Part shown: piece by piece, positions 1 through 64,000 of the stretch
Position numbering within the stretch: position 1 is the stretch's first letter
Layout of the letters: each line of letters opens with the position of its first letter
NCBI RefSeq assembly: GCF_014640195.1
Contig: NZ_BMGM01000005.1
Span: 62,001-126,000, forward strand
Length of the DNA stretch: 64,000 nt
Source of the DNA: Psychroflexus planctonicus
GTDB taxonomy: Bacteria > Bacteroidota > Bacteroidia > Flavobacteriales > Flavobacteriaceae
Direction of reading: 5' to 3'
Made by a program: the position numbers and the translations under genes
The notes under the pieces: generated by a model
Database searches by the model: none
The model's input: the letters and a program-made list of their open reading frames with translations, nothing else
Told to the model about the DNA's origin: nothing

Positions 1-134
1 GATATAAAATTAATTATAGAGAACAAGTTGATTATTTTGAAAAAGCCTTCAAAAGCTCTGGTTCTGGAAAAATACATACCCGAAGCGATCAAAATTATGT
101 TACGCAGTTACTCAATTATTTTAAAGCTCGCTAA
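1..134 (+). CDS. C-terminal end of a DUF58 protein (partial, 5' end outside window)
   Basis: The open frame runs in from the left edge and stops with TAA at 132-134, giving about 43 residues. They contain YFEKAFKSSGSG followed by a short basic tail ending YFKAR, which matches how DUF58 (vWA-like) proteins end. Four bases downstream begins the next gene of what is clearly a Bat operon; in Bacteroidota that operon usually reads moxR-type ATPase, DUF58 protein, BatD-like protein, batA, batB, batC, batD, batE. The DUF58 call therefore rests on both the tail sequence and position. The fold itself lies outside the window and cannot be inspected. Confidence 0.75.
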   Translation, partial: YKINYREQVDYFEKAFKSSGSGKIHTRSDQNYVTQLLNYFKAR

Positions 135-137
135 AAA

Positions 138-1775
138 ATGAAGCAAAATCAATACACATATCTGTTTTCATTTTGGAAAGCTGTTTTGCTCTTATTTGTG
201 GGCATTACTTTTCATCAGCACTCTTTTGCACAGAGCGCTAAGGCCAAAGTTGATCGAGATAGTATTTTAATTGGTGAACAAATAAAATATAGCATTGAAG
301 TTGACACAGAAGCCGATGATGTGGTTACTTTTCCGGAAGGGCAAACTTTTGTTCCATTAGAAGCAGTAGAAGCTTTTCCAGTAGATACGCTTCAAATTGA
401 ACCCCGATTAAAATTGATTCGAGAATATGCCTTAACTCAATTTGATTCTGGACATTATACTATACCGCAACAATTCATTCAATTAAAAAATGGAGAAGCT
501 TTAACCGATTCTATTGATGTTATTGTTCAAGATGTAGTGGTAGATACAACCAAGCAAGAACTGTATCCTATAAAAGATTACATTGAAGTTGAGCGCCCGT
601 TCAGCATTCCAAGTTGGGTATGGAAAGGCTTACTATTGTTGCTGGTTTTGGTTGTCTTAGCCTATTTGATTTATCGACTTTGGCAACATAAAAAAGAACA
701 AAAAGAACGCATTCCACCATATGAACAAGCGCTAAAAGCTTTAGAAGAATTAGATCGTTCTAGCTATATTGAAGAACGCAACCTAAGAGAATACTATTCT
801 ATGCTTACTTTTATTAGTCGAAGATATCTAGAAGATAAAGTAGAAGTGAGAGCAATGGAATACACTACTAATGAACTAGTTAACGACTTGCAACTCCGAA
901 AAGATGCTGAAAAAATAAAGCTGCAGCAAAAAACCATAGATGACTTTAAAGCCATTTTAGAACGAGCGGATTTGGCAAAATTTGCGCGTTCACAACCCGA
1001 CGTTATCACCGCTAAAGAAGATCGAAAATTTATTGGGGAATTTACAGATGAAGTGAACATCGCCATTCCAGAACCAACGGAAGAAGAGCTTCAAAAAAAC
1101 AAAGAATACCTAGAAAAAATAGCCTTAAAAAAGCGAAGAATAAAATGGATTACAGCAGCTCTCATTGTGGTTTTAGCTATTGCAGCAGCAGTTAGTTATT
1201 TAATTGTTTCAAAAGGATACGATTATGTTAAAGACAACGTCTTTGGTAATCCAAGTAAAGAACTATTACAAAGTGAATGGTACACCAGCAGTTATGGCTA
1301 TCCATCCGTAAGCATTACCACACCAGAAATATTAATTCGTGGAGATGTTGAAATGGCACAAGAAGCCGAGCAAATGTTAGTGGGGAATGAAACCTTTAAA
1401 TTTGGCGGCATTTTTGGAAACTTCTATATGGTTTTAAGTACTTTGGAATTTCAGGAAGAAATGGAATTTGATTTAGAAACTGCCGTAGATGGTATCTACG
1501 AAAATCTAGAAGAAAAAGGAGCTTACAATATTTTAACTAAAGAAGACAAATATCAAACCCTAGATGGCGTTGAAGGCGTAAGAGTTTCTGGAAGTTTTGC
1601 TATTGAAAATCCATTTACTGGAAACGACATTAAAAAAGAATACCAAATTCTCAATTTTGGAGAAATGGGCGGTTACCAGCAAATAACCATGATTTATGAT
1701 GCAGAAGACCAATATGCAGACGAAATTGTCCAGCGTATCTTGAATTCAATTGAACTAAAAAACAACAGCAACTAA
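138..1775 (+). CDS. Bat operon membrane protein, BatD-like N-terminus, two TM segments
   Basis: 545 residues. A signal peptide ends near AQ at residue 32. An extracytoplasmic beta-rich domain (about 33-155) resembles the oxygen-tolerance BatD N-terminus. A TM helix follows at about 160-180, then a cytoplasmic helical stretch (190-330) rich in Lys/Glu, a second TM at about 336-357 and a C-terminal domain of about 180 residues that may have a PsbP/Mog1-like fold (a guess from pattern only). It starts 3 nt after the DUF58 stop, and its TAA shares one base with the ATG of batA (TAATG), so translation is probably coupled. The family role is assembly or protection at the inner membrane together with the MoxR/vWA proteins; the molecular activity is unknown. 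Confidence 0.7.
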   Translation: MKQNQYTYLFSFWKAVLLLFVGITFHQHSFAQSAKAKVDRDSILIGEQIKYSIEVDTEADDVVTFPEGQTFVPLEAVEAFPVDTLQIEPRLKLIREYALTQFDSGHYTIPQQFIQLKNGEALTDSIDVIVQDVVVDTTKQELYPIKDYIEVERPFSIPSWVWKGLLLLLVLVVLAYLIYRLWQHKKEQKERIPPYEQALKALEELDRSSYIEERNLREYYSMLTFISRRYLEDKVEVRAMEYTTNELVNDLQLRKDAEKIKLQQKTIDDFKAILERADLAKFARSQPDVITAKEDRKFIGEFTDEVNIAIPEPTEEELQKNKEYLEKIALKKRRIKWITAALIVVLAIAAAVSYLIVSKGYDYVKDNVFGNPSKELLQSEWYTSSYGYPSVSITTPEILIRGDVEMAQEAEQMLVGNETFKFGGIFGNFYMVLSTLEFQEEMEFDLETAVDGIYENLEEKGAYNILTKEDKYQTLDGVEGVRVSGSFAIENPFTGNDIKKEYQILNFGEMGGYQQITMIYDAEDQYADEIVQRILNSIELKNNSN

Positions 1776-2779
1776 TGTGGCAAGATGTCTTTTTTGAAAA
1801 TCCAGAATGGTTTTGGCTACTTTTATTGTTGCCTTTACTTGGTGCTTGGCATTTTATAAAACGTAATAAAGAAAACCCAGTAGTACATATTTCCAGCATC
1901 AATGGATTTGCTAATAGTAAAAGTATTTTACCAAAACTACGCCCTGTTTTATACGTACTAAGATTACTAGCTTTAGGATTATTTATTGTGGCCATGGCTA
2001 GACCTAGAACAGTAGACGTAACTTCACAAATAAAAGGTACAGAAGGAATAGACATCGTTATTGCTGCTGATATTTCAACCAGTATGTTGGCTCAAGATTT
2101 TAAGCCCAATCGGTTAGAAGCTTTAAAAGAAGTAGCAGCTGAATTTGTAGACCGAAGAAAAACAGACCGAATAGGTGTAGTTATTTACGCAGGTGAAAGC
2201 TACACCAAAACCCCACTAACTAGCGATAAAGCCTTAGTGAAAAATGCCATAAAAGACATCGATTTTACCGATGCAATAGACGGTGGAACTGCCATTGGAA
2301 TGGGAATTGCCACATCAGTAAACCGGTTAAAAGAAAGCAATGCAGAAAGTAAAGTAATTATTTTACTTACGGACGGAGTAAATAATTCTGGCTTTATAGA
2401 TCCAGAAATTGCAACCGAATTAGCCATGGAGTACGATATAAAAATTTATTCTATCGGAATTGGTACGCAAGGAAGAGCTATGTCTCCCGTACGCGTTTTA
2501 TCTAACGGACAGTTTGAATATCGTCCTGTTGAAGTAGAAATTGACGAAGAATTACTTACTCGAATTTCTAATGAAACTGGCGGGAAATATTATCGTGCCA
2601 CCAACCAAGATAAACTAGCTGAAATTTATGAAGAAATTGATGCTTTAGAAAAAACAGAAATTGAAGAAGAAAAATTCTACGACTATGAAGAAAAGTTCAA
2701 ACCCATTGTTATTCTGGGCTTAGGTTTATTGCTATTCGAATTTATTTTAAGAAACACTTTATTTAGAAGCTTTGTATAA
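1775..2779 (+). CDS. batA: BatA, membrane-anchored vWA domain protein
   Basis: 334 residues. Two hydrophobic helices near the N-terminus (about 12-25 and 57-75) are followed by a von Willebrand A domain with the MIDAS motif DISTS at residues 99-103 and a later conserved LTDG. A C-terminal TM helix (about 310-328) closes it. This is the standard BatA architecture (N-terminal TM pair, periplasmic metal-binding vWA, C-terminal TM). The start ATG overlaps the previous stop, and the stop overlaps the ATG of batB (TAATG). BatA and BatB are paralogues thought to form a complex with the TPR proteins BatC and BatE; the operon was first linked to aerotolerance in Bacteroides fragilis. Confidence 0.9.
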   Translation: MWQDVFFENPEWFWLLLLLPLLGAWHFIKRNKENPVVHISSINGFANSKSILPKLRPVLYVLRLLALGLFIVAMARPRTVDVTSQIKGTEGIDIVIAADISTSMLAQDFKPNRLEALKEVAAEFVDRRKTDRIGVVIYAGESYTKTPLTSDKALVKNAIKDIDFTDAIDGGTAIGMGIATSVNRLKESNAESKVIILLTDGVNNSGFIDPEIATELAMEYDIKIYSIGIGTQGRAMSPVRVLSNGQFEYRPVEVEIDEELLTRISNETGGKYYRATNQDKLAEIYEEIDALEKTEIEEEKFYDYEEKFKPIVILGLGLLLFEFILRNTLFRSFV

Positions 2780-3810
2780 TGCTAATACTAGAAGATAAAA
2801 TATATTTTTGGTTTTTACTCGCCATACCGCTGTTAGTGTTAATAGCCCTAAGTGTTGGTTTGTGGAGAAAAAAAATGCAAAATAAATTTGCAGATGCACA
2901 TTTGTTCAGTGCTTTGGCTCCTGACCTTTCCAAAATTAAACCGCTTCTAAAGCTTATTGTTTTGTGCTTAGCAATAGCCTGTTTTAGCATTGCTTTAGTA
3001 AACCCTAAATTAGGTTCAAAAATGGAAACCGTTAAGCGTGAAGGTGTAGATATTGTTTTTGCACTAGACGTTTCAAAAAGTATGCTTGCAGAAGATATTG
3101 CACCCAACCGAATAGAAAAATCAAAACAGATTATTAGTCAAATTATAAACAATCTATCAGGAGATCGAATAGGAATTATTGGATATGCAGGTAGCGCTTT
3201 CCCACAAATTCCCATTACAACAGATTATGCATCGGCTAAAACCTTTTTAAGAGCCATGAATAGCGATATGGTTTCTAGTCAAGGAACTGCTACAGGAGAT
3301 GCAATTGAACTTGCTAAAGGATATTATAATGACGCTAATGTAATTAGCCGAGTTTTGGTTATTATTGGAGATGGAGAAGACCACGGAGGCGAATTTCAAG
3401 CGGCAGCTCAAGCCGCTGCAGAAGAAGGAATAAAAATTGTAACCATTGGTGTAGGAACTGAAAAAGGTGGCCCAATTCCTATTAAAAATAATAGAGGGCA
3501 AACCTATAAGAAAGATCAAAATGGGGAAACAGTAATTACCCGGTCAAGTCCAGAAACCATGCAAACTATTGCAGATATTGGAAATGGAAAATACATAGAC
3601 GGAAGTAGCACATCTGCAACAGTTGAAGAACTAGAAGTCTTTTTACAAAATTTAGAAAAAACAGAATACGAATCGATGCAATATGCCAATTACCAGCATC
3701 AATTTCAATGGTTTCTTGGCTTCGGAATTCTTTTTTTAATAATAGAAAGCATATTACTGAACAGAAAAACAAAATGGTTAACTAAATTGAATTTATTCAA
3801 TGAAAATTAA
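2779..3810 (+). CDS. batB: BatB, membrane-anchored vWA domain protein
   Basis: 343 residues with the same plan as BatA: N-terminal hydrophobic segments at about 8-28 and 56-75, a vWA domain with MIDAS motif DVSKS at 97-101 and GDGEDHGG further on, then a C-terminal TM helix at about 307-325. The ATG overlaps the batA stop by one base, and the last 11 nt overlap the start of batC. It is the second vWA paralogue of the Bat system and probably acts on the periplasmic face with BatA. No key residue of the metal site is missing. Confidence 0.9.
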   Translation: MLILEDKIYFWFLLAIPLLVLIALSVGLWRKKMQNKFADAHLFSALAPDLSKIKPLLKLIVLCLAIACFSIALVNPKLGSKMETVKREGVDIVFALDVSKSMLAEDIAPNRIEKSKQIISQIINNLSGDRIGIIGYAGSAFPQIPITTDYASAKTFLRAMNSDMVSSQGTATGDAIELAKGYYNDANVISRVLVIIGDGEDHGGEFQAAAQAAAEEGIKIVTIGVGTEKGGPIPIKNNRGQTYKKDQNGETVITRSSPETMQTIADIGNGKYIDGSSTSATVEELEVFLQNLEKTEYESMQYANYQHQFQWFLGFGILFLIIESILLNRKTKWLTKLNLFNEN

Positions 3811-4696
3811 TATTACATATTGTACTAAAATTATGCTAATCACTTTTATTTTATTAGTGTTTAGTGGTTTTTCGTATACCTTGTTGGCACAAAGCAATAA
3901 TATAGATAAGCAAGCCAAAAAGTATATGGCAGAAGCGAGTGCTTACATTGAAAATGACGATTTTGCTGAAGCAGAAGCAGCGCTTAGAAAAGCCATTTCT
4001 GTGAGTCCAGAAAACAAAGAAGCAGCTTACAATTTTGGTAATTTGTACATTACTAACGAAAAAAACAGAACTGCTTTTCAACGTTTAGCTGAAGCGGTTA
4101 CCGAAAACGAAGACAAAGACATTAGGCATAAAAGTTTTCACAACCAAGGAAACATTTTTATGAGCGAAGAACGTTATGCCGAAGCTGTAGATGCTTATAA
4201 AAATGCCTTGCGAAACAATCCTAACGACGATGAAACGCGTTACAACCTTGCTTTAGCCAAACAAAAAATGGAAGATGAAGGTGGTGATGGTGGTGACGAT
4301 GAAGACCAAGACAACCAACAAGAACAGGAGCAGGAAAACGAAGGAGAAGGCGAAAATGAAGAAGAAAGCCAAGGTCAAGATGAAGAAAGCGAAGAAAAAG
4401 ATGACCAAGAAGGCGACAATAAAGACGAAAAAAATGAAGGTGAAGGCGACAAAGACAAACAAGAAGGAGAAAATGAAGAGCAAGAAAAAGAACAGCCTTC
4501 TGATGGTAAAAGTCCTCAAGATGAAAAAGAAGGAGATCAACAACAACCGCCACCTGAGCAAATGCAAGGCAAACTTTCTCCAGAACAGCTAAAAAACTTG
4601 TTAGAAGCTATCGAAAATCAAGAAAAAGACATTCAAGATAAATTGAATGCCAAAGAACTAAAAGGTAAAAAGGTGAAAACCGAAAAAGATTGGTAG
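3800..4696 (+). CDS. batC: BatC, secreted/anchored TPR protein with long acidic tail
   Basis: 298 residues. A hydrophobic signal segment (about 12-31) is followed by two to three TPR units (about 35-157), the second clear one around NQGNIFMSEERYAEAV. Residues about 158-255 are a low-complexity region almost wholly Glu, Asp, Gln, Lys, Asn and Gly. The C-terminus is a short helical, basic segment. Start choice: ATG at 3800 lies inside batB (11-nt overlap); an alternative ATG 11 codons in (3833) would give a more classical signal peptide start. TPR protein BatC is a standard member of the operon. The acidic stretch creates long antisense open frames that are not genes. Confidence 0.85.
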   Translation: MKINITYCTKIMLITFILLVFSGFSYTLLAQSNNIDKQAKKYMAEASAYIENDDFAEAEAALRKAISVSPENKEAAYNFGNLYITNEKNRTAFQRLAEAVTENEDKDIRHKSFHNQGNIFMSEERYAEAVDAYKNALRNNPNDDETRYNLALAKQKMEDEGGDGGDDEDQDNQQEQEQENEGEGENEEESQGQDEESEEKDDQEGDNKDEKNEGEGDKDKQEGENEEQEKEQPSDGKSPQDEKEGDQQQPPPEQMQGKLSPEQLKNLLEAIENQEKDIQDKLNAKELKGKKVKTEKDW

Positions 4697-6475
4697 ATGA
4701 AGTGGATTACATACATATTCTTTTGCTTAGCAGCTTTCAACTTACAAGCCCAAGTAAGTTTTACCACCGAAGTGAGTCGTGAAAAATTAGGTATCAATGA
4801 ACGTTTAAAAGTAGACTTCATTATAGATAAAGATGCAGATAATTTTAAAGCACCTGATTTCAATGGTTTTAGGCGTTTAGCTGGACCAAATCAATCTATG
4901 GAACAACGTTATGAATACGGGAAAGCTTCATTTAAAAAAACCTATACCTATTACCTACAACCCGAAAAAAGGGGTAAACTAGAAATTGGTCAAGCTGAAG
5001 TAGAATACAAAGGAAAAGTTTATAAATCTCCACCAAAAACAGTAGAAGTTACTGCAGCAGTAGACAACCCAAATTCACCTACAAGTGTTGCTAGAAGCGA
5101 AGTCGCAGATGCCATACACTTAGTAGCTGAAGTTTCAAAATCAAAGCCTTATTTAAATGAAGGCGTTTATATTGTTTACAAATTGTATGTTGATAGAAAT
5201 ATAAATATCAGAAATTATAGACCTATTGATGAACCTTCATTTAAGGATTTTTGGAGTCAAAATATAGACATTGATCGTTTGGAATTTAAAGAAGGTGAAT
5301 ATGGAGGAATGCCGTACCGCTATGTAGAATTACGAAAAACCATTTTATACCCACAAAAAACAGGAAAACTTGAAGTAGAACCTTTAACTATTGGTGTTTC
5401 AGTTGAAGTTCCTACCAATAGAAGAGATATTTTTGGAAGAAGACAATACGAATTAGTAGAAAAAACATTTTCTGCTAAAACACGCGTATTTGATGTAAAA
5501 CCCTTACCACAAGAAGGTAAACCGCTAGATTTTACGGGTGCAGTAGGCCAATTTGACATTCAATTAAACCAAAGCAAAAATCAATTGGATGCCAATGAAA
5601 GCTTAAGCGCAACACTCAAGATTTCAGGGAATGGAAATTTAAAATTGTTTAATCCACCAAAATTAAAAGCGCCAAATTCAATTGAAATGTACGAGCCAGA
5701 ACGCTTAGACAGAGTTAGAACCAACGCCAATGGAATGAATGGTTACATTAGCGAGAAATATACTTTGGTTCCACAATTTGAAGGAAATTATACTTTTGGT
5801 GGAGTAGATTTCTCTTATTTCGATCCACGTGACGAAGAGTACAAAACACTTACAGCTAACAATATCAGTATAAAAGTAAATCCTGACCCAACAGCTCCTA
5901 CGCAAACAGCAGCTAATAATACTTCACAAACAGATTCAGCTAAAACAAGTAAACAGCAAATCTTAACACCTGAAAGTCAATTTAAGTACATCGAATTATC
6001 TACTAAACTTAAACCAAAAGGAACAAGGCTATTTTTCAATTCTAATTTATTTTGGACGTATTTGTTACTTCCATATTTGTGTATTCCGTTGCTATTTTTC
6101 ATCAAAAAGAAAACAAACAACAGCAATAATTCTACAAATGGTAAAGCCCAACAAAAAGCTAACAAACTAGCTAAGAAATTTCTTTCTGAAGCCAAACGAA
6201 ACCTAAGTGACCAAGATAAATTTTATGAAGCCTTAGAGCGTGCTTTACACAATTTCCTTAAAGCAAAGTTGAAGATAACTACTTCAGAAATGAGTAAAGA
6301 GAAAATAATTGAAACGCTTCAACAAAGAAATGTTGGAGAAGAACAAATTCAGCAATTTATCAATCTGCTTCAAGGCTGTGAACAAGCTAGGTATGCGCCT
6401 TCATCTACAGCTGCAAAAAAAGAAGATTATCAAAAAGCAGCACAAACAATTAGTGAAATGGATAAAGCTTTATAA
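4697..6475 (+). CDS. batD: BatD, oxygen tolerance protein
   Basis: 592 residues. A signal peptide ends at LQAQ (about residue 19). A long extracytoplasmic region of repeated beta-sandwich-like segments (about 20-400) follows, typical of the BatD family. A single TM helix lies at about 449-468 (FWTYLLLPYL region), then a cytoplasmic helical tail with many Lys/Gln. ATG directly abuts the batC TAG with no intergenic base. BatD is thought to be a large periplasmic partner of the BatA/B vWA proteins. Nothing looks broken. Confidence 0.88.
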   Translation: MKWITYIFFCLAAFNLQAQVSFTTEVSREKLGINERLKVDFIIDKDADNFKAPDFNGFRRLAGPNQSMEQRYEYGKASFKKTYTYYLQPEKRGKLEIGQAEVEYKGKVYKSPPKTVEVTAAVDNPNSPTSVARSEVADAIHLVAEVSKSKPYLNEGVYIVYKLYVDRNINIRNYRPIDEPSFKDFWSQNIDIDRLEFKEGEYGGMPYRYVELRKTILYPQKTGKLEVEPLTIGVSVEVPTNRRDIFGRRQYELVEKTFSAKTRVFDVKPLPQEGKPLDFTGAVGQFDIQLNQSKNQLDANESLSATLKISGNGNLKLFNPPKLKAPNSIEMYEPERLDRVRTNANGMNGYISEKYTLVPQFEGNYTFGGVDFSYFDPRDEEYKTLTANNISIKVNPDPTAPTQTAANNTSQTDSAKTSKQQILTPESQFKYIELSTKLKPKGTRLFFNSNLFWTYLLLPYLCIPLLFFIKKKTNNSNNSTNGKAQQKANKLAKKFLSEAKRNLSDQDKFYEALERALHNFLKAKLKITTSEMSKEKIIETLQQRNVGEEQIQQFINLLQGCEQARYAPSSTAAKKEDYQKAAQTISEMDKAL

Positions 6476-6477
6476 TT

Positions 6478-7239
6478 ATGAAAAAGACAATTTTATTAAT
6501 ATTCTTTTTTGCTGTTCAAGCTTTAGTTGCTCAAACTCCAGAAGCACAATTTACCCAAGCTAACGAAGCTTATGCAGATGCCAACTACAAAGAAGCTACT
6601 CGGGTTTACAATAAATTGCTTCAACAGGATTGGCAATCTTCAGAACTGCACTTTAACCTAGCAAACACATATTATAAAACCGGAAATATTGCATCGAGTA
6701 TATATCATTACGAAATGGCATTGTTGCTTTCTCCAGGAAACAAAACTTACCTCAACAATTTAAAATTCGCCGAACAAAAAAGAGTAGATGAAATTGAACC
6801 CATACAAAAATCTAAATTTGATTTGCAGGTTGAAAACATCATCAATTGGTTTGATTTGGAGCAGTGGAGCAAAATAGCAATTGGATTTGCCATACTAAGT
6901 TTGCTTTGTTTTGGTGGGTTTTTATTTCTAAAAAAAGCTTTTTTCAAAAGAATGTTTTTTACACTCTTTATTTTATTTACCTTAGTTTGTGTGTTATGCT
7001 ATTTCTTAGCAGACAAACAAGCCTTTTTAAATAAAGAAAATACGTTTGGGATTATTTTTGCTGAAGAGTCAAGTGTATACAGCGAACCCAACTCTAAAGC
7101 TAGTCAACTTTTTATGTTGCATGAAGGCACTAAAGTAAAAGTAGAAGACGAATTTAGGAGCTATACCAAAATAAGACTCGGCAACGATGTTACTGGTTGG
7201 ATTGAATCTTCCCAGGTTAAAAAGCTTCAATTAGAATAA
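6478..7239 (+). CDS. batE: BatE, TPR and SH3-like domain protein
   Basis: 253 residues. Signal peptide (cleavage near VAQ, residue 19), two TPR units (about 22-95), two adjacent TM helices (about 127-170), then a bacterial SH3-like domain (about 185-250) ending with the typical GWIESSQVKKL. It starts 2 nt after the batD stop and is the last gene of the operon. The SH3-like domain suggests binding to peptidoglycan or a partner protein on the periplasmic side; the family role is otherwise undefined. Confidence 0.85.
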   Translation: MKKTILLIFFFAVQALVAQTPEAQFTQANEAYADANYKEATRVYNKLLQQDWQSSELHFNLANTYYKTGNIASSIYHYEMALLLSPGNKTYLNNLKFAEQKRVDEIEPIQKSKFDLQVENIINWFDLEQWSKIAIGFAILSLLCFGGFLFLKKAFFKRMFFTLFILFTLVCVLCYFLADKQAFLNKENTFGIIFAEESSVYSEPNSKASQLFMLHEGTKVKVEDEFRSYTKIRLGNDVTGWIESSQVKKLQLE

Positions 7240-7316
7240 GAACTTAAGCCCTATCGCTCTTTATTTTGATTTTGAAATGCTATATTTACAGTTCAACAAA
7301 ACCAAAATAATAGTAA

Positions 7317-7943
7317 ATGATTTCAAAAATAATAAACAAAAAAGAGCAAGAAAATTTAACTCCAGAAGCTGTTTTGCAAGACTTACTGGAAGGAAATAAG
7401 CGTTTTGTTGATAATGCACAACTCAAGAGAGACTTATCAGCTCAAAAAAAAGATGCTACTTCTGGACAATATCCAAAAGCCATTGTACTGTCTTGTGTAG
7501 ATAGTCGAGTTCCATTAGAAACCGTTACAGATCAAGGAATTGGAGATATTTTTGTGGCACGCGTTGCGGGAAATATTGAAAATGAAGATATTTTAGGAAG
7601 CATGGAATATGCTTGTAAAGTAGCAGGAAGTAAATTAATAGTTGTTTTAGGTCACGAAAAATGTGGAGCGGTTAGCGCAGCTTGCGATGACGTTAAACTA
7701 GGCAACATTACTACATTATTAGAAAAAATAAAACCAGCCATTCATGCTACCCAAGATATTGAAGGCGAACGCAATTCTAGCAATGCTGATTTTGTTGAAC
7801 GTGTTGTAGAGAAAAACGTCCAGCTAACAGTAGAACGCATCAGGGAGAAAAGCACAATTTTAAAAGACATGGAAGATACAGGAGAAATTAAAATTGTTGG
7901 TGGCGTATACTCCTTAAACTCTGGTACAATCAACTTAATTTAA
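7317..7943 (+). CDS. Beta-class carbonic anhydrase
   Basis: 208 residues. It catalyses reversible hydration of CO2 to bicarbonate. All zinc-site residues of the beta class are visible: Cys60 with the Asp62-Arg64 dyad in SCVDSR, then His113 and Cys116 in GHEKCGA. Length is normal for the plant-type/bacterial beta family. There is no signal peptide, so it is cytoplasmic. It lies 77 nt after batE; the gap contains a possible -7 element (TATATTT near 7281) but no well-spaced -33 box, so it may be read from its own promoter or partly from the Bat operon. Confidence 0.93.
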   Translation: MISKIINKKEQENLTPEAVLQDLLEGNKRFVDNAQLKRDLSAQKKDATSGQYPKAIVLSCVDSRVPLETVTDQGIGDIFVARVAGNIENEDILGSMEYACKVAGSKLIVVLGHEKCGAVSAACDDVKLGNITTLLEKIKPAIHATQDIEGERNSSNADFVERVVEKNVQLTVERIREKSTILKDMEDTGEIKIVGGVYSLNSGTINLI

Positions 7944-8095
7944 GTTCAGGTTAATTTATAACATTTAAATGAGCTCTGAATCATAGTCTTCAAAAAAGTG
8001 TAGCAATTTCAAGAAAGTACTCATAATAATAAGTTTTCAGGCTTTTGTATGGTATTTGTACAGTTTAATTATTTAAGATAAATAAGAAATTAATA

Positions 8096-8103
8096 TATGT
8101 TTG
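8096..8103 (+). promoter_or_regulatory. Bacteroidota -7 element for the repeat protein gene
   Basis: TATGTTTG matches TAnnTTTG and lies 19 nt before the ATG at 8123. No TTTG is present at the usual -33 distance, only TTTA. The implied leader is very short. The rest of 7944-8122 shows no gene or hairpin. Confidence 0.4.
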
Positions 8104-8122
8104 TATGCATATATAATTTATT

Positions 8123-9877
8123 ATGAAACACTTTAATTTTTTTCTTTTAATTCTTTGTTCGTATTCATGTTTTTCGCAGAATTTACCTTTCAATTTTGAA
8201 GGTGATATTGAAACATCAGACTTTATCAATTTCGATGGAGGAACAGCAATTGTAACATCAAATCCAGAAACTTCTGGAATCAATACAAGCACAAACGTTG
8301 CTCAAATAATTAGAGACGGTGGTGCAATTTACGGAGGTAGTAAGATTGAATTAGAAAATAACCTAGACTTTTCAGTATTGACCAAAATTACGATGAAAGT
8401 ATATACCACTGCTCCAATTGGAACTACCGTAAAACTTAAATTAGAAGGTAATGGCCCTGCCGCAGATACAGACGCTTTTACAACAGTTACAGGTGAATGG
8501 GAAACTTTAGAATGGGTTTTTCTCGGAATATCTAATGAATTAAATGAAGTTGTATTTATGTTTGATTTTGGAAATGTTGGAGACGGCTCTGAAGCTTCTA
8601 CGTTTTACTTTGATGACGTAGAACAAGTTGCAGGCCCAACGCCCCCAGTTCCAGCTAGTTTGCCTATCAATTTTGAGACAAATGTAATAAGTACTGATTT
8701 TTTGAGTTATGGAGGGGCTAACTTAAGTGTAGTTGCTAATCCAGAAATGAGTGGGATTAATATGAGTAATACTGTGGCGCAAGTTGTTAAAGACGGAGGT
8801 GAGTACTGGGCTGGAAGTAGATTGTTTTTAGTAGATAATTTAGATTTTTCATCTTTATGGCAAATTTCTATGAAAGTGTACACTACTGCACCCATAGGAA
8901 CCAGAATTAAATTAGAACTTGAAGGCACAGGTGGAAGAAGTAGCCTAGATTACATAACAACAACTTCTGGTGAGTGGGAAACTGCTATTTGGAATTTTAA
9001 TGGGGAAACTAATGATTTTGATAAAATCAATTTTCTTTTTGATTTTGGAAATATAGGTGACGGTTCCGCTTCATCTACTTTCTATTTCGACGATGTAGAG
9101 CAAATTTCTGGCCCAATTATTCCTGAACCTGAAGCAACAACTTTTCCAATCGATTTTGAAGGCAATAGTATAGTTGATACAGACTTTATTAATGAAGATG
9201 GAGGTATAGCAAATGTAATTCCTAATCCATATATAGATGCAAATAATCCAAGTGCTACTGTAGGTCAGTTTATTAGAAGTGGTGGAGCACCTTGGGCTAA
9301 AAGTAAAATTATTCTTACTGATTTTTTCCAAAACATGTCTACTAACGGTTCTTTTTCAATGAAAGTATATACTAATGCACCCGTAGGAACCGTATTAAAG
9401 TTTAAGATAGAAAGTACAGATGCGGGTTTTGCAGACGAAAAAGACATGCTAACTACCGTGTCTGGTGAATGGGCAACTTACACTTGGGATTTTACCAATC
9501 AAGATGGCCCTATTTACAATGTAATAAGTTTAATGTTAGGTTATACAACGCCAAACGATGCTTCAGAAAATGCAACATTCCTTTTTGATGATATAATTCA
9601 ACAAGAAACACTTAGCGATGGCTTCAATCAAATTAATACAGTTCAAGATGGTTTAATTAGTTATCCAAATCCAGCTAAAAACCGAATAACTATTCAATCT
9701 AAAAATAGTGAAATAAAATCCATTATTATTTTTGATGTAGTAGGGAATAAAGTTGGTGTTTTTCAACTCAACAGCAAAGAAATGAACATTAACTTATCAA
9801 ATTTACCTATTGGTTTATACATTGCTAAAGTTTCAACGAACACAGGAGCTGGTAATATTAAATTCATTAAGAATTAA
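8123..9877 (+). CDS. Secreted protein of three carbohydrate-binding-like repeats with T9SS type A sorting tail
   Basis: 584 residues. Signal peptide to about residue 19 (CFSQ). Three homologous modules follow at about 21-169, 180-329 and 341-494. Each contains MKVYT(T/N)AP(I/V)GT, a GEW(E/A)T segment and a closing FDD(V/I). These look like beta-sandwich, sugar-binding-type modules; short proline-rich linkers join them. Residues about 505-584 form a type IX secretion C-terminal sorting domain (YPNPAKN, then NLSNLPIGLYIAKV). The protein should be exported by T9SS and held at, or released from, the cell surface. There is no catalytic domain, so it may be a surface glycan-binding or adhesion protein. 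It is a single-gene unit; no polysaccharide-utilisation genes flank it. Confidence 0.8.
   Translation: MKHFNFFLLILCSYSCFSQNLPFNFEGDIETSDFINFDGGTAIVTSNPETSGINTSTNVAQIIRDGGAIYGGSKIELENNLDFSVLTKITMKVYTTAPIGTTVKLKLEGNGPAADTDAFTTVTGEWETLEWVFLGISNELNEVVFMFDFGNVGDGSEASTFYFDDVEQVAGPTPPVPASLPINFETNVISTDFLSYGGANLSVVANPEMSGINMSNTVAQVVKDGGEYWAGSRLFLVDNLDFSSLWQISMKVYTTAPIGTRIKLELEGTGGRSSLDYITTTSGEWETAIWNFNGETNDFDKINFLFDFGNIGDGSASSTFYFDDVEQISGPIIPEPEATTFPIDFEGNSIVDTDFINEDGGIANVIPNPYIDANNPSATVGQFIRSGGAPWAKSKIILTDFFQNMSTNGSFSMKVYTNAPVGTVLKFKIESTDAGFADEKDMLTTVSGEWATYTWDFTNQDGPIYNVISLMLGYTTPNDASENATFLFDDIIQQETLSDGFNQINTVQDGLISYPNPAKNRITIQSKNSEIKSIIIFDVVGNKVGVFQLNSKEMNINLSNLPIGLYIAKVSTNTGAGNIKFIKN
8183..9604 (+). 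repeat. Three in-frame protein-coding repeats of about 450 bp
   Basis: Units lie at about 8183-8629, 8660-9109 and 9143-9604. The DNA stays recognisably similar, for example ATGAAAGT(A/G)TA(T/C)AC in all three (8393, 8873, 9359), and the closing TTTGATTTTGGAAAT blocks of units 1 and 2. Units 1 and 2 are closer to each other than to unit 3. Confidence 0.75.
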
Positions 9878-10003
9878 GTAGTAGTTATAAAAGTTTTATT
9901 AAAACTTAATATTTGAATTATTATCCTTAATATTTAAGCTTGTTTTACCAAGATAATCAAGTCATAAAATTCATATTAGCAATAAGCAAGAGATGTATTT
10001 AAT

Positions 10004-10036
10004 AAAAAAACTCCTAAAAAGTTTAGGAGTTTTTTT
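10004..10036 (-). terminator. Rho-independent terminator of tRNA-Cys
   Basis: Inverted repeat AACTCCTAAA / TTTAGGAGTT with A-run on one side and T-run on the other, so it works in both directions. It begins immediately after the tRNA-Cys 3' end (minus strand) and may also stop transcripts from the left. Confidence 0.85.
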
Positions 10037-10037
10037 G

Positions 10038-10108
10038 AGGTCTCGAGCGGACTCGAACCGCTGTAGCTGGTTTTGCAGACCAGTGCCTAGCCACTCGGCC
10101 ACGAGACC
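10038..10108 (-). tRNA. tRNA-Cys (GCA)
   Basis: 71-nt cloverleaf on the minus strand. Acceptor GGTCTCG pairs with CGAGACC. The anticodon loop reads CTGCAAA (anticodon GCA), the T-arm is CGGTTCGAGTCCG and the discriminator base is U, which is characteristic of tRNA-Cys. CCA is not encoded. The open frame crossing it on the plus strand is spurious. Confidence 0.96.
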
Positions 10109-10118
10109 ATTGGGATTG

Positions 10119-10148
10119 CAAATTTACACATTAATGCCTAATTACAAA
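10119..10148 (-). promoter_or_regulatory. Promoter of tRNA-Cys
   Basis: On the minus strand TTTG, 18 nt, TAAATTTG: a full match to the Bacteroidota -33/-7 pattern, ending about 10 nt before the tRNA 5' end. The remainder of 10149-10340 holds no recognisable gene; hemH probably starts from an unrecognised promoter there. Confidence 0.75.
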
Positions 10149-10340
10149 CCATTATCCTTCCTTTTTCAATACAAAAGCTTTCTTTTCATAAAAGGCTTCA
10201 TTTTCAATTGAAAACAACAATGAATTCATCAAAATTTTAGATTTTAATTGTAATTCATTTCACTTAAACTATACTAACTTGCGCCTTATAATTTGCTGAA
10301 TTGCTTTCAACTTTAGCTATTTATTTCAAACATTACATTT

Positions 10341-11375
10341 ATGAAAGGAGTTTTACTTGTTAACTTAGGTTCGCCTAAAAGCACTGACCCAAAAGACGTT
10401 AAAACATATTTAGACGAGTTCTTAATGGATGAACGCGTTATTGATTTGCCCTATATTTTACGCGCCATTTTGGTCAAAGGAATTATTTTAAACACACGTC
10501 CAAAAAAATCGGCAGAAGCCTATTCCAAAATTTGGTGGGATGAAGGTTCGCCTTTAATTGTCTTGTCTGAAAGGCTTCAACAAAAAATAGATAACTTTAC
10601 CAGTGTTCCTATTTCATTAGCCATGCGTTATGGAGAACCATCTATTGCAAACGGTTTAAAAGAATTACATGACAAAGGTGTAAATGAAGTTTTACTAGCT
10701 CCTTTGTACCCACAATATGCCATGGCAACAACAGAAACGATTATTGCCTTAGCAGAAGAAATTAGAAGAGAACATTATCCAGAAATGCAGTTTACTGTTT
10801 TGCCGCCTTTTTACAATCATCCTGATTATATTACCGTATTGTCAAGAAGCATCGCTGAAAAGTTAGATAATTTAGATTACGAACATTTACTATTTAGCTA
10901 TCACGGCGTACCCGAAAGACACATCCGCAAAAGCGATATTACCAAAAGTCATTGTAAACTAGATGGCTCGTGTTGCCAAACTGCATCTAAGGCACATCAA
11001 TTTTGTTACCGCCATCAAAGTTTTGAAATAACCCGATTGGTAGGAGAAAAATTAGGTTTAAAAGAAGGTACATTTTCTACAAGTTTTCAATCCAGATTAG
11101 GCTTTGACCCATGGTTACGTCCTTACACAGACAGAACCATAGAAAAAATGGCGCTTGAAGGAACCAAAAAAATGGCCATCGTTACTCCCGCTTTTGTTTC
11201 CGATTGCTTAGAAACTTTAGAAGAAATTGCCATGGAAGGCGAAGAGATTTTTGAAGAAAACGGTGGTAAAGAATTTACGGTAATTCCTTGTTTAAACGAT
11301 CGAGAAGATTGGGTAAAAACCTTAAGCAGATGGATTGATGAATGGGCTAAACAAAAAGTTGAAGTAGTAAGTTAA
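10341..11375 (+). CDS. hemH: Ferrochelatase (protohaem ferro-lyase)
   Basis: 344 residues. It inserts Fe2+ into protoporphyrin IX, the last step of protohaem synthesis. N-terminal GVLLVNLGSP is the family signature. SYHGVPERH (about residues 191-199) contains the metal-binding His, and PAFVSDCLETLEEI carries the second conserved segment with catalytic Glu. Length matches bacterial hemH. A MATE exporter gene starts 4 nt after its stop. A second haem gene, hemF, lies at 45.8 kb, unlinked. Confidence 0.95.
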   Translation: MKGVLLVNLGSPKSTDPKDVKTYLDEFLMDERVIDLPYILRAILVKGIILNTRPKKSAEAYSKIWWDEGSPLIVLSERLQQKIDNFTSVPISLAMRYGEPSIANGLKELHDKGVNEVLLAPLYPQYAMATTETIIALAEEIRREHYPEMQFTVLPPFYNHPDYITVLSRSIAEKLDNLDYEHLLFSYHGVPERHIRKSDITKSHCKLDGSCCQTASKAHQFCYRHQSFEITRLVGEKLGLKEGTFSTSFQSRLGFDPWLRPYTDRTIEKMALEGTKKMAIVTPAFVSDCLETLEEIAMEGEEIFEENGGKEFTVIPCLNDREDWVKTLSRWIDEWAKQKVEVVS

Positions 11376-11379
11376 CAGA

Positions 11380-12738
11380 ATGGCAAGAATTTCTTCTAGT
11401 GAATTGGGTAACAAACCAATCGGTAAATTACTGATTAAACAATCTGTTCCCGCTTCTATAGGAATTTTGGTCATGTCTATTAATATTCTGGTAGACACCA
11501 TTTTTGTTGGTAATTGGATTGGTTCTATTGCCATTGCTGCCATAAATGTAGTCTTGCCCGTTTCCTTTTTTATCGCTGCATTAGGTATGGCAATTGGTAT
11601 TGGCGGCTCATCTATTATCTCGCGAGCTTTAGGAGCAGATATGGATGAAAAAGCGCTTCGAACTTTTGGAAATCAGATAAGCATTACTTTATTAGTTACC
11701 ATTAGTATGGTAATTATTGGTTTGGTTTTTATCAATCAATTAATTCCTGCTTTTGGTGGTAAAGGCGATATTTTTGAGCCCGCTAAAATATACTACCGCA
11801 TTGTACTTTACGGAGTTCCTATTTTAGCTTTAGCCATGATGGGCAACACCGTAATTAGAGCAGAAGGAAAACCTAAATTTGCCATGGTTGCCATGATTAT
11901 TCCTTCGGTAGGAAATCTTATTATGGATTATGTGTTTATTCATATTTTAGATTGGGGAATGGAAGGCGCAGCTTGGGCTACAACTGGTTCTTACGTGTTG
12001 TGTCTGGGTTATATTCTCTGGTTTTTCATGTCTAAAAATTCAGAATTAAAAGTAAAGTGGGAACACTTTAAATTAAAACTGAATATTCTTAGAGAAATTG
12101 GTGCCTTAGGCTTTGTAACGCTTTCGCGTCAGGCAGTAGTAAGTGTTACTTATTTACTCCTGAATAATATTTTATTTGAATTAGGTGGCGAATCTTCTGT
12201 AACTACGTATGCCATTATTGCTAGAATGCTCATGTTTGCTCTTTTTCCCGTTTTAGGAGTTACCCAAGGATTTTTACCCATTGCGGGTTACAATTATGGA
12301 GCTGAACAATACGGAAGAGTTCGTGAAAGCATCAATAAAGCCATTGGTTATGCTGCAGGAGTAGCTTTGCTAGTTTTTGTTTGTATCATGTTGTTTTCAA
12401 CTGAAATTGTTTCCGTTTTCACTAAAGATGAAGCAGTTATAGCTTCCACTCCTAGTGCAATGCGTTGGGTTTTTGCTGCTGTTCCTATCATCGCGCTTCA
12501 ATTAATTGGGTCTGCTTATTTTCAAGCTATTGGTAAAGCAGTGCCTGCCCTTTTGCTCACACTAACACGACAAGGTTTCTTTTTTATACCTCTCATTTTA
12601 ATCTTACCAAAATTTTATGGCGAATTGGGTGTTTGGATTTCTTTTCCATTAGCCGATTTAATTTCGACTATCGTTACAGGATATTTTTTAAACCGAGAAA
12701 TTAAAAATACTTTAGTTGAAACTGAATCTGCTTCCTAG
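11380..12738 (+). CDS. MATE family efflux transporter
   Basis: 452 residues with about twelve hydrophobic helices in two similar halves, typical of the MATE/MatE fold that exports cationic drugs or metabolites using Na+ or H+. Recognisable family segments include the early VDTIFVGNWIG and, in the second half, PVLGVTQGFLPIAGYNYGA. It sits 4 nt after hemH, so the two are probably co-transcribed. The substrate cannot be told from sequence; export of a porphyrin or haem precursor is only a speculation from context. Confidence 0.9.
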   Translation: MARISSSELGNKPIGKLLIKQSVPASIGILVMSINILVDTIFVGNWIGSIAIAAINVVLPVSFFIAALGMAIGIGGSSIISRALGADMDEKALRTFGNQISITLLVTISMVIIGLVFINQLIPAFGGKGDIFEPAKIYYRIVLYGVPILALAMMGNTVIRAEGKPKFAMVAMIIPSVGNLIMDYVFIHILDWGMEGAAWATTGSYVLCLGYILWFFMSKNSELKVKWEHFKLKLNILREIGALGFVTLSRQAVVSVTYLLLNNILFELGGESSVTTYAIIARMLMFALFPVLGVTQGFLPIAGYNYGAEQYGRVRESINKAIGYAAGVALLVFVCIMLFSTEIVSVFTKDEAVIASTPSAMRWVFAAVPIIALQLIGSAYFQAIGKAVPALLLTLTRQGFFFIPLILILPKFYGELGVWISFPLADLISTIVTGYFLNREIKNTLVETESAS

Positions 12739-12770
12739 CTATAAAACAGCTGTAATACTTTAGGGTTTTG

Positions 12771-12778
12771 TACTTTTG
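12771..12778 (+). promoter_or_regulatory. -7 element of thiL; decides the start codon
   Basis: TACTTTTG matches TAnnTTTG exactly and is followed by the often seen CAGTTC. Because the element overlaps the upstream in-frame start at 12776, translation must begin at the ATG at 12800. Confidence 0.6.
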
Positions 12779-12799
12779 CAGTTCAATAAATCGCATTTC

Positions 12800-13852
12800 A
12801 TGTTTAGCAATACCGAAGACAGTAAAACAAAACTTTCAGAATTAGGAGAATTTGGACTTATAGACCATTTAACCAAACATTTCTCTATACAACAAAGCAG
12901 CACCTTAAAATCTATTGGAGATGATGCCGCTGTTTTAGAGCACAAAGACCCAATTGTGGTTACTACAGATATGTTAGTAGAAGGAATTCACTTCGATTTA
13001 AGTTATTCTCCACTGAAGCATTTGGGGTATAAAGCCGTTATGGTTAATCTTTCTGATGTGTATGCCATGAATGCAAAAGCAACACAAATTACAGTTTCCA
13101 TTTCGTGTTCTAACCGATTTACGGTAGAGGCTTTAGAAGAATTGTATGCAGGAATTCATCATGCGGCAAGTTTATACAATATAGATGTTGTTGGTGGAGA
13201 TACTACTTCTGCCATAAAAGGCTTAAGCATTAGCATTACGGCAATTGGAACAGCAAAAAAAGAAAAAATTACCTATAGAAGTGGAGCAAAACCAAACGAT
13301 TTGGTCGTGGTTTCTGGAGATTTAGGAAGCGCTTTTATGGGGCTAAAAGTCTTAGAACGCGAAAAAGAAGTTTTTAAAGTGAATCCGAACAGTCAACCTG
13401 ACTTAGAAAAATATACCTATCTGGTAGAGCGCCAATTGAAGCCTGAAGCGAGAAAAGATATTCCTGAATTATTAGAAAAATTAGGCGTTTTACCTACCGC
13501 TATGATTGATATAAGCGATGGTTTATCTTCTGAAATTATTCATATTAGTAAAAATTCTAATGTAGGAGCCAATTTATTTGAAGACAAACTTCCTATGGAT
13601 CCAGCGCTTATTGCTACTTGTGAAGAATTTGAACTAGATAGCACGACTGTAGTTTTAAACGGTGGTGAAGATTATGAATTGCTTTTTACCATCGACCAAA
13701 AAGATTATGATAAGATAAAAGGCAACCCCAATTTAAGTGTAATCGGCCATATAACTGAAGCCAAAGAAGGCATACACTTAATTACGCGAGCAAATCAAAA
13801 ACTTCCTATTCAAGCTATGGGTTGGAATAGTATGGATAAAGAAGAAAACTAA
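12800..13852 (+). CDS. thiL: Thiamine-monophosphate kinase
   Basis: 350 residues from ATG 12800. It phosphorylates thiamine monophosphate to thiamine diphosphate. AIR synthase-like fold: LGEFGLIDHL at the start, SIGDDAAVL with Mg/ATP-binding Asp residues, then VVTTDMLVEGIHFD, DVVGGDTT and IDISDGLSSE, and NGGEDYELLF near the C-terminus, all ThiL hallmarks. A longer frame from 12776 adds eight residues that lie on the promoter, so it is rejected. The gene is convergent with the M23 peptidase, overlapping by 4 nt. No other thiamine genes are nearby. Confidence 0.95.
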   Translation: MFSNTEDSKTKLSELGEFGLIDHLTKHFSIQQSSTLKSIGDDAAVLEHKDPIVVTTDMLVEGIHFDLSYSPLKHLGYKAVMVNLSDVYAMNAKATQITVSISCSNRFTVEALEELYAGIHHAASLYNIDVVGGDTTSAIKGLSISITAIGTAKKEKITYRSGAKPNDLVVVSGDLGSAFMGLKVLEREKEVFKVNPNSQPDLEKYTYLVERQLKPEARKDIPELLEKLGVLPTAMIDISDGLSSEIIHISKNSNVGANLFEDKLPMDPALIATCEEFELDSTTVVLNGGEDYELLFTIDQKDYDKIKGNPNLSVIGHITEAKEGIHLITRANQKLPIQAMGWNSMDKEEN

Positions 13853-15117
13853 ACTTGCTCCTGCAAATCTATATATTCTGTGCTGTCTAAGGCTTCTTTT
13901 AAAGGTTGTATAAACTCGAAGTAACTTGGTTTCATCTCTTCTTCCATAGGTTCTGCATCGGGTAAATCTTGTTTATATGGATCTACTTGTCGACCGTTCA
14001 CCCAAAATCGATAACAAACGTGCGGTCCAGTAGCTAAACCAGTGCTACCAACGTAACCAATAATTTCGCCTTGTTTTACGTAATCACCAACTTTTACAGC
14101 ACGTTTAGACATGTGTAAATATTGAGTAGTGTATTTGTTGGTGTGCTTTACTTTTACATAGTTTCCATTACCTCTTGTGTAACTAGATTTTATTACTGTT
14201 CCATCTGCTGTAGACCAAATTGGTGTTCCAGTATCTGCTGCGTAGTCAGTTCCTTTATGAGCTTTCCAACGTTTTTGAACTGGGTGGAAACGCCTTGGAC
14301 TATATCGAGATGAAATTCTGGAGTATTGCAAGGGTGCTTTTAAGAAAAAGCTTCTAAGCGTAACTGCTTCTTCATCAAAATAATCGTAACGTCCAACAGT
14401 AGAGTCTACCAAGAAATTGAAAGCGTAAAATTCGCGTCCTTTGTGTTTCAGTGTAGCAGCATCTATAGATTCTACTCCAGCGTAAATGCTGTCGTTAATA
14501 AACTTCTCGTTATAAATAATTTTAAACTGATCTCCTTTTTGAAGTCTAAAGAAATCGACACTCCATTGGTAAATATCTGCAAATCTGCTGGTTATTCCGT
14601 AGCTAATTCCAGCTTCGTCTATAGCGTTAGAAAGTGAACTAGTAATTACCCCAGTGGCTACTTTTTGTTTTACCGTAACTGGCTTTTTGCCTTTAATAGC
14701 GTAAATACTGTCTCCAAAAAAAACTTTTGTGTAATCTATAGCATTGTGTTCATAAATGAAACCTACAGCGGTTTCTAAAGAATCTTTACTTTTTAAAAGT
14801 GTGTATGGTCTACCTACATTAATGCGTCTAAAATTGAATAAGCTATCTGGAATACCTTCTATTATTTGATAGACTTTGCCTGGCATAACTCCGCTCCTAT
14901 CCATTATGCTACCAAAAAAGTCTCCTTTTCTCACGGTGTCTCTTTCAAACACATAATCGCTGAGCGTCATTTCATATTCTGAAATTACCTTGGGCTTAGG
15001 AGCTTTAACTTGTTTTGTTTCCCCTACTTCAGCAACATCTTGATCTTTATTTGCTTCATTAGAACATGAAAACAAAAAAGTGCTACAAACTGAAATAACT
15101 ATTAAAAACCTGTGCAT
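13849..15117 (-). CDS. M23 family peptidoglycan endopeptidase, lipoprotein
   Basis: 422 residues. The signal peptide ends in a lipobox LFSC with Cys18 as the lipidated residue. A middle region (about 60-260) includes a LysM/OapA-like or YebA-type domain. The LytM/M23 domain is at about 265-380. The first zinc motif HKGTD (HxxxD) is present. The second, normally HxH in GPHLH, reads GPHVC here, with Cys in place of the zinc-ligand His. The protein should trim peptidoglycan cross-links in the periplasm, if Cys can serve as ligand. It is a single gene with its own -7 element upstream, convergent with thiL. Confidence 0.88.
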   Translation of the reverse strand: MHRFLIVISVCSTFLFSCSNEANKDQDVAEVGETKQVKAPKPKVISEYEMTLSDYVFERDTVRKGDFFGSIMDRSGVMPGKVYQIIEGIPDSLFNFRRINVGRPYTLLKSKDSLETAVGFIYEHNAIDYTKVFFGDSIYAIKGKKPVTVKQKVATGVITSSLSNAIDEAGISYGITSRFADIYQWSVDFFRLQKGDQFKIIYNEKFINDSIYAGVESIDAATLKHKGREFYAFNFLVDSTVGRYDYFDEEAVTLRSFFLKAPLQYSRISSRYSPRRFHPVQKRWKAHKGTDYAADTGTPIWSTADGTVIKSSYTRGNGNYVKVKHTNKYTTQYLHMSKRAVKVGDYVKQGEIIGYVGSTGLATGPHVCYRFWVNGRQVDPYKQDLPDAEPMEEEMKPSYFEFIQPLKEALDSTEYIDLQEQV

Positions 15118-15143
15118 ACTCTACAATTGTAATTTACAATCCA

Positions 15144-15151
15144 CAAAAATA
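15144..15151 (-). promoter_or_regulatory. -7 element of the M23 peptidase gene
   Basis: Minus-strand TATTTTTG fits TAnnTTTG, 27 nt before the ATG. No convincing -33 box is present. Confidence 0.45.
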
Positions 15152-15202
15152 GCATTATATTCAGCTTTTAAGGGAATTATTATCATTAAATGCAAATTTG
15201 AA

Positions 15203-15988
15203 TTAGTTACGTAATATCGATGAAAATGGAAATGAAAGTCCTTTAAATTCTTCTAGAGTTGCGGTTAAAGAACCTACTGCTAGATCGGCTTCAATTTTCA
15301 GTGGAATTTTATTTTGGTCCTTGCTTACCCAAATAGTTACACTTTCTTCTTCTTTAAAAACTCGTTCAGCTTGTACAAGTGGTCTAAAAATTAATGTTCT
15401 TACTTTTCCAAAGTTGGTTTCTAATACTTCTTCTCCTATGTATTTTGCTTTGAAGCCAAAGTTCTCTTCGTCAAAAAAAAGATTCAAATTAAACTCTTGT
15501 CCAACTTGTAAATTATTTTCGTCTACCTTATTTCGCAATGCATACAATGCAGAAAGTAAATCCTGTGTTTGCTCTTTGATGTAGTGAGTGGTCTTGGTGC
15601 TTCGTTTATAGTCGTTTACTACTGCAGAATCTATACGATGGTTAAACTCTATCATTCTGTCTTTTCGGTGACCGCCTTCATTGGTTTTTCTAATAAATTT
15701 TAAAGGAAGAGCTTCTTCACGGTGTACAAAAGACTCAAAGTTGTCTCTTACTTTGAAAAATATGTCTAACATTCCCGTGGTTTTTCCATAGCCGCGAATG
15801 TGATGAACGGGAATACCGTCTAAAGTTGAATTATTTACACTTAAAGTAGCTTCTGAAGTTTTAAACCAACCATATTTTACTTTAAACTTTAGCATTTCTC
15901 CGTCTGAATATGCCTGTTTTTTTTGAGCATTAGCCAAAAAGCAAACACTGAAAAAAAATATGAATAAGGAAGTTAGTTTCAATTTCAT
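15203..15988 (-). CDS. DUF3108 domain-containing exported protein
   Basis: 261 residues. Signal peptide to about residue 21 (LANAQ). The remainder is a single beta-rich DUF3108 domain, recognised by the opening GEMLKFKVKYGWFKTSEATL and the later lipocalin-like strands; the family is periplasmic and of unknown function. It lies between the M23 peptidase and hppD, same strand, with gaps of 85 and 195 nt, so an envelope role together with the peptidase is possible but unproven. Confidence 0.82.
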   Translation of the reverse strand: MKLKLTSLFIFFFSVCFLANAQKKQAYSDGEMLKFKVKYGWFKTSEATLSVNNSTLDGIPVHHIRGYGKTTGMLDIFFKVRDNFESFVHREEALPLKFIRKTNEGGHRKDRMIEFNHRIDSAVVNDYKRSTKTTHYIKEQTQDLLSALYALRNKVDENNLQVGQEFNLNLFFDEENFGFKAKYIGEEVLETNFGKVRTLIFRPLVQAERVFKEEESVTIWVSKDQNKIPLKIEADLAVGSLTATLEEFKGLSFPFSSILRN

Positions 15989-16123
15989 GAATATTTTAGG
16001 TTGAATTAAGTAACTTAATATTCAAATTAAATTGAAAAATATGAATTATCAAGTCAGTTTAATCTTTATTTATTAGTCTTACCTAATTGTATCTTTTCAA
16101 AAGCCGTTCCAAATATTAGCTTT

Positions 16124-16163
16124 ATAAAAAATCCACTTTCATGGAAATCATGAAAGTGGATTT
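16124..16163 (-). terminator. Rho-independent terminator after hppD
   Basis: Perfect 15-bp stem AAATCCACTTTCATG / CATGAAAGTGGATTT with a 5-nt loop, followed on the minus strand by TTTTTTAT. It begins 20 nt after the hppD stop. Confidence 0.88.
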
Positions 16164-16183
16164 AATTTTGTTATTATTTTAAC

Positions 16184-17341
16184 TTACAATGTTCCTCTTA
16201 AACCTTGTTCACGTTCAATAGACTCAAATAAAGCTTTAAAATTTCCTGCACCAAATCCGCGTGCACCCATACGTTGAATTATTTCGAAAAATAAAGTGGG
16301 ACGGTCTTGCACCGGTTTAGTGAAGATTTGTAATAAATAACCTTCTTCGTCTGCATCTACCATAATTCCTAGACTTTGCAAAGTATTTAAATCTTCCTTT
16401 AGTTCATGGCTAAATTCTTCTAATCTACCTGGAATAGCATCATAGTAGGCTTCTGGTGGAGTAGATAAAAACTCAACACCGCGAGCACGTAAATCGGATA
16501 CAGTTTTAAGAATATCATCTGTTGCAACCGCAATATGCTGAACGCCTGAGCCTTCATAAAAATCTAGGTATTCTTCAATTTGTGATTTCTTTTTTCCTTC
16601 TGCTGGTTCGTTGATTGGAAATTTAATTCTACCATTACCATTGCTCATCACTTTACTCATTAATGCTGAATAGTCGGTATGAATTTGCTTATCGTCAAAC
16701 GAAAGGAAGTTGACAAAACCCATTACATCTTCGTACCATTTTACCCAGGTATTCATTTCGTTCCAACCAACATTTCCAACCATGTGGTCTATGAATTTTA
16801 ATCCAACCGATTCTGGTTGAAACTCACTTTCCCATTTTCTATAACCCGGTAAAAAGCTTCCGTTGTATTCTTTACGTTCTACAAATAGATGAACCGTTTC
16901 GCCGTAAGTATAAATTCCAGAACGCACTACTTTTCCGTTTTCATCTTCTTCTACCGTTGGTTCCATATAGGATTTCGCTCCACGTTTGGTGGTTTCTTCC
17001 CAAGATTTTTTGGCATCTTCTACCCAAAGTGCAATTACTTTTACACCATCGCCATGCTTAACAATGTGTTCGTTAATTGGATTTTTAGAATGTAAAGGCG
17101 AAGTTAGTACCAAGCGAATTTTGTCTTGTTTCAATACGTAAGAAACGCTGTCTTTACTTCCCGTTTCTAAACCTTTGTACGCATGCGATTGAAAACCAAA
17201 AGCCGATTTATAAAAATGTGCAGCTTGTTTGGCGTTACCTACGTACAATTCTACGTAGTCTGTTCCCATGAGCGGCAAAAAATCTTGCGCTCCTTCAAAT
17301 ATTTTTTCTAGTCCGTAGTTTACTGATTTTATATCTTTCAT
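16184..17341 (-). CDS. hppD: 4-hydroxyphenylpyruvate dioxygenase
   Basis: 385 residues. It converts 4-hydroxyphenylpyruvate to homogentisate in tyrosine breakdown. Two vicinal-oxygen-chelate domains; the C-terminal one carries the iron ligands, His in FIDHMVGNVG, His in GVQHIAVATDD and Glu in LFFEIIQRMGARGFG, the last being the strongest family signature. It stands downstream of hmgA on the same strand, so the two consecutive steps of the homogentisate pathway are encoded side by side, separated by 302 nt. Confidence 0.96.
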   Translation of the reverse strand: MKDIKSVNYGLEKIFEGAQDFLPLMGTDYVELYVGNAKQAAHFYKSAFGFQSHAYKGLETGSKDSVSYVLKQDKIRLVLTSPLHSKNPINEHIVKHGDGVKVIALWVEDAKKSWEETTKRGAKSYMEPTVEEDENGKVVRSGIYTYGETVHLFVERKEYNGSFLPGYRKWESEFQPESVGLKFIDHMVGNVGWNEMNTWVKWYEDVMGFVNFLSFDDKQIHTDYSALMSKVMSNGNGRIKFPINEPAEGKKKSQIEEYLDFYEGSGVQHIAVATDDILKTVSDLRARGVEFLSTPPEAYYDAIPGRLEEFSHELKEDLNTLQSLGIMVDADEEGYLLQIFTKPVQDRPTLFFEIIQRMGARGFGAGNFKALFESIEREQGLRGTL

Positions 17342-17643
17342 TTATTTTGTTTTTACTAGAAGAAAGGTCTTAGAAATTAGAAAAAATACTACTCGAGCGT
17401 ACTTTAAAAACTGGCAATCATTTTCTGAAATTCTTCAATTTTATCTTCTATAAGTTTAAATTCATTTTCTTAATGTACTTTCTTTTTAAAGCTGTTAATA
17501 ATTGATTTTAAATATGTTATTGTAACAGCGCCTTACATTGTTCTAAAATTTATGGCTTTGTTAAGTTCTCGACTCCGCTCGAAGCTAAAACAAAAACTAA
17601 ACATTATTTCTTTCTCAAATTATCACATTAGCATATTTTTGAA
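17342..17643. other. Intergenic region between hmgA and hppD
   Basis: 302 nt without a gene. It holds a short self-complementary motif TCGACTCCGCTCGA (17568-17581) and a 22-nt motif at 17616-17637 that recurs with one mismatch upstream of dgt at 58686-58707. No strong terminator is visible, so hppD could be read through from hmgA. Confidence 0.6.
17616..17637 (+). repeat. 22-nt dispersed repeat, copy 1
   Basis: Begins CAAATTATCACATT, then (A), then GCATATT; copy 2 at 58686-58707 differs only at base 15 (C). Preceding bases (gctaaaa, catt-atttc) also look related. Confidence 0.6.
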
Positions 17644-18798
17644 TTACAGCCATGACTTAAAATAATCTCCGTCTGCTATTTTCATGGCTTCTTCGGTTAC
17701 TTTAAGCGGTTTAAATGTATCTACCATAACAGCTAATTCTTCGGTTTCGGTTTTTCCGATGCTTCGTTCTGCTGCACCAGGATGCGGTCCGTGCGGAATT
17801 CCTGCTGGGTGTAAAGAAATATGTCCAGCTTCAATGTCATTTCGGCTCATAAAATCACCATCTACATAATACAAGACTTCATCGCTATCTATATTGCTGT
17901 GGTTGTAAGGTGCAGGAATACTTTCTGGATGATAATCATACAATCGTGGACAGAATGAGCACACTACAAATGCATCAGTTTCAAAAGTTTGATGTACTGG
18001 TGGCGGTTGGTGGATTCTACCGGTTATGGGCTCAAAGTCATGAATTGAAAATGCATAAGGATAATTATACCCATCGTAACCTACCACATCAAACGGATGG
18101 GTTGCGTAAAGCATATCGAACAATTGATCTTGTTTTTTAATTTTGATTAAAAACTCGCCCTTTTCATTGTGTGTTTCTAGTTCTTCTGGTCGGCGGATAT
18201 CCCGCTCACAAAAAGGAGAATGTTCTAAAAGTTGACCAAAGTGATTTCGATAGCGTTTAGGTGTGTAAATTGGTCTTCTTGATTCTACTATAAAAAAACG
18301 ATTGTCTTCAGTTTTAAAATTTAGCTTATAAATTGTTCCGCGTGGAATAATTAAATAATCGCCATATTTAAAGTTCAGATTTCCAAATTGTGTACGTAGT
18401 TTACCCGTTCCTTTGTGAATAAAAATCATTTCGTCTGCATCTGCATTTTTATAGAAATAATTTTCTGTGGAAGCTTTTGGGGCTGCCAAAATAATGCTGC
18501 AGTCGCTGTTGGTTAAAACGGTTTTTCTACTTTCTAGGTAATCTGAAATTGGAGGAACTTCGAAACCGCGAAAACGATACGATTGTATATTGTTTGCTTC
18601 TGCAATTTTAGGAGCTACATCTTTTCGCTTACCAATTTCTTTTACTTGTGTTGGTCTTTGCTCGTGATATAAATTAGAAGACATGCCATCAAAACCAATG
18701 GTTCCGAATAATTCTTCGTAATATAAACTTCCATCTGGCTTTTTAAAGATGGTATGTCTCTTGTGTGGTATTTTACCAAGTTTGTGATAGAAAGGCAT
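17644..18798 (-). CDS. hmgA: Homogentisate 1,2-dioxygenase
   Basis: 384 residues. It opens the ring of homogentisate to maleylacetoacetate with Fe2+. Cupin-type protein with the iron-binding region near the C-terminus: HQTFETDAFVVCSFCPR and HPAGIPHGPHPGAAE contain the conserved His/Glu residues. Length agrees with the Bacteroidota form (shorter than the 430-440-residue eukaryotic enzyme). It is first in the pair with hppD. The two later pathway enzymes are not in the window. Confidence 0.94.
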   Translation of the reverse strand: MPFYHKLGKIPHKRHTIFKKPDGSLYYEELFGTIGFDGMSSNLYHEQRPTQVKEIGKRKDVAPKIAEANNIQSYRFRGFEVPPISDYLESRKTVLTNSDCSIILAAPKASTENYFYKNADADEMIFIHKGTGKLRTQFGNLNFKYGDYLIIPRGTIYKLNFKTEDNRFFIVESRRPIYTPKRYRNHFGQLLEHSPFCERDIRRPEELETHNEKGEFLIKIKKQDQLFDMLYATHPFDVVGYDGYNYPYAFSIHDFEPITGRIHQPPPVHQTFETDAFVVCSFCPRLYDYHPESIPAPYNHSNIDSDEVLYYVDGDFMSRNDIEAGHISLHPAGIPHGPHPGAAERSIGKTETEELAVMVDTFKPLKVTEEAMKIADGDYFKSWL

Positions 18799-18855
18799 AA
18801 TTTATTGCTTTTCTACAAATATCGTGAAAATTAAGTAAACTTTTTGAATATTTCA

Positions 18856-21120
18856 CTAAAAACGATGTCCAAGACTTATAAACCAAATACTGCTATTTAC
18901 TTCTGGAGAGTAACTGTATTTTAAATCTATTGGTCCTATAATAGTTTCTAAACCATAACCCAATGCATAACCTGTAAAATCTGGTGTAGAAAACCAGTTT
19001 CCAGACTCAAATAAATCATTCCCTATGTTGGCATAATTTGCACTGAGAATGAGATGATGTTTTCTATAGAAGTTATAAAATAAATCTAACCCACTTTTGA
19101 TATAGGAATTACCTGAAAGGCTAATAAAATCGTATCCATAAAAAGGCCTAAAATTATTAATTGGGCTATTTCCGAAACCTCCTAGAAAAAAGTTTAAGCC
19201 ACCGAGTGCTTCGTTACCGATGCGAAATCCTATTTCTGACCCAATTTTTAAAGAAACTCGCTCAGAGATTGGCTGGACATAAGCTGCTTCGCCTTTGGCA
19301 ATTGAAAATTGCGAAATACTTTCACTGTCCAACAAAGAGGTTAGGTAAACGTGTAAATCACCAAAAAAATAAAACCCACGTGTTGGATAATATTTATGGT
19401 CTAAACTATCAAACTCAAGATAGCTATAGGTACTTAACAAATTAAATTCTTCAATTATGGTTTCTGGCTCTTCATTATCTTGAGTTTGGTTTGCCAAGAT
19501 GGTTTCTGTTTTGGCTCTCAGTAATTTCTGCTCCATTCCTAAACCAAATTTAAAATCTTTAAACAATGGAGTTTCAACATAAAGTTGATTGGTGTAATCT
19601 TGATTTAATAGCTGAATTTGATTTACGTTGAAATCTTCAAATTGATTTCCAATTACATCTTGTACGAAAGAAAAATCTACGCTATTCTCAAACCTATTGA
19701 AGCGAGAGCGAAAACCTACACTCCAATAGGTTCCTTTATCTATAAAGTAGTTTAAATTATACCTAAAATTGTCTCCCAACATTAAGTCTAGTGAAAGAAT
19801 ATCGTTGTTAAAAAGTAAGCGTTTTTCTGTGTAATTTAAAAGCAAAGCAGATTTATACAAATCATCATAGTGGGCTCCAAACCTCAACAATCTTTTTTCT
19901 TCAGACTCAGTGACTTCTAAAATTAGTTTATAAGAATGCTCTGTTTGTTTATCTAAACGGTAGTGTATTCTATCAAAGTTTTGTGTTGCAGATAAGTTGT
20001 TTAATCCGTTATTAAAATCGGCATAGGCAGTTTTTTCATTTATCTTTATTTGTAATTTGCCTCTGATGTAGTTTCTCGGATAGGCTTTGTTTCCTTTGAT
20101 TTCAATTTCGTTTACTACCAGTGAATCTTTGGGTTGTATGCGTTCATCTCTTTTTACTTCTTGTTCTTGATTTTTTTGTTGAAGAGCAATTTTTTTTAAT
20201 TCATCTATATGATATTTTGCTGCTATTCTTCCATTTTCTATAATTTGATCTCCTTTATCAAAATCCAACACAGAAAAGTTCTGAATATCTGGACGTATAA
20301 AAACATCTACTAAACCACGCTTATTCTTCATTGCTTTTATCGTATTGAAGTTGGTAACTTGCGTCATCACTTCAAGACCGCTTTTTAATCTTTCCCTGGA
20401 GTACAAACTATCTTGCACATCTACACCTATTATATGGTTGGCTCCACGATTAATTAATTCTTCCACAGGAAAGTTATTGCTTACACCGCCATCTGTAAGT
20501 AATTTTCCATTTACTAAAATTGGTCTAAAAACCGATGGAATAGCGCCACTAGCAGAAATGGCTAAAGGCAAAGAGCCTTTATCAATAATTATTTCGGCTC
20601 CCGTTTCTAAATTAGTAGCCATACAAAAAAAAGGAGTATTTAATTCTTTAAAAGTGTCTGTTTCGACATGAGCTGTAAGTTGAGCTAAAAAATTATATAC
20701 ATTTTGACCTTTGGATAAACCTGATGGAATTCTAATTTTATAATCATCAAAATTTAAACTTAGTGCGTACTTTTCGTCTTCTTCACGTTCAAAAAAAGTT
20801 TTGGCTTCTCTTGGAATTTCATCGCTAATTAAGCTATTGAACTTAGTTGCATAAAATATAGAATCCAGTTGCTTTGGCGAATAACCTGCTGCATATAAGC
20901 CGCCAATTATGGCTCCCATACTGGTTCCAGCAATGTAATCTATTTCTATGCCGGCTTCTTCAATAATTTGCAAAGCACCAATATGTGCTAAACCTTTTGC
21001 TCCACCGCCACTTAAAACCACGCCTACTTTTATTTCTTCGTTTTTAAGCGACAAACTATCCTGCTGGCTATACATTAGCTGAACAGCAAAAAGTAAAATG
21101 AAGATGAATTTAGTTTTCAT
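18856..21120 (-). CDS. Patatin-like phospholipase with POTRA and BamA-type barrel (PlpD-like)
   Basis: 754 residues. Signal peptide to about residue 19. Patatin domain at about 31-320: oxyanion loop GGGAKG (38-43), nucleophile Ser67 in GTSMG and catalytic Asp210 in TDGG, all intact. A POTRA-like segment follows (about 330-400) and then a C-terminal beta barrel of the BamA/Omp85 type (about 400-754) ending in F. Known relatives are type Vd autotransporters such as PlpD, lipases exposed or released at the surface. Its first 11 nt overlap the end of uvrC, so it is the second gene of that operon. Confidence 0.9.
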   Translation of the reverse strand: MKTKFIFILLFAVQLMYSQQDSLSLKNEEIKVGVVLSGGGAKGLAHIGALQIIEEAGIEIDYIAGTSMGAIIGGLYAAGYSPKQLDSIFYATKFNSLISDEIPREAKTFFEREEDEKYALSLNFDDYKIRIPSGLSKGQNVYNFLAQLTAHVETDTFKELNTPFFCMATNLETGAEIIIDKGSLPLAISASGAIPSVFRPILVNGKLLTDGGVSNNFPVEELINRGANHIIGVDVQDSLYSRERLKSGLEVMTQVTNFNTIKAMKNKRGLVDVFIRPDIQNFSVLDFDKGDQIIENGRIAAKYHIDELKKIALQQKNQEQEVKRDERIQPKDSLVVNEIEIKGNKAYPRNYIRGKLQIKINEKTAYADFNNGLNNLSATQNFDRIHYRLDKQTEHSYKLILEVTESEEKRLLRFGAHYDDLYKSALLLNYTEKRLLFNNDILSLDLMLGDNFRYNLNYFIDKGTYWSVGFRSRFNRFENSVDFSFVQDVIGNQFEDFNVNQIQLLNQDYTNQLYVETPLFKDFKFGLGMEQKLLRAKTETILANQTQDNEEPETIIEEFNLLSTYSYLEFDSLDHKYYPTRGFYFFGDLHVYLTSLLDSESISQFSIAKGEAAYVQPISERVSLKIGSEIGFRIGNEALGGLNFFLGGFGNSPINNFRPFYGYDFISLSGNSYIKSGLDLFYNFYRKHHLILSANYANIGNDLFESGNWFSTPDFTGYALGYGLETIIGPIDLKYSYSPEVNSSIWFISLGHRF

Positions 21121-22912
21121 TGGTATTCTGGTAATGTGCTTGAATTAAGGTAGCTTTGGCTTCTCCTATAATGTTGGCAAGTTCTTTTTGGGATGCAGAT
21201 TTAATGTTTTTTACCGAACGGAATTCTTTCAACAAATTTACGGCAGTTTTTTCTCCTATGCCTTCAATTTCTTCTAATTCTGTGCCCAAGGCGTTTTTAC
21301 TGCGTTTATCTCTGTGAAACGTTATTCCAAAACGGTGTGCTTCGTTTCTTAATTGCTGAATAATTTTTAAGGTTTCTGATTTTTTATCTAAGTACAACGG
21401 ATATTTATCGCCGGGATAAAACAATTCTTCCAAGCGTTTGGCAATACCGATAATGGCAATTTTCCCACGCAAATCTAGCCTTTCTAAAGCTTTAACTCCA
21501 GAAGAAAGCTGTCCTTTTCCGCCATCTACAATAATTAGTTGTGGCAAAGGTTCTTCTTCTTCTAACAAACGTCTGTATCGCCTAAAAACCACTTCTTCCA
21601 TAGAAGCAAAATCGTCTGGACCTTCTACGGTTTTGATATTGAATTTTCGGTAATCTTTCTTGCTGGGTTTTCCGTTTTTGAAAACTACACAAGCAGCAAC
21701 TGGATTGCTGCCTTGAATGTTAGAATTATCAAAACACTCGATATGTCGTGGTTCTTCAGACAGGCGTAAATCTTCTTTCATTTGAGCCATTAAACGGTTT
21801 ACGTGCCGATCTGGATCTACAATTTTCATTTGTTTGAAGCGTTCCATCCTAAAGTATTTCGCATTGCGAATGGATAAATCTACAATGGCTTTCTTATCGC
21901 CTAATTTGGGTACGGTAACCTTTATTTCTTCTCCTGCTTCAACTGGAAACGGAACGTAAATTTCTTTAGAAGGCGAATCGAATCGTTGGCGAATTTCGGT
22001 AATGCCCAATTCTAACAATTCTTGGTCAGATTCATCTAACTTTTTTTTCATTTCAATGGTATGCGATCTTATAATTGCTCCGTGCGAAAGTTGCAAGAAA
22101 TTGACGTAACCATAACCTTCATCACTTACCACAGAAAACACATCTACGTTGTTTATTTTTGGATTTACTACAGTAGATTTTGCCTGGTATTTTTCTAATG
22201 TATTTATTTTTTCTTTAATGCGCTGCGCTTCTTCAAACTGCATGTTTTCTGCCAATTCTTGCATTTGCTGTTTAAAGTCGATTAACGAATCTTTAAAATT
22301 GCCTTTTACAATTTTTCTGATGGCTTCAATTTGTTTGTTGTAGCTTTTTTCAGATTGCAAGTCTTCACAGGGACCTTCGCAATTTCCCAAGTGATATTCT
22401 AAACAAACTTTGTATTTTCCAGCCTGAATTTTATCTTCAGTCAAATCGTATTTACAAGTTCTGATTTTGTACAATCCTTTAATGAGTTCTAATAGAGTTT
22501 TCACCGTTTTTATACTCGGGTAAGGACCAAAATATTCGCTTCCGTCTTTGATGACTCTGCGGGTTAAAAATATTCTTGGGAAACGTTCATTTTTAATGCA
22601 AAGCCATGGGTAGGTTTTGTCGTCTCGCAACATCACGTTAAATCGTGGTTGCAGCTTTTTAATCAGATTATTTTCCAGTAAAAGTGCATCGGTTTCAGAT
22701 GAAACTACAATGTGTTTTATCTCGTGTATTTTCTTCACCATGACCGCAATGCGATGGCTATCATGCTGTTTATTGAAATAGGATGAAACGCGTTTTTTTA
22801 AGTTTTTAGCTTTTCCAACATAAAGTATGCGTTTGTTTTTATCGAAATATTGATACACCCCAGGCGCGCTGGGTAAAGTTTTAATTTGCACTTCAATATC
22901 GGGCGTACTCAC
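21110..22912 (-). CDS. uvrC: UvrABC system protein C (excinuclease subunit)
   Basis: 600 residues. It makes both incisions in nucleotide excision repair. N-terminal GIY-YIG nuclease (GVYQYFDKNKRILYVGKAKN, about 17-37), UVR motif around EEAQRIKEKI, RNase H-like C-terminal endonuclease with ECFDNSN and VDGGKGQ, and a terminal helix-hairpin-helix (about 550-595). The start codon is GTG (CAC on the plus strand at 22910-22912); no ATG lies between it and the -7 element. The following patatin gene overlaps by 11 nt. Confidence 0.96.
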   Translation of the reverse strand: MSTPDIEVQIKTLPSAPGVYQYFDKNKRILYVGKAKNLKKRVSSYFNKQHDSHRIAVMVKKIHEIKHIVVSSETDALLLENNLIKKLQPRFNVMLRDDKTYPWLCIKNERFPRIFLTRRVIKDGSEYFGPYPSIKTVKTLLELIKGLYKIRTCKYDLTEDKIQAGKYKVCLEYHLGNCEGPCEDLQSEKSYNKQIEAIRKIVKGNFKDSLIDFKQQMQELAENMQFEEAQRIKEKINTLEKYQAKSTVVNPKINNVDVFSVVSDEGYGYVNFLQLSHGAIIRSHTIEMKKKLDESDQELLELGITEIRQRFDSPSKEIYVPFPVEAGEEIKVTVPKLGDKKAIVDLSIRNAKYFRMERFKQMKIVDPDRHVNRLMAQMKEDLRLSEEPRHIECFDNSNIQGSNPVAACVVFKNGKPSKKDYRKFNIKTVEGPDDFASMEEVVFRRYRRLLEEEEPLPQLIIVDGGKGQLSSGVKALERLDLRGKIAIIGIAKRLEELFYPGDKYPLYLDKKSETLKIIQQLRNEAHRFGITFHRDKRSKNALGTELEEIEGIGEKTAVNLLKEFRSVKNIKSASQKELANIIGEAKATLIQAHYQNTNEN

Positions 22913-22929
22913 GTTTAAAAAATTTATAC

Positions 22930-22937
22930 CAAAAATA
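22930..22937 (-). promoter_or_regulatory. -7 element of uvrC
   Basis: Minus-strand TATTTTTG (TAnnTTTG), 17 nt before the GTG start. It supports GTG as the true start. No -33 box at standard spacing. Confidence 0.5.
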
Positions 22938-23004
22938 CATAAACTAAATGGCTAGCTTACTTAAGCAAAAGTAAAAAGTGAAGAAAATAATTCAATATGG
23001 TGCC

Positions 23005-23040
23005 AAAAAAGTTGGCGCAGAAACATGTTCTACGCCAATT
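23005..23040 (-). terminator. Rho-independent terminator of the YeeE/YedE operon
   Basis: On the minus strand stem TTGGCGTAGAA / TTCTGCGCCAA (11 bp, one G-T pair) with loop CATGT/A, followed by CTTTTTT. It lies 33 nt after the last gene of the pair. Confidence 0.78.
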
Positions 23041-23072
23041 AGGGGTAACTTATATTTTTATTTAAGCTTTGA

Positions 23073-23486
23073 TTAGTGCGGCAGCTTGCTTTTTAGAACC
23101 CCGTATACAAAAGTGCCTAACAATGCGCCACCGATAACAACTAAAATAGGTAAAAAACCTGCACCTGCTAAAACATACATTGGTCCGGGACAAGCTCCAG
23201 CTAAAGCCCAACCTAATCCAAATAAAATTCCACCGAACAAATACCGAGCAATGCTTTTATCTTTAGGAGCTAAGCTCATGTCTTGACCACCGATGGCCTT
23301 AATGTTGAATTTTTTAATAAAAAAGATTCCGATTACACCCAAAACTAAGGCTGAGCCGATAATTCCATACATGTGAAAAGAACCAAATTCAAACATTTCA
23401 TAAATTCTGAACCAAGAAGCCGCTTCAGATTTATACATTACTATACCGAAAAATATGCCTATAATTAAATATACTATTGATTTCAT
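23073..23486 (-). CDS. YeeE/YedE family (DUF6691-type) sulfur transport half-protein
   Basis: 137 residues with four hydrophobic helices. The conserved Cys sits in GWALAGACPGP (about residue 100), the typical YeeE/YedE signature thought to relay thiosulfate or sulfane sulfur through the membrane. It is the smaller, second half of a two-gene pair, 9 nt after the larger one, and ends before a strong terminator. Such pairs (also called PmpA/PmpB-like) often accompany persulfide metabolism genes; none is visible here. Confidence 0.85.
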   Translation of the reverse strand: MKSIVYLIIGIFFGIVMYKSEAASWFRIYEMFEFGSFHMYGIIGSALVLGVIGIFFIKKFNIKAIGGQDMSLAPKDKSIARYLFGGILFGLGWALAGACPGPMYVLAGAGFLPILVVIGGALLGTFVYGVLKSKLPH

Positions 23487-23495
23487 TTTAATGAT

Positions 23496-24056
23496 TTATT
23501 GGTTAAAAATTATTGGATAGAGAAAGTGAATCATTACCAAACCACCTATAAAAAATCCAATAACGGCAATTAGTGAAGGTAATTGTAAATTACTTAATCC
23601 TGAAATGGCGTGTCCAGAAGTACAACCGCCAGCGTAGCGTGCTCCAAATCCTACAAAAAAGCCACCGATTAATAAAATGGCTAATACTTTTGGATTGCTT
23701 AATTGTTCCATTCCAAATAATTCGGTTGGCAAATAAGCATCACCAGCAGAATTTATTCCATAGGTTTCTAATTTCTCTGCTACTTCTGGGTTTATTTCAA
23801 CCGTATTATCAGACAGGTATTGATTAGAAAGAAATCCACCAATAATGGCACCCGCTACTACAATTAAATTCCAACGCTGACTTTTCCAGTCGAATCTAAA
23901 AAATTCGGAAACTTTTCCTGCGCCACCAATTGAGCATGCTGTACGAAGGTTTGAAGACATGCCGAATTGTTTACCGACAAATAAAAGCACAAACATGGTG
24001 AGCGCAATAAGTGGTCCCGATACATACCAAGGCCAAGGTTCTATAATAAAATCCAT
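23496..24056 (-). CDS. YeeE/YedE family sulfur transport half-protein
   Basis: 186 residues, four to five TM helices. Two conserved Cys motifs: RTACSIGGAG (about residues 39-48) and GARYAGGCTSGHAISG (about 135-150), matching the larger YeeE/YedE half. It is the first gene of the operon with the small half 9 nt downstream. The intergenic region upstream, shared with the divergent CBS gene, contains the ATTGGT-T-ACCAAT palindrome at 24108-24120. Confidence 0.87.
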   Translation of the reverse strand: MDFIIEPWPWYVSGPLIALTMFVLLFVGKQFGMSSNLRTACSIGGAGKVSEFFRFDWKSQRWNLIVVAGAIIGGFLSNQYLSDNTVEINPEVAEKLETYGINSAGDAYLPTELFGMEQLSNPKVLAILLIGGFFVGFGARYAGGCTSGHAISGLSNLQLPSLIAVIGFFIGGLVMIHFLYPIIFNQ

Positions 24057-24107
24057 ATAAACGTTTTTTTTGCAAAGTAAATCTATTTGAGTTTTTCTTT
24101 AAGTAAC

Positions 24108-24120
24108 ATTGGTTACCAAT
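24108..24120. promoter_or_regulatory. Perfect 13-nt palindrome, possible operator
   Basis: ATTGGT T ACCAAT, located 52 nt before the YeeE start and 75 nt before the divergent CBS gene. Position fits a regulator of one or both transcripts. A TTTACTTTG sequence between it and the YeeE start (about 24074-24082, minus) may be the -7 region. Confidence 0.35.
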
Positions 24121-24195
24121 TCAAAAAAATGATAATGTTAACTTTTTTAGTGTTTGTTGAATAATCCTTATATTGGGTAATAAAATTTTTGAATT

Positions 24196-24663
24196 ATGGG
24201 AATTAAAAGCTTTCAAGGAAATCATGTTGGAGAATTAAAAATAGCAGCAGATAAGCTGAGCGTTGCAGATTGTATGCAAAAAAACGTGGTCACCTTTACT
24301 GAAAACATGTGTTTAGTTGAAGCCATGAAGATTATGATTCAGAAAAAAGTTTCTGGTGGTCCAGTAATCAATGCGAATAATGAAGTAATAGGAATTATTT
24401 CTGAAGGTGATTGCATCAAACAAATTTCAGATTCGCGATATTACAACATGCCCATGTCTGATGTAAGTGTTGGTAGTAAAATGAGCCGAAAAGTAGAAAC
24501 GGTAAAACCAACTGAAAATGTTTTTGACATAGCCAACCAATTTTTACATCTTAAAAGAAGACGTTTTCCCGTTATTGAAAATGGCAAATTAGTAGGTTTG
24601 GTAAGTCAAAAAATGCTGATGAAAGTTGCCCTAGAATTGACTGGAAATAATTGGAAAAAGTAA
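24196..24663 (+). CDS. Tandem CBS-domain protein
   Basis: 155 residues made of two CBS domains (about 20-78 and 90-150) with the usual V(D/V)CMQKNVVTF and GIISEGDCIK, then KLVGLVSQKML segments. Such stand-alone CBS pairs bind adenosyl nucleotides and act as sensors. No enzymatic domain. It is divergent from the sulfur transporter pair and convergent with trpS (8-nt gap). Its partner is unknown. Confidence 0.85.
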   Translation: MGIKSFQGNHVGELKIAADKLSVADCMQKNVVTFTENMCLVEAMKIMIQKKVSGGPVINANNEVIGIISEGDCIKQISDSRYYNMPMSDVSVGSKMSRKVETVKPTENVFDIANQFLHLKRRRFPVIENGKLVGLVSQKMLMKVALELTGNNWKK

Positions 24664-24671
24664 TGCCAATT

Positions 24672-25640
24672 TTAGTATCCTAGTTTAGTCCTTACTCTTG
24701 TCAAAACTTCATTGGCAACTAAACTTGCCTTTTCAGCTCCTACTTGAAGAGCAGCGTCAACTTCATCTAAATTATTCATGTAATACGCATATTTATCCCG
24801 TTCGTTTTTAAATCGGTCTACAACCAATTCAAAAAGCGCTTGTTTAGCGTGACCGTAACCAAAATTTCCAGCTTCATATTTAGTTTTTAATGCTTCGGTT
24901 TGGGCAGGATTTGCTATTAGTTTATACAAAGCAAAGACATTACAAGTAGAAGTATCTTTTGGTTCTTCTAAAGGAGTTGAATCTGTTTCAATTTTCATGA
25001 TGGTTTTTCTAAGCTTTTTATCGCTTTCAAATATATTAATGGTATTTCCTTTAGACTTGCTCATTTTATCACCGTCTATTCCAGGAATCAACTTTACATC
25101 TTCATGAATTTTAGCATCAGGCAAAACAAAAGTTTCACCAAATTTGGTGTGAAAACGGTTAGCTACATCACGTGTAATTTCAAGATGTTGCAATTGGTCT
25201 TTTCCAACAGGAACAACTTCTGCATCATACAACAAAATATCTGCCGCCATTAACATCGGGTAGGTAAATAAACCTGCATTTACATCTTCTAATCGGTCGG
25301 ATTTATCTTTAAAAGAATGCGCTAAAGTCAAGCGTTGGTAAGGAAAAAAACAGCTTAAATACCAAGATAATTCGGTTACTTGCGGAATGTCGCTTTGTCT
25401 GTAAAAAACGGTTTTTTCAATATCTAAACCACAAGCTAACCAAGCTGCAGCAGTAGAATAGGTGTTGTTTTTTAAGGTTGACGCATCCTTGATTTGCGTT
25501 AGCGAATGCATATCTGCAATAAACAAAAAAGATTGATTGCTTGGCTGGTTAGCCATTTCAATAGCTGGTAATATGGCTCCTAAAAGATTTCCTAAATGTG
25601 GAGTTCCTGTACTTTGTACACCCGTTAAAACTCTAGACAT
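24672..25640 (-). CDS. trpS: Tryptophan--tRNA ligase
   Basis: 322 residues from the ATG at 25638-25640. Class I aminoacyl-tRNA synthetase: the HIGH-type motif appears as TGTPHLGN near the N-terminus, and the KMSKS motif as DGDKMSKSKGN. Length is that of bacterial TrpS. An upstream in-frame start at 25661 would add seven residues but falls on the -7 promoter box (25659-25666), so MSRVLTG is taken as the N-terminus. Confidence 0.95.
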   Translation of the reverse strand: MSRVLTGVQSTGTPHLGNLLGAILPAIEMANQPSNQSFLFIADMHSLTQIKDASTLKNNTYSTAAAWLACGLDIEKTVFYRQSDIPQVTELSWYLSCFFPYQRLTLAHSFKDKSDRLEDVNAGLFTYPMLMAADILLYDAEVVPVGKDQLQHLEITRDVANRFHTKFGETFVLPDAKIHEDVKLIPGIDGDKMSKSKGNTINIFESDKKLRKTIMKIETDSTPLEEPKDTSTCNVFALYKLIANPAQTEALKTKYEAGNFGYGHAKQALFELVVDRFKNERDKYAYYMNNLDEVDAALQVGAEKASLVANEVLTRVRTKLGY

Positions 25641-25658
25641 AGCTAAATAAATTTCGGT

Positions 25659-25666
25659 CAAAGATA
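25659..25666 (-). promoter_or_regulatory. -7 element of trpS
   Basis: Minus-strand TATCTTTG (TAnnTTTG), 18 nt before the ATG. It lies back to back with the plsC promoter, with about 6 nt between them. Confidence 0.55.
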
Positions 25667-25672
25667 TAAGTT

Positions 25673-25707
25673 TTTGCTTTCTAAATTCACTTCATTTGCT
25701 AATTTTG
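25673..25707 (+). promoter_or_regulatory. Promoter of the acyltransferase gene
   Basis: TTTG (25673-25676), 23 nt, TAATTTTG (25700-25707). The box lies across a possible TTG start at 25696, showing that translation begins at ATG 25714 with a very short leader. Confidence 0.65.
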
Positions 25708-25713
25708 AAGCCT

Positions 25714-26442
25714 ATGAAAATACTAGCAAATAGTTTGCGATTAATTTGGCGTATCTGGTTTTATGTCTGGATGTTAATTGTAATTATCCTATTATTTCCA
25801 TTTTTATTTATCACTACTTTAAAAGAAAGTTGGTATGCCTATTTTTTTAAAGTAGCTCGTGTTTGGGGAATTGCCAATTTAATTGGAATGGGTTTTATAC
25901 CTAAAATTGAAGCACAACAAAAAATAGAAAAAGGCAAAAGTTACATGCTTACCGCTAACCACACGAGCATGATGGATATTATGATGATGCTTTATATTTC
26001 TAAGAATCCATTTGTATTTGTAGGTAAAAAAGAGTTAGCAAAACTTCCCATTTTTGGATATTTTTATAAGCGTACTTGCATATTAGTAGATCGAAATTCT
26101 GCTCAAAGTAGAAAGGCCGTTTTTGATGAATGTCAACGCAGATTAAACCGCGGCACTAGCATTTGTATTTTTCCAGAAGGTGGCGTTCCAGATGATGAAA
26201 CAATACTATTAGCCCCATTTAAAGATGGAGCCTTTCGCCTAGCCATTACTCATCAAATTCCAATTGTGCCCATTACTTTTATAGATAACAAAGAAGCATT
26301 CCCGTACATTTTTTTTAAAGGAAGACCAGGCATTTTAAGAGCTTATATTCATTCTTTTATTTCTACTAAAAACTTAGACTTAAACGATAAAACAAATTTG
26401 AAGGAACAAGTTTACCATAAAATCTTGAGTAAGATCAAATAA
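25714..26442 (+). CDS. plsC: 1-acyl-sn-glycerol-3-phosphate acyltransferase (PlsC family)
   Basis: 242 residues. It transfers an acyl chain to lysophosphatidic acid, giving phosphatidic acid. N-terminal hydrophobic helices (about 8-36), then the catalytic HxxxxD motif NHTSMMD (His83, Asp88) and the substrate-binding FPEGG. Membrane-associated on the cytoplasmic face. The gene stands alone between trpS (divergent) and the histidine kinase. Other acyl acceptors within the LPLAT family cannot be excluded. Confidence 0.9.
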   Translation: MKILANSLRLIWRIWFYVWMLIVIILLFPFLFITTLKESWYAYFFKVARVWGIANLIGMGFIPKIEAQQKIEKGKSYMLTANHTSMMDIMMMLYISKNPFVFVGKKELAKLPIFGYFYKRTCILVDRNSAQSRKAVFDECQRRLNRGTSICIFPEGGVPDDETILLAPFKDGAFRLAITHQIPIVPITFIDNKEAFPYIFFKGRPGILRAYIHSFISTKNLDLNDKTNLKEQVYHKILSKIK

Positions 26443-26505
26443 GATATTTATTATATTTTTTGATTTTATTTGTAGTATTATTTATTCAAAACCAAGTAGT
26501 TGTGT

Positions 26506-26513
26506 TATATTTG
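26506..26513 (+). promoter_or_regulatory. -7 element of the TPR histidine kinase
   Basis: TATATTTG, a perfect TAnnTTTG, 26 nt before the TTG start at 26540. No TTTG at -33. Confidence 0.5.
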
Positions 26514-26539
26514 AAAGTTACTTATAACAACAAGTTAAG

Positions 26540-28936
26540 TTGAAAAAATATATTTTACTTCTTTTAATTTCCTGTGTATTTCAAGTGAATCATGCACAGC
26601 AGAAAACCATAGACAGCTTATTGATTGAACTAGAATCTTTCAATAAAGGAAATATTGAAAGAGTAGATTTATTAAATGAGCTAGCATACCATTATTCGAA
26701 ATCTAAACCCGATAGTGTATTTTATTTTTCTAACGAGGCACGGATGCTGTCAGAAAAAATTGAATATCCAAAAGGAATAGCAGATGCGCTTAAAAATGAA
26801 GCCATTTACTTTTACTACCAAAGCGAAGTTAACAAAAGTTTTGAAAATTTAGATAAAGCAATTTCCATTTACAAAGATAATGATGACATAAAAGGTCTTT
26901 CTAGTGCTTATAATAATTACGGTTTAATTTACAACAGTTACGGCAACCATCAAGAAGCTTTTAAAAAGTATGAAAAAGCATTAGCATATAACTTAATTTT
27001 AAAAGACACCTTTAGTCTAACACGCGGTTATGTAAACCAAGCTAACTCGCTATCCAACCAATCTAAATTTGATGAAGCAAAAGACTTGTATGAAAAAGGC
27101 ATGACTTTAGCTAAAAAAACAGAAGATTTAGAACAACAAGCTAATATCTATAACGGTTACGCCATTATAGCAGAACGAACTGGCGAATTTAAAGAAGCAA
27201 AAGCATCTATTTTAAAAGCCCAAGGAATTTACGAAAAACTGGATTTACCGGGTAATTTATTTATTACCCATAACAATACAGCTAACATAAATAGAAAACA
27301 AGCCAATTACGTAGAAGCTATACAAAACTTTCAAGAAGCTTTAAAATATGCAAACCAGATAGGAAATAAACGATATCAAGGAATTGTATATAATAATATT
27401 GCTAGTTGTTGGTACGATTTAGGCGATAACCAAAAAGCATTAGAAATGTATCAGGAATCCGTTGCTATTGCTGAAAAAATAGACCAACGCACCTACATGG
27501 CTGGAATTTCTAATATTGCGCTTATTTATAGTGAAGATAAAGATAATTTGGAAAAGTTAGATGAAGCATTGGCGCTTTACAAAAAAGTAGAAACACATTT
27601 ATTAGAACAAGAAACTTACGGAGAATTATCTAACACCTACAATAACATTGCTAAAGTATACTTACAAAAAGAAGACACCATAACCGCAAAAGCAAATTTT
27701 GAAAAAGCCATAAAGTTTGCTGAAGAAAAATCGAATAAATACAATTTAACTTCAAGTTACTCCAGCTTAGCCGAACTCTCGCTAATTAAAAAAAAATATA
27801 ATCAAGCTATTGAGTTAGGAGAAAAATCAATACAAATTGCAGAAGAATTAGAACTCCTTAAAGAAGTAATAAACACGGCGGAAATTCTTGTTAGTGCTTA
27901 TGAAGCAAAAGAAAACTATAAAAAAGCTCTTCAATACCAAAAAAGAATAGATCAAATTTCTAAAGATTTGTTTAACGAAGAAAAAAGCAAAGAAATAGGA
28001 AGGCTTGAAGCAGAAATGGAGTTTAAAGCAAAAGAGCAAAAAATTAGACTTGAAAACGAAAAAGAACTCCTGCAGAAAGAAGTTTCATTAAGACGACAAG
28101 AAAAGATAAATATGGCTTTTGCTGTGGGAATGATTGCCTTTTTAATCATTATTATTCTGCTATTTAAAAATAAAAGGGACAAAGAAAAAGCCAACAAAAA
28201 ACTACAAAACAGCCAAGAAAAGATTGAAAATCAAAATGAAGAATTAAAAGAGTTACACCATCAAAAAAACAAGCTTTTCTCGATTATTTCTCACGATTTA
28301 CGCGGTCCTTTACAGTCGCTTAATTCCTTTTTTGAAATGGCTTTGCAAAATGAAATTTCCGATGCAGAATTAAAAAGCATGGTACCTGAAATTAATAAAA
28401 ATTTACAACGAACCATTATTCTAACAGACAACTTGCTTAATTGGTCTAGTAAGTTAGTTAAGCGTCAACAAAGCAAAAAATCTTCTGTTTCTATATTAAA
28501 AGTAACCAATAATGTAGAAGATCTTTTTCAAACTTCAATAGATAAAAAATACATCAAACTTACTAAAATTATAGATGAAGATCTTAAAGTTTCTGCTGTA
28601 GAAGACAGTTTAGACTTGGTTATTAGAAACTTGCTCTCCAATGCTATAAAGTTTTCTGACGAAAAAGGCGAAATTGAAATTTCTGCAACGCAAATTTCAG
28701 ACAACGTACAGGTATGCATTAAAGATACTGGCATAGGCATGACTGATAATCAAGCTAAGAAAGTTTTTCATGGAGAATTAAATTCTGTGATTGGCACCAA
28801 TAATGAAAAAGGCTCTGGTATTGGTTTGCTGCTTTGTAAAGATTTTATTGAAGAAAACGATGGGAAGATTTGGGTTGAAAAAACCGCTCCAAATCAAGGA
28901 ACCAGTATTTGTTTCACCTTAGCTAAAGCAGAATAA
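26540..28936 (+). CDS. TPR-containing sensor histidine kinase
   Basis: 798 residues. Start codon TTG; it directly precedes a good signal peptide (to HAQ, about residue 20) and no ATG is available before residue 68, so TTG is accepted. About nine TPR units fill residues 40-480 outside the membrane, with a coiled coil at about 480-530, one TM helix at about 530-548 and another coiled segment. The HisKA dimerisation domain has phosphoacceptor His585 in SHDLRGPL. The HATPase domain shows N-box NLLSNAIKFS, G1 DTGIGM and G2 GSGIGL. No receiver domain. No response regulator gene is adjacent, so the partner is unknown. Confidence 0.92.
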   Translation: MKKYILLLLISCVFQVNHAQQKTIDSLLIELESFNKGNIERVDLLNELAYHYSKSKPDSVFYFSNEARMLSEKIEYPKGIADALKNEAIYFYYQSEVNKSFENLDKAISIYKDNDDIKGLSSAYNNYGLIYNSYGNHQEAFKKYEKALAYNLILKDTFSLTRGYVNQANSLSNQSKFDEAKDLYEKGMTLAKKTEDLEQQANIYNGYAIIAERTGEFKEAKASILKAQGIYEKLDLPGNLFITHNNTANINRKQANYVEAIQNFQEALKYANQIGNKRYQGIVYNNIASCWYDLGDNQKALEMYQESVAIAEKIDQRTYMAGISNIALIYSEDKDNLEKLDEALALYKKVETHLLEQETYGELSNTYNNIAKVYLQKEDTITAKANFEKAIKFAEEKSNKYNLTSSYSSLAELSLIKKKYNQAIELGEKSIQIAEELELLKEVINTAEILVSAYEAKENYKKALQYQKRIDQISKDLFNEEKSKEIGRLEAEMEFKAKEQKIRLENEKELLQKEVSLRRQEKINMAFAVGMIAFLIIIILLFKNKRDKEKANKKLQNSQEKIENQNEELKELHHQKNKLFSIISHDLRGPLQSLNSFFEMALQNEISDAELKSMVPEINKNLQRTIILTDNLLNWSSKLVKRQQSKKSSVSILKVTNNVEDLFQTSIDKKYIKLTKIIDEDLKVSAVEDSLDLVIRNLLSNAIKFSDEKGEIEISATQISDNVQVCIKDTGIGMTDNQAKKVFHGELNSVIGTNNEKGSGIGLLLCKDFIEENDGKIWVEKTAPNQGTSICFTLAKAE

Positions 28937-29377
28937 TTAGGTCTTTAACATATTAATATGTGGAATACCATCTTCTAAATACCCTTCTCCATCTACCTGA
29001 AAGCCGTGTTTTTGATAAAATGCAATTAAATATTGTTGTGCTGAAATTCTAATTTGGTTTTCGTTTAAAGTCAGGTTGATAAAATTTATAGAATAGTCTA
29101 ATAACCGATGTCCAACTTCTTTTTTTCTGAAATTCTGTTTAACAATAATTCTGCCTATACTTGGTTCTTCAAAGTAATCTCCTGCTTTAAAAATTCGTGC
29201 ATACGCAATTAACTCTTTATTGCTATATCCCAAAACATGGAAGGAGATTTGGTCTTTTCCGTCTATATCTTGGTAAACACAATCTTGTTCTACCACAAAA
29301 ACTTCAGACCTGAGTTGAAGCATTGCATAAAGTTCATCTAGATTTAAATCTGCATATTTTTTTATTTCCCACTTCAT
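28937..29377 (-). CDS. GNAT family N-acetyltransferase, ElaA type
   Basis: 146 residues from ATG 29375-29377. ElaA-like GNAT: LRSEVFVVEQDCVYQDIDG near the start is the family hallmark, and the acetyl-CoA loop follows in RIIVKQNFRKKEVGHRLL. An upstream in-frame codon at 29392 would overlap the CDF gene by 14 nt; MKWEI, 1 nt after the CDF stop, fits the family better. It is the last gene of an operon with the CDF exporter and abuts the histidine kinase stop convergently. The substrate is unknown. Confidence 0.88.
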   Translation of the reverse strand: MKWEIKKYADLNLDELYAMLQLRSEVFVVEQDCVYQDIDGKDQISFHVLGYSNKELIAYARIFKAGDYFEEPSIGRIIVKQNFRKKEVGHRLLDYSINFINLTLNENQIRISAQQYLIAFYQKHGFQVDGEGYLEDGIPHINMLKT

Positions 29378-29378
29378 T

Positions 29379-30278
29379 TTAATCTTGTACAATTACATTT
29401 TTGTTATCTGGTTTTTGGTATTCAGGCTGAATATTAATATGGTTAATTCCGTATTGGTTTACTGCAATCGTTTCAATTTGTTCTAAAATGGCATCAAATT
29501 TTGAAAGTGCTATGTCTTCATCAAAATCAATATGTGCTTCTAAATGCACTTCATCATCATTTAATTGCCAAATATGAACGTGATGCATGTGTTTTACTTC
29601 TGGCAAACTGTTTACCTGATTTACCAATTGCTTTACATTAATATCTTTTGGCGTAAACAGCATGAGTATTCCAAATGCTTTTTTAGCTAATTGAAAACCG
29701 ACTATGAGTAAGTAAATTGCAATCATTAGCGTAAGTACACCGTCTACCCAATATAATTGGTAATACTGCATTAATAAGCCGCCGATTAAAACGGCAACGG
29801 AACCTAGTAAATCTGTAAATAAGTGAAGGTAGGACGAACGAATATTCATATTATTTTTAGCGTCTGCATGCAAAATCCAAACGCTAATTCCGTTTCCTAC
29901 AATGGCAACTATAGATAACCAAATAACCAAAGTTGCATCGATAATTTCTGGCTTAAAAAAGCGTTCTGTTGCTTCAATAATTAAGAAAAATGCAATTACA
30001 ATTAAGGTGCAAGCATTTATAAATGCCGCAATAATTTCTGCTCTCTTGTAACCAAAAGTTTTATTTTGTGAAGCCTTTTTGTTGGAAAAAAATGAAGCGA
30101 CATAACTGATTAACAGTGAAACTACATCAGAAAAATTATGCAAAGCATCAGAAAGCAAAGCTAAACTACCGCTAATTATGCCACCGATTACTTGCGCAAC
30201 AGTAATGAGCACATTGAGAACGATGGCTATCAGCAGATTTTTCTGCTTGCTTTTATATGCTGTGTGGGCGTGACTCAA
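29379..30278 (-). CDS. Cation diffusion facilitator (zinc-type metal exporter)
   Basis: 299 residues starting with TTG and His-containing MSHAHTAY. Six TM helices with the CDF metal-site motifs in helices 2 and 5: LLSDALHNFSD and LHLFTDLLGS, followed by a C-terminal cytoplasmic ferredoxin-like domain (about 210-290) with several His and Asp. The fold exports Zn2+ or similar divalent ions in exchange for protons. It precedes the acetyltransferase by 1 nt and follows rpiB by 19 nt, so all three are probably one transcript. Confidence 0.92.
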   Translation of the reverse strand: MSHAHTAYKSKQKNLLIAIVLNVLITVAQVIGGIISGSLALLSDALHNFSDVVSLLISYVASFFSNKKASQNKTFGYKRAEIIAAFINACTLIVIAFFLIIEATERFFKPEIIDATLVIWLSIVAIVGNGISVWILHADAKNNMNIRSSYLHLFTDLLGSVAVLIGGLLMQYYQLYWVDGVLTLMIAIYLLIVGFQLAKKAFGILMLFTPKDINVKQLVNQVNSLPEVKHMHHVHIWQLNDDEVHLEAHIDFDEDIALSKFDAILEQIETIAVNQYGINHINIQPEYQKPDNKNVIVQD

Positions 30279-30297
30279 TAGATTAATTTAGCTATGA

Positions 30298-30729
30298 TTA
30301 TTTACAACGTATTTTCTCAACTCTGTTTTGATGTCTACCACCTTCAAATGGAGTGTTTAAAAAAACATCTACAAATTCTAATGCTTCTTCTAAACTAACA
30401 AAACGTGCAGGGATACTTAAAATATTGGCATTATTGTGTTGTCTAGCAAGTGAAACAATTTCTGTATTCCAACACAAAGCTGAACGAACTGCTTGGTGTT
30501 TGTTGGCTGTCATATTCGCTCCATTTCCTGAGCCACAAATTATAATTCCGTAGTTTGCTTTTCCTTGGCTAACATCTTTAGCTACCGGATGAATAAAATC
30601 TGGATAATCTACACTATCTGTTGAATCTGTACCATGATTAGTAACTTCATGTCCAGCTCCTTTGAGTTTGTCTGTAATTTTTTCTTTGTATTCTGTACCT
30701 GCGTGGTCGTTTCCTATTGAAATGTGCAT
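30298..30729 (-). CDS. rpiB: Ribose-5-phosphate isomerase B
   Basis: 143 residues. It interconverts ribose 5-phosphate and ribulose 5-phosphate. RpiB/LacAB fold: GNDHAG at the start binds the phosphate; Cys65 in CGSGNGA is the catalytic thiol; HNNANILSIPARF and GGRHQNRVEKI are conserved. The usual loop GTGIG is GSGNG here, common in Bacteroidota. First gene of the likely rpiB-CDF-GNAT operon. Confidence 0.95.
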   Translation of the reverse strand: MHISIGNDHAGTEYKEKITDKLKGAGHEVTNHGTDSTDSVDYPDFIHPVAKDVSQGKANYGIIICGSGNGANMTANKHQAVRSALCWNTEIVSLARQHNNANILSIPARFVSLEEALEFVDVFLNTPFEGGRHQNRVEKIRCK

Positions 30730-30759
30730 TTGATTTATTTTTTAATGTGTTGCTTGCTG

Positions 30760-30767
30760 CAAAATTA
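30760..30767 (-). promoter_or_regulatory. -7 element of rpiB
   Basis: Minus-strand TAATTTTG (TAnnTTTG), 30 nt before the ATG; it lies just after the nrdA terminator. Confidence 0.5.
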
Positions 30768-30800
30768 ATCTTTTTGTTTTCCTTTCAGTTACATTCATAT

Positions 30801-30842
30801 TTAAAAAAAGCCTGCAAGACTTTAAAACTTACAGGCTTATTA
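30801..30842 (-). terminator. Rho-independent terminator of nrdA
   Basis: On the minus strand AAGCCTGTAAG ... CTTGCAGGCTT (11-bp stem, one mismatch or G-T) then TTTTTTT. It starts 22 nt after the nrdA stop. Confidence 0.85.
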
Positions 30843-30863
30843 GTATTGGGTTGGTTTTAAAAT

Positions 30864-33323
30864 TTATGAACCACACATTAAACAATCGTCTCCTTCGGCA
30901 TCTTTAGATTGTTGTATCAAAGCCTTTAATTCTTCTGGAGATAAAGATGTATCATCAGAAACCTTTGCTGCTTTTACTTCTTGGAGTTTTTGTGCATTTT
31001 TAGCAGGAACAGATTCATTAGGTGTTGTTTCTGCAGGAATAGGTTCTTGCTTTTTCTCTTTTTTCAAAGTAAACTTGATGGCATCTACTGCAGATTTAGT
31101 TCTTAGGTAATACATTCCCGTTTTTAAGCCGCTTTTCCAAGCATAAAAGTGCATGGAAGTTAGTTTTGCAAATGTTGCCCCTTCCATAAATAAGTTTAAG
31201 GATTGTGATTGGTCTATAAAATAACCACGGTGTCTAGACATATCTATAATGTCTTTCATAGAAAGTTCCCAAACCGTTTTGTACAATTCTTTGATATCAT
31301 CTGGAATAATATCAATATTTTGAACTGAACCATTAGCACGCATGATGGCATCTTTTACATCGTCATTCCATAAGTTTCTTTCTACTAAATCTTCAAGTAA
31401 GTGTTTGTTTACAACTATAAATTCACCTGAAAGTACACGTCTTGTGTAAATGTTAGATGTATACGGTTCAAATGCTTCGTTATTTCCTAATATTTGTGAA
31501 GTAGAAGCAGTTGGCATAGGCGCTAACAATAAAGAATTGCGCACTCCATGTTCTTTTACTTCTTCTCTTAATTTACTCCAATCCCATCTTCCGCTTAATT
31601 CTTCATCTTTTAAGCCCCACATGTTGTATTGAAATTCTCCTTGACTTATTGGAGAGCCTTCAAAAGTAGAATATGGTCCTTCTACTTTTGCCAATTCCAT
31701 AGATGCGGTAACGGAAGCAAAATATAAAGTTTCAAAAATTTCTTGATTTACTTTTTTGGCTTCATCGCAAGTAAAAGGTAAACGCATTTTGATGAATGTA
31801 TCAGCCAATCCTTGAATACCTAATCCAACTGGACGGTGGCGCATATTTGAATTTTCGGCTTCTTTTACTGGATAGTAATTGCGATCGATTACTTTGTTTA
31901 GGTTTTTAATTACCCTTTTGGTAATTTTATACAATTCTTTGTGATCGAATTCTTTATTTTTCACAAACTTAGGCAGCGCAATAGAAGCCAAGTTACAAAC
32001 GGCTATTTCGTCTGGACTGGTGTATTCTAAAATCTCGGTACATAAATTTGAAGAACGTATAGTTCCTAAATTTTTCTGATTCGATTTTCGGTTGGCTGCA
32101 TCTTTGTACAACATGTACGGAGTACCTGTTTCAATTTGAGATTCTAAAATTTTCTCCCAAAGTTGGCGTGCTTTGATGGTTTTTCTGCCTTTTCCTTCGG
32201 CTTCATATTTTTCGTAGGTTTTTTCAAACTCTTCACCATACATATCAAAAAGTCCTGGACATTCGTTTGGACACATCAAAGTCCACTCTGCATTTTGCTC
32301 AACACGTTTCATAAACAAATCTGGAATCCACATGGCATAGAACAAATCTCTTGCTCGCATTTCTTCTGCTCCGTGGTTCTTTTTCAAATCTAAAAAACTC
32401 ATGATGTCGGCATGCCAAGGCTCTACATACATTGCAAAGGAACCTTTTCGTTTACCGCCACCTTGATCTACGTATCGGGCGGTATCGTTAAAGACTTTCA
32501 GCATAGGAACAATTCCATTAGAAGTTCCGTTGGTGCCCGCGATGTAAGAACCTGTAGCTCGAATATTGTGAATAGACAATCCGATGCCACCCGCAGACTG
32601 TGAAATTTTAGCAGTTTGCTTCAACGTATCGTAAATTCCGTCGATGCTATCGTCTTTCATGGTCAATAAGAAACAAGACGACATTTGTGGTTTTGGTGTT
32701 CCCGAGTTGAAGAGCGTTGGCGTTGCGTGGGTAAACATCATTTTAGACATCAGTTCGTAAGTTTCTAATGCACTATCTAAGTCGTCTACATGAATTCCAA
32801 CAGCAACACGCATGAGCATGTGTTGTGGACGCTCTGCTACTTCTCCGTTTAGTTTGAGTAAGTAAGAGCGCTCTAAAGTTTTGAAACCAAAATAATCGTA
32901 GTTAAAGTCACGGCTGTAAATAATTCTAGAATCCAACAAATCTTTGTTGTCCATAATTACTTGATACACATCATCTGCTAAAAGTGGAGCTTTTTTGCCT
33001 GTTCTTGGATTTACGTATTCGTGTAAATCGGTCATTACTTCACTAAAAGTTTTTTTGGTGTTTTTGTGTAAGTTAGACACCGAAATACGTGCTGCAAGGT
33101 GTGCATAATCTGGATGAGTTGTAGTCATGGTTGCTGCAACTTCTGCAGCTAAATTATCTAACTCGCTAGTAGTAACTCCGTCGTAAAGTCCTTCAATTAC
33201 ACGCATAGCAACTTTGGTAGGGACTACTAATGGGTTTAATCCGTAACAAAGTTTACGTACTCTTGCTGTAATTTTATCGAACATTACGGGTTCTTTGTGG
33301 CCGTCTCTTTTTACTACGTACAT
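30864..33323 (-). CDS. nrdA: Ribonucleoside-diphosphate reductase, alpha subunit (class Ia)
   Basis: 819 residues. Reduces ribonucleoside diphosphates to deoxy forms with NrdB. N-terminal ATP-cone (about 1-90) indicates allosteric control by ATP/dATP. The active-site Cys pair and the radical Cys are in MSSCFLLTM and NLCTEI. An Ala/Pro/Lys-rich linker (about 750-800) leads to the redox-active C-terminal CLMC pair that reloads the active site. nrdB lies upstream on the same strand but 667 nt away, with a four-helix-bundle gene and repeats in between, an unusual interruption of this pair. Confidence 0.96.
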
Positions 33324-33366
33324 GATATTATAATTTTATTATTGTGTTTTACTTTTGGTGCTGTTG

Positions 33367-33446
33367 GTTCTATAGTTTCTATAGTTTCTATTGCTGCTAT
33401 TGTTTCTGTTGTTGCTATTGTTGCTGTGGCTGCTGTTGTTTTATAA
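33367..33446 (+). repeat. Degenerate 9-bp tandem repeat array (left of the S23 gene)
   Basis: About nine units of GTTTCTATA-type sequence (consensus G-Y-T-K-C-T-R-T-N): GTTTCTATA, GTTTCTATT, GCTGCTATT, GTTTCTGTT, GTTGCTATT, GTTGCTGTG, GCTGCTGTT and so on. The same unit in the same orientation recurs at 33903-33970 on the other side of the four-helix-bundle gene. Confidence 0.85.
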
Positions 33447-33495
33447 CTGTGGCATTCATAGCGAATATAGTCTCTACATTGTTTTAATTGGTTTT

Positions 33496-33867
33496 CTAGA
33501 ATTTCTTATTATTCTTTTCTATTACTTGTAAAAAATTATTAATCTTGATTCCCAATTTTTGAATTCGTTCTTGCAAATTTTTATACAAATCTTTGTCTTT
33601 TAAAGAGCCTGTTTCATATAGGGTTTCAAGATGATCTACAGTTTCATCATTTGAAGACAGTGCATAAATAATAAATCGGATATGATCATTAATATAACGC
33701 CTTCTGCCATAACCTTCAACAATGTTTGACCTAACCGATTTCATAGACCTACGAATTTGACTTCCTTCTTCATACATTTCAAACTTGGGCAACTTCATAG
33801 TCATCTTGTGTATATCTATGGTTAAAGTTCGAGCTAATTGCCATATTTCAAGTTTTCGGTAGCTCAT
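33496..33867 (-). CDS. Four-helix-bundle protein (S23 / 23S rRNA IVS-type, avd-like)
   Basis: 123 residues, no signal peptide. It begins with [15 protein letters not shown] and includes [19 protein letters not shown], the typical signature of the small S23/IVP family (TIGR02436-like), which forms four-helix-bundle pentamers. Relatives are encoded in 23S rRNA intervening sequences and, as Avd, beside diversity-generating reverse transcriptases; many stand alone with unknown function. Here it sits between nrdA and nrdB, enclosed by two arrays of the same 9-bp repeat, with no reverse transcriptase or rRNA nearby. This suggests a small inserted cassette, not an nrd accessory gene. Confidence 0.9.
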
Positions 33868-33902
33868 GGATTTTGGTTGCTTTGGTTTATATTAATACTG
33901 TG

Positions 33903-33970
33903 GCTTCTATTGTCGCTATGGCTGCTGTTGCTTCTACAGTTCTACAGTTTCAATAGCAACTATAGTGACC
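33903..33970 (+). repeat. Degenerate 9-bp tandem repeat array (right of the S23 gene)
   Basis: About seven units: GCTTCTATT, GTCGCTATG, GCTGCTGTT, GCTTCTACA, GTTCTACA (8 nt), GTTTCAATA, GCAACTATA. Same consensus and orientation as 33367-33446. It ends 20 nt before the nrdB stop. Confidence 0.85.
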
Positions 33971-33990
33971 AAAGAGATTACATTACTATT

Positions 33991-34971
33991 TTAAAAATCA
34001 GCATCAAAACTAATTTGGCTATCTTTTTCTTTGTCTTTATTCATCACCCCTGCTTTTTGGTATTCACCTACTCTTTTTTCGAAGAAGTTTGTTTTTCCTT
34101 GCAGGTTAATCATGTCCATAAAATCGAATGGGTTGGTGGTGTTGTATTCTTTTTCACAATCTAACTCCATTAACAAACGGTCTGTTACAAACTCTAAATA
34201 TTGAGTCATTAAAGTTGAATTCATTCCGATTAAACTAGCAGGTAGCGACTCTGTGATGAATTCACGCTCGATGTTTAACGCATCGATGATAATTTCCTTG
34301 ATACGTTCTTTTGAAACTTTGTTAACTAAGTGATTGTTGTGCAAGTGTACCGCATAATCACAATGCAGACCTTCGTCGCGGGAGATTAACTCATTGCTAA
34401 AAGTTAGTCCTGGCATTAATCCGCGTTTTTTCAACCAAAAGATAGAACAAAAAGCACCTGAAAAGAAAATTCCTTCTACCGCGGCAAAAGCGATAAGGCG
34501 TTCAGCAAAACTTGGGCTTTCTATCCATTTTAATGCCCAATCTGCTTTTTTCTTAATGGCAGGAAAGTTTTCGATGGCTTTAAAAAGCACTCCTTTTTCT
34601 TCTTCATCATTTACATAAGTGTCAATTAATAAAGAATAGGTTTCAGAATGAATGTTTTCCATCATGATTTGGAAGCCATAAAAGAATTTTGCTTCGGTAT
34701 ACTGTACTTCGTTTACAAAGTTTTCGGCCAAGTTTTCATTTACAATTCCATCTGAAGCAGCAAAGAATGCTAAGATGTGTTTAATGAAGTATTTTTCGTC
34801 ATTATTTAATTTGTTTTCCCAATCACTAATATCTTGGTGTAAATCTATTTCTTCTGCGGTCCAAAAACTTGCTTCTTGTTTTTTGTACCATTCCCACAAA
34901 TCTTGGTGTTTAATTGGAAAAACTACAAATCGGTCTTTATTTTCTTGTAAAATGGGTTCGTTTTGAGCCAT
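33991..34971 (-). CDS. nrdB: Ribonucleoside-diphosphate reductase, beta subunit (class Ia)
   Basis: 326 residues. Carries the di-iron tyrosyl-radical site of the R2 protein: ligands in EEIDLHQD / [11 protein letters not shown], the [13 protein letters not shown] segment (Glu, His) and [13 protein letters not shown]. The C-terminus ISFDADF is the peptide that docks into NrdA. It precedes the S23 cassette and nrdA on the same strand. A tandem GTTTTCAACA motif 91-112 nt upstream of the start may be part of its control. Confidence 0.95.
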
Positions 34972-35061
34972 AGATTCTATTATTTTGGGATTAAAAAATT
35001 GTTTTTTGGGACTAACAAATATGTAAAATAAATTAGCATGTTTTTGTAAAAATCGACAAAG

Positions 35062-35083
35062 GTTTTCAACATAGTTTTCAACA
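35062..35083. promoter_or_regulatory. Direct repeat upstream of nrdB, possible regulator site
   Basis: GTTTTCAACA twice, 12 nt apart (35062-35071, 35074-35083), about one helical turn. It lies in the 279-nt gap before nrdB, which has no gene. Which protein binds is unknown; it does not match the classical NrdR box. Confidence 0.4.
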
Positions 35084-35250
35084 ACGCTAAAAGTGCAGTG
35101 TTTTGGCTGCTTTTCGCTAAGGCTTGATTTTTAGATAATTAAACAGCTTGTTTTTGTTAAACACCAATGAAAACGGTAAGTCTGAGCCGTTTGATTTTAC
35201 AGAAAATAGAACGTAAAAAAAGTAAAAATCAGAACCTAAATAAGTTGGAT

Positions 35251-36537
35251 TTAATCTTCAATAAGCTTCAACTCAACCGTATCTATTTTGGTGTTTGAAG
35301 ACTTAATAATTTTAAGAATAAAATGCTCAATTTCGATGCGTTCTCCTTCAGTTGGAATTTCTTCTGCAAAATTCACAATAAAACCACCTAATGTTTCGTA
35401 TTGTTCACTTTTAGGAATATTTAATTTATAGGTTTCATTTAAATAATCTACTTCCAATCGAGCAGAAAAAACATAATGATTATCAGCTATAACTTTTTCA
35501 TTTAATTGCACTGGGTCGTGTTCGTCTTCTATTTCACCAAACAATTCTTCTACAATATCTTCAACAGTAATCATACCGCTTGTTCCACCATATTCATCTA
35601 TAACCACAGCAATGCTTTTTCGTTTTCTAATAAGCATATTTAGCACGTCTTTTACCAATGAAGATTCTGGAACATAAATTACAGGCAGTAAAATATCTTT
35701 AATGTTTTTAGGTTTTTTAAACATATCAAAAGAGTGCACATAACCAATAATGTCGTCTTTGTTTTCATTATATACCAAGACTTTAGAAAAACCGGTTTCA
35801 CTAAACAACTGAATAAGCTGATTTGGATTTTCATTTTGTTCTACAGCAACAATCTCGTTTCTGGGCACCATTGCTTCTCGCGATTTTACATCTGAAAATT
35901 CTAAGGCATTTTGAAAGAGTTGTATTTCTGAATCTATCTCTTCGTTTTGTTCTGCTACTTCCATCTGCTCGTTAATGTAATTACCTAGCTCAACTTTACT
36001 AAAACTCAATTGCACTTCGTCTCCCTTTATATTAAAAAACTTATTGAGAACCAGGTCTGAAATCCACATAACAAAACTGGAAATAAAACTAAAAATTACA
36101 TAAAAAAAGTAAGCGGGAATGGCAAAAACCTTTATTAGATTATTGGCATAAATTTGAAAAAACACTTTTGGAAAAAACTCTGCTGTAAACAAAATTACCA
36201 AGGTTGAGATGAGCGTTTGTGTAAAAAGTCTGGCTTCGTCAAAGAAAAAATTGATGAGCCCAAAATCTGGATTTTCTACTGTGGTGATCCAACTCATTAA
36301 AAAATCACCCATATAAAAACCGTAAATTACGAGTGCCACGTTATTACCTATTAACATGGTTGCAATAAACTTAGATGGTTTTTTTGTAATTTGAGTAAGT
36401 ACTTTTGCTACAAGGTTATCTTGTTTTTTTTCTAACTCTACAAATACTTTATTAGCCGATATGAATGCGATTTCCATTCCTGAAAAAAAGGCTGAAAAAA
36501 GCAATGCTAAAAAAATAACAAGTATTTGATGATCCAT
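35251..36537 (-). CDS. CNNM/CorC family hemolysin-like transporter
   Basis: 428 residues. DUF21 membrane domain with four hydrophobic segments (about 1-150), two CBS domains (about 205-330; SREAMVPRNEIVAVE, then VVIDEYGGTSGMITVEDIVEELFGEI) and a C-terminal CorC/HlyC domain (about 345-425). This family is linked to Mg2+ or Co2+ efflux and cation homeostasis, though older entries call it hemolysin. It is the last gene of the coaX operon; no terminator is obvious before the nrdB upstream region. Confidence 0.9.
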   Translation of the reverse strand: MDHQILVIFLALLFSAFFSGMEIAFISANKVFVELEKKQDNLVAKVLTQITKKPSKFIATMLIGNNVALVIYGFYMGDFLMSWITTVENPDFGLINFFFDEARLFTQTLISTLVILFTAEFFPKVFFQIYANNLIKVFAIPAYFFYVIFSFISSFVMWISDLVLNKFFNIKGDEVQLSFSKVELGNYINEQMEVAEQNEEIDSEIQLFQNALEFSDVKSREAMVPRNEIVAVEQNENPNQLIQLFSETGFSKVLVYNENKDDIIGYVHSFDMFKKPKNIKDILLPVIYVPESSLVKDVLNMLIRKRKSIAVVIDEYGGTSGMITVEDIVEELFGEIEDEHDPVQLNEKVIADNHYVFSARLEVDYLNETYKLNIPKSEQYETLGGFIVNFAEEIPTEGERIEIEHFILKIIKSSNTKIDTVELKLIED

Positions 36538-36548
36538 TTTTGTTGTTT

Positions 36549-36746
36549 TTAACCTCCGCGATTTTTACGAAATCTACGCCTAAAGAAGTACATAAATACT
36601 GCTGCCACTGCAAGGCCTATCATGATCCATTGTTTACCGTCTTCTTCTTGAAATGCCAAATAAGCTTCAAATAAAAATAAGCCTGCTATAGCAAGGTAGG
36701 CATATTCAAAATACTTTAAAAACTTTGGTGGTTTATTGTTGTTCAT
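36549..36746 (-). CDS. Small two-TM membrane protein
   Basis: 65 residues from ATG 36744-36746 (MNNNKPPKF). Two hydrophobic helices at about 15-30 and 38-55, then a basic tail RRRFRKNRGG. The longer in-frame extension to 36836 lies inside lptC and looks non-coding, so the short form is chosen; it overlaps the end of lptC by 14 nt. Function unknown; always in this operon position in related genomes as far as I recall. Confidence 0.75.
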   Translation of the reverse strand: MNNNKPPKFLKYFEYAYLAIAGLFLFEAYLAFQEEDGKQWIMIGLAVAAVFMYFFRRRFRKNRGG

Positions 36747-37293
36747 CAATATATTGTATTCCGGTGTTTGTTCTGGAGTTGAAGTTATCAAAATTTTGAT
36801 TAGCATCAAAACCTTCTCCATCGTTAACCGCTCCATTTGGCATTTTTATGGTGTAGGGCTGATCTGTGAAGAGCCAGTTTTCGCTTTCGTCCCAATATAA
36901 TTGCTGAGAATTTAATTCGGTAGAATCTGAAGTTACAATTACTACGTTGCCGCGTAAATCTATAAGGTTGGTGATATTGTAAATAATTGCATAATCTGAA
37001 ATAATGGTGTTTTTAGTTGAGTCTTCGTCAAAGAAATCTACCTCCACACCAATTGGAAATTCTCTATAAGGAAATTCTTCTTGCGAAAAATCAAGCATCT
37101 TAGGGCTTCTTAGGTTGGCCTGAACCTTACCGCTATCTGTATAGAACAAGTTTATATCTTTAGTAGTAGATTGTGGGCCTTGAAGTTGGTTTGCCATTTG
37201 TTTTACTTCATTCAGATTTCCTTCACATGCAAAAAGCATTGTTGTAGCTAGAAGTACAACAATGCTTTTTGTTTGTATTTTTTTAAATTCCAT
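36733..37293 (-). CDS. lptC: LPS export protein LptC (lipoprotein form)
   Basis: 186 residues. Lipobox LFAC (Cys near residue 23) makes it a lipoprotein in contrast to the TM-anchored enterobacterial LptC. The rest is a beta-jellyroll region with DLRGNVVIVTSDSTELNSQQLYW, the repeated strand pattern of LptC/LptA. It bridges lipopolysaccharide transfer from LptFG to LptA. It starts 1 nt after the stop of the TPR gene and is overlapped by the small membrane gene. Confidence 0.88.
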   Translation of the reverse strand: MEFKKIQTKSIVVLLATTMLFACEGNLNEVKQMANQLQGPQSTTKDINLFYTDSGKVQANLRSPKMLDFSQEEFPYREFPIGVEVDFFDEDSTKNTIISDYAIIYNITNLIDLRGNVVIVTSDSTELNSQQLYWDESENWLFTDQPYTIKMPNGAVNDGEGFDANQNFDNFNSRTNTGIQYIDEQQ

Positions 37294-37294
37294 T

Positions 37295-38665
37295 TTAAAT
37301 ATTAGGAACCATCACACTTTCTCCTATCCAACAAGAGTTAAAACTAATTTTTTTGCCTTGCATTCCTTCTGAAAATATGGCTTTAGTTTGTGGTGCTCTC
37401 CCGCGGTAGCTTTCTGCAGTTTGCTTAGCATTTTCTTTAAGTGCTGGCGAAACTCGGCCTGCGCGGTCAGCATAATCCGCAGCTAACCAATATACGGCTT
37501 GTTTTTCAAAGACGGTTTCACCACAATTATTAGCACTTTCTGCGTACATGTCTGCAATCTTTAAATAGGCTCTTCCCATTGAAGGTTGAAATTCTAGTGC
37601 TTTTCTATAATAGGTTCTTGCGTTTGAATAGCTATTTTTAGCTTTATACGAATTGGCAATATTATAATACACTTTTGCTTTATCTGCTGCTTTAGTTTCT
37701 AGCTCAGCAGACTGTTTATAATATTCTAAAGCTTTATTTAAATCTCCTTTTCGTTCTGCGAGTCGCCCAATATACAACGCTGATTTTGCTGAAGGCTCCA
37801 AAGTATGTTGTTGTTCTACTAACTTCACAAATAAGTTAGAATCTGTACATTCTTTAGAGAACAATCTACTAGCGGCACCTTTAAGCCATTCAATATCGTT
37901 TTTATTTTCTTCAAAATCGGTTTCAAATAAAGGGATTAGGTTTTCACAATCTGCTCTTGTTCCTATTAATCCGTTTACTGCTCCACGAATTTTATCGTAA
38001 TTTTGAAGTCGTAATTCAGCATTCCTAAGTAAACGTTCTTCTTTTTTACTTAATTTTTCTTGATCTTCTTGACGCTCAATTAAAGGCGCAGCAACAACAG
38101 CTTGGTTGTTTTCTAACATTTCTAAATGAGCTAAAACTTCATCGTATTTTTGAAACGCATCTTGAAGACTCATTTTTTCGTTATCCAACAAATTTATGGT
38201 TAGCAAAAAGTATTCATAAATGGCTTTAGGGTTAGTGAAGTTTTCTTGATCTTCTGTCCAAGCTTCATCAAACAAACTAAATTGTTCTTCTACGGTTCCA
38301 ATTTCAGTTTCATACATGACCATAGCATTTTCTGCCTTAAGTGAACCAATGTCACTTTTTTCTGGAAAATATTGCAAGCGTAAATTATTGTTTTCAATAA
38401 GCTTTAGAGCGATATCTTTCTTTTTTTCAGGGTCAGTTTCAGACTTTAGTAAGTCTTTAAACATAATTGCTCCTCGTTGATAAATTGCACGAGAAGTGTC
38501 TGCACAATTATTGATTAAATCGTTGTAATGCTTCATGGCTTCATCGTAGTTTTTCACTTTTGCAGACTCTGCAAAAAAGGAAAGAGAACGGGAGCAATCC
38601 TGAGCATTTACAGATGTAAATCCAAAGTAAATTAGTGCAACTGAAAAAATAACTTTTAGTTTCAT
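37295..38665 (-). CDS. Exported TPR-repeat protein
   Basis: 456 residues. Signal peptide to about residue 21 (VNAQ), then an alpha-helical body with TPR units near 28-70 and a clear series at about 300-400 (ALYIGRLAERKGDLNKAL, YYNIANSYKAKNSYSNARTYYRKAL). A pair of Cys near the C-terminus (NSC) and several others. Sits between the outer membrane protein gene (10 nt) and lptC (1 nt). Function not known; co-location suggests an envelope assembly factor. Confidence 0.8.
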   Translation of the reverse strand: MKLKVIFSVALIYFGFTSVNAQDCSRSLSFFAESAKVKNYDEAMKHYNDLINNCADTSRAIYQRGAIMFKDLLKSETDPEKKKDIALKLIENNNLRLQYFPEKSDIGSLKAENAMVMYETEIGTVEEQFSLFDEAWTEDQENFTNPKAIYEYFLLTINLLDNEKMSLQDAFQKYDEVLAHLEMLENNQAVVAAPLIERQEDQEKLSKKEERLLRNAELRLQNYDKIRGAVNGLIGTRADCENLIPLFETDFEENKNDIEWLKGAASRLFSKECTDSNLFVKLVEQQHTLEPSAKSALYIGRLAERKGDLNKALEYYKQSAELETKAADKAKVYYNIANSYKAKNSYSNARTYYRKALEFQPSMGRAYLKIADMYAESANNCGETVFEKQAVYWLAADYADRAGRVSPALKENAKQTAESYRGRAPQTKAIFSEGMQGKKISFNSCWIGESVMVPNI

Positions 38666-38675
38666 AATACGTGTT

Positions 38676-39926
38676 TTAATTAAATCTTCTTTCTACAAAC
38701 CATTTATCGTTAAAAGAAAAACTTATAAATATACTTAAAAAATTCTCTTTAATTAAACCATTTGAAGTGGTGCCTCTTCGTCCATATTCTACTCCTATAT
38801 TAGCATTTGTAAAATATCGACCAGCAGGTATACCTACTCCAAAAGATATGCCAAACTCTTCAACGTCTTGATTATTGATACGCATTCCTGTGTCTTGATA
38901 ACGAATACCAGCCCTATATGTCAAGCGGTTGTAGAAACCTCTTGGCGCATTGTAACGCGGTGTATAAAACCCTCCTAATTTAATTTCATTAGCATCTGTA
39001 TAGCTAACATTATTTGGAGTATTAAAGTTTAAGCTAGAAAAATCTGGAGCGCTTCTTAATACATATTCTGCTCCTAAAAACCATTTTAAACGTTCTCCGA
39101 AACCAATACCCAAAGACTGTACTTCAGAAAGCGTAACCTGAGTATCGCTATTATTTATAACAAGTTCGTCTACAACAACTTCAGAACCATCATTTGCAAG
39201 TAAAATTGTGGAAGCCCGCCTTAAATTTTCTGCATTTATAGATGAACCCGTTTGATACCTTGCAGATGCTCGTAGATACTTAAACTTAGAAATCTCGTAG
39301 TCATACATTCCTCCAAAATCGAAAGAAAACCCATTTACGTTGGTTTCATTTAAATCCCTTGAACCATACTGAACTTGATTTCTAAAAATAAGAGACTTAT
39401 TTTCTATAGTTCCAAAATTATAATTGACACTCGCCCCAAGTTTTAATCCATCTAAAGGTGAATAACCCCAGCTTAAATAAGTTGTATTTAGACCACCTCT
39501 GCCTCGTAAAACTGAACTTTGATTATCGTTTGACTTTTGAATATCGTAGCCTACTGAAGTAGTTGGCCTAAGCCCAATACCAAATCCACCTATATTGGTT
39601 GGTATTCCTATTGCAAAATAATCTATTGTTGTATTTTTAAAGTTATCTGTGCTATTTTCTGATTTATAGTCAGTAATATTAACCGTTAACCCACCTGTAA
39701 ATGCAGTTAATTTCAAATCTGCATAAGCCGCAGGATTCTGTAAATTAAGATGTATACTATCTGAAAATACGCTTAAGCCTGCCATAGACCTATTTTCGGT
39801 TGTTGCTTTAAAACTCTGTGAGCCAATTCCGTAAAAAGAATAAGGGGAATATGTGCCTCTTTGGGCATTTACGGTGAGACTAAAGAATACGATTACAATA
39901 AGCGCTAAGCTACTTTTTATTTGCAT
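38676..39926 (-). CDS. Outer membrane beta-barrel protein (OmpP1/FadL-like)
   Basis: 416 residues. Signal peptide to about residue 21 (VNAQ). Opening YSPYSFYGIGSQSF and long alternating beta strands to a terminal Phe-rich strand (KWFVERRFN) indicate a barrel of roughly 14 strands. The FadL/OmpP1 label is by overall pattern and operon position only. Its 5' end overlaps coaX by 17 nt. Confidence 0.78.
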   Translation of the reverse strand: MQIKSSLALIVIVFFSLTVNAQRGTYSPYSFYGIGSQSFKATTENRSMAGLSVFSDSIHLNLQNPAAYADLKLTAFTGGLTVNITDYKSENSTDNFKNTTIDYFAIGIPTNIGGFGIGLRPTTSVGYDIQKSNDNQSSVLRGRGGLNTTYLSWGYSPLDGLKLGASVNYNFGTIENKSLIFRNQVQYGSRDLNETNVNGFSFDFGGMYDYEISKFKYLRASARYQTGSSINAENLRRASTILLANDGSEVVVDELVINNSDTQVTLSEVQSLGIGFGERLKWFLGAEYVLRSAPDFSSLNFNTPNNVSYTDANEIKLGGFYTPRYNAPRGFYNRLTYRAGIRYQDTGMRINNQDVEEFGISFGVGIPAGRYFTNANIGVEYGRRGTTSNGLIKENFLSIFISFSFNDKWFVERRFN

Positions 39927-40659
39927 TTATGTTGAAAATAAGTATTTGATATAAACCAGCTAACTGAAAATTTAAGTTGGCAAAGATGCTATTTTTTACT
40001 CGCTCAGCCAAAACTTGAGCATTACCTCCTGTTAAAACTAGTGTTAAATGTTCGTTATCAGTTGAGTATTGTTTTGCAAAACCCTCTATTTCATGAATTA
40101 TAGCCTGCAAAACTCCAATTTTAAGGCAATCTATTGTATTTTTCCCTAAATATTCTGATGGCATTTTAAGCTTTTCATTTACAAACGGCAAATTTGCTGT
40201 AAAAGTATGCATGGCTTTAAAACGCATTTCAATTCCTGGCGAAATTGCTCCACCTTGATAAATACCATCCTGACTCACAAAATCATAAGTAATACAAGTT
40301 CCCACATCTACAATCAAACAATTTTTTTCAGGGAATTGATTTTTAGCAGAAACTGCCAAAGCAATACGATCTAAACCTAATGTTTTTGGAGAGTGGTAAT
40401 TATTTTGAATAGGAATTAAGGTTTGGTGAGTAAACAAAATGCATGCTGTTTTGTTCTGAAGAAGTTTGTACCAATCTTGGTTAAGTTGACCAGAAGCAGA
40501 CAAAATACTGTTTGAAATAGTGGTGTAGGCATTAAAAAGTTTATTCAACTCTTCTGTAAAAGATGTTTTGTGCACGGATTTGCTAATTACCAAATCATGC
40601 TGTTTGTTGTATACACCATACTTTACTAGAGAGTTACCTACATCTACAACTAAATTCAT
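39910..40659 (-). CDS. coaX: Type III pantothenate kinase
   Basis: 249 residues. First step of coenzyme A synthesis. ASKHA fold: N-terminal VVDVGNSLVKYGVY phosphate loop, LGLDRIALA, VDVGTCITYD with catalytic Asp, and GGAISPGIEMRFKAMH. Type III enzymes are the usual CoaX form in Bacteroidota. First gene of the six-gene minus-strand operon leading to the CNNM protein. Confidence 0.94.
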   Translation of the reverse strand: MNLVVDVGNSLVKYGVYNKQHDLVISKSVHKTSFTEELNKLFNAYTTISNSILSASGQLNQDWYKLLQNKTACILFTHQTLIPIQNNYHSPKTLGLDRIALAVSAKNQFPEKNCLIVDVGTCITYDFVSQDGIYQGGAISPGIEMRFKAMHTFTANLPFVNEKLKMPSEYLGKNTIDCLKIGVLQAIIHEIEGFAKQYSTDNEHLTLVLTGGNAQVLAERVKNSIFANLNFQLAGLYQILIFNINANKK

Positions 40660-40710
40660 ATTTACAAATTAGATAGCGAAATTACAAAATTGAAAATTTT
40701 GCAAGGAAGT

Positions 40711-40741
40711 TTTGGTTAATAAATAAATGAGATTATATTTG
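40711..40741 (+). promoter_or_regulatory. Promoter of tRNA-Phe
   Basis: TTTG (40711-40714), 19 nt, TATATTTG (40734-40741): a full Bacteroidota promoter, ending 14 nt before the tRNA. Confidence 0.78.
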
Positions 40742-40755
40742 CAGCCGCAATCAAC

Positions 40756-40828
40756 GGTGCCTTAGCTCAGTTGGTAGAGCAAAGGACTGAAAATCCTTGT
40801 GTCCCTGGTTCGATTCCTGGAGGCACCA
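40756..40828 (+). tRNA. tRNA-Phe (GAA)
   Basis: 73 nt. Acceptor GGTGCCT pairs with AGGCACC; anticodon loop CTGAAAA (anticodon GAA); T-arm CCTGG TTCGATT CCTGG; discriminator A; CCA not encoded. The 3' part and terminator are duplicated 383 nt downstream behind a GIY-YIG gene. Confidence 0.97.
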
Positions 40829-40878
40829 CACAATTGCCAAACCGCTTTCTTTTTGAGAGCGGTTTTTTTATTACTTTA
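40803..40878 (+). repeat. Direct repeat 1: tRNA-Phe 3' end plus terminator
   Basis: From CCCTGGTTC in the T-arm to ATTACTTTA after the terminator T-run. Copy 2 at 41186-41273 is the same except for a 16-nt hairpin replacing GATTC, one G to A change in the acceptor and one extra G in the terminator stem. Confidence 0.9.
40839..40870 (+). terminator. Terminator of tRNA-Phe
   Basis: AAACCGCT / AGCGGTTT stem followed by TTTTTTT; duplicated at about 41232-41266. Confidence 0.8.
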
Positions 40879-40894
40879 GTCAAAAGCTCTTCAT

Positions 40895-41137
40895 TTGGAA
40901 ACCCATTATCTCTATATTATTTTTAGTGAAAAAATCAATAAATTTTATGTGGGTGAATCTGAAAATCATAATCTAAGACTTAAGCTTCATAACCAACATT
41001 TCTTTAAAAAAGGATTTACTAAGGCTGCAAAGGGTTGGAGTTTGAAACTGAAATTTCCATGTGAGAGTAAACAGAAAGCTAAGAAGTTAGAGCGATTTAT
41101 CAAAAAAATGAAATCAAGAAAATTTATAGAAAAATGA
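40895..41137 (+). CDS. Small GIY-YIG nuclease-family protein, C-terminus frameshifted
   Basis: 80 residues, starting at TTG 40895 (THYLYIIFSEKINKFYVG is the GIY-YIG core). The stand-alone GIY-YIG family usually has about 90-100 residues. Here the frame stops at TGA 41135 right after an A5 run; with one more A it continues MIAQPDILEHIYRNKI to a stop at 41182-41184, just where the second tRNA repeat begins. That tail fits the family, so the gene is probably a recent -1 frameshift mutant (or sequencing slip). It lies between two copies of the tRNA-Phe 3' end and has no promoter of its own. Confidence 0.8.
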   Translation: METHYLYIIFSEKINKFYVGESENHNLRLKLHNQHFFKKGFTKAAKGWSLKLKFPCESKQKAKKLERFIKKMKSRKFIEK

Positions 41138-41185
41138 TCGCTCAACCAGATATATTGGAACATATCTACCGAAACAAAATTTGAA

Positions 41186-41273
41186 CCCTGGTTCCTCCGA
41201 TGCTTCGGAGCTGGAAGCACCACACAATTGCCAAACCGCTTTCTTTTTGAGAGCGGGTTTTTTTATTACTTTA
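41186..41273 (+). repeat. Direct repeat 2: displaced tRNA-Phe 3' end with hairpin insertion
   Basis: CCCTGGTTC, then hairpin CTCCGATGCTTCGGAG (41195-41210) in place of GATTC, then CTGGAAGCACCACAC and a copy of the terminator. Not a functional tRNA. Together with repeat 1 it frames the GIY-YIG gene. Confidence 0.9.
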
Positions 41274-41342
41274 ACCCGTAGTGCATTATCTAAACGAGAT
41301 TAACTTTCAGATTATTGATATTTCTCTTGAACACAAATTTGT

Positions 41343-41444
41343 TTATATATCTACAAGCTCAACTAACACATCCATTTCATCATCTGCATAATCATTAAAT
41401 TTATTTGAATAAATAATTTTTAATGGGTCTTGATTTAAAAACAT
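41343..41444 (-). CDS. Possible small protein of 33 residues
   Basis: Frame MFLNQDPLKIIYSNKF... ending ELVDI, acidic toward the C-terminus. Amino-acid pattern looks protein-like, but there is no promoter box, family or support beyond the open frame. It could be the end of a decayed gene. The rest of 41274-41503 shows nothing. Confidence 0.25.
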   Translation of the reverse strand: MFLNQDPLKIIYSNKFNDYADDEMDVLVELVDI

Positions 41445-41503
41445 TTATAAATTTTCGTTGTATTTTTACTCACTAAATATAAAACTCATTAAATTTTAAA
41501 ATT

Positions 41504-42238
41504 ATGAAGTTTAGATACTTGGCCTTAAGCTCAATCATTTTATTAGTATCATTTTCGTGTAACAAAGATGATGATACAATTACTAATTTAGTTGAAAATG
41601 GCAATATTACTGGAGCTGTTAATTTGTATACCGAAGGAACAACACAAATTGAAAATTCAAACATGGTGGTGAAAATTGATGGGATAACGCCAACTATTTC
41701 TGCAACAACTAAGGCCGATGGAAATTTCACTATACCAGATGTGCCCTTTGGTACACATATAATTACCTATGAAAAGCCTGGATTTGGAACGTTTAAAAAA
41801 TTTGATGTAGAACATGAAAATAGCACAACAGCAATTTTGAACTCCCCATCTTTAGGAGAAATTTCGACTACTCAAATCATAAACGTTCAAACGGGTATTG
41901 TGGATGATGATATAGTGATTTCAATAACTACTGAACCCGCAGGAAGTTTAGGGAGTACTCGTTATATTAGGTATTTCCTTAGTACAAATTCAAATGTTAA
42001 TAACGAAGATTATTCGAATTTCTCTCCAGGATTAGTTTCACAAATCAATCCAAAAGAAATAAGCTTATCAAAAACTGATTTATTAGATGCAGGATTTTCA
42101 TCTGGAGATGTCATTTTTATAAAGGTTTATGGTGATTCATTTTGGAGTAATACATACCATGATCCTAATTTGGGGAGAGATGTATTTCCAAATTTAAACA
42201 TGTCTTCAGTTGATCCAGTTTCATTTATTGTACCATAA
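41504..42238 (+). CDS. Lipoprotein with carboxypeptidase-regulatory-like domain
   Basis: 244 residues. Lipobox SFSC (Cys at about 19) followed by NKDDD, the Asp-rich stretch typical of Bacteroidota surface lipoproteins. Residues about 32-115 resemble a CarboxypepD_reg-like beta-sandwich (GNITGAVNLYTEG..., ADGNFTIPDVPFGTHIITYEKPGF). The second half is unrecognised. It is followed after 11 nt by the metallo-beta-lactamase, so they are probably transcribed together. Function unknown. Confidence 0.75.
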   Translation: MKFRYLALSSIILLVSFSCNKDDDTITNLVENGNITGAVNLYTEGTTQIENSNMVVKIDGITPTISATTKADGNFTIPDVPFGTHIITYEKPGFGTFKKFDVEHENSTTAILNSPSLGEISTTQIINVQTGIVDDDIVISITTEPAGSLGSTRYIRYFLSTNSNVNNEDYSNFSPGLVSQINPKEISLSKTDLLDAGFSSGDVIFIKVYGDSFWSNTYHDPNLGRDVFPNLNMSSVDPVSFIVP

Positions 42239-42249
42239 ATTATAAAAAA

Positions 42250-42969
42250 ATGAAGAAAATTATTTTTAATTTATGCTTCTTGTTTGTAAATTTACATCTA
42301 CTTGCCCAAGAACAGCAACAACTTCATATTCAACACCTAACCGATAACTTTTACGTTTACAGCACCCATAAGGATTTTAATGGAACAGAATTCCCTTCTA
42401 ATAGTATGTATTTAGTAACCCAAAATGGAGTGGTTCTTTTTGATACACCTTGGGATGATACTCAATTTCAGCCTTTGCTTGATAGTATTTATTCAAAGCA
42501 CAATAAAAAAGTTATACTTGCTATAGCAACACATTATCATGATGACAGAACAGCAGGACTTGAGTTTTTAAGACAAAATGAGATAAAAACTTACAGTTCT
42601 CAACTTACTTATGATTTATGCGAACAACACAACGAAAAGCAAGCGGCATTTTCTTTTGTTAATGATACTACTTTCAATGTTGGGAATTACAAATTTGAAA
42701 CCTATTATGCAGGCGAAGGACATACAAAGGATAATATTGTAATTTGGTTTGATGACTATCAAATTCTATACGGGGGGTGTTTAGTGAAAAGCACTCAAGT
42801 TGAAAATTTAGGGAATGTTACTGACGCAAATCTTGAAGAATGGTCCTTAACTATTGAAAAAATAATGAAAAAATATCCTTATCGAAAATTTGTAATCCCT
42901 GGACATTTTGGCTGGCCTAATAATAAGGGGCTTGAGCACACACTTAAATTATTAATGCAAAACAACTAA
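42250..42969 (+). CDS. Subclass B1 metallo-beta-lactamase
   Basis: 239 residues with a signal peptide to about residue 19 (LLAQ), so periplasmic. All zinc ligands of subclass B1 are present: His95, His97, Asp99 in HYHDDR, His158 in GEGHTKDN, Cys177 in GGCLVKS and His219 in GHFGW. Lys180 at the substrate-binding position is kept too. Closest in pattern to chromosomal flavobacterial enzymes of the BlaB/JOHN/TUS group, which hydrolyse most beta-lactams including carbapenems; that activity is inferred here. It follows a lipoprotein gene and overlaps by 3 nt the end of the decayed WYL regulator. Confidence 0.93.
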   Translation: MKKIIFNLCFLFVNLHLLAQEQQQLHIQHLTDNFYVYSTHKDFNGTEFPSNSMYLVTQNGVVLFDTPWDDTQFQPLLDSIYSKHNKKVILAIATHYHDDRTAGLEFLRQNEIKTYSSQLTYDLCEQHNEKQAAFSFVNDTTFNVGNYKFETYYAGEGHTKDNIVIWFDDYQILYGGCLVKSTQVENLGNVTDANLEEWSLTIEKIMKKYPYRKFVIPGHFGWPNNKGLEHTLKLLMQNN

Positions 42970-43854
42970 ACCACAATGAACTTTAAAACCATAGACTTTA
43001 CCCTGACTAAAAGTGAGCCCTGATTATTAGATTCATTACCATTTCTTGTAACTGAAGTTAAAGCGATTGGACCATCAACTACATTGGATTTTAGGTTGTA
43101 ATTTGTTTTTATATTTTTGTTTTTTGCCAGCAGCATGGTTTGGTAGCTAAGGTTAGAAGTAGCATAGCTTTTAAGTTAAGCTCTAAATTAACTTTGTATG
43201 TATTCGTATTTTTTGAAAATCCAAAAGCATCGGGTTTAGCAAACTGATGAAGGTGTTCATGAACTTGTTCTTCTTCAGTGATTATAACATCACCCAAGCG
43301 TTCAATGTTAAAAAACTTGTTTTGCTGTTTTTTAATTTCAAAAGCACAAAGCGACCTGTAGTTAGCTGTAAGCTTAAAGGGTTCAACAAGTCTATCTGAA
43401 ACTTTTTGAGAATTAATAGACTGGTACTGCTCAATTATAATTTGTTTATTGTGGTTAATACCTTCAATTAATTAAACTTATGAGATTGGCTAATTTAGCA
43501 TTGTATATTTCATGGTTGATTAGCTCTATATCTGTATTTAAACTTAGCTTATGAATAACAGACTGCGATAGGTTATTTTTCTTTTCCTGTTGATAATAAA
43601 AGCTCTTTTAAAAAGCTTAATTCTTCTGTATTGAAGTTTGATGGTGCAATTAATTGATTATCCTGTATGCAATATTTTTTAAACTTATCTACTTCAATAT
43701 TGAAGCCTACACTTTCTAAAAGTTCTAAGTATCTGTAGACTGTTCTAGACGACGACTCCAAAAAATTCGCCATGTAATTGATAGATTTAGGAGGCTCTTG
43801 CTTAAGTAATGCTATTAATTTTAATAAACGATAAAGCAATTTCTGGTTGGCCAA
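42966..43854 (-). pseudogene. WYL-domain (YafY-type) transcriptional regulator, broken by three frameshifts
   Basis: The N-terminal 93 residues are open (TTG start at 43854), with a helix-turn-helix region SINYMANFLESSSRTVYRYLE. A frameshift in the A run near 43576 is followed by in-frame NNLSQSVIHKLSLNTDIE; a second near 43470 restores EGINHNKQIIIEQYQSINSQ, the start of the WYL domain; and a third near 43143 restores SYQTMLLAKNKNIKTNYN through to TAG at 42966-42968. Joined, they give about 295 residues, a normal YafY/WYL length. The reading frames between 42970 and 43572 are all pieces of this one gene. Confidence 0.85.
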
Positions 43855-43966
43855 TTTTGTGTTGTTTTATACAAAGTAGCTAATAAAAGTTAGCATATAA
43901 AAAACCATTGACTCTATTTGTCGATTTTATTTAACGTATTATATGCGTGATAGTTGAAATATAAAT

Positions 43967-44056
43967 AAACTTGCAAGGTTTGCAAAAGTTGTAAACGAAC
44001 TGGTGTTTAAAACTAAAGTTCCCATGTAAAAGTAAAGAGAAAGCTAAAAAATTTTA
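43967..44056 (+). pseudogene. Degenerate fragment of a second GIY-YIG gene
   Basis: DNA similar to 41021-41094 of the GIY-YIG gene: both share TGG-GTTT-AAACT, CCATGT-A-AGTAAA and AGAAAGCTAA. In translation FAKVVNELVFKTKV ... PCKSKEKAKKF aligns with FTKAAKGWSLKLKF ... PCESKQKAKKL after one frameshift. The 5' half of the gene and any tRNA partner are missing. It ends against the rfbD stop. Confidence 0.7.
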
Positions 44057-44905
44057 GCCTTGCAAACCAAGCAATGAAATCTTCCAGTCTTTAATTTCTA
44101 CACCAAAGGTTTCGCTTATTTTTTGGGAATTCATCACGCTGTAAACAGGACGCTTTGCTTTTGTAGGATAAAAATCTGTTGATGAAAGCTGCACACCTTC
44201 CAAAGCGTTTTCATTTTTGAAAATTTCAAATGCGAAATCGTACCAAGTTGCTCTACCAGAATTTGAATAATGATAAACCCCAAAAGCTTCTATTTTGGTT
44301 GAAATTACTTTCAGAATAGCTTGTGCTAAATCATTTGCATTGGTGGGGCAACCTACTTGATCGGTCGTAATTTTTAAATCCATTCCGCTACCTATTTTTT
44401 GATGCATAGATTTATAAAAATTATGCCCAAATTGAGAATATAACCAAGATGTTCTAAAAATGTAATAAGAAGACATTATACGCTCTATAGCTTGCTCTCC
44501 TGCTAACTTTGAAGCACCATATACATTAATTGGGTCGGTAGCATCTGTTTCTAGATAAGGTTTGTTTTTTTCTCCATTAAACACATAATCTGTAGAAATA
44601 TGAATGAGCTGTACCTGCTTTTCATGACAAAGTTTAGCTATGTTTTCTACCGCTTCAGCATTTACAGAAAAGGCTTTTGTTTTTTCATCTTCTGCTAAAT
44701 CTACTTGAGTGTAAGCTGCCGCATTAATTAAAAAATCGGGCTTCTTTTCTTGAATTGCTTTTTCTATATCTTCTTTTTGAGTAACATCACATGCTTTAGA
44801 GCCTAAAAAAGTATACTTAAATTCTGTAAATTGTGAAGCAGCTTTTTGAATACATTGGCCTAATTGACCATTTGCTCCTAAAGTCAGGATGTGTTTTTGC
44901 ATCAT
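44054..44905 (-). CDS. rfbD: dTDP-4-dehydrorhamnose reductase
   Basis: 283 residues. Last step of dTDP-L-rhamnose synthesis. NAD(P)-binding GANGQLGQ at the start, STDYVFNGEKNKPY and the catalytic YGASKLAGE (Tyr, Lys) are all visible. Two Met codons lie at the start (44905 and 44902). It follows rfbA by 31 nt; rfbB and rfbC are not in this window, so the pathway is split. Its stop borders the GIY-YIG fragment. Confidence 0.93.
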   Translation of the reverse strand: MMQKHILTLGANGQLGQCIQKAASQFTEFKYTFLGSKACDVTQKEDIEKAIQEKKPDFLINAAAYTQVDLAEDEKTKAFSVNAEAVENIAKLCHEKQVQLIHISTDYVFNGEKNKPYLETDATDPINVYGASKLAGEQAIERIMSSYYIFRTSWLYSQFGHNFYKSMHQKIGSGMDLKITTDQVGCPTNANDLAQAILKVISTKIEAFGVYHYSNSGRATWYDFAFEIFKNENALEGVQLSSTDFYPTKAKRPVYSVMNSQKISETFGVEIKDWKISLLGLQG

Positions 44906-44936
44906 ACTGTAAAAAAATTAGTTTATATTGAAGTAG

Positions 44937-45788
44937 TTAAAGCTGAATATTTTTTCCGTAACCGCTTTTCATTAAAGGGGTAATTAGTTCTTGGAGTTCT
45001 GCTTTAGAAATGTACCCCATTTTATATGCCATGTGTTCTGGAGCACCGATTTTTAATCCTTGCCTTTCTTCTATAACTTCTACAAATTGTGCAGCTTGCA
45101 TCAAAGAAGTAAAAGTTCCTGTATCAAGCCAAGCCGTTCCATGATCTAAAATACTAACGTTCAATTTTCCCTTTTTAAGATAGGCATTGTTTACATCGGT
45201 AATTTCTAATTCACCACGATGGCTTGGTTTTATATTTTTAGCAATTTCAACTACTTCATTATCGTAAAAATAAATACCTGGAACCGCATAATTTGATTTG
45301 GGTTTTGCAGGTTTTTCTTCTATTGAAAGTGCTTTTCCGTTTTCATCAAATTCAACTACACCATATCTTCCTGGGTCATGTACATGGTATGCATAAATAA
45401 TTCCGCCATCAGGATTGTTGTTTTGTTGAAGCAGATTATCTAAACCTGAACCATAAAAAATATTATCGCCAAGTATGAGTGCAACTTTATCTGAGCCGAT
45501 AAATTCTTCACCAATAATAAAAGCTTCCGCTAGACCGTTGGGTTGATCTTGTACAGCATATTCAAATTTACAACCCAATTTAGAACCATCGCCAAGCAGT
45601 TTTTCAAATAACGGCAAATCTACAGGAGTAGAAATAATAAGTATTTCTCGAATTCCAGCAGACATTAAGGTGGAAAGCGGATAATAAATCATGGGTTTAT
45701 CGTACACTGGCATCAGTTGCTTACTAACGGTTAAGGTTAATGGATGTAACCTTGTTCCTGAGCCACCTGCTAAAATAATTCCTTTCAT
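44937..45788 (-). CDS. rfbA: Glucose-1-phosphate thymidylyltransferase
   Basis: 283 residues. First step of dTDP-rhamnose synthesis (dTTP + glucose 1-phosphate). Nucleotidyltransferase signature [16 protein letters not shown] at the N-terminus, then [11 protein letters not shown] and [11 protein letters not shown]; length is normal for RmlA. It is first of the rfbA-rfbD pair with its own -7 element. The product feeds O-antigen or exopolysaccharide. Confidence 0.95.
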
Positions 45789-45820
45789 AATATGTACTTA
45801 TAAGATTAATTAGTTTGTTT

Positions 45821-45828
45821 CAAAAGTA
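45821..45828 (-). promoter_or_regulatory. -7 element of rfbA-rfbD
   Basis: Minus-strand TACTTTTG (TAnnTTTG), 32 nt before the rfbA ATG, in the gap after the hemF stop. Confidence 0.5.
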
Positions 45829-45833
45829 AAATT

Positions 45834-46736
45834 TTAGACCCAACTTTTCGGCTTTTTAAGCACATTTATCAATTTTTCTTCTTCAGAATTTGGTTCTGGC
45901 TGATGGTTATACTGCCATTGTACATGTGGTGGTAGACTCATTAAAATACTTTCTATTCTTCCATTTGTTTTTAGCCCAAATAAAGTTCCTTTATCGTGCA
46001 CAAGGTTAAACTCTACATATCTACCTCTTCTTATTTCTTGCCATTTGCGTTGTTGCTCTGTATAAGAAAGTTTCTTTCTTTTTTCAACTATTGGCAAATA
46101 TGCGTTTAAAAAGTTATCGCCCATATCGGTTACAAAATCAAACCAATCTTGCATGCTTTTTTCTGAAGTGGCTTTGCAATAATCAAAAAACAAACCACCT
46201 ATTCCACGGGCTTCATTTCTATGCGAATTCCAGAAATAGTTGTCGCATTTTTCTTTGTATAATACATAAAAAGTATCATCATGTCTATCGCATGTTTCTT
46301 TACAAACTTGATGAAAATGCTTAGCATCTTCTTCAAACAGATAATAAGGTGTTAAGTCTAAACCTCCACCAAACCATTGGTCTACAATATTTCCGTTTTG
46401 GTCGTACATTTCAAAATACCTAAAATTAGCATGAACAGTTGGCAGCATTGGAGAAGTTGGATGGATAACAAGGCTAATTCCGCAGGCAAAAAAATCGCAG
46501 TCTTTTACGTTGAAATAATTTTGCATGGATTTAGGCAAAGCTCCATGCACAGCCGATATATTTACACCGCCTTTTTCAAAAACATTTCCATTTTCAATAA
46601 CGCGGGTTCTTCCTCCACCACCTTCTTTTCTCTCCCATACATCTTCTTTAAATTTAGCTTTTTGATCTATTTTTTCTAGACCTGCTGTAATTTGGTCTTG
46701 CAACTGACTTATATATTTGTAAAAAGCTTCCTTCAT
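45834..46736 (-). CDS. hemF: Oxygen-dependent coproporphyrinogen III oxidase
   Basis: 300 residues. Converts coproporphyrinogen III to protoporphyrinogen IX with O2. Family segments: EDVWERKEGGGGRTRVI, GVNISAVHG, VHANFRYFE, WWFGGGLDLTPYY-like (here QWFGGGLDLTPYY) and RRGRYVEFNLVHDKGTLFGL. Cytoplasmic. Single gene with a -7 box 20 nt upstream. The use of an aerobic form fits an aerobic flavobacterium. Confidence 0.96.
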   Translation of the reverse strand: MKEAFYKYISQLQDQITAGLEKIDQKAKFKEDVWERKEGGGGRTRVIENGNVFEKGGVNISAVHGALPKSMQNYFNVKDCDFFACGISLVIHPTSPMLPTVHANFRYFEMYDQNGNIVDQWFGGGLDLTPYYLFEEDAKHFHQVCKETCDRHDDTFYVLYKEKCDNYFWNSHRNEARGIGGLFFDYCKATSEKSMQDWFDFVTDMGDNFLNAYLPIVEKRKKLSYTEQQRKWQEIRRGRYVEFNLVHDKGTLFGLKTNGRIESILMSLPPHVQWQYNHQPEPNSEEEKLINVLKKPKSWV

Positions 46737-46755
46737 AGGTATTTCAATTTATTGG

Positions 46756-46763
46756 CAAAGATA
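46756..46763 (-). promoter_or_regulatory. -7 element of hemF
   Basis: Minus-strand TATCTTTG (TAnnTTTG), 19 nt before the hemF ATG. Confidence 0.5.
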
Positions 46764-46855
46764 GAATAGTTAGCAAACTTTGCTAGTGCTTGAGTCAATT
46801 CTGTTAAAGCTATAATAAAGACTTTCAAACCATATGGGTAAGCTATGGCTTTAAT

Positions 46856-46863
46856 TACATTTG
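46856..46863 (+). promoter_or_regulatory. -7 element of metB
   Basis: TACATTTG (TAnnTTTG), 16 nt before the ATG at 46880. Back to back with the hemF promoter. Confidence 0.5.
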
Positions 46864-46879
46864 TGTAAAAATAATTTTT

Positions 46880-48022
46880 ATGCAATTCAATACAAAGACT
46901 ATCCATGGTGGACAAGAGAACATAGATCCAGCTTACGGTGCGGTTATGCCACCCATTTATCAAACATCAACTTATTCTCAAACCAGTCCTGGCAATCACA
47001 AAGGTTTTGAATATTCAAGAAGTGCAAATCCTACTCGTACTGCTTTAGAAAATTCTCTAGCAAGTATTGAAAATGGAAAATATGGTCTTGCATTTGCTTC
47101 GGGTTTAGCTGCTATAGACGCCATTATTAAGTTATTGAAACCTGGAGATGAAGTGATTTCTACAAACGATTTATACGGTGGTTCATACCGATTATTTACT
47201 TCTATTTTTGAAGGCTTAGGAATTAAATTTCATTTTGTGGGAATGGAAAGTACCACTGCTGTTGAAGCTAAAATCAACAAAAACACAAAATTGATTTGGG
47301 CGGAAACACCTACTAACCCAATGATGAATATTATAGATATTGAAGCCCTTGCAAAAATTGCAAAAACCAATAAGGTTTTACTGGCGGTTGACAATACGTT
47401 TGCCACAGCATATTTGCAACAGCCTTTAGATTTAGGGGCAGATATTGTAATGCATAGTGCAACAAAATACCTAGGCGGACATAGTGATGTGGTTATGGGT
47501 TCGGTTGTAGTAAATAATGAAGAGCTAGCCAATAAACTCTATTTTATTCAAAACGCTAGCGGTGGAATTGCTGGACCAATGGACAGTTTTTTAGTTTTAC
47601 GCGGAATTAAAACCTTACATCTACGCATGCAACGCCATTCTGAAAATGGAAGAGCTGTAGCCAAGTTTTTAAGTGAACACCCAAAAGTTGAAAAGGTCTA
47701 TTGGCCTGGATTGGAAAATCATCCAAATCATGAAATTGCTAAAAAACAAATGAAAGATTTTGGCGGAATGGTTTCCTTTACCACAAAAGGAAATAGTTAC
47801 GAAGATGCAATTAAATTTACAGAAAAAGTGAAGGTGTTTACCTTAGCCGAATCTTTAGGCGGAGTGGAATCTTTAGCTGGACATCCTGCTAGTATGACGC
47901 ACGCAAGTATTCCAAAAGAAGAAAGAGAGAAAACAGGAGTAGTAGACTCTTTAATTCGATTAAGTGTTGGGATAGAAGATGAAAAAGATTTAATTGAAGA
48001 CCTAAAACAAGCTTTAGCGTAA
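46880..48022 (+). CDS. metB: Cystathionine gamma-synthase/lyase type PLP enzyme
   Basis: 380 residues. Cys/Met metabolism PLP family, fold type I. PLP Lys196 in HSATKYLGGHSD, YSRSANPTR near the N-terminus, and SLGGVESLAGHPASMTHAS near the C-terminus. Members act as cystathionine gamma-synthase (MetB) or gamma-lyase; sequence alone does not separate them safely, so the MetB name is provisional. Single gene, ends before a bidirectional terminator. Confidence 0.88.
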   Translation: MQFNTKTIHGGQENIDPAYGAVMPPIYQTSTYSQTSPGNHKGFEYSRSANPTRTALENSLASIENGKYGLAFASGLAAIDAIIKLLKPGDEVISTNDLYGGSYRLFTSIFEGLGIKFHFVGMESTTAVEAKINKNTKLIWAETPTNPMMNIIDIEALAKIAKTNKVLLAVDNTFATAYLQQPLDLGADIVMHSATKYLGGHSDVVMGSVVVNNEELANKLYFIQNASGGIAGPMDSFLVLRGIKTLHLRMQRHSENGRAVAKFLSEHPKVEKVYWPGLENHPNHEIAKKQMKDFGGMVSFTTKGNSYEDAIKFTEKVKVFTLAESLGGVESLAGHPASMTHASIPKEEREKTGVVDSLIRLSVGIEDEKDLIEDLKQALA

Positions 48023-48053
48023 TAGATTAAACATCTTTTAAATTATCGGAATA

Positions 48054-48090
48054 AATAAAGGCTAACTTTTCAAGTTAGCCTTTATTATTT
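48054..48090. terminator. Bidirectional terminator between metB and the OMP gene
   Basis: Perfect 12-bp stem AAAGGCTAACTT / AAGTTAGCCTTT, 3-nt loop, A and T runs on both sides. It serves both converging genes. Confidence 0.9.
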
Positions 48091-48108
48091 ATAAACTTAA
48101 ATTGTTTT

Positions 48109-48918
48109 TTAATCAAAATAATATGTAAAACCAACGTTTAAGAAAAACATCCAATCGTTGCTTTCATTATTAGGATTTCTTGGATCTAAACCATCTACAA
48201 AATCAGAGAAAAAAGAGTGCCATCTTCCTTCTATAAACAAATCTATATCTTCATTTACACGATAACGTGTACCTGCTTGAAAATTAACAGATGCTGTAAT
48301 GTCTGATGAATTTGAAATCCGGTCTCTACCACCTGATGGTGGTGGCAAGAAGGTTGGCCACGTATTTTGTCGGGCACCAATCCTTCCTGGCAGACTAGTT
48401 TCTACAGATGGATTGTAATAAACCAAATTAATACCAAAACCTGCATAAGGTTGAAAAATTTCGATTTGCCTTTCGTATTCTCGTATGGGTCTCCAATTCC
48501 ATTCTAAACCCGTACCCAATTCAAACACTGTGGTTTTTCCAGACATATTTTCGAGTGTAGGTCCCAATCTTGGATCGTTTGGGTCACTTGGATCAAAAGA
48601 TTCACTTTCAGCACGAACCCATCTACCATAATGATTCAAATTTGTTTGATGTACTGTAAGTTGATTTCTCAACTTAAAGTGCTTGTGGAAATATTTGTAG
48701 GAATTTCTGCCGTAGGCGAAGTTAGCAAAGTGAATAATATTCACTCCAAAGCCTGTGTTACCAAAGTTTGTACTTCCATCACGTCTTTCTCCCCAATCTC
48801 CACGAAAGGAAACTGGACCTATGCCAAAACCTACTTCATGATAAATTTCTTGGGCAAAGCTAGAAATAGTAACAAAAAATACAAGCGGTAATAAAAAATA
48901 GTTAAGCTTGGCTTTCAT
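48109..48918 (-). CDS. Outer membrane protein of the THC0290_0291 type
   Basis: 269 residues from ATG 48916-48918. Signal peptide MKAKLNYFLLPLVFF...FAQ, then a beta barrel with YHEVGFGIGPVSFRGDWG near the start and a final aromatic strand FTYYFD. A longer frame from 48990 adds 24 residues that cover the -7 box at 48938-48945, so it is rejected. This family is found in flavobacteria next to gdhA, as here; its function is unknown. Confidence 0.82.
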   Translation of the reverse strand: MKAKLNYFLLPLVFFVTISSFAQEIYHEVGFGIGPVSFRGDWGERRDGSTNFGNTGFGVNIIHFANFAYGRNSYKYFHKHFKLRNQLTVHQTNLNHYGRWVRAESESFDPSDPNDPRLGPTLENMSGKTTVFELGTGLEWNWRPIREYERQIEIFQPYAGFGINLVYYNPSVETSLPGRIGARQNTWPTFLPPPSGGRDRISNSSDITASVNFQAGTRYRVNEDIDLFIEGRWHSFFSDFVDGLDPRNPNNESNDWMFFLNVGFTYYFD

Positions 48919-48937
48919 AGTGTTAGTTATCTGTAAG

Positions 48938-48945
48938 CAAATATA
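48938..48945 (-). promoter_or_regulatory. -7 element of the THC0290_0291-type gene
   Basis: Minus-strand TATATTTG (TAnnTTTG), 19 nt before the ATG at 48918; this placement decides the start. Confidence 0.5.
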
Positions 48946-49098
48946 TAAAAACAAATTTACCAAAGAAATTAAATTGTGTTTAGCAAGCATATAATTACAA
49001 GTATTGAAATAATTCTACAATTTTAGGCTAACTTGATTAAAATTTAAAAATATTTATTTTGAATATATGGCAATTTATAGGCTAAAATCAACTAGTGT

Positions 49099-49132
49099 TT
49101 TGCGAAATCTTAAATTATAAATTTTATATTTG
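49099..49132 (+). promoter_or_regulatory. Promoter of gdhA
   Basis: TTTG (49099-49102), 22 nt, TATATTTG (49125-49132); 30 nt before the ATG. Confidence 0.65.
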
Positions 49133-49144
49133 TAAATAACTTAA

Positions 49145-50506
<1,362 letters not shown>

Positions 50507-50528
50507 TATTTAATTTTTATAAACGTTT

Positions 50529-50562
50529 AAAAGCTTGGATTAATTTCCAAGCTTTTATTTTT
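50529..50562 (+). terminator. Terminator of gdhA
   Basis: 11-bp perfect stem AAAAGCTTGGA / TCCAAGCTTTT, loop TTAATT, then ATTTTTGG. It lies 22 nt after the gdhA stop. Confidence 0.85.
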
Positions 50563-50566
50563 GGTA

Positions 50567-50574
50567 TATATTTG
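50567..50574 (+). promoter_or_regulatory. -7 element of porZ-recO
   Basis: TATATTTG (TAnnTTTG), 26 nt before the porZ ATG, immediately after the gdhA terminator. Confidence 0.5.
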
Positions 50575-50600
50575 AAACGTAAAGCAGAGTTTTTAAACCC

Positions 50601-52895
50601 ATGAAAATATTTCAATTTATTCTAATCTTGTTTGCAACAGTTTTTGCAACAGCTCAAGATTTCCCTGGTTGGGAAGGCCATTTTTCTTATGTAAACATCG
50701 GTGGGCTTTCAAAAGGAAATAATAAAATAGTTGCCGCCGCAGAAAACGCATATTTTAACTACGAGCCCAACTTAGAGTTTACTTCTACTTTTAGTACCGT
50801 AAATCAATTATCGGGAAGAAAAATATCTGCAATACTTTATACAGAAGAATTTAATTTTACTTTAATTGGTTATGAAAATGGACTAATCCAAATAGTAAGA
50901 GATCAACAAAACCAAGTGCTAAATTTTGTAGATATTGTAAACCGGGTAACCATTGCGCCAACTCAAAAAAGAATAAACCATATTTTAGAGTACCAAGATT
51001 TTGCATATTTATCTACAGATTTTGGTATAGTAGAATTTAATTTAGACGACCGGGAATTTGGTGACAGCTTTTTTATTGGAGATGGTGGTTCACAAATAAA
51101 AGTAAACCAAACCACCATATTAGATGGTAAAATTTATGCAGCCACAGATAATGGCCTGTATGTTGGCGACTTAAACAACCCAAACCTGATTGATTTTAAC
51201 AGCTGGACTAGAATAAATAACGGTTCTATTAAGACCATTGCAACTTTTGAAAACCAAGTATTTTTAACAAATTCAGCAAATAGCTTATTTGTATTAAATG
51301 AAATTGACAATAGTCTAAATTTTGTAAATACCTTTAATGCTAGCATTCGCGATATGCGAGTTTCTAAAGAAGATTTACTTTTAATTACCAGAAACCAAGT
51401 ATTTTCTTACGATGAAAACTTAAATGAAGACATTCCTATATTTGAAGTAAATGGCCTTGATTTAGATTTAAGCACTGCCATTAGTGATGCTACAACTTTT
51501 TACCTAGCCGACCGAAATTTTGGTTTATTAGAAGTAAGTGAGCAAAGTGGAATACCAACAGCAAAATTCTTAAGCCCTAACGGCCCAATTTTAAATCGAG
51601 TTTTTAGTTTAACTGCTGCATCAAATCAACTTTGGGTAACCTACGGAGAATATGACCAGTTTTTTAATCCATACCCATTAAACACAAGAGGTGTCAGCCA
51701 TTTGGTTGGCGAAAATTGGTCTAACATCTTACCAGAAGGTTTAGATAATGCTAGAGTAATTTCGCATGCTACAGTAGATGCAAATAACCCTGATCGCGTG
51801 TATTTAAGCAGTTATATAGATGGCTTGTTAATTTTAGAAAATGAAGAACTCATACTCCGTTTAGACAATACTAATTCTGCTATAGAAGGTATTGCTTCTA
51901 CAGCAGATGATAACCGAATTGGTGCTTCTGTTCAAACACCAAACGGAGACTTATATTTTTCTAATGGCTTATCAGAAAATCCTATAAAGAGACTAAATAC
52001 AAACGGAGTTGTAGAAGCAGTTGACATTTCTTCTGTTTTTGATGAAGTCTTAAGTTCTAGTTCCACTAAAATTACTTCAGACGCACAAGGCAATGTTTAC
52101 ATGGCTACATTTAAAACAGGTGTTATGGCGTACCAGCCAGAAAACAATAGAGCTGGACGAATAAGCAGCGAAATTAACGGAGTAGATTTTCCAAATGTAA
52201 CCAATGCTAATCCTATTATAACAGCACTTGCAGTAGATAATTCTAACCGTTTATGGATTGGTACTTCAGAAGGTTTACGAGTAATGTTTAACCCTTCAAG
52301 CGTTTTTACAAATAGCACCCTAAATGTTTCGCCTATAATTATTGTAGAAGAAGATGGTGTTGCTCAAGAATTACTTTTTCAGCAAGCCATAACAGAAATT
52401 GTGGTAGATGGCGCAAATAACAAATGGATTGGCACCGCAGATTCTGGGGTTTTTCAAGTTTCAGCAAACGGTCAAGAAGTATTAAACCGTTTTACCCGAG
52501 ACAATTCGCCTTTACCGAGTAACAATATTACTAGTATTGCAATAGAAGGAAACACGGGCTTGGTTTATTTTGGAACGGTAAACGGTTTGGTTTCGTTTAA
52601 CAGTAGAGTTACCGATGCCAATAACGATTTATCTGAAGTAAGGGTTTTTCCTAATCCTGTTAGGCCCAATTACACTGGCGAAGTTACAGTAGATGGTTTA
52701 ACAGAAGGTGCCAACGTAAAAATTACAGACATTACCGGTAACTTAGTCCACGAAGAATTTGCACAAGGTGGAAGTATTAGATGGAACACAACTGCATTTG
52801 GAAAACACAAAGTTGCATCTGGTGTATATTTAGTTTTAATAACCGGAAGCGATGAAATAGAAACAGCCGTTAAAAAAATAATGATTGTACGCTAA
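50601..52895 (+). CDS. porZ: PorZ-like T9SS component, beta-propeller with sorting tail
   Basis: 764 residues. Signal peptide to about residue 18 (ATAQ). Two seven-bladed-type beta propellers: repeated strand motifs such as YLSTDFGIVEFN, NKWIGTADSGVF and NRLWIGTSEGL are two-component-regulator propeller blades. C-terminal about 85 residues form a T9SS type A tail (FPNPVRPN, GKHKVASGVYLVLITG). In Porphyromonas PorZ is a surface part of the type IX attachment complex and delivers anionic LPS to the sortase. Followed directly (TAATG overlap) by recO, the usual flavobacterial arrangement. Confidence 0.85.
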   Translation: MKIFQFILILFATVFATAQDFPGWEGHFSYVNIGGLSKGNNKIVAAAENAYFNYEPNLEFTSTFSTVNQLSGRKISAILYTEEFNFTLIGYENGLIQIVRDQQNQVLNFVDIVNRVTIAPTQKRINHILEYQDFAYLSTDFGIVEFNLDDREFGDSFFIGDGGSQIKVNQTTILDGKIYAATDNGLYVGDLNNPNLIDFNSWTRINNGSIKTIATFENQVFLTNSANSLFVLNEIDNSLNFVNTFNASIRDMRVSKEDLLLITRNQVFSYDENLNEDIPIFEVNGLDLDLSTAISDATTFYLADRNFGLLEVSEQSGIPTAKFLSPNGPILNRVFSLTAASNQLWVTYGEYDQFFNPYPLNTRGVSHLVGENWSNILPEGLDNARVISHATVDANNPDRVYLSSYIDGLLILENEELILRLDNTNSAIEGIASTADDNRIGASVQTPNGDLYFSNGLSENPIKRLNTNGVVEAVDISSVFDEVLSSSSTKITSDAQGNVYMATFKTGVMAYQPENNRAGRISSEINGVDFPNVTNANPIITALAVDNSNRLWIGTSEGLRVMFNPSSVFTNSTLNVSPIIIVEEDGVAQELLFQQAITEIVVDGANNKWIGTADSGVFQVSANGQEVLNRFTRDNSPLPSNNITSIAIEGNTGLVYFGTVNGLVSFNSRVTDANNDLSEVRVFPNPVRPNYTGEVTVDGLTEGANVKITDITGNLVHEEFAQGGSIRWNTTAFGKHKVASGVYLVLITGSDEIETAVKKIMIVR

Positions 52896-53617
52896 TGTAC
52901 ATTAAAACAAACGCATTTGTAATTTCTACATTAAAATATGCTGAAGCAGATTTAATTGTAAAATGCTACACCAAAAGTCATGGAATGTTAAGTTTCATGG
53001 TTAAAGGTGTTCGAAAAAGCAAACGTGGTAAGATTAAGGTTTCTTACTTTCAAGCTTTAAGTTACCTTGATATTGAATTTTCCTACAGACCCAATAAAAA
53101 TTTACTTTTTATTAAAGAAGTAGCTGCACAGCAAAGCTTTAACTCTATTCAGAGAGATGTTTATAAATCTACTTTAAGCTTATTTTTAGCTGAAGTCTTG
53201 CAATCTTGTATACAAGAAGAAGAAGCCAATAAAAATCTTTTTCAATTTATTGAAACTACCTTGCTTCAGTTGGAAAAAGCAGAAAAAATAGGCCATTTTC
53301 ATTTGTTATTTTTGCTTCAACTTAGCCAACATTTAGGTTTTTTTCCGAACAAAGAACAAACTGCATACGATTACTTTAATCTTATAGACGGAGTTTTTCA
53401 AATAAAAGAAACCAACAGATATTGTTTTTCAGGAAGAGAAATTGAAGATTTAAAATTGATTCTGAATTACAATTACGAAAATGCACAGCTTCTTAAAATG
53501 CCTAAGCAAAACAGACTCCAATTGTTAGATTTGATATTGTTGTATTACGAAATTCAGATCCAGGGTTTTAAAAAACCGCTTTCATATCAGGTCTTGCAAG
53601 AAGTCTTTACTTATTAA
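52895..53617 (+). CDS. recO: DNA repair protein RecO
   Basis: 240 residues. Works with RecF and RecR in loading RecA at gaps. N-terminal OB-fold MYIKTNAFVISTLKYAEADLIVKCYTK with MVKGVRKSKRGK, and a helical C-terminal domain; the zinc-finger Cys residues of some RecO proteins are not evident. ATG overlaps the porZ stop. Ends convergently with the DUF2807 gene (11-nt overlap). Confidence 0.92.
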   Translation: MYIKTNAFVISTLKYAEADLIVKCYTKSHGMLSFMVKGVRKSKRGKIKVSYFQALSYLDIEFSYRPNKNLLFIKEVAAQQSFNSIQRDVYKSTLSLFLAEVLQSCIQEEEANKNLFQFIETTLLQLEKAEKIGHFHLLFLLQLSQHLGFFPNKEQTAYDYFNLIDGVFQIKETNRYCFSGREIEDLKLILNYNYENAQLLKMPKQNRLQLLDLILLYYEIQIQGFKKPLSYQVLQEVFTY

Positions 53618-54296
53618 CAATCACTTTTTTAATGAGTCCGCCTAGTTTAGTGGTTTCATCTAAAACTTCAGGATTGCCAAAAACACTAACTTCTCCACCA
53701 GCAATAACGCTTGCTACACAAGATTCTGAAGCATAAACGCTAGCTGTTCCTTGATAACTAATTTCTACATTAGTAACTTTGGTTTTGAGTTTTTCTCCGT
53801 TGTATTCGGCTCCCGTTTTTATCACTATATTTTGATTTTGGGCTTTACCTTGTAAAGTAATTACTCCATTTGTAAGCAGATATAAATTTAATTTTTCAAC
53901 TTCAATTTCAGCTTGAATACTGGCCATTTCTACAGCTTTAAAAGAAATTTCATCCTGCTCGACTATTCCTTCTATTTCAAGTTTGGCACTACTAGTTGCT
54001 TCAATAGTTTCAACGCTTTTTACAAAAATATCAACCTGCGTATCCGAATTAGAAAATAAGCTGTTTAACGGCAAGCTAATTCTAAGCTCATCTCTTCTGC
54101 TTCGTATATTTACTTCGTCTTTGTCTAAGCCGTTTATTATAATTTTATTGGCATCTGCATTAACATGAATAGTAGCAATAATACCGCTTGACACTTTCAC
54201 TTTTGTGAAACTTTCAGCAATATTTTCTACTCTTTCTTGCGCTAAACAAAGCGTAAAAAAAAGAGAGAAAATTAGTACAGCCGTATGCTTCAACAT
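53607..54296 (-). CDS. DUF2807 (head GIN) exported protein
   Basis: 229 residues. Signal peptide to about residue 19 (CLAQ), then a right-handed beta-helix-like putative auto-transporter adhesin domain (head GIN), visible as repeated short strands with EATSSAKLEIEG, ISFKAVEMASIQAE. The family is cell-surface or periplasmic and of unknown function. A single gene with a -7 box upstream. Confidence 0.82.
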   Translation of the reverse strand: MLKHTAVLIFSLFFTLCLAQERVENIAESFTKVKVSSGIIATIHVNADANKIIINGLDKDEVNIRSRRDELRISLPLNSLFSNSDTQVDIFVKSVETIEATSSAKLEIEGIVEQDEISFKAVEMASIQAEIEVEKLNLYLLTNGVITLQGKAQNQNIVIKTGAEYNGEKLKTKVTNVEISYQGTASVYASESCVASVIAGGEVSVFGNPEVLDETTKLGGLIKKVIVNK

Positions 54297-54333
54297 GAAA
54301 TAAATTTAAAAGGGTAAATGTATTCAATATTTT

Positions 54334-54341
54334 CAAAGATA
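54334..54341 (-). promoter_or_regulatory. -7 element of the DUF2807 gene
   Basis: Minus-strand TATCTTTG (TAnnTTTG), 37 nt before the ATG. Confidence 0.45.
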
Positions 54342-54447
54342 TCTATAAATTACAAAAAAGCTAAGATTTGGATGTTAAGGAAACGGCTTCAGATAAACTT
54401 GATTTGTGAATAATGAATTATTGAAAGTTTGATTATCAGCAAAAATG

Positions 54448-54455
54448 TATCTTTG
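54448..54455 (+). promoter_or_regulatory. -7 element of the lpxH-like gene
   Basis: TATCTTTG (TAnnTTTG), with TTTG 16 nt upstream at 54428-54431 (slightly short spacing). It lies 17 nt before ATG 54473. Confidence 0.5.
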
Positions 54456-54472
54456 AAGCAGAATTGGTTTAC

Positions 54473-55231
54473 ATGAATATTCCTGAAGGAAAGAAAGTAT
54501 ATTTTGCAAGCGATAATCACTTAGGTGCGCCAACTAGAAAAGAAAGTCTTGCTAGAGAGAAAAAATTTGTGCGGTGGTTAGACCACATTCAAAAAGATGC
54601 TGCAGCTTTATTTTTGTTGGGTGATTTATTCGACTTTTGGTTTGAATATAAGGAAGTAGTGCCCAAAGGCTTTGTAAGAACGCTAGGTAAATTGGCGGAA
54701 ATTTCTGATGCTGGAATTCCTATTCATTTTTTTGTAGGCAATCATGATTTGTGGATGAATAATTACTTTAAAGAAGAGTTGAACATTTCTGTTTACCATA
54801 AACCTGAAGTTTTTACATTTAATAACAAACAATTTTTTATAGGACATGGCGACGGTTTAGGCCCAAACGACAAAGGTTATAAACGCATGAAGAAAGTCTT
54901 TGTCCACCCGTTTTCAAAATGGCTCTACCGTTGGTTACATCCAGATATTGGTGTGCGTTTAGCAAGACATTTATCGGTTAAAAACAAATTGATTTCTGGC
55001 GATGATGATGCCAAATTTTTAGGAGAAGAAAATGAATGGCTTGTACAATACGCCAAACGTAAATTAAGCAAACAACATTTTGACTACTTTTTATTTGGTC
55101 ACCGACATTTACCTATGGAAATTCAACTAAATGAAACTTCTACTTACATCAACACCGGAGATTGGATCAATTACTTTACCTACGCCGTTTTTGATGGCAA
55201 AGAACTTAGTTTGTTAACTTTTGATACCTAG
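54473..55231 (+). CDS. lpxH: UDP-2,3-diacylglucosamine diphosphatase (LpxH family)
   Basis: 252 residues from ATG 54473 (MNIPEGKKVY). Calcineurin-like phosphoesterase: SDNHLG (with Asn where LpxH has x), LLGDLFDFWFEY, GNHDLWM, GHGDG and FGHRHLP, which supply the dinuclear metal site. The DFWFEY and GHRHLP segments fit LpxH. It removes UMP from UDP-diacylglucosamine in lipid A synthesis. A TTG nine bases upstream (54464) is too close to the promoter and is not used. Confidence 0.88.
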   Translation: MNIPEGKKVYFASDNHLGAPTRKESLAREKKFVRWLDHIQKDAAALFLLGDLFDFWFEYKEVVPKGFVRTLGKLAEISDAGIPIHFFVGNHDLWMNNYFKEELNISVYHKPEVFTFNNKQFFIGHGDGLGPNDKGYKRMKKVFVHPFSKWLYRWLHPDIGVRLARHLSVKNKLISGDDDAKFLGEENEWLVQYAKRKLSKQHFDYFLFGHRHLPMEIQLNETSTYINTGDWINYFTYAVFDGKELSLLTFDT

Positions 55232-55292
55232 TTAAAAACAGGAAAACGTTCAGGAAGATGTCTACTTATTAAATCAATTACTCAATTTGTTT

Positions 55293-56501
55293 TTAGAACA
55301 AAGTATAAGCTGCTATAAAGCTTATAGTACCATCTGCATTTAACTCCACAATATTATCTATGGTATGCCTTTTAATAATATAATAATTTATGGAAAATGA
55401 ATATTTCTCTTTGTATGTTCCACCTACACCAACAATTACACTATGTTTATTAATACTGTTTTGGTCCTGTAACTTTATTCCTCTATAATTTGAGTCAAAA
55501 TCTTTTTTTAAAGCGGCATTAAAAGCATACGCAGTGCTTACAAAAAATTGATGATCTTTATTTATTTTAAAATACCTTCTAATGCCAATTGGAAGCTCTA
55601 AAGCGGAAGCATCAAAAGAAGAATCACGCGAAGGATATAGAGCGTCTGTTTTGCTTGCCTTTAGTTTTTGAAAGTTTGGAGCAAAAAAAACACGCCATTT
55701 ATCTCTATCATTAGTTCGTGTGAATTCTGTTTCAATTCCTATTGAGTAAGTAACTAGATTTTCAAATTTATTTTTAACAATCAAAACCTGTTGATTGTAA
55801 CTATTATAAGTAAATTTTGTTTCAAACGGAGGTAAATAAAGGCCACCTAGTGTAATTTTAAAGTCCATTTTGGTTACTGTTTTGTTTTCATAAAAGTTCA
55901 CAAAATCTTCATCAACACAGCTTGAATAATCTTGAAAGAAGTCTGTTAATTTATCTTCATCATATTTTATTTCTGCATAGCGTTTTATGTCGAAATCTTC
56001 ACAAAACAAGTCACCATAAAGTTGTTTCTGATATTCTCTACCCTGAATGTTTTTAGTATTCTTTACTTTTTCGGTGTATTTTAATAATGTTATGCTCTTA
56101 TTATTGCCATAAAAGAAGAAGTCTGATATTTGCTTATAAGCATAAAGATTAGATTTAGATTCAAATAAAACTTTAAGAAAAACTAATTGACCTTTTCTTT
56201 TAATGAGTTTACCGCCTAGATCAACTAAATTCTCTTCCAAAGTATGGCGTTTATAGTATTGATCAGTACCGTAAACTAAAAACTCGGATACTTCTCTAAT
56301 CTCTTTGGTTTGAACTATTGAATCTTTAGCCATTTTGTAACCAAAACTATCTGGATTTTTAGACCAATCCATATTTTTAATTAAGCATTCTACTTTATTA
56401 TTATCGTTGTCAATAAAATACCCTTCTTGAAAATAAAGTTGTGCATTTAAATGCAGAACAAAAAAAGAAAATAAGATGAAGTAATAATTGGCTTTTTTCA
56501 T
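55293..56501 (-). CDS. Outer membrane beta-barrel protein, PorT-like
   Basis: 402 residues from ATG 56499-56501 (MKKANYYFILFSFF). Signal peptide to about residue 20 (LNAQ). N-terminal half (about 22-210) is a mixed region with a Cys pair (FCED, SSCVDED). The C-terminal half (about 220-402) alternates beta strands and ends in YTLF, as outer membrane proteins do. Function unknown. The in-frame TTG at 56540 is rejected because it gives no better signal peptide. Confidence 0.75.
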   Translation of the reverse strand: MKKANYYFILFSFFVLHLNAQLYFQEGYFIDNDNNKVECLIKNMDWSKNPDSFGYKMAKDSIVQTKEIREVSEFLVYGTDQYYKRHTLEENLVDLGGKLIKRKGQLVFLKVLFESKSNLYAYKQISDFFFYGNNKSITLLKYTEKVKNTKNIQGREYQKQLYGDLFCEDFDIKRYAEIKYDEDKLTDFFQDYSSCVDEDFVNFYENKTVTKMDFKITLGGLYLPPFETKFTYNSYNQQVLIVKNKFENLVTYSIGIETEFTRTNDRDKWRVFFAPNFQKLKASKTDALYPSRDSSFDASALELPIGIRRYFKINKDHQFFVSTAYAFNAALKKDFDSNYRGIKLQDQNSINKHSVIVGVGGTYKEKYSFSINYYIIKRHTIDNIVELNADGTISFIAAYTLF

Positions 56502-56707
56502 AACAGTTTTAAAAGTTAATAAGATGGATTTGAAGCTCAAAAATAAAATTTTAAAAGGAATACCCTACTTTTTTAAAAAGTTTAATCAAAGGGTATTGAA
56601 AAATATAAATTGCACTTAAAAAATTCAATTGTTTCAATATGCAAATTTTATGCAAATGAAAAGGATTGCAATTGTATAAGCTTGAAAGTTCTTTATGGTT
56701 TGACTAT

Positions 56708-56740
56708 CTCAAACCCCGAAGCGTCGGGGGAACTTTGGAC
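56708..56740 (-). pseudogene. tRNA-Asn 3' fragment interrupted by a 16-nt hairpin
   Basis: On the minus strand GTCCAAAGTTC, then CCCCGACGCTTCGGGG (56714-56729), then TTTGAG. The intact tRNA-Asn 97 nt upstream (minus direction) reads GTCCAAAGTTC GAGTC TTTGAG, so the hairpin replaces GAGTC. The flank just before (ACTGTTTTGAT) is only loosely like the anticodon arm. The rest of 56502-56836 has no gene. Confidence 0.75.
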
Positions 56741-56794
56741 TTATCAAAACAGTTTGAAGTCTGATATAATAATTAAAAAAAATCAATACTTATT

Positions 56795-56832
56795 AAAAAC
56801 AAAGAATCCCGATACTTACGTATCAGGATTAA
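56795..56832 (-). terminator. Terminator of tRNA-Asn
   Basis: On the minus strand AATCCTGATAC / GTATCGGGATT (11-bp stem, one G-T), loop GTAA, then CTTTGTTTTT. It starts 7 nt after the tRNA. Confidence 0.8.
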
Positions 56833-56836
56833 TTTG

Positions 56837-56910
56837 CTCCCCCTCAAAGACTCGAACTTTGGACCCTCTGATTAACAGTCAGATGCTCTAACCAACTGAG
56901 CTAAGGGGGA
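56837..56910 (-). tRNA. tRNA-Asn (GTT)
   Basis: 74 nt on the minus strand. Acceptor TCCCCCT pairs with AGGGGGA; anticodon loop CTGTTAA (anticodon GTT); T-arm CAAAG TTCGAGT CTTTG; discriminator G. CCA not encoded. Confidence 0.97.
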
Positions 56911-56939
56911 ATATTTTTGCTTGTTTTACTAAGCGGATA

Positions 56940-56969
56940 CAAATATAAAGCTAATTTTACTTTCGCAAA
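56940..56969 (-). promoter_or_regulatory. Promoter of tRNA-Asn
   Basis: On the minus strand TTTG, 18 nt, TATATTTG, about 30 nt before the tRNA 5' end. Confidence 0.75.
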
Positions 56970-56999
56970 ATATTTTTCAGCAAAAAGTAAAAATATTTT

Positions 57000-58316
57000 T
57001 TATTCAAATAACCAGCGGTACACATCGTTCCCATTAGCGAACAAAACCAAGGCTATAATGATAAAGAAACCGATTACTTGTGCGTACTCCATTACTTTTT
57101 CATTGGGTTTTCTACCGCTTATCATTTCATATAATAAAAACATTACGTGACCACCGTCTAAAGCAGGAATCGGTAAGATGTTCATAAAAGCTAAAATAAT
57201 CGAAATTAATGCGGTTGCCATCCAGAAACCTTGCCAATCCCAGCCACTCGGGAACAAACTTCCTATAGCTCCAAAACCACCAACCTGAGTTGCTCCTTCC
57301 TGAGTAAATACGTATTTAAACTGCGTTGCATAATCTTTTAAGGTCCAGTAACCATAATCAAATCCAGCCGAAATACTTTCAGCAAAACCATAGGTTTTGG
57401 TTTCAATATCAAAATGCCCACCATGAATTACGCCAATTAAACCTTCATCGTTAGGGGTAATTTCAAAATCTTTTGTAATTCCATCGCGAGAAACTTGAAC
57501 AACAACCGGTTTGGTTCCATTTTCCTTCATTCGCTCGCTAAAATCAACACGATTTAAAATTTCTTTTCCATTTAAGGCAACAATCTTATCTCCTTTTAAT
57601 AGTCCTGCTTTCTCGGCTGGACTATCTACATCCACACTATCTATTTGTGGCTTAATAATCGGATAGAAAGAAGTTTCTACTTCTCCTGAAGTAAACAACT
57701 GCATTCCTATATCTTCTGGAAGAGAAATGCTTTTATAATTGCCATCCCGATTTACCGTGATTTCTTGCACATCTCTTAGCAACAAATGCCGATTAATATC
57801 AATCGGGTTTTCAAAATCTTTTCCGTTTACTTCTACAATTTGGTCGCCATCTTCAAAACCTAAATCTTGCATAATTGGCGAAACGGTAAAACCTTCCTTC
57901 AAACTTTCAGGACTTACATATTTTTCACCCCACACAAAAAGCACCATCATGTAAATTGCAAAACCTAAAATAATATTAACGGTTACGCCACCCAACATAA
58001 TAATTAAGCGTTGCCAAGCTGGTTTACTTCTAAACTCCCATGGTTGCGGTGGTTTTGCCATTTGCTCCTTGTCCATGCTTTCATCAATCATCCCCGAAAT
58101 TTTCACATAACCGCCCAATGGCAACCAACCAATTCCGTAAACAGTATCACCAATTTTCTTTTTAAACAAAGAAAACTTCAAATCAAAAAATAAGTAAAAC
58201 TTTTCAACTCGGGTTTTAAATAATTTCGCAGGAATAAAATGTCCCAATTCGTGAAGGACAATCAATAAAGACAAGCTCAACAACAATTGTATGGCTTTTA
58301 TAAAAAATGGATCCAT
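57000..58316 (-). CDS. rseP: RIP site-2 metalloprotease RseP
   Basis: 438 residues. Intramembrane zinc protease: HELGH (His22, Glu23, His26) in the first TM helix and the third ligand in NILPIPALDGGH in the penultimate helix. Two PDZ domains lie between (about 120-200 and 205-290). Four TM helices. It cleaves membrane-spanning anti-sigma factors and remnant signal peptides. Ends 31 nt from the tRNA-Asn promoter region. Confidence 0.94.
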   Translation of the reverse strand: MDPFFIKAIQLLLSLSLLIVLHELGHFIPAKLFKTRVEKFYLFFDLKFSLFKKKIGDTVYGIGWLPLGGYVKISGMIDESMDKEQMAKPPQPWEFRSKPAWQRLIIMLGGVTVNIILGFAIYMMVLFVWGEKYVSPESLKEGFTVSPIMQDLGFEDGDQIVEVNGKDFENPIDINRHLLLRDVQEITVNRDGNYKSISLPEDIGMQLFTSGEVETSFYPIIKPQIDSVDVDSPAEKAGLLKGDKIVALNGKEILNRVDFSERMKENGTKPVVVQVSRDGITKDFEITPNDEGLIGVIHGGHFDIETKTYGFAESISAGFDYGYWTLKDYATQFKYVFTQEGATQVGGFGAIGSLFPSGWDWQGFWMATALISIILAFMNILPIPALDGGHVMFLLYEMISGRKPNEKVMEYAQVIGFFIIIALVLFANGNDVYRWLFE

Positions 58317-58343
58317 GTAGTATTTTTCAATTCAAAAATCGCA

Positions 58344-58351
58344 CAAAAGTA
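58344..58351 (-). promoter_or_regulatory. -7 element of rseP
   Basis: Minus-strand TACTTTTG (TAnnTTTG), 27 nt before the ATG. Confidence 0.45.
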
Positions 58352-58743
58352 AGCTTTTAAATAGAGATAAAAAAGATAGCATGCAGCAGTTCAAACATTT
58401 TAGGTTTTGTTTGTGCTTTGCAATGTATAATCAGTAGCCAAGAACCTGCTTTCCACTGCAAGTCCGCAGCACAAAATCACCAAAAAATAAGTTCGTCAGG
58501 AGCTTCTAACGTCGCTCTGTCAAACTCTTTTTTGTAGTGTTTTATGCTTTACGGGCTTTCTGTTGCAATCAGGGCTAGGGTTTTTAGTTTCAATTTGAAA
58601 TTGATGAGAATTTAAAATCAAAACTTCAACTAAAAAGAAATTACACGCTGAGGAAGTACAGCTAAAATGAAGTCAGCATCATTTCCAAATTATCACATTC
58701 GCATATTGACACTTAATCTCAACAATTCAAACTTAAATTTTCC
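58352..58743. other. Gene-free region between rseP and dgt with dispersed repeats
   Basis: About 390 nt without an acceptable open frame. It contains CTTTCCACTGCAAGTCC (58449-58465) and the related CTTTCTGTTGCAATC (58556-58570), both of a kind I have seen repeated in flavobacterial intergenic DNA, and the 22-nt motif shared with 17616-17637. Base composition from 58440 to 58580 is richer in G+C than the flanks. It looks like a site of small repeat insertions. Confidence 0.55.
58686..58707 (+). repeat. 22-nt dispersed repeat, copy 2
   Basis: Same as 17616-17637 with one mismatch (base 15, C instead of A). Confidence 0.6.
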
Positions 58744-58751
58744 TACTTTTG
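58744..58751 (+). promoter_or_regulatory. -7 element of dgt; decides the start codon
   Basis: TACTTTTG (TAnnTTTG), 19 nt before ATG 58771. A possible TTG start at 58762 would leave only a 10-nt gap to the box, so ATG is favoured. Confidence 0.5.
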
Positions 58752-58770
58752 AAATCAAATTTTGAACGCT

Positions 58771-60120
58771 ATGATGCAGTGGGAACAACTTCTTTCATTA
58801 AGAAAACAAGGCGATACAAACAAACGCCTTCGCAAAGAACAAGACGAAACCCGTTTGGGCTTTGAAGTAGATTACGACCGAATTATTTTTTCTTCAGCTT
58901 TTAGGAGTTTGCAAGACAAAACCCAAGTCATCCCGCTTTCTAAAACCGATTTTGTACACACGCGACTCACGCATTCTTTAGAAGTATCGGTGGTAGGACG
59001 TTCCTTAGGCAGAAAAGTAGGACAACAATTGTTGCAGAAACATCCACATTTATCAGCAACACACGGCTATCATTACCATGATTTTGGCGCTATTGTAGCA
59101 GCTGCGGCCTTGGCTCACGACATCGGAAATCCACCCTTTGGACATTCTGGCGAAAAAGCTATTGGCGAATTCTTTAAGTCAGGCAAAGGCCAAAATTTTA
59201 AAAATGAACTTACCTCAACACAATGGCAAGATTTAACGCATTTTGAAGGCAATGCCAACGGCTTCAAATTACTTACTGAAGACAAAGAAGGAGCGCCAGG
59301 CGGATTGCGCATTTCTTATGCTACTTTGGGTGCGTTTACCAAATATCCCAAAGCCAGTTTACCCCACAAACCCAGCAAAAAGATAGCCGATAAGAAGTTT
59401 GGTTACTTTCAACAGCAAGCTGATTTTTTTAACGAGGTTGCTTCAGAATTAGGTTTAGTTATCACTTCTAATCAAGGAGAAGAAAAACGCTTTACGCGCC
59501 ATCCATTGGCCTTTTTGGTAGAAGCGGCAGACGATATTTGCTACACCGTAATCGATTTTGAAGATGGCATCAATCTTGGCTTAATTGAAGAAGATAAAGC
59601 CTTAGAATACCTTTCTAAAATTATTGCAACACGCATCAATACCGAAAAATACAGTCAATTAAAACACACCAAAGACCGCATGAATTACTTGCGTTCTTTA
59701 GCTATTGGATCTTTAATTGAAGAAGCCGTGAGTATTTTTCTAGCAAACGAAGATGCTATTTTAAAAGGCGAATTTCATCAGGCTTTGTTAGATGCATCCA
59801 AATACAAAGCGCAAATAGACGACATTATTAAAATTAGTGTTGAAAAAATTTACCAAAGCCGAGAAGTCTTGGAAAAGGAAATTTCAGGCTATAAAGTTTT
59901 AACTACTTTACTAGATGTATTTACCAAAGCCATGCAAAATTACAAACAAGGCACAGAAAACAATTTAGACCGTTTGGTATTAAAAAGCTTTTTAAGCGAA
60001 GTTAATTTTGACAATAAATCTACTTACGAAAGCTTATTGGCTATCTGCTCGCATGTAGCTTCCATGACCGATGGAAATGCACTGCGCGTGTTCAAAAAAT
60101 TAGAAGTAGGAAGTATGTAA
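58771..60120 (+). CDS. dgt: Deoxyguanosinetriphosphate triphosphohydrolase
   Basis: 449 residues from ATG 58771 (two Met in a row; 58774 is possible). HD-domain dNTPase: FRSLQDKTQVI, RLTHSLEVS (first His), LAHDIGNPPFGHSGE (HD pair), and VEAADDICYTVIDFEDG (last Asp). It hydrolyses dGTP, releasing tripolyphosphate, and influences dNTP pools. Length is that of the bacterial Dgt family. Single gene. Confidence 0.94.
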   Translation: MMQWEQLLSLRKQGDTNKRLRKEQDETRLGFEVDYDRIIFSSAFRSLQDKTQVIPLSKTDFVHTRLTHSLEVSVVGRSLGRKVGQQLLQKHPHLSATHGYHYHDFGAIVAAAALAHDIGNPPFGHSGEKAIGEFFKSGKGQNFKNELTSTQWQDLTHFEGNANGFKLLTEDKEGAPGGLRISYATLGAFTKYPKASLPHKPSKKIADKKFGYFQQQADFFNEVASELGLVITSNQGEEKRFTRHPLAFLVEAADDICYTVIDFEDGINLGLIEEDKALEYLSKIIATRINTEKYSQLKHTKDRMNYLRSLAIGSLIEEAVSIFLANEDAILKGEFHQALLDASKYKAQIDDIIKISVEKIYQSREVLEKEISGYKVLTTLLDVFTKAMQNYKQGTENNLDRLVLKSFLSEVNFDNKSTYESLLAICSHVASMTDGNALRVFKKLEVGSM

Positions 60121-60144
60121 TTACTCAAATTTACTTTGGATAGC

Positions 60145-60161
60145 TCAGATTTACAATCTGA
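60145..60161. repeat. Short inverted repeat after dgt
   Basis: TCAGATT / AATCTGA with a 3-nt loop (TAC), 25 nt after the dgt stop. No T-run, so not a classic terminator; may be a REP-type element. Confidence 0.4.
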
Positions 60162-60221
60162 ACATAAGGCATAATTTCTTAAGAATCAATTTCATTTTTT
60201 AAAGAAAGTTTCTCAATCAAA

Positions 60222-62120
60222 TTAATCTTGCTGAATAACCACTTTAGATTGGTCTTTTTTCTGCACTTCAATTAAGAAATTTCTGAACTCTTCGTATTCA
60301 TCTTTGGCGTAGTCTCCTGAGTTCAACTGAAACCTACGGTGCACGATTAATTTAGCATGTTCAACTTTTATTTCTAGTGCATATTTGCCAAATTTTGTAT
60401 CTATTTCAAAAGGATCTGGAAAAGCGTCTACATGATAATTTTCTGGTAAAATATATGTGTAAAAATCTTCATCTATAAATCCACTATTGATTACAAATGG
60501 ATTTTTCCTTTCACTATATTTTCTTGGAACCACAACAGAAGCATTTAAAGGATTGACATTAAAAACAAGCCGATTTCCTACTTTCTTTGCAAAACCTTCT
60601 GATGTTAATTGTATTTTTTCTGTAAAAACAACTGCTTCTTTATCGTTCTCAAATTGAACATCTTGAATGTTTAATTTTGGTAAATCAGCCCAGTTTTTCT
60701 TATACTTTTTCTCTACATCTTCTAATTTCTGAATTCCATTTACATAACCTTTGCTGTATTGTGCACCTTGAGATTTTTTTTCAAACTGAGCGCTCATGTT
60801 GCCTTGTGCGTCAAGTTCAAGCTTGTATGTGTTTATTTGTAAATTCGCTTTGTCTGCAAAAACAGCGGTTCGTTTAATTTCTCCACCTTCTTTTTTTACT
60901 ACAAGTACATTTCTATCGCTATTAGAAACGCCAACATATCCAAACGGGAAATAAGCGCTTGTACATTCTAACCAAATATCTTCTTCGTTTTCCAGGGGAA
61001 TATTCAAAATCATGTGATTACCTTGTATTGAAGGAAAATTTTCGAACATGTCTTTTTTCTGTTGCTCACTTTTTAAAATTGTCCAATAAGAATCCACCCC
61101 AACTAATTTAAGCAATGCGTGGGTATAGTTAGTCAATCCTTTGCAATCTCCATATTTTACTCTATCTACATCTAAAGCACTAATGGGTTCCCAACCACCA
61201 ATACCAATAGCAACATTTACATAGCGCATGTGGTTTTGTACATATGCATAAACTATTTTTGCCCGTTGTATGGGATCATTCACACCTTCAACTAACTGCA
61301 AAACTTCTCGGGTGGTTTCCCTTGAAACTTCATCTCTGCCATGAATTAGGTTGTTGTACATCCAAGTACCAAATTCTTTCCAACTATTTACTTCAGCATC
61401 TACACCATGTAAACTAAATTGTTGCAAAGAAAAATATACATTAGGAATAAACTCGTCTCTAGATGGCTGATAAGCTTCATTTCTGTATGCAGGTAAGTTT
61501 TCGGCAGTAAAAACCAACTTATTGTTTTTATCTTGATAACTTATGCTATGGTAGTTTTCAAAATTACTTATTCTATGCTTCAAACCTAATTTAGCATCAT
61601 CCGTTATTTCATAAACCGATTTTACCACCGATTGAGATGGATTAGAAAGCGGCAACCAAGGATAAATAAATCCGGTTGTTTCATTGGTTAGTTCGTATTC
61701 AAATTGAACGGTATAAGGATAGCTGGAAGCTGAGTGTTTTAAAGCATAATATCTTGCATCTGTGTATAAGGTGCTGCGTCCAGTCGCGCTTAAATTACTA
61801 AAGTCCTTTTTTCGGTAAGTCTTAATTTTGTTTCCATTTTCATCGTAAATAACAGCTTTTAAAGATTTAACTTTAGTTCCATCTCGGAAGTGAACGTAGG
61901 CATCAACATCTCTATCTCCATTTCTATTAAGCACGGGGACTACTCTTTTGTAAGTCATTTCCAACTCATCTATATCTAGTAAATCTATCTTTCGATATTC
62001 TTCTCTTACTACAGAATTTACGTTTTCTTTTAAGGATTTTTCAATTGCTGGATAAGAAATGTTTTGCGCAGTAGATAAGTTAATGAACAACCATAAAAAA
62101 AGTAAACCTGTTTTTTTCAT
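60222..62120 (-). CDS. DUF3857 / transglutaminase-like exported protein
   Basis: 632 residues from ATG 62118-62120 (the GTG at 62126 is not used). Signal peptide to about residue 20 (STAQ). DUF3857 domain (about 45-230), transglutaminase-like core with VKYGDCKGLTNYTHALLKLVG containing the Cys, and the later His/Asp segments (about 270-400), then a DUF3858-type beta domain. The Cys is intact, so activity is possible but unproven. Paired with a paralogue 39 nt upstream. Confidence 0.85.
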   Translation of the reverse strand: MKKTGLLFLWLFINLSTAQNISYPAIEKSLKENVNSVVREEYRKIDLLDIDELEMTYKRVVPVLNRNGDRDVDAYVHFRDGTKVKSLKAVIYDENGNKIKTYRKKDFSNLSATGRSTLYTDARYYALKHSASSYPYTVQFEYELTNETTGFIYPWLPLSNPSQSVVKSVYEITDDAKLGLKHRISNFENYHSISYQDKNNKLVFTAENLPAYRNEAYQPSRDEFIPNVYFSLQQFSLHGVDAEVNSWKEFGTWMYNNLIHGRDEVSRETTREVLQLVEGVNDPIQRAKIVYAYVQNHMRYVNVAIGIGGWEPISALDVDRVKYGDCKGLTNYTHALLKLVGVDSYWTILKSEQQKKDMFENFPSIQGNHMILNIPLENEEDIWLECTSAYFPFGYVGVSNSDRNVLVVKKEGGEIKRTAVFADKANLQINTYKLELDAQGNMSAQFEKKSQGAQYSKGYVNGIQKLEDVEKKYKKNWADLPKLNIQDVQFENDKEAVVFTEKIQLTSEGFAKKVGNRLVFNVNPLNASVVVPRKYSERKNPFVINSGFIDEDFYTYILPENYHVDAFPDPFEIDTKFGKYALEIKVEHAKLIVHRRFQLNSGDYAKDEYEEFRNFLIEVQKKDQSKVVIQQD

Positions 62121-62159
62121 AAACACTTGGATTTATTGAGCACTTCCTTAAAAATTAAT

Positions 62160-64000
62160 TTACAACTTCTTTAAAACAATCTGTTCATTTTCTTTTTCAA
62201 AAACTTGGTCGTGAAACTCCTTTAAATAAGAATAATATTTATGATGTATGAATGTAGTTTTACTGCTTTGCTTCAAATTAATAATAATTTGATTCCCATT
62301 AACTTCTGCGCTATAATTGTACCTGCCATAATTATTAGGTAAGATTACATTTAAGTCTTCTGGAACCCAATCTACTTCTAGGTTTCCTTTTAAATTAATA
62401 ATTACATTGTACTCTTTTGAATATGGAAAAGAAAAATCTACCGGATAACTGCGGTCTTCTTCAATAAATTTAGGTTTTTGACTGGCAAGAAAAAAAAGTG
62501 GATTTACATAAATTTGATCTTGTACAACATCTCCCACTTCGCCAACTTCAAAAGTAAAATGTTCGGTTACATCTTCCATTGGATTTTGCATACCGCTAAT
62601 TTGATGCTCTAAAATTGAAACTCCCATATTTCTATTTTCTAAAGCTTCTAGGTAAGCTTCTCTATCTAAGCTGGAATTATTTCTTCTCTGTTGGTTGGCT
62701 AAATAATTAGTAAATTCTCTTTTCACTTCGCCATGTATGGCGTTGTTTTCATAAAAATCAATTTCTAAATCAACTTTTTCGTGAGATTTCAACTTCGTGT
62801 CAAGGTTTACTTCTGCAGAACTTCCATCTTGTTTAATTATTCTTCCTTTCCAATTTAAGGTTTCTTCTCTTAATAAATTTGGCGCGCTCAATTCATCGGA
62901 AGCATCATAAAGATAAAGATCATCATCTATATGAACTGCGGTAATTACATAATTAAATCCATACAAAGTCGGTGCAACATGTATACCGTGATCTCTTGTG
63001 CTTAAAAGCAAAGGGGCGGCATCTAAGCCAGCTTGACGCATCATCATGGTTAAAATGTAATTAATTTCGGCAACGCTTCCTGTACCTTCATCGTAGACTT
63101 CATCAAAATTTTTCTGAGTCGAAATTCCTAACCGATTATTCCAATTCATTTTGTTTTTCAAAAAAACAAGAATCGCATTTGCCTTTTCTTTTGGGCTTTC
63201 AAAGTCTTTGGTAATTTCTTCCGTGGTAGACTTTAAAAATTCTGAATCGTTGAGTTGTTCTCCAAGGTTTTTATTTTCAAGGACAGTTGTTACCACATCG
63301 TCCCAAGTTTTATTGATGTATTTATATTCTTTTTCATCAAAATTTCTATAGCCGGTCATTTCTAACTTAATAGAAGACTTGTAATTGTCTATATTATGAA
63401 CAAAATTTTCGCTGTTTATAGGCATTACGTCCTTAGCTTCTATTACAATTTGCTTTGCTTTTACTAAAAGAGAACCATCAGCGGCGGGTCCATTTTCGTG
63501 TGCTTCAATAGGAAGCGAAACATTGATGACATCTTCGCTTACTTTTAAATCGTGAAAACCTATGTCGTATCTTCTGTAAGCAAACATTCTTGGAATTTCA
63601 ATTTGAAAAGCCGCATAATCTACAGGAATATCTTCTTGAAAAACTTGGGTAGGCAAAGACTCAATTCGGTCTGATGTAACCACATAAGAATATTCAATAA
63701 TAGAACCATCCTGAATCTGTGGCATTGTAAAAACAGCGTAAGACAAATGATCTCTTTTGTCTTCCATAAACACATCTTCATCTTTAATTTTATAAGATTT
63801 TTTCTTATTTCCTTCCAGATTGTAGGTGGTTGCTTTAATTCGGCTCACTTTATCAGCCGCTAAAAATTCGGTTTTATTAAACAACGGAATACGCACAATA
63901 GATTGATTATAGCCACTTTTGTCATAAATTTTAATTCGCTTGGTTACTTCCATAACATATTGCCAGCGGCCACCACGTTTGTAGGTAATCTCACTAGAAC
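62160..64000 (-). CDS. DUF3857 / transglutaminase-like protein (partial, 5' end beyond window)
   Basis: About 613 residues are in the window; the frame stays open to base 64000 with SSEITYKRGGRWQY before the internal Met at 63953, so the N-terminus and signal peptide are missing, perhaps 30-45 residues. DUF3857 domain in front; in the transglutaminase-like core, the Cys position is replaced: GTGSVAEINYILTMMMRQAGL has Ser where the paralogue has Cys (GDCKG). This may be a non-catalytic paralogue. Same orientation, 39 nt before the neighbour, so probably one operon. Confidence 0.85.
   Translation of the reverse strand, partial: SSEITYKRGGRWQYVMEVTKRIKIYDKSGYNQSIVRIPLFNKTEFLAADKVSRIKATTYNLEGNKKKSYKIKDEDVFMEDKRDHLSYAVFTMPQIQDGSIIEYSYVVTSDRIESLPTQVFQEDIPVDYAAFQIEIPRMFAYRRYDIGFHDLKVSEDVINVSLPIEAHENGPAADGSLLVKAKQIVIEAKDVMPINSENFVHNIDNYKSSIKLEMTGYRNFDEKEYKYINKTWDDVVTTVLENKNLGEQLNDSEFLKSTTEEITKDFESPKEKANAILVFLKNKMNWNNRLGISTQKNFDEVYDEGTGSVAEINYILTMMMRQAGLDAAPLLLSTRDHGIHVAPTLYGFNYVITAVHIDDDLYLYDASDELSAPNLLREETLNWKGRIIKQDGSSAEVNLDTKLKSHEKVDLEIDFYENNAIHGEVKREFTNYLANQQRRNNSSLDREAYLEALENRNMGVSILEHQISGMQNPMEDVTEHFTFEVGEVGDVVQDQIYVNPLFFLASQKPKFIEEDRSYPVDFSFPYSKEYNVIINLKGNLEVDWVPEDLNVILPNNYGRYNYSAEVNGNQIIINLKQSSKTTFIHHKYYSYLKEFHDQVFEKENEQIVLKKL

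What the first reader, a model, noticed from the sequence alone, without database searches (positions are those of the whole stretch)
41195..41210. A conserved 16-nt hairpin replaces tRNA positions 57-61 in two different tRNA 3' fragments
In the tRNA-Phe fragment, after GTTC, the GATTC of the tRNA is replaced by CTCCGATGCTTCGGAG. In the tRNA-Asn fragment (56714-56729, minus strand) the GAGTC at the same position is replaced by CCCCGACGCTTCGGGG. Same tRNA position, same orientation, same five bases lost. The hairpins differ at three bases; two are a compensatory pair (T-A vs C-G at 2/15) and one is in the loop. This argues for conserved structure. Hypothesis: the universal T-loop GTTCGANTC is the nuclease target, and the hairpin marks or protects the displaced copy from recutting.
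Basis: partly seen in the sequence, partly recalled or inferred. Interest (0 to 1): 0.88.

Follow-up and report, generated by a model that had tools for sequence, protein, structure and literature searches.

The report
Hairpin-tagged tRNA copies beside nuclease genes
In a marine bacterium and many of its relatives, small DNA-cutting-enzyme genes sit right behind tRNA genes together with a spare, broken tRNA tail in which a tiny hairpin replaces the probable cutting site, which looks like an undescribed kind of selfish element that lives in tRNA genes.

Summary
The window lies in Psychroflexus (Flavobacteriaceae). Behind tRNA-Phe is a decayed GIY-YIG nuclease frame, then a tRNA-Phe 3' copy in which a 16-nt hairpin replaces nt 57-61; tRNA-Asn has a similar copy without the gene. 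A pattern that left the insert free hit 14 places in 10 of 397 family genomes; 14 of 14 inserts are hairpins. T-loop copies occur for 12 isotypes. In other nuclease lineages the hairpin sits in the anticodon arm; lineage goes with isotype and arm. In Maribacter the outermost hairpin copy keeps the terminator type that nuclease-free relatives have after tRNA-Phe, while the intact tRNA has another: a cassette brought a new 3' end and displaced the old one. Best reading: isotype-specific GIY-YIG cassettes that spread in a homing-like way, the hairpin interrupting the cut site in the displaced copy. Not shown: cleavage, and why the intact tRNA is spared. The paper searches listed no description of it.

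The parts
40756..40829 (+). intact tRNA-Phe(GAA)
   Evidence: ARAGORN; Rfam RF00005 70.3 bits
40839..40869 (+). terminator of the intact tRNA-Phe (read by eye)
   Evidence: sequence
40880..41134 (+). GIY-YIG nuclease frame of the Phe lineage, probably decayed: no ATG where relatives start, and the C-terminal tail continues in another frame
   Evidence: PF01541 E 2e-7 (hand reading across the two frames); frame listed as L013|+|1185|1439; frames
41186..41194 (+). copy of the tRNA-Phe T-arm 5' strand, CCCTGGTTC
41195..41210 (+). 16-nt hairpin replacing tRNA nt 57-61
41211..41223 (+). displaced tRNA-Phe 3' end (nt 62 on), one mismatch
41233..41264 (+). second copy of the tRNA-Phe terminator (read by eye)
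   Evidence: sequence
56836..56910 (-). intact tRNA-Asn(GTT)
56730..56740 (-). copy of the tRNA-Asn T-arm 5' strand, GTCCAAAGTTC
56714..56729 (-). 16-nt hairpin replacing tRNA nt 57-61
56708..56713 (-). remnant of the displaced tRNA-Asn 3' end (TTTGAG only)

Best explanation
These are small selfish cassettes that live in tRNA genes and work like free-standing homing endonuclease elements. Each cassette holds, in order: a tRNA 3' end with its terminator, a gene for a GIY-YIG nuclease of about 93 aa, a short copy of the bases just 5' of the presumed cut site, and a hairpin. INFERRED: the nuclease cuts one tRNA gene at one arm (T-loop for Phe), and recombinational repair copies the cassette in. 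SHOWN: the tRNA stays intact; the nuclease's lineage goes with isotype and hairpin position; the element is patchy, with one empty/occupied congener pair; and in Maribacter the outermost displaced 3' end carries the host-type terminator while the intact one carries another. INFERRED: the hairpin marks the cassette's right end and interrupts the target, so that the displaced copy is not cut. Tandem arrays, with or without the gene, would come from repeat-mediated amplification. The copies in this window are remnants: a decayed Phe unit and a gene-less Asn copy.
For: Blind pattern with a free 12-26 nt insert: 14 matches (9 distinct inserts) in 10 of 397 genomes, 14 of 14 with an end-to-end stem of 6 bp or more, no reversed-pattern control hit; shuffled inserts 215 of 200000. 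91 gene-plus-downstream stretches examined, 76 with an aligned fragment and 15 without; 68 of the 76 inserts have a stem of 5 bp or more, but the script's score rewards stems; 37 of 43 aligned Phe units lose exactly nt 57-61 after nt 56. Arm-and-isotype groups need 13 changes on the tree of 66 nucleases (least 11, shuffled mean 28.4, 0 of 200 as low). tRNA-Asn has two lineages with two sites, side by side in L116 and L120. Isotype (ten labels, 'none' included) on 154 proteins: 25 changes against 60.6. Empty versus occupied congeners, colinear on both sides: G157/G355; G232/G404 differ by 347-359 bp. Terminator polarity in Maribacter: type A after the intact tRNA only in loci with the nuclease motif (2 of 2, one gene truncated), type B stem after the intact tRNA only in loci without it (14 of 14, 9 genera). 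L217 and L247 (different genera by record title or unnamed) share an intact-side terminator but differ behind the copy. dN/dS 0.07-0.27 in the 6 of 13 pairs not saturated.
Against: The intact tRNA beside the gene keeps the full presumed target, so a double-strand cutter would cut its own host. In several loci both terminators are alike and host-like (window; g128 and g242), which speaks for local duplication or homogenisation rather than an imported 3' end. Horizontal spread is not shown: monophyly of the Psychroflexus Phe nucleases is not rejected (AU p 0.196), and searches of phage, plasmid and viral collections with the Phe type found none. Cleavage was not testable. The terminator types were sought with a pattern made for A and B, presence of the nuclease was judged there by a motif within 500 nt, and related genomes are not independent.
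Confidence: 0.5

Rival explanations
1. The hairpin is the active end of the element, as in REP/RAYT or Ssn/NTS-like pairs: the GIY-YIG enzyme binds or cuts the hairpin in single-stranded DNA, units move or multiply through single-stranded intermediates, and the intact tRNA is never a target.
For: Removes the self-cutting problem. The hairpin core CCGA/TCGG is nearly invariant in 25 distinct T-loop hairpins (16-nt inserts with a stem of 5 bp or more, a filter that removed no 16-nt row). Gene-less tandem arrays keep stems of 6 bp with varying loops (L075, L077, L078, L079). The same hairpin word is dispersed elsewhere in the genus.
Against: Hairpin sequences differ between nuclease lineages (e.g. 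TCCCGCACGTGCGGGA, TCGCGAAGCTTCGCGA, TCCGCCTGAGGCGGA), while position in the tRNA is what tracks the lineage. The Ssn comparison is recalled; the paper is not held.
Confidence: 0.22
2. An RNA-level conflict system: the nuclease cuts one tRNA species at the T- or anticodon arm, and the hairpin-bearing tRNA tail is an uncuttable decoy or antidote transcribed behind it.
For: Isotype and arm specificity. The mimic keeps both flanks of the site and loses only the site. No self-cutting of DNA needed.
Against: GIY-YIG enzymes as I know them act on DNA (recalled); nearest solved structures are UPF0213, Slx1, I-TevI and UvrC. Terminators separate tRNA, gene and fragment. It does not explain the terminator polarity in Maribacter.
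Confidence: 0.08
3. The hairpin copy is a bound but uncut operator, as I-TevI has: it titrates or represses the nuclease.
For: I-TevI binds an operator resembling its homing site but lacking the cleavage sequence, and cuts it about 100-fold less well (PMC2988022, passages). Here both flanks of the site are kept and the middle is replaced.
Against: The copy lies downstream of the gene, not in its promoter, except inside tandem arrays.
Confidence: 0.08
4. Ordinary: T-loop DNA is a hot spot for a generic dispersed palindrome, and the nuclease genes are unrelated neighbours in decaying tRNA duplications.
For: 47 of the 92 contexts of the hairpin word in the fetched loci are not in tRNA copies.
Against: The insert replaces exactly nt 57-61 in 37 of 43 aligned Phe units and sits at other fixed positions in other nuclease lineages.
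Confidence: 0.07

Closest known systems
SegB of T-even phages (free-standing GIY-YIG homing endonuclease in a tRNA cluster)
   Same: GIY-YIG gene among tRNA genes; cuts tRNA-region DNA and drives tandem amplification of a tRNA plus the nuclease gene (PMC13096335, passages; PMC2988022, passages)
   Different: Phage gene; the passages seen describe no displaced tRNA tail with a hairpin and no isotype-by-lineage series
I-TevI homing site and operator pair
   Same: A second, poorly cut version of the recognition site beside the nuclease gene
   Different: Operator overlaps the promoter; intron-borne; no hairpin mentioned in the passages seen
Ssn GIY-YIG single-strand nucleases with NTS repeats, Neisseria (recalled; paper not held)
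   Same: Small GIY-YIG protein associated with a palindromic repeat (as I recall it)
   Different: No tRNA link known to me; membership not tested
RAYT/REP elements (recalled)
   Same: Short dispersed hairpins linked to one enzyme gene
   Different: Enzyme here is GIY-YIG, not an HUH/Y1 transposase
tRNA-integrating phages and islands (recalled)
   Same: Element restores the tRNA with its own 3' end and leaves the old 3' end downstream
   Different: The typical unit of about 350-380 bp has room only for the GIY-YIG gene; hairpin at the junction; position in the tRNA goes with nuclease lineage
E. coli tyrT distal repeats, rtT (recalled)
   Same: Tandem repeats that contain a tRNA 3' end behind the tRNA gene
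   Different: No hairpin in the T-loop and no nuclease that I know of; not tested

Membership tests
free-standing GIY-YIG homing endonuclease | GIY-YIG domain with the conserved motif residues | tested here: met
   PF01541; Y5, S9, E19, R26, W46, K68 invariant and Y16, G18, H30, E64 at least 90% in 30 sequences; AlphaFold pLDDT 86.7, Foldseek matches to UPF0213, Slx1, I-TevI and UvrC folds, best E 4.4e-3, none at 0.001 or below
free-standing GIY-YIG homing endonuclease | presence/absence of the gene at an otherwise colinear locus | tested here: met
   G157 versus G355, one pair; exact Phe hairpin copy in 10 of 397 family genomes
free-standing GIY-YIG homing endonuclease | occupied allele no longer holds an uninterrupted target | tested here: not met
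   the intact tRNA upstream keeps the whole T-arm; only the displaced copy is interrupted. So it is not filed as a member; it is said to work like one. The target itself is presumed from the hairpin's place
free-standing GIY-YIG homing endonuclease | site-specific DNA cleavage and conversion of the empty allele | not testable with these tools
   bench assay needed
RAYT/REP | HUH/Y1 transposase linked to the hairpins | tested here: inconclusive
   the gene beside the tRNA-borne hairpins is GIY-YIG (PF01541); HUH genes were not searched for in these genomes
Ssn/NTS (recalled) | single-strand-specific cleavage at a cognate repeat | not testable with these tools
   paper not held
integrase-type tRNA-integrating element | site-specific recombinase in the element | tested here: not met
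   in the units read in full (L071; L070; L318) the stretch between tRNA and copy is filled by the GIY-YIG frame; no family search was run on every unit
type III toxin-antitoxin (considered) | RNA repeats that bind an endoribonuclease toxin | not tested
   only the anatomy was compared

The most novel reading that the evidence does not exclude
A widespread class of one-gene mobile elements in Bacteroidota that parasitise tRNA genes: each nuclease lineage is tuned to one tRNA and one arm, swaps in its own tRNA 3' end so that the host survives, and signs the displaced end with a hairpin that is the working end of the element. T-loop hairpin copies were seen for 12 isotypes, copies with the hairpin at nt 40 or before for six (several shared), plus gene-less tandem arrays that may be driven in trans.
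Probability: 0.4. Interest if true: 0.88.

Novelty: new variant of a known kind. Interest (0 to 1): 0.8.

Why it matters
tRNA genes are known landing sites for integrase-borne elements (recalled). Here the parasite seems to be a lone nuclease of about 93 aa that keeps the tRNA working. If true, it gives a large natural set of small GIY-YIG enzymes with readable target sites (isotype and arm), a clean system for asking how a nuclease spares its own host's intact target, and an explanation for many small GIY-YIG genes that stand behind tRNA genes in Bacteroidota genomes.

Tried and rejected
Phage, plasmid and viral carriers: none found for the Phe type; other lineages were not searched there. 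Horizontal transfer of the Psychroflexus Phe nucleases: suggested by the tree, not supported by the AU test (p 0.196). A mixed-lineage alignment as query for named genomes failed and was replaced by a Phe-only one (141 stretches matched, 52 loci confirmed), so named loci are biased to the Phe lineage. Rfam on the window: only the three tRNAs. My first fragment pattern had the wrong spacing and found one genome of 40; not used. The hairpin as a tRNA-only element: rejected. The 'universal T-loop' target: rejected. Pair counts on the 25 hairpins lean towards the structure because only T-loop inserts with a stem of 5 bp or more were entered, though no 16-nt row was lost by this; the blind search does not have that bias. 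The fragment aligner rewards stems, so its hairpin share is not independent evidence. G232, used as the gene-free congener of G404, shows no nuclease by profile, but a 99-bp DNA match at 69.7% reaches into the place of G404's second gene, so it may keep a decayed remnant; the pair then shows one unit gained or lost. G197, taken as an empty congener, does hold the gene. In g195 one of the five nuclease-free genomes (G446, L303) has a bare displaced Phe 3' end.

Rows dropped: one search gave 111 candidate displaced 3' copies; 35 had no recognisable 5' flank (some are chance matches, some other hairpin positions) and entered no hairpin count; of the other 76, 55 inserts are 16 nt, 8 are 18 nt, 8 are 5 nt (T-loop intact) and 5 have other lengths. 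One search left out 11 of 76 units (weak stem, more than 2 mismatches, or short protein; six of them Phe) and added L130 by hand. One search used 154 of 168 unique domains (at least 58 aa). One search compared 18 of 20 named loci; the window (L163) and L212 fell out of its pattern. One search skipped contexts under 60 nt.

Full report
WHERE. The window is G000:C5:62001-126000, a 3.11-Mb genome. Its genus is Psychroflexus: the Phe locus of same-genus genome G015 (L057, L071) reads the same as the named record of P. lacisalsi (L201).

OBSERVATION. Both hairpins are at the stated places, after GTTC, with the stated differences. Between the intact tRNA-Phe and its displaced 3' end lies an open frame with a GIY-YIG domain. 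In the window that frame has no ATG where relatives start, and its tail is out of frame, so this copy is probably dead. The Asn copy has no gene and keeps only six tRNA bases after the hairpin.

GENUS. The exact hairpin word occurs in 23 of 40 relatives, in 3 of 16 genera sampled; the reversed control word has one hit in each of 4 genomes. Of 92 distinct contexts in the fetched loci (two from other genera), 43 score as T-arm copies and 2 more are off by one base; 47 are not, among them another repeat, ccctgaaata[hairpin]cagggtgac. In tRNA context the T-loop form was seen for Ala, Arg-TCT, Asn, Asp, Cys, Gly, Leu-CAA, Met, Phe, Pro, Tyr and Val. tRNA-Phe was matched in 25 of 27 Psychroflexus genomes. 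Of the 18 Psychroflexus tRNA-Phe loci displayed, 6 show gene plus hairpin copy, 4 hairpin copies without a gene in view, 4 neither, and 4 are partial (L157 cut by the contig end; L165 gene without a Phe copy; L167 and L170 remnants). Gene-less tandem arrays occur behind Ala (7 copies, 91-93 bp apart), Arg-TCT (4), Asn (6, about 146 bp) and Met (5 hairpins, mostly 83 bp apart). Full units repeat at 370 bp (L071), and eight nuclease genes stand in a row in G012.

BLIND TEST OF STRUCTURE. CCTGGTTC-N(12-26)-CTGGAGGYACCAC, which says nothing about the insert, hit 14 places in 10 of 397 family genomes and gave no reversed-pattern control hit; nine inserts are distinct, and the window's own copy is missed because of its one changed base. 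All 14 inserts pair end to end over at least 6 bp; shuffles of the same letters do so in 215 of 200000. Among 25 distinct 16-nt hairpins pair 1 is C-G or T-A and pair 2 is C-G, T-A, A-T or T-G, while CCGA/TCGG departs once, by T-G (these were entered with a stem filter).

LINEAGE AND SITE. Of 91 gene-plus-downstream stretches with a tRNA upstream, 76 gave an aligned fragment and 15 none; 68 of 76 inserts have a stem of 5 bp or more, with a score that rewards stems. Of 43 aligned Phe units 37 lose exactly nt 57-61 after nt 56. One Asn lineage has the hairpin after about nt 25 with the T-loop intact, the other in the T-loop, and in L116 and L120 both sit behind the same tRNA, each gene followed by its own kind of copy. 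Arg-TCT and one Val lineage have the anticodon arm replaced; another Val lineage loses GTT after nt 54 (L227, L234). On a tree of 66 nucleases the arm-and-isotype labels (T = nt 48-60, A = nt 40 or before) need 13 changes, least possible 11, shuffled mean 28.4; T against A alone needs 5. The two Met units L095 and L111 are labelled differently there, but the L095 copy has both hairpins (sequence). Near-copies make labels cluster, so the two-site Asn and Val cases carry most weight.

POLARITY OF INSERTION. G157 has tRNA-Phe and terminator only; its congener G355 has gene and hairpin copy between colinear flanks (G355 also has some 600 bp with another gene beyond the copy). G404 and G232 are colinear with a 347-359 bp difference. 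In three Maribacter loci the intact tRNA is followed by one terminator (A) and the outermost hairpin copy by a B-type one (L220, L221) or an A/B chimera (L223). In the 20 of 397 genomes found by a pattern covering both types, A occurs only where the nuclease motif follows (2 of 2; L328 has a truncated gene) and the B stem only where it does not (14 of 14, 9 genera); three motif-free and one motif-bearing locus have other stems. So there the displaced copy is the host's old 3' end and the intact tRNA's 3' end came with the element. L217 (Aequorivita) and L247 (unnamed Flavobacteriaceae) likewise share an intact-side terminator and differ behind the copy. Against generality: in the window, g128 and g242 both terminators are alike and host-like, and within-locus identity averages 0.88 over 18 loci against 0.66 between loci. 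Homogenisation or local duplication would give that. In genus g195 the two occupied genomes differ from the five nuclease-free ones in anticodon-stem and acceptor 3' bases, and in the four shown also in the paired acceptor 5' base; one of the five, G446, has a bare displaced 3' end. This hints at replacement of the whole tRNA but could be descent.

ENZYME. Purifying selection in the 6 of 13 pairs not saturated, dN/dS 0.07-0.27 (three of the six are pairs among the same three Maribacter loci). The Phe-type model (pLDDT 86.7) matches UPF0213, Slx1, I-TevI and UvrC, none at E 0.001 or below; by sequence UPF0213 1zg2 is nearest (8.7e-13). No NCBIfam model reaches its cut-off in the five proteins given; PHROGs gives a homing endonuclease profile (2.6e-8).

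MECHANISM AND ITS HOLE. A homing-like cassette explains patchiness, lineage-and-site specificity, a restored tRNA, the displaced host end and arrays. It does not explain why the intact tRNA, with the same arm, is not cut. Inefficient self-cutting (stated for donor alleles of free-standing GIY-YIG enzymes in PMC13096335, passages), single-strand specificity, or hairpin-dependent action are open; the rivals differ mainly here.

LITERATURE. Eight searches of the held library showed no description of this arrangement in the rows listed; the lists were capped (15 of 135, 10 of 52, 10 of 37, 10 of 24). Passages were read of PMC1564403, PMC13096335 and PMC2988022. The Ssn paper is not held, and the Ssn, RAYT/REP, rtT and integrase remarks are recalled.

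Noticed in passing
L319 (G327) and L218 (Maribacter PFL5), upstream of tRNA-Phe: Further tRNA-Phe copies with hairpins lie upstream of the intact tRNA, one a 5' fragment with the hairpin just before the anticodon arm; a mirror-image version of the element may exist.
   Followed up: no
L070:1980-4752 (G012): Eight GIY-YIG genes in tandem at about 364 bp, separated by Met-type tRNA pieces carrying TCCGCCTNAGGCGGA hairpins in two other positions; no intact tRNA was called in the locus.
   Followed up: partly
L165 (G009): Phe-type nuclease gene after tRNA-Phe is followed by an inverted tRNA-Asn 3' piece instead of a Phe copy.
   Followed up: no
L004, L030, L074, L270, L276: Another dispersed repeat, ccctgaaata[TCCCGANGCTTCGGGA]cagggtgac and variants, uses the same hairpin word outside tRNAs.
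   Followed up: no
L073:1930-2050 (G024): One Ala copy has long hairpins in place of the 16-nt one, next to a unit with the usual hairpin.
   Followed up: no
L318 (G355), beyond the hairpin copy: A cyclase-like gene (named by eye) of about 600 bp lies right after the copy and is not seen at that place in G157.
   Followed up: no
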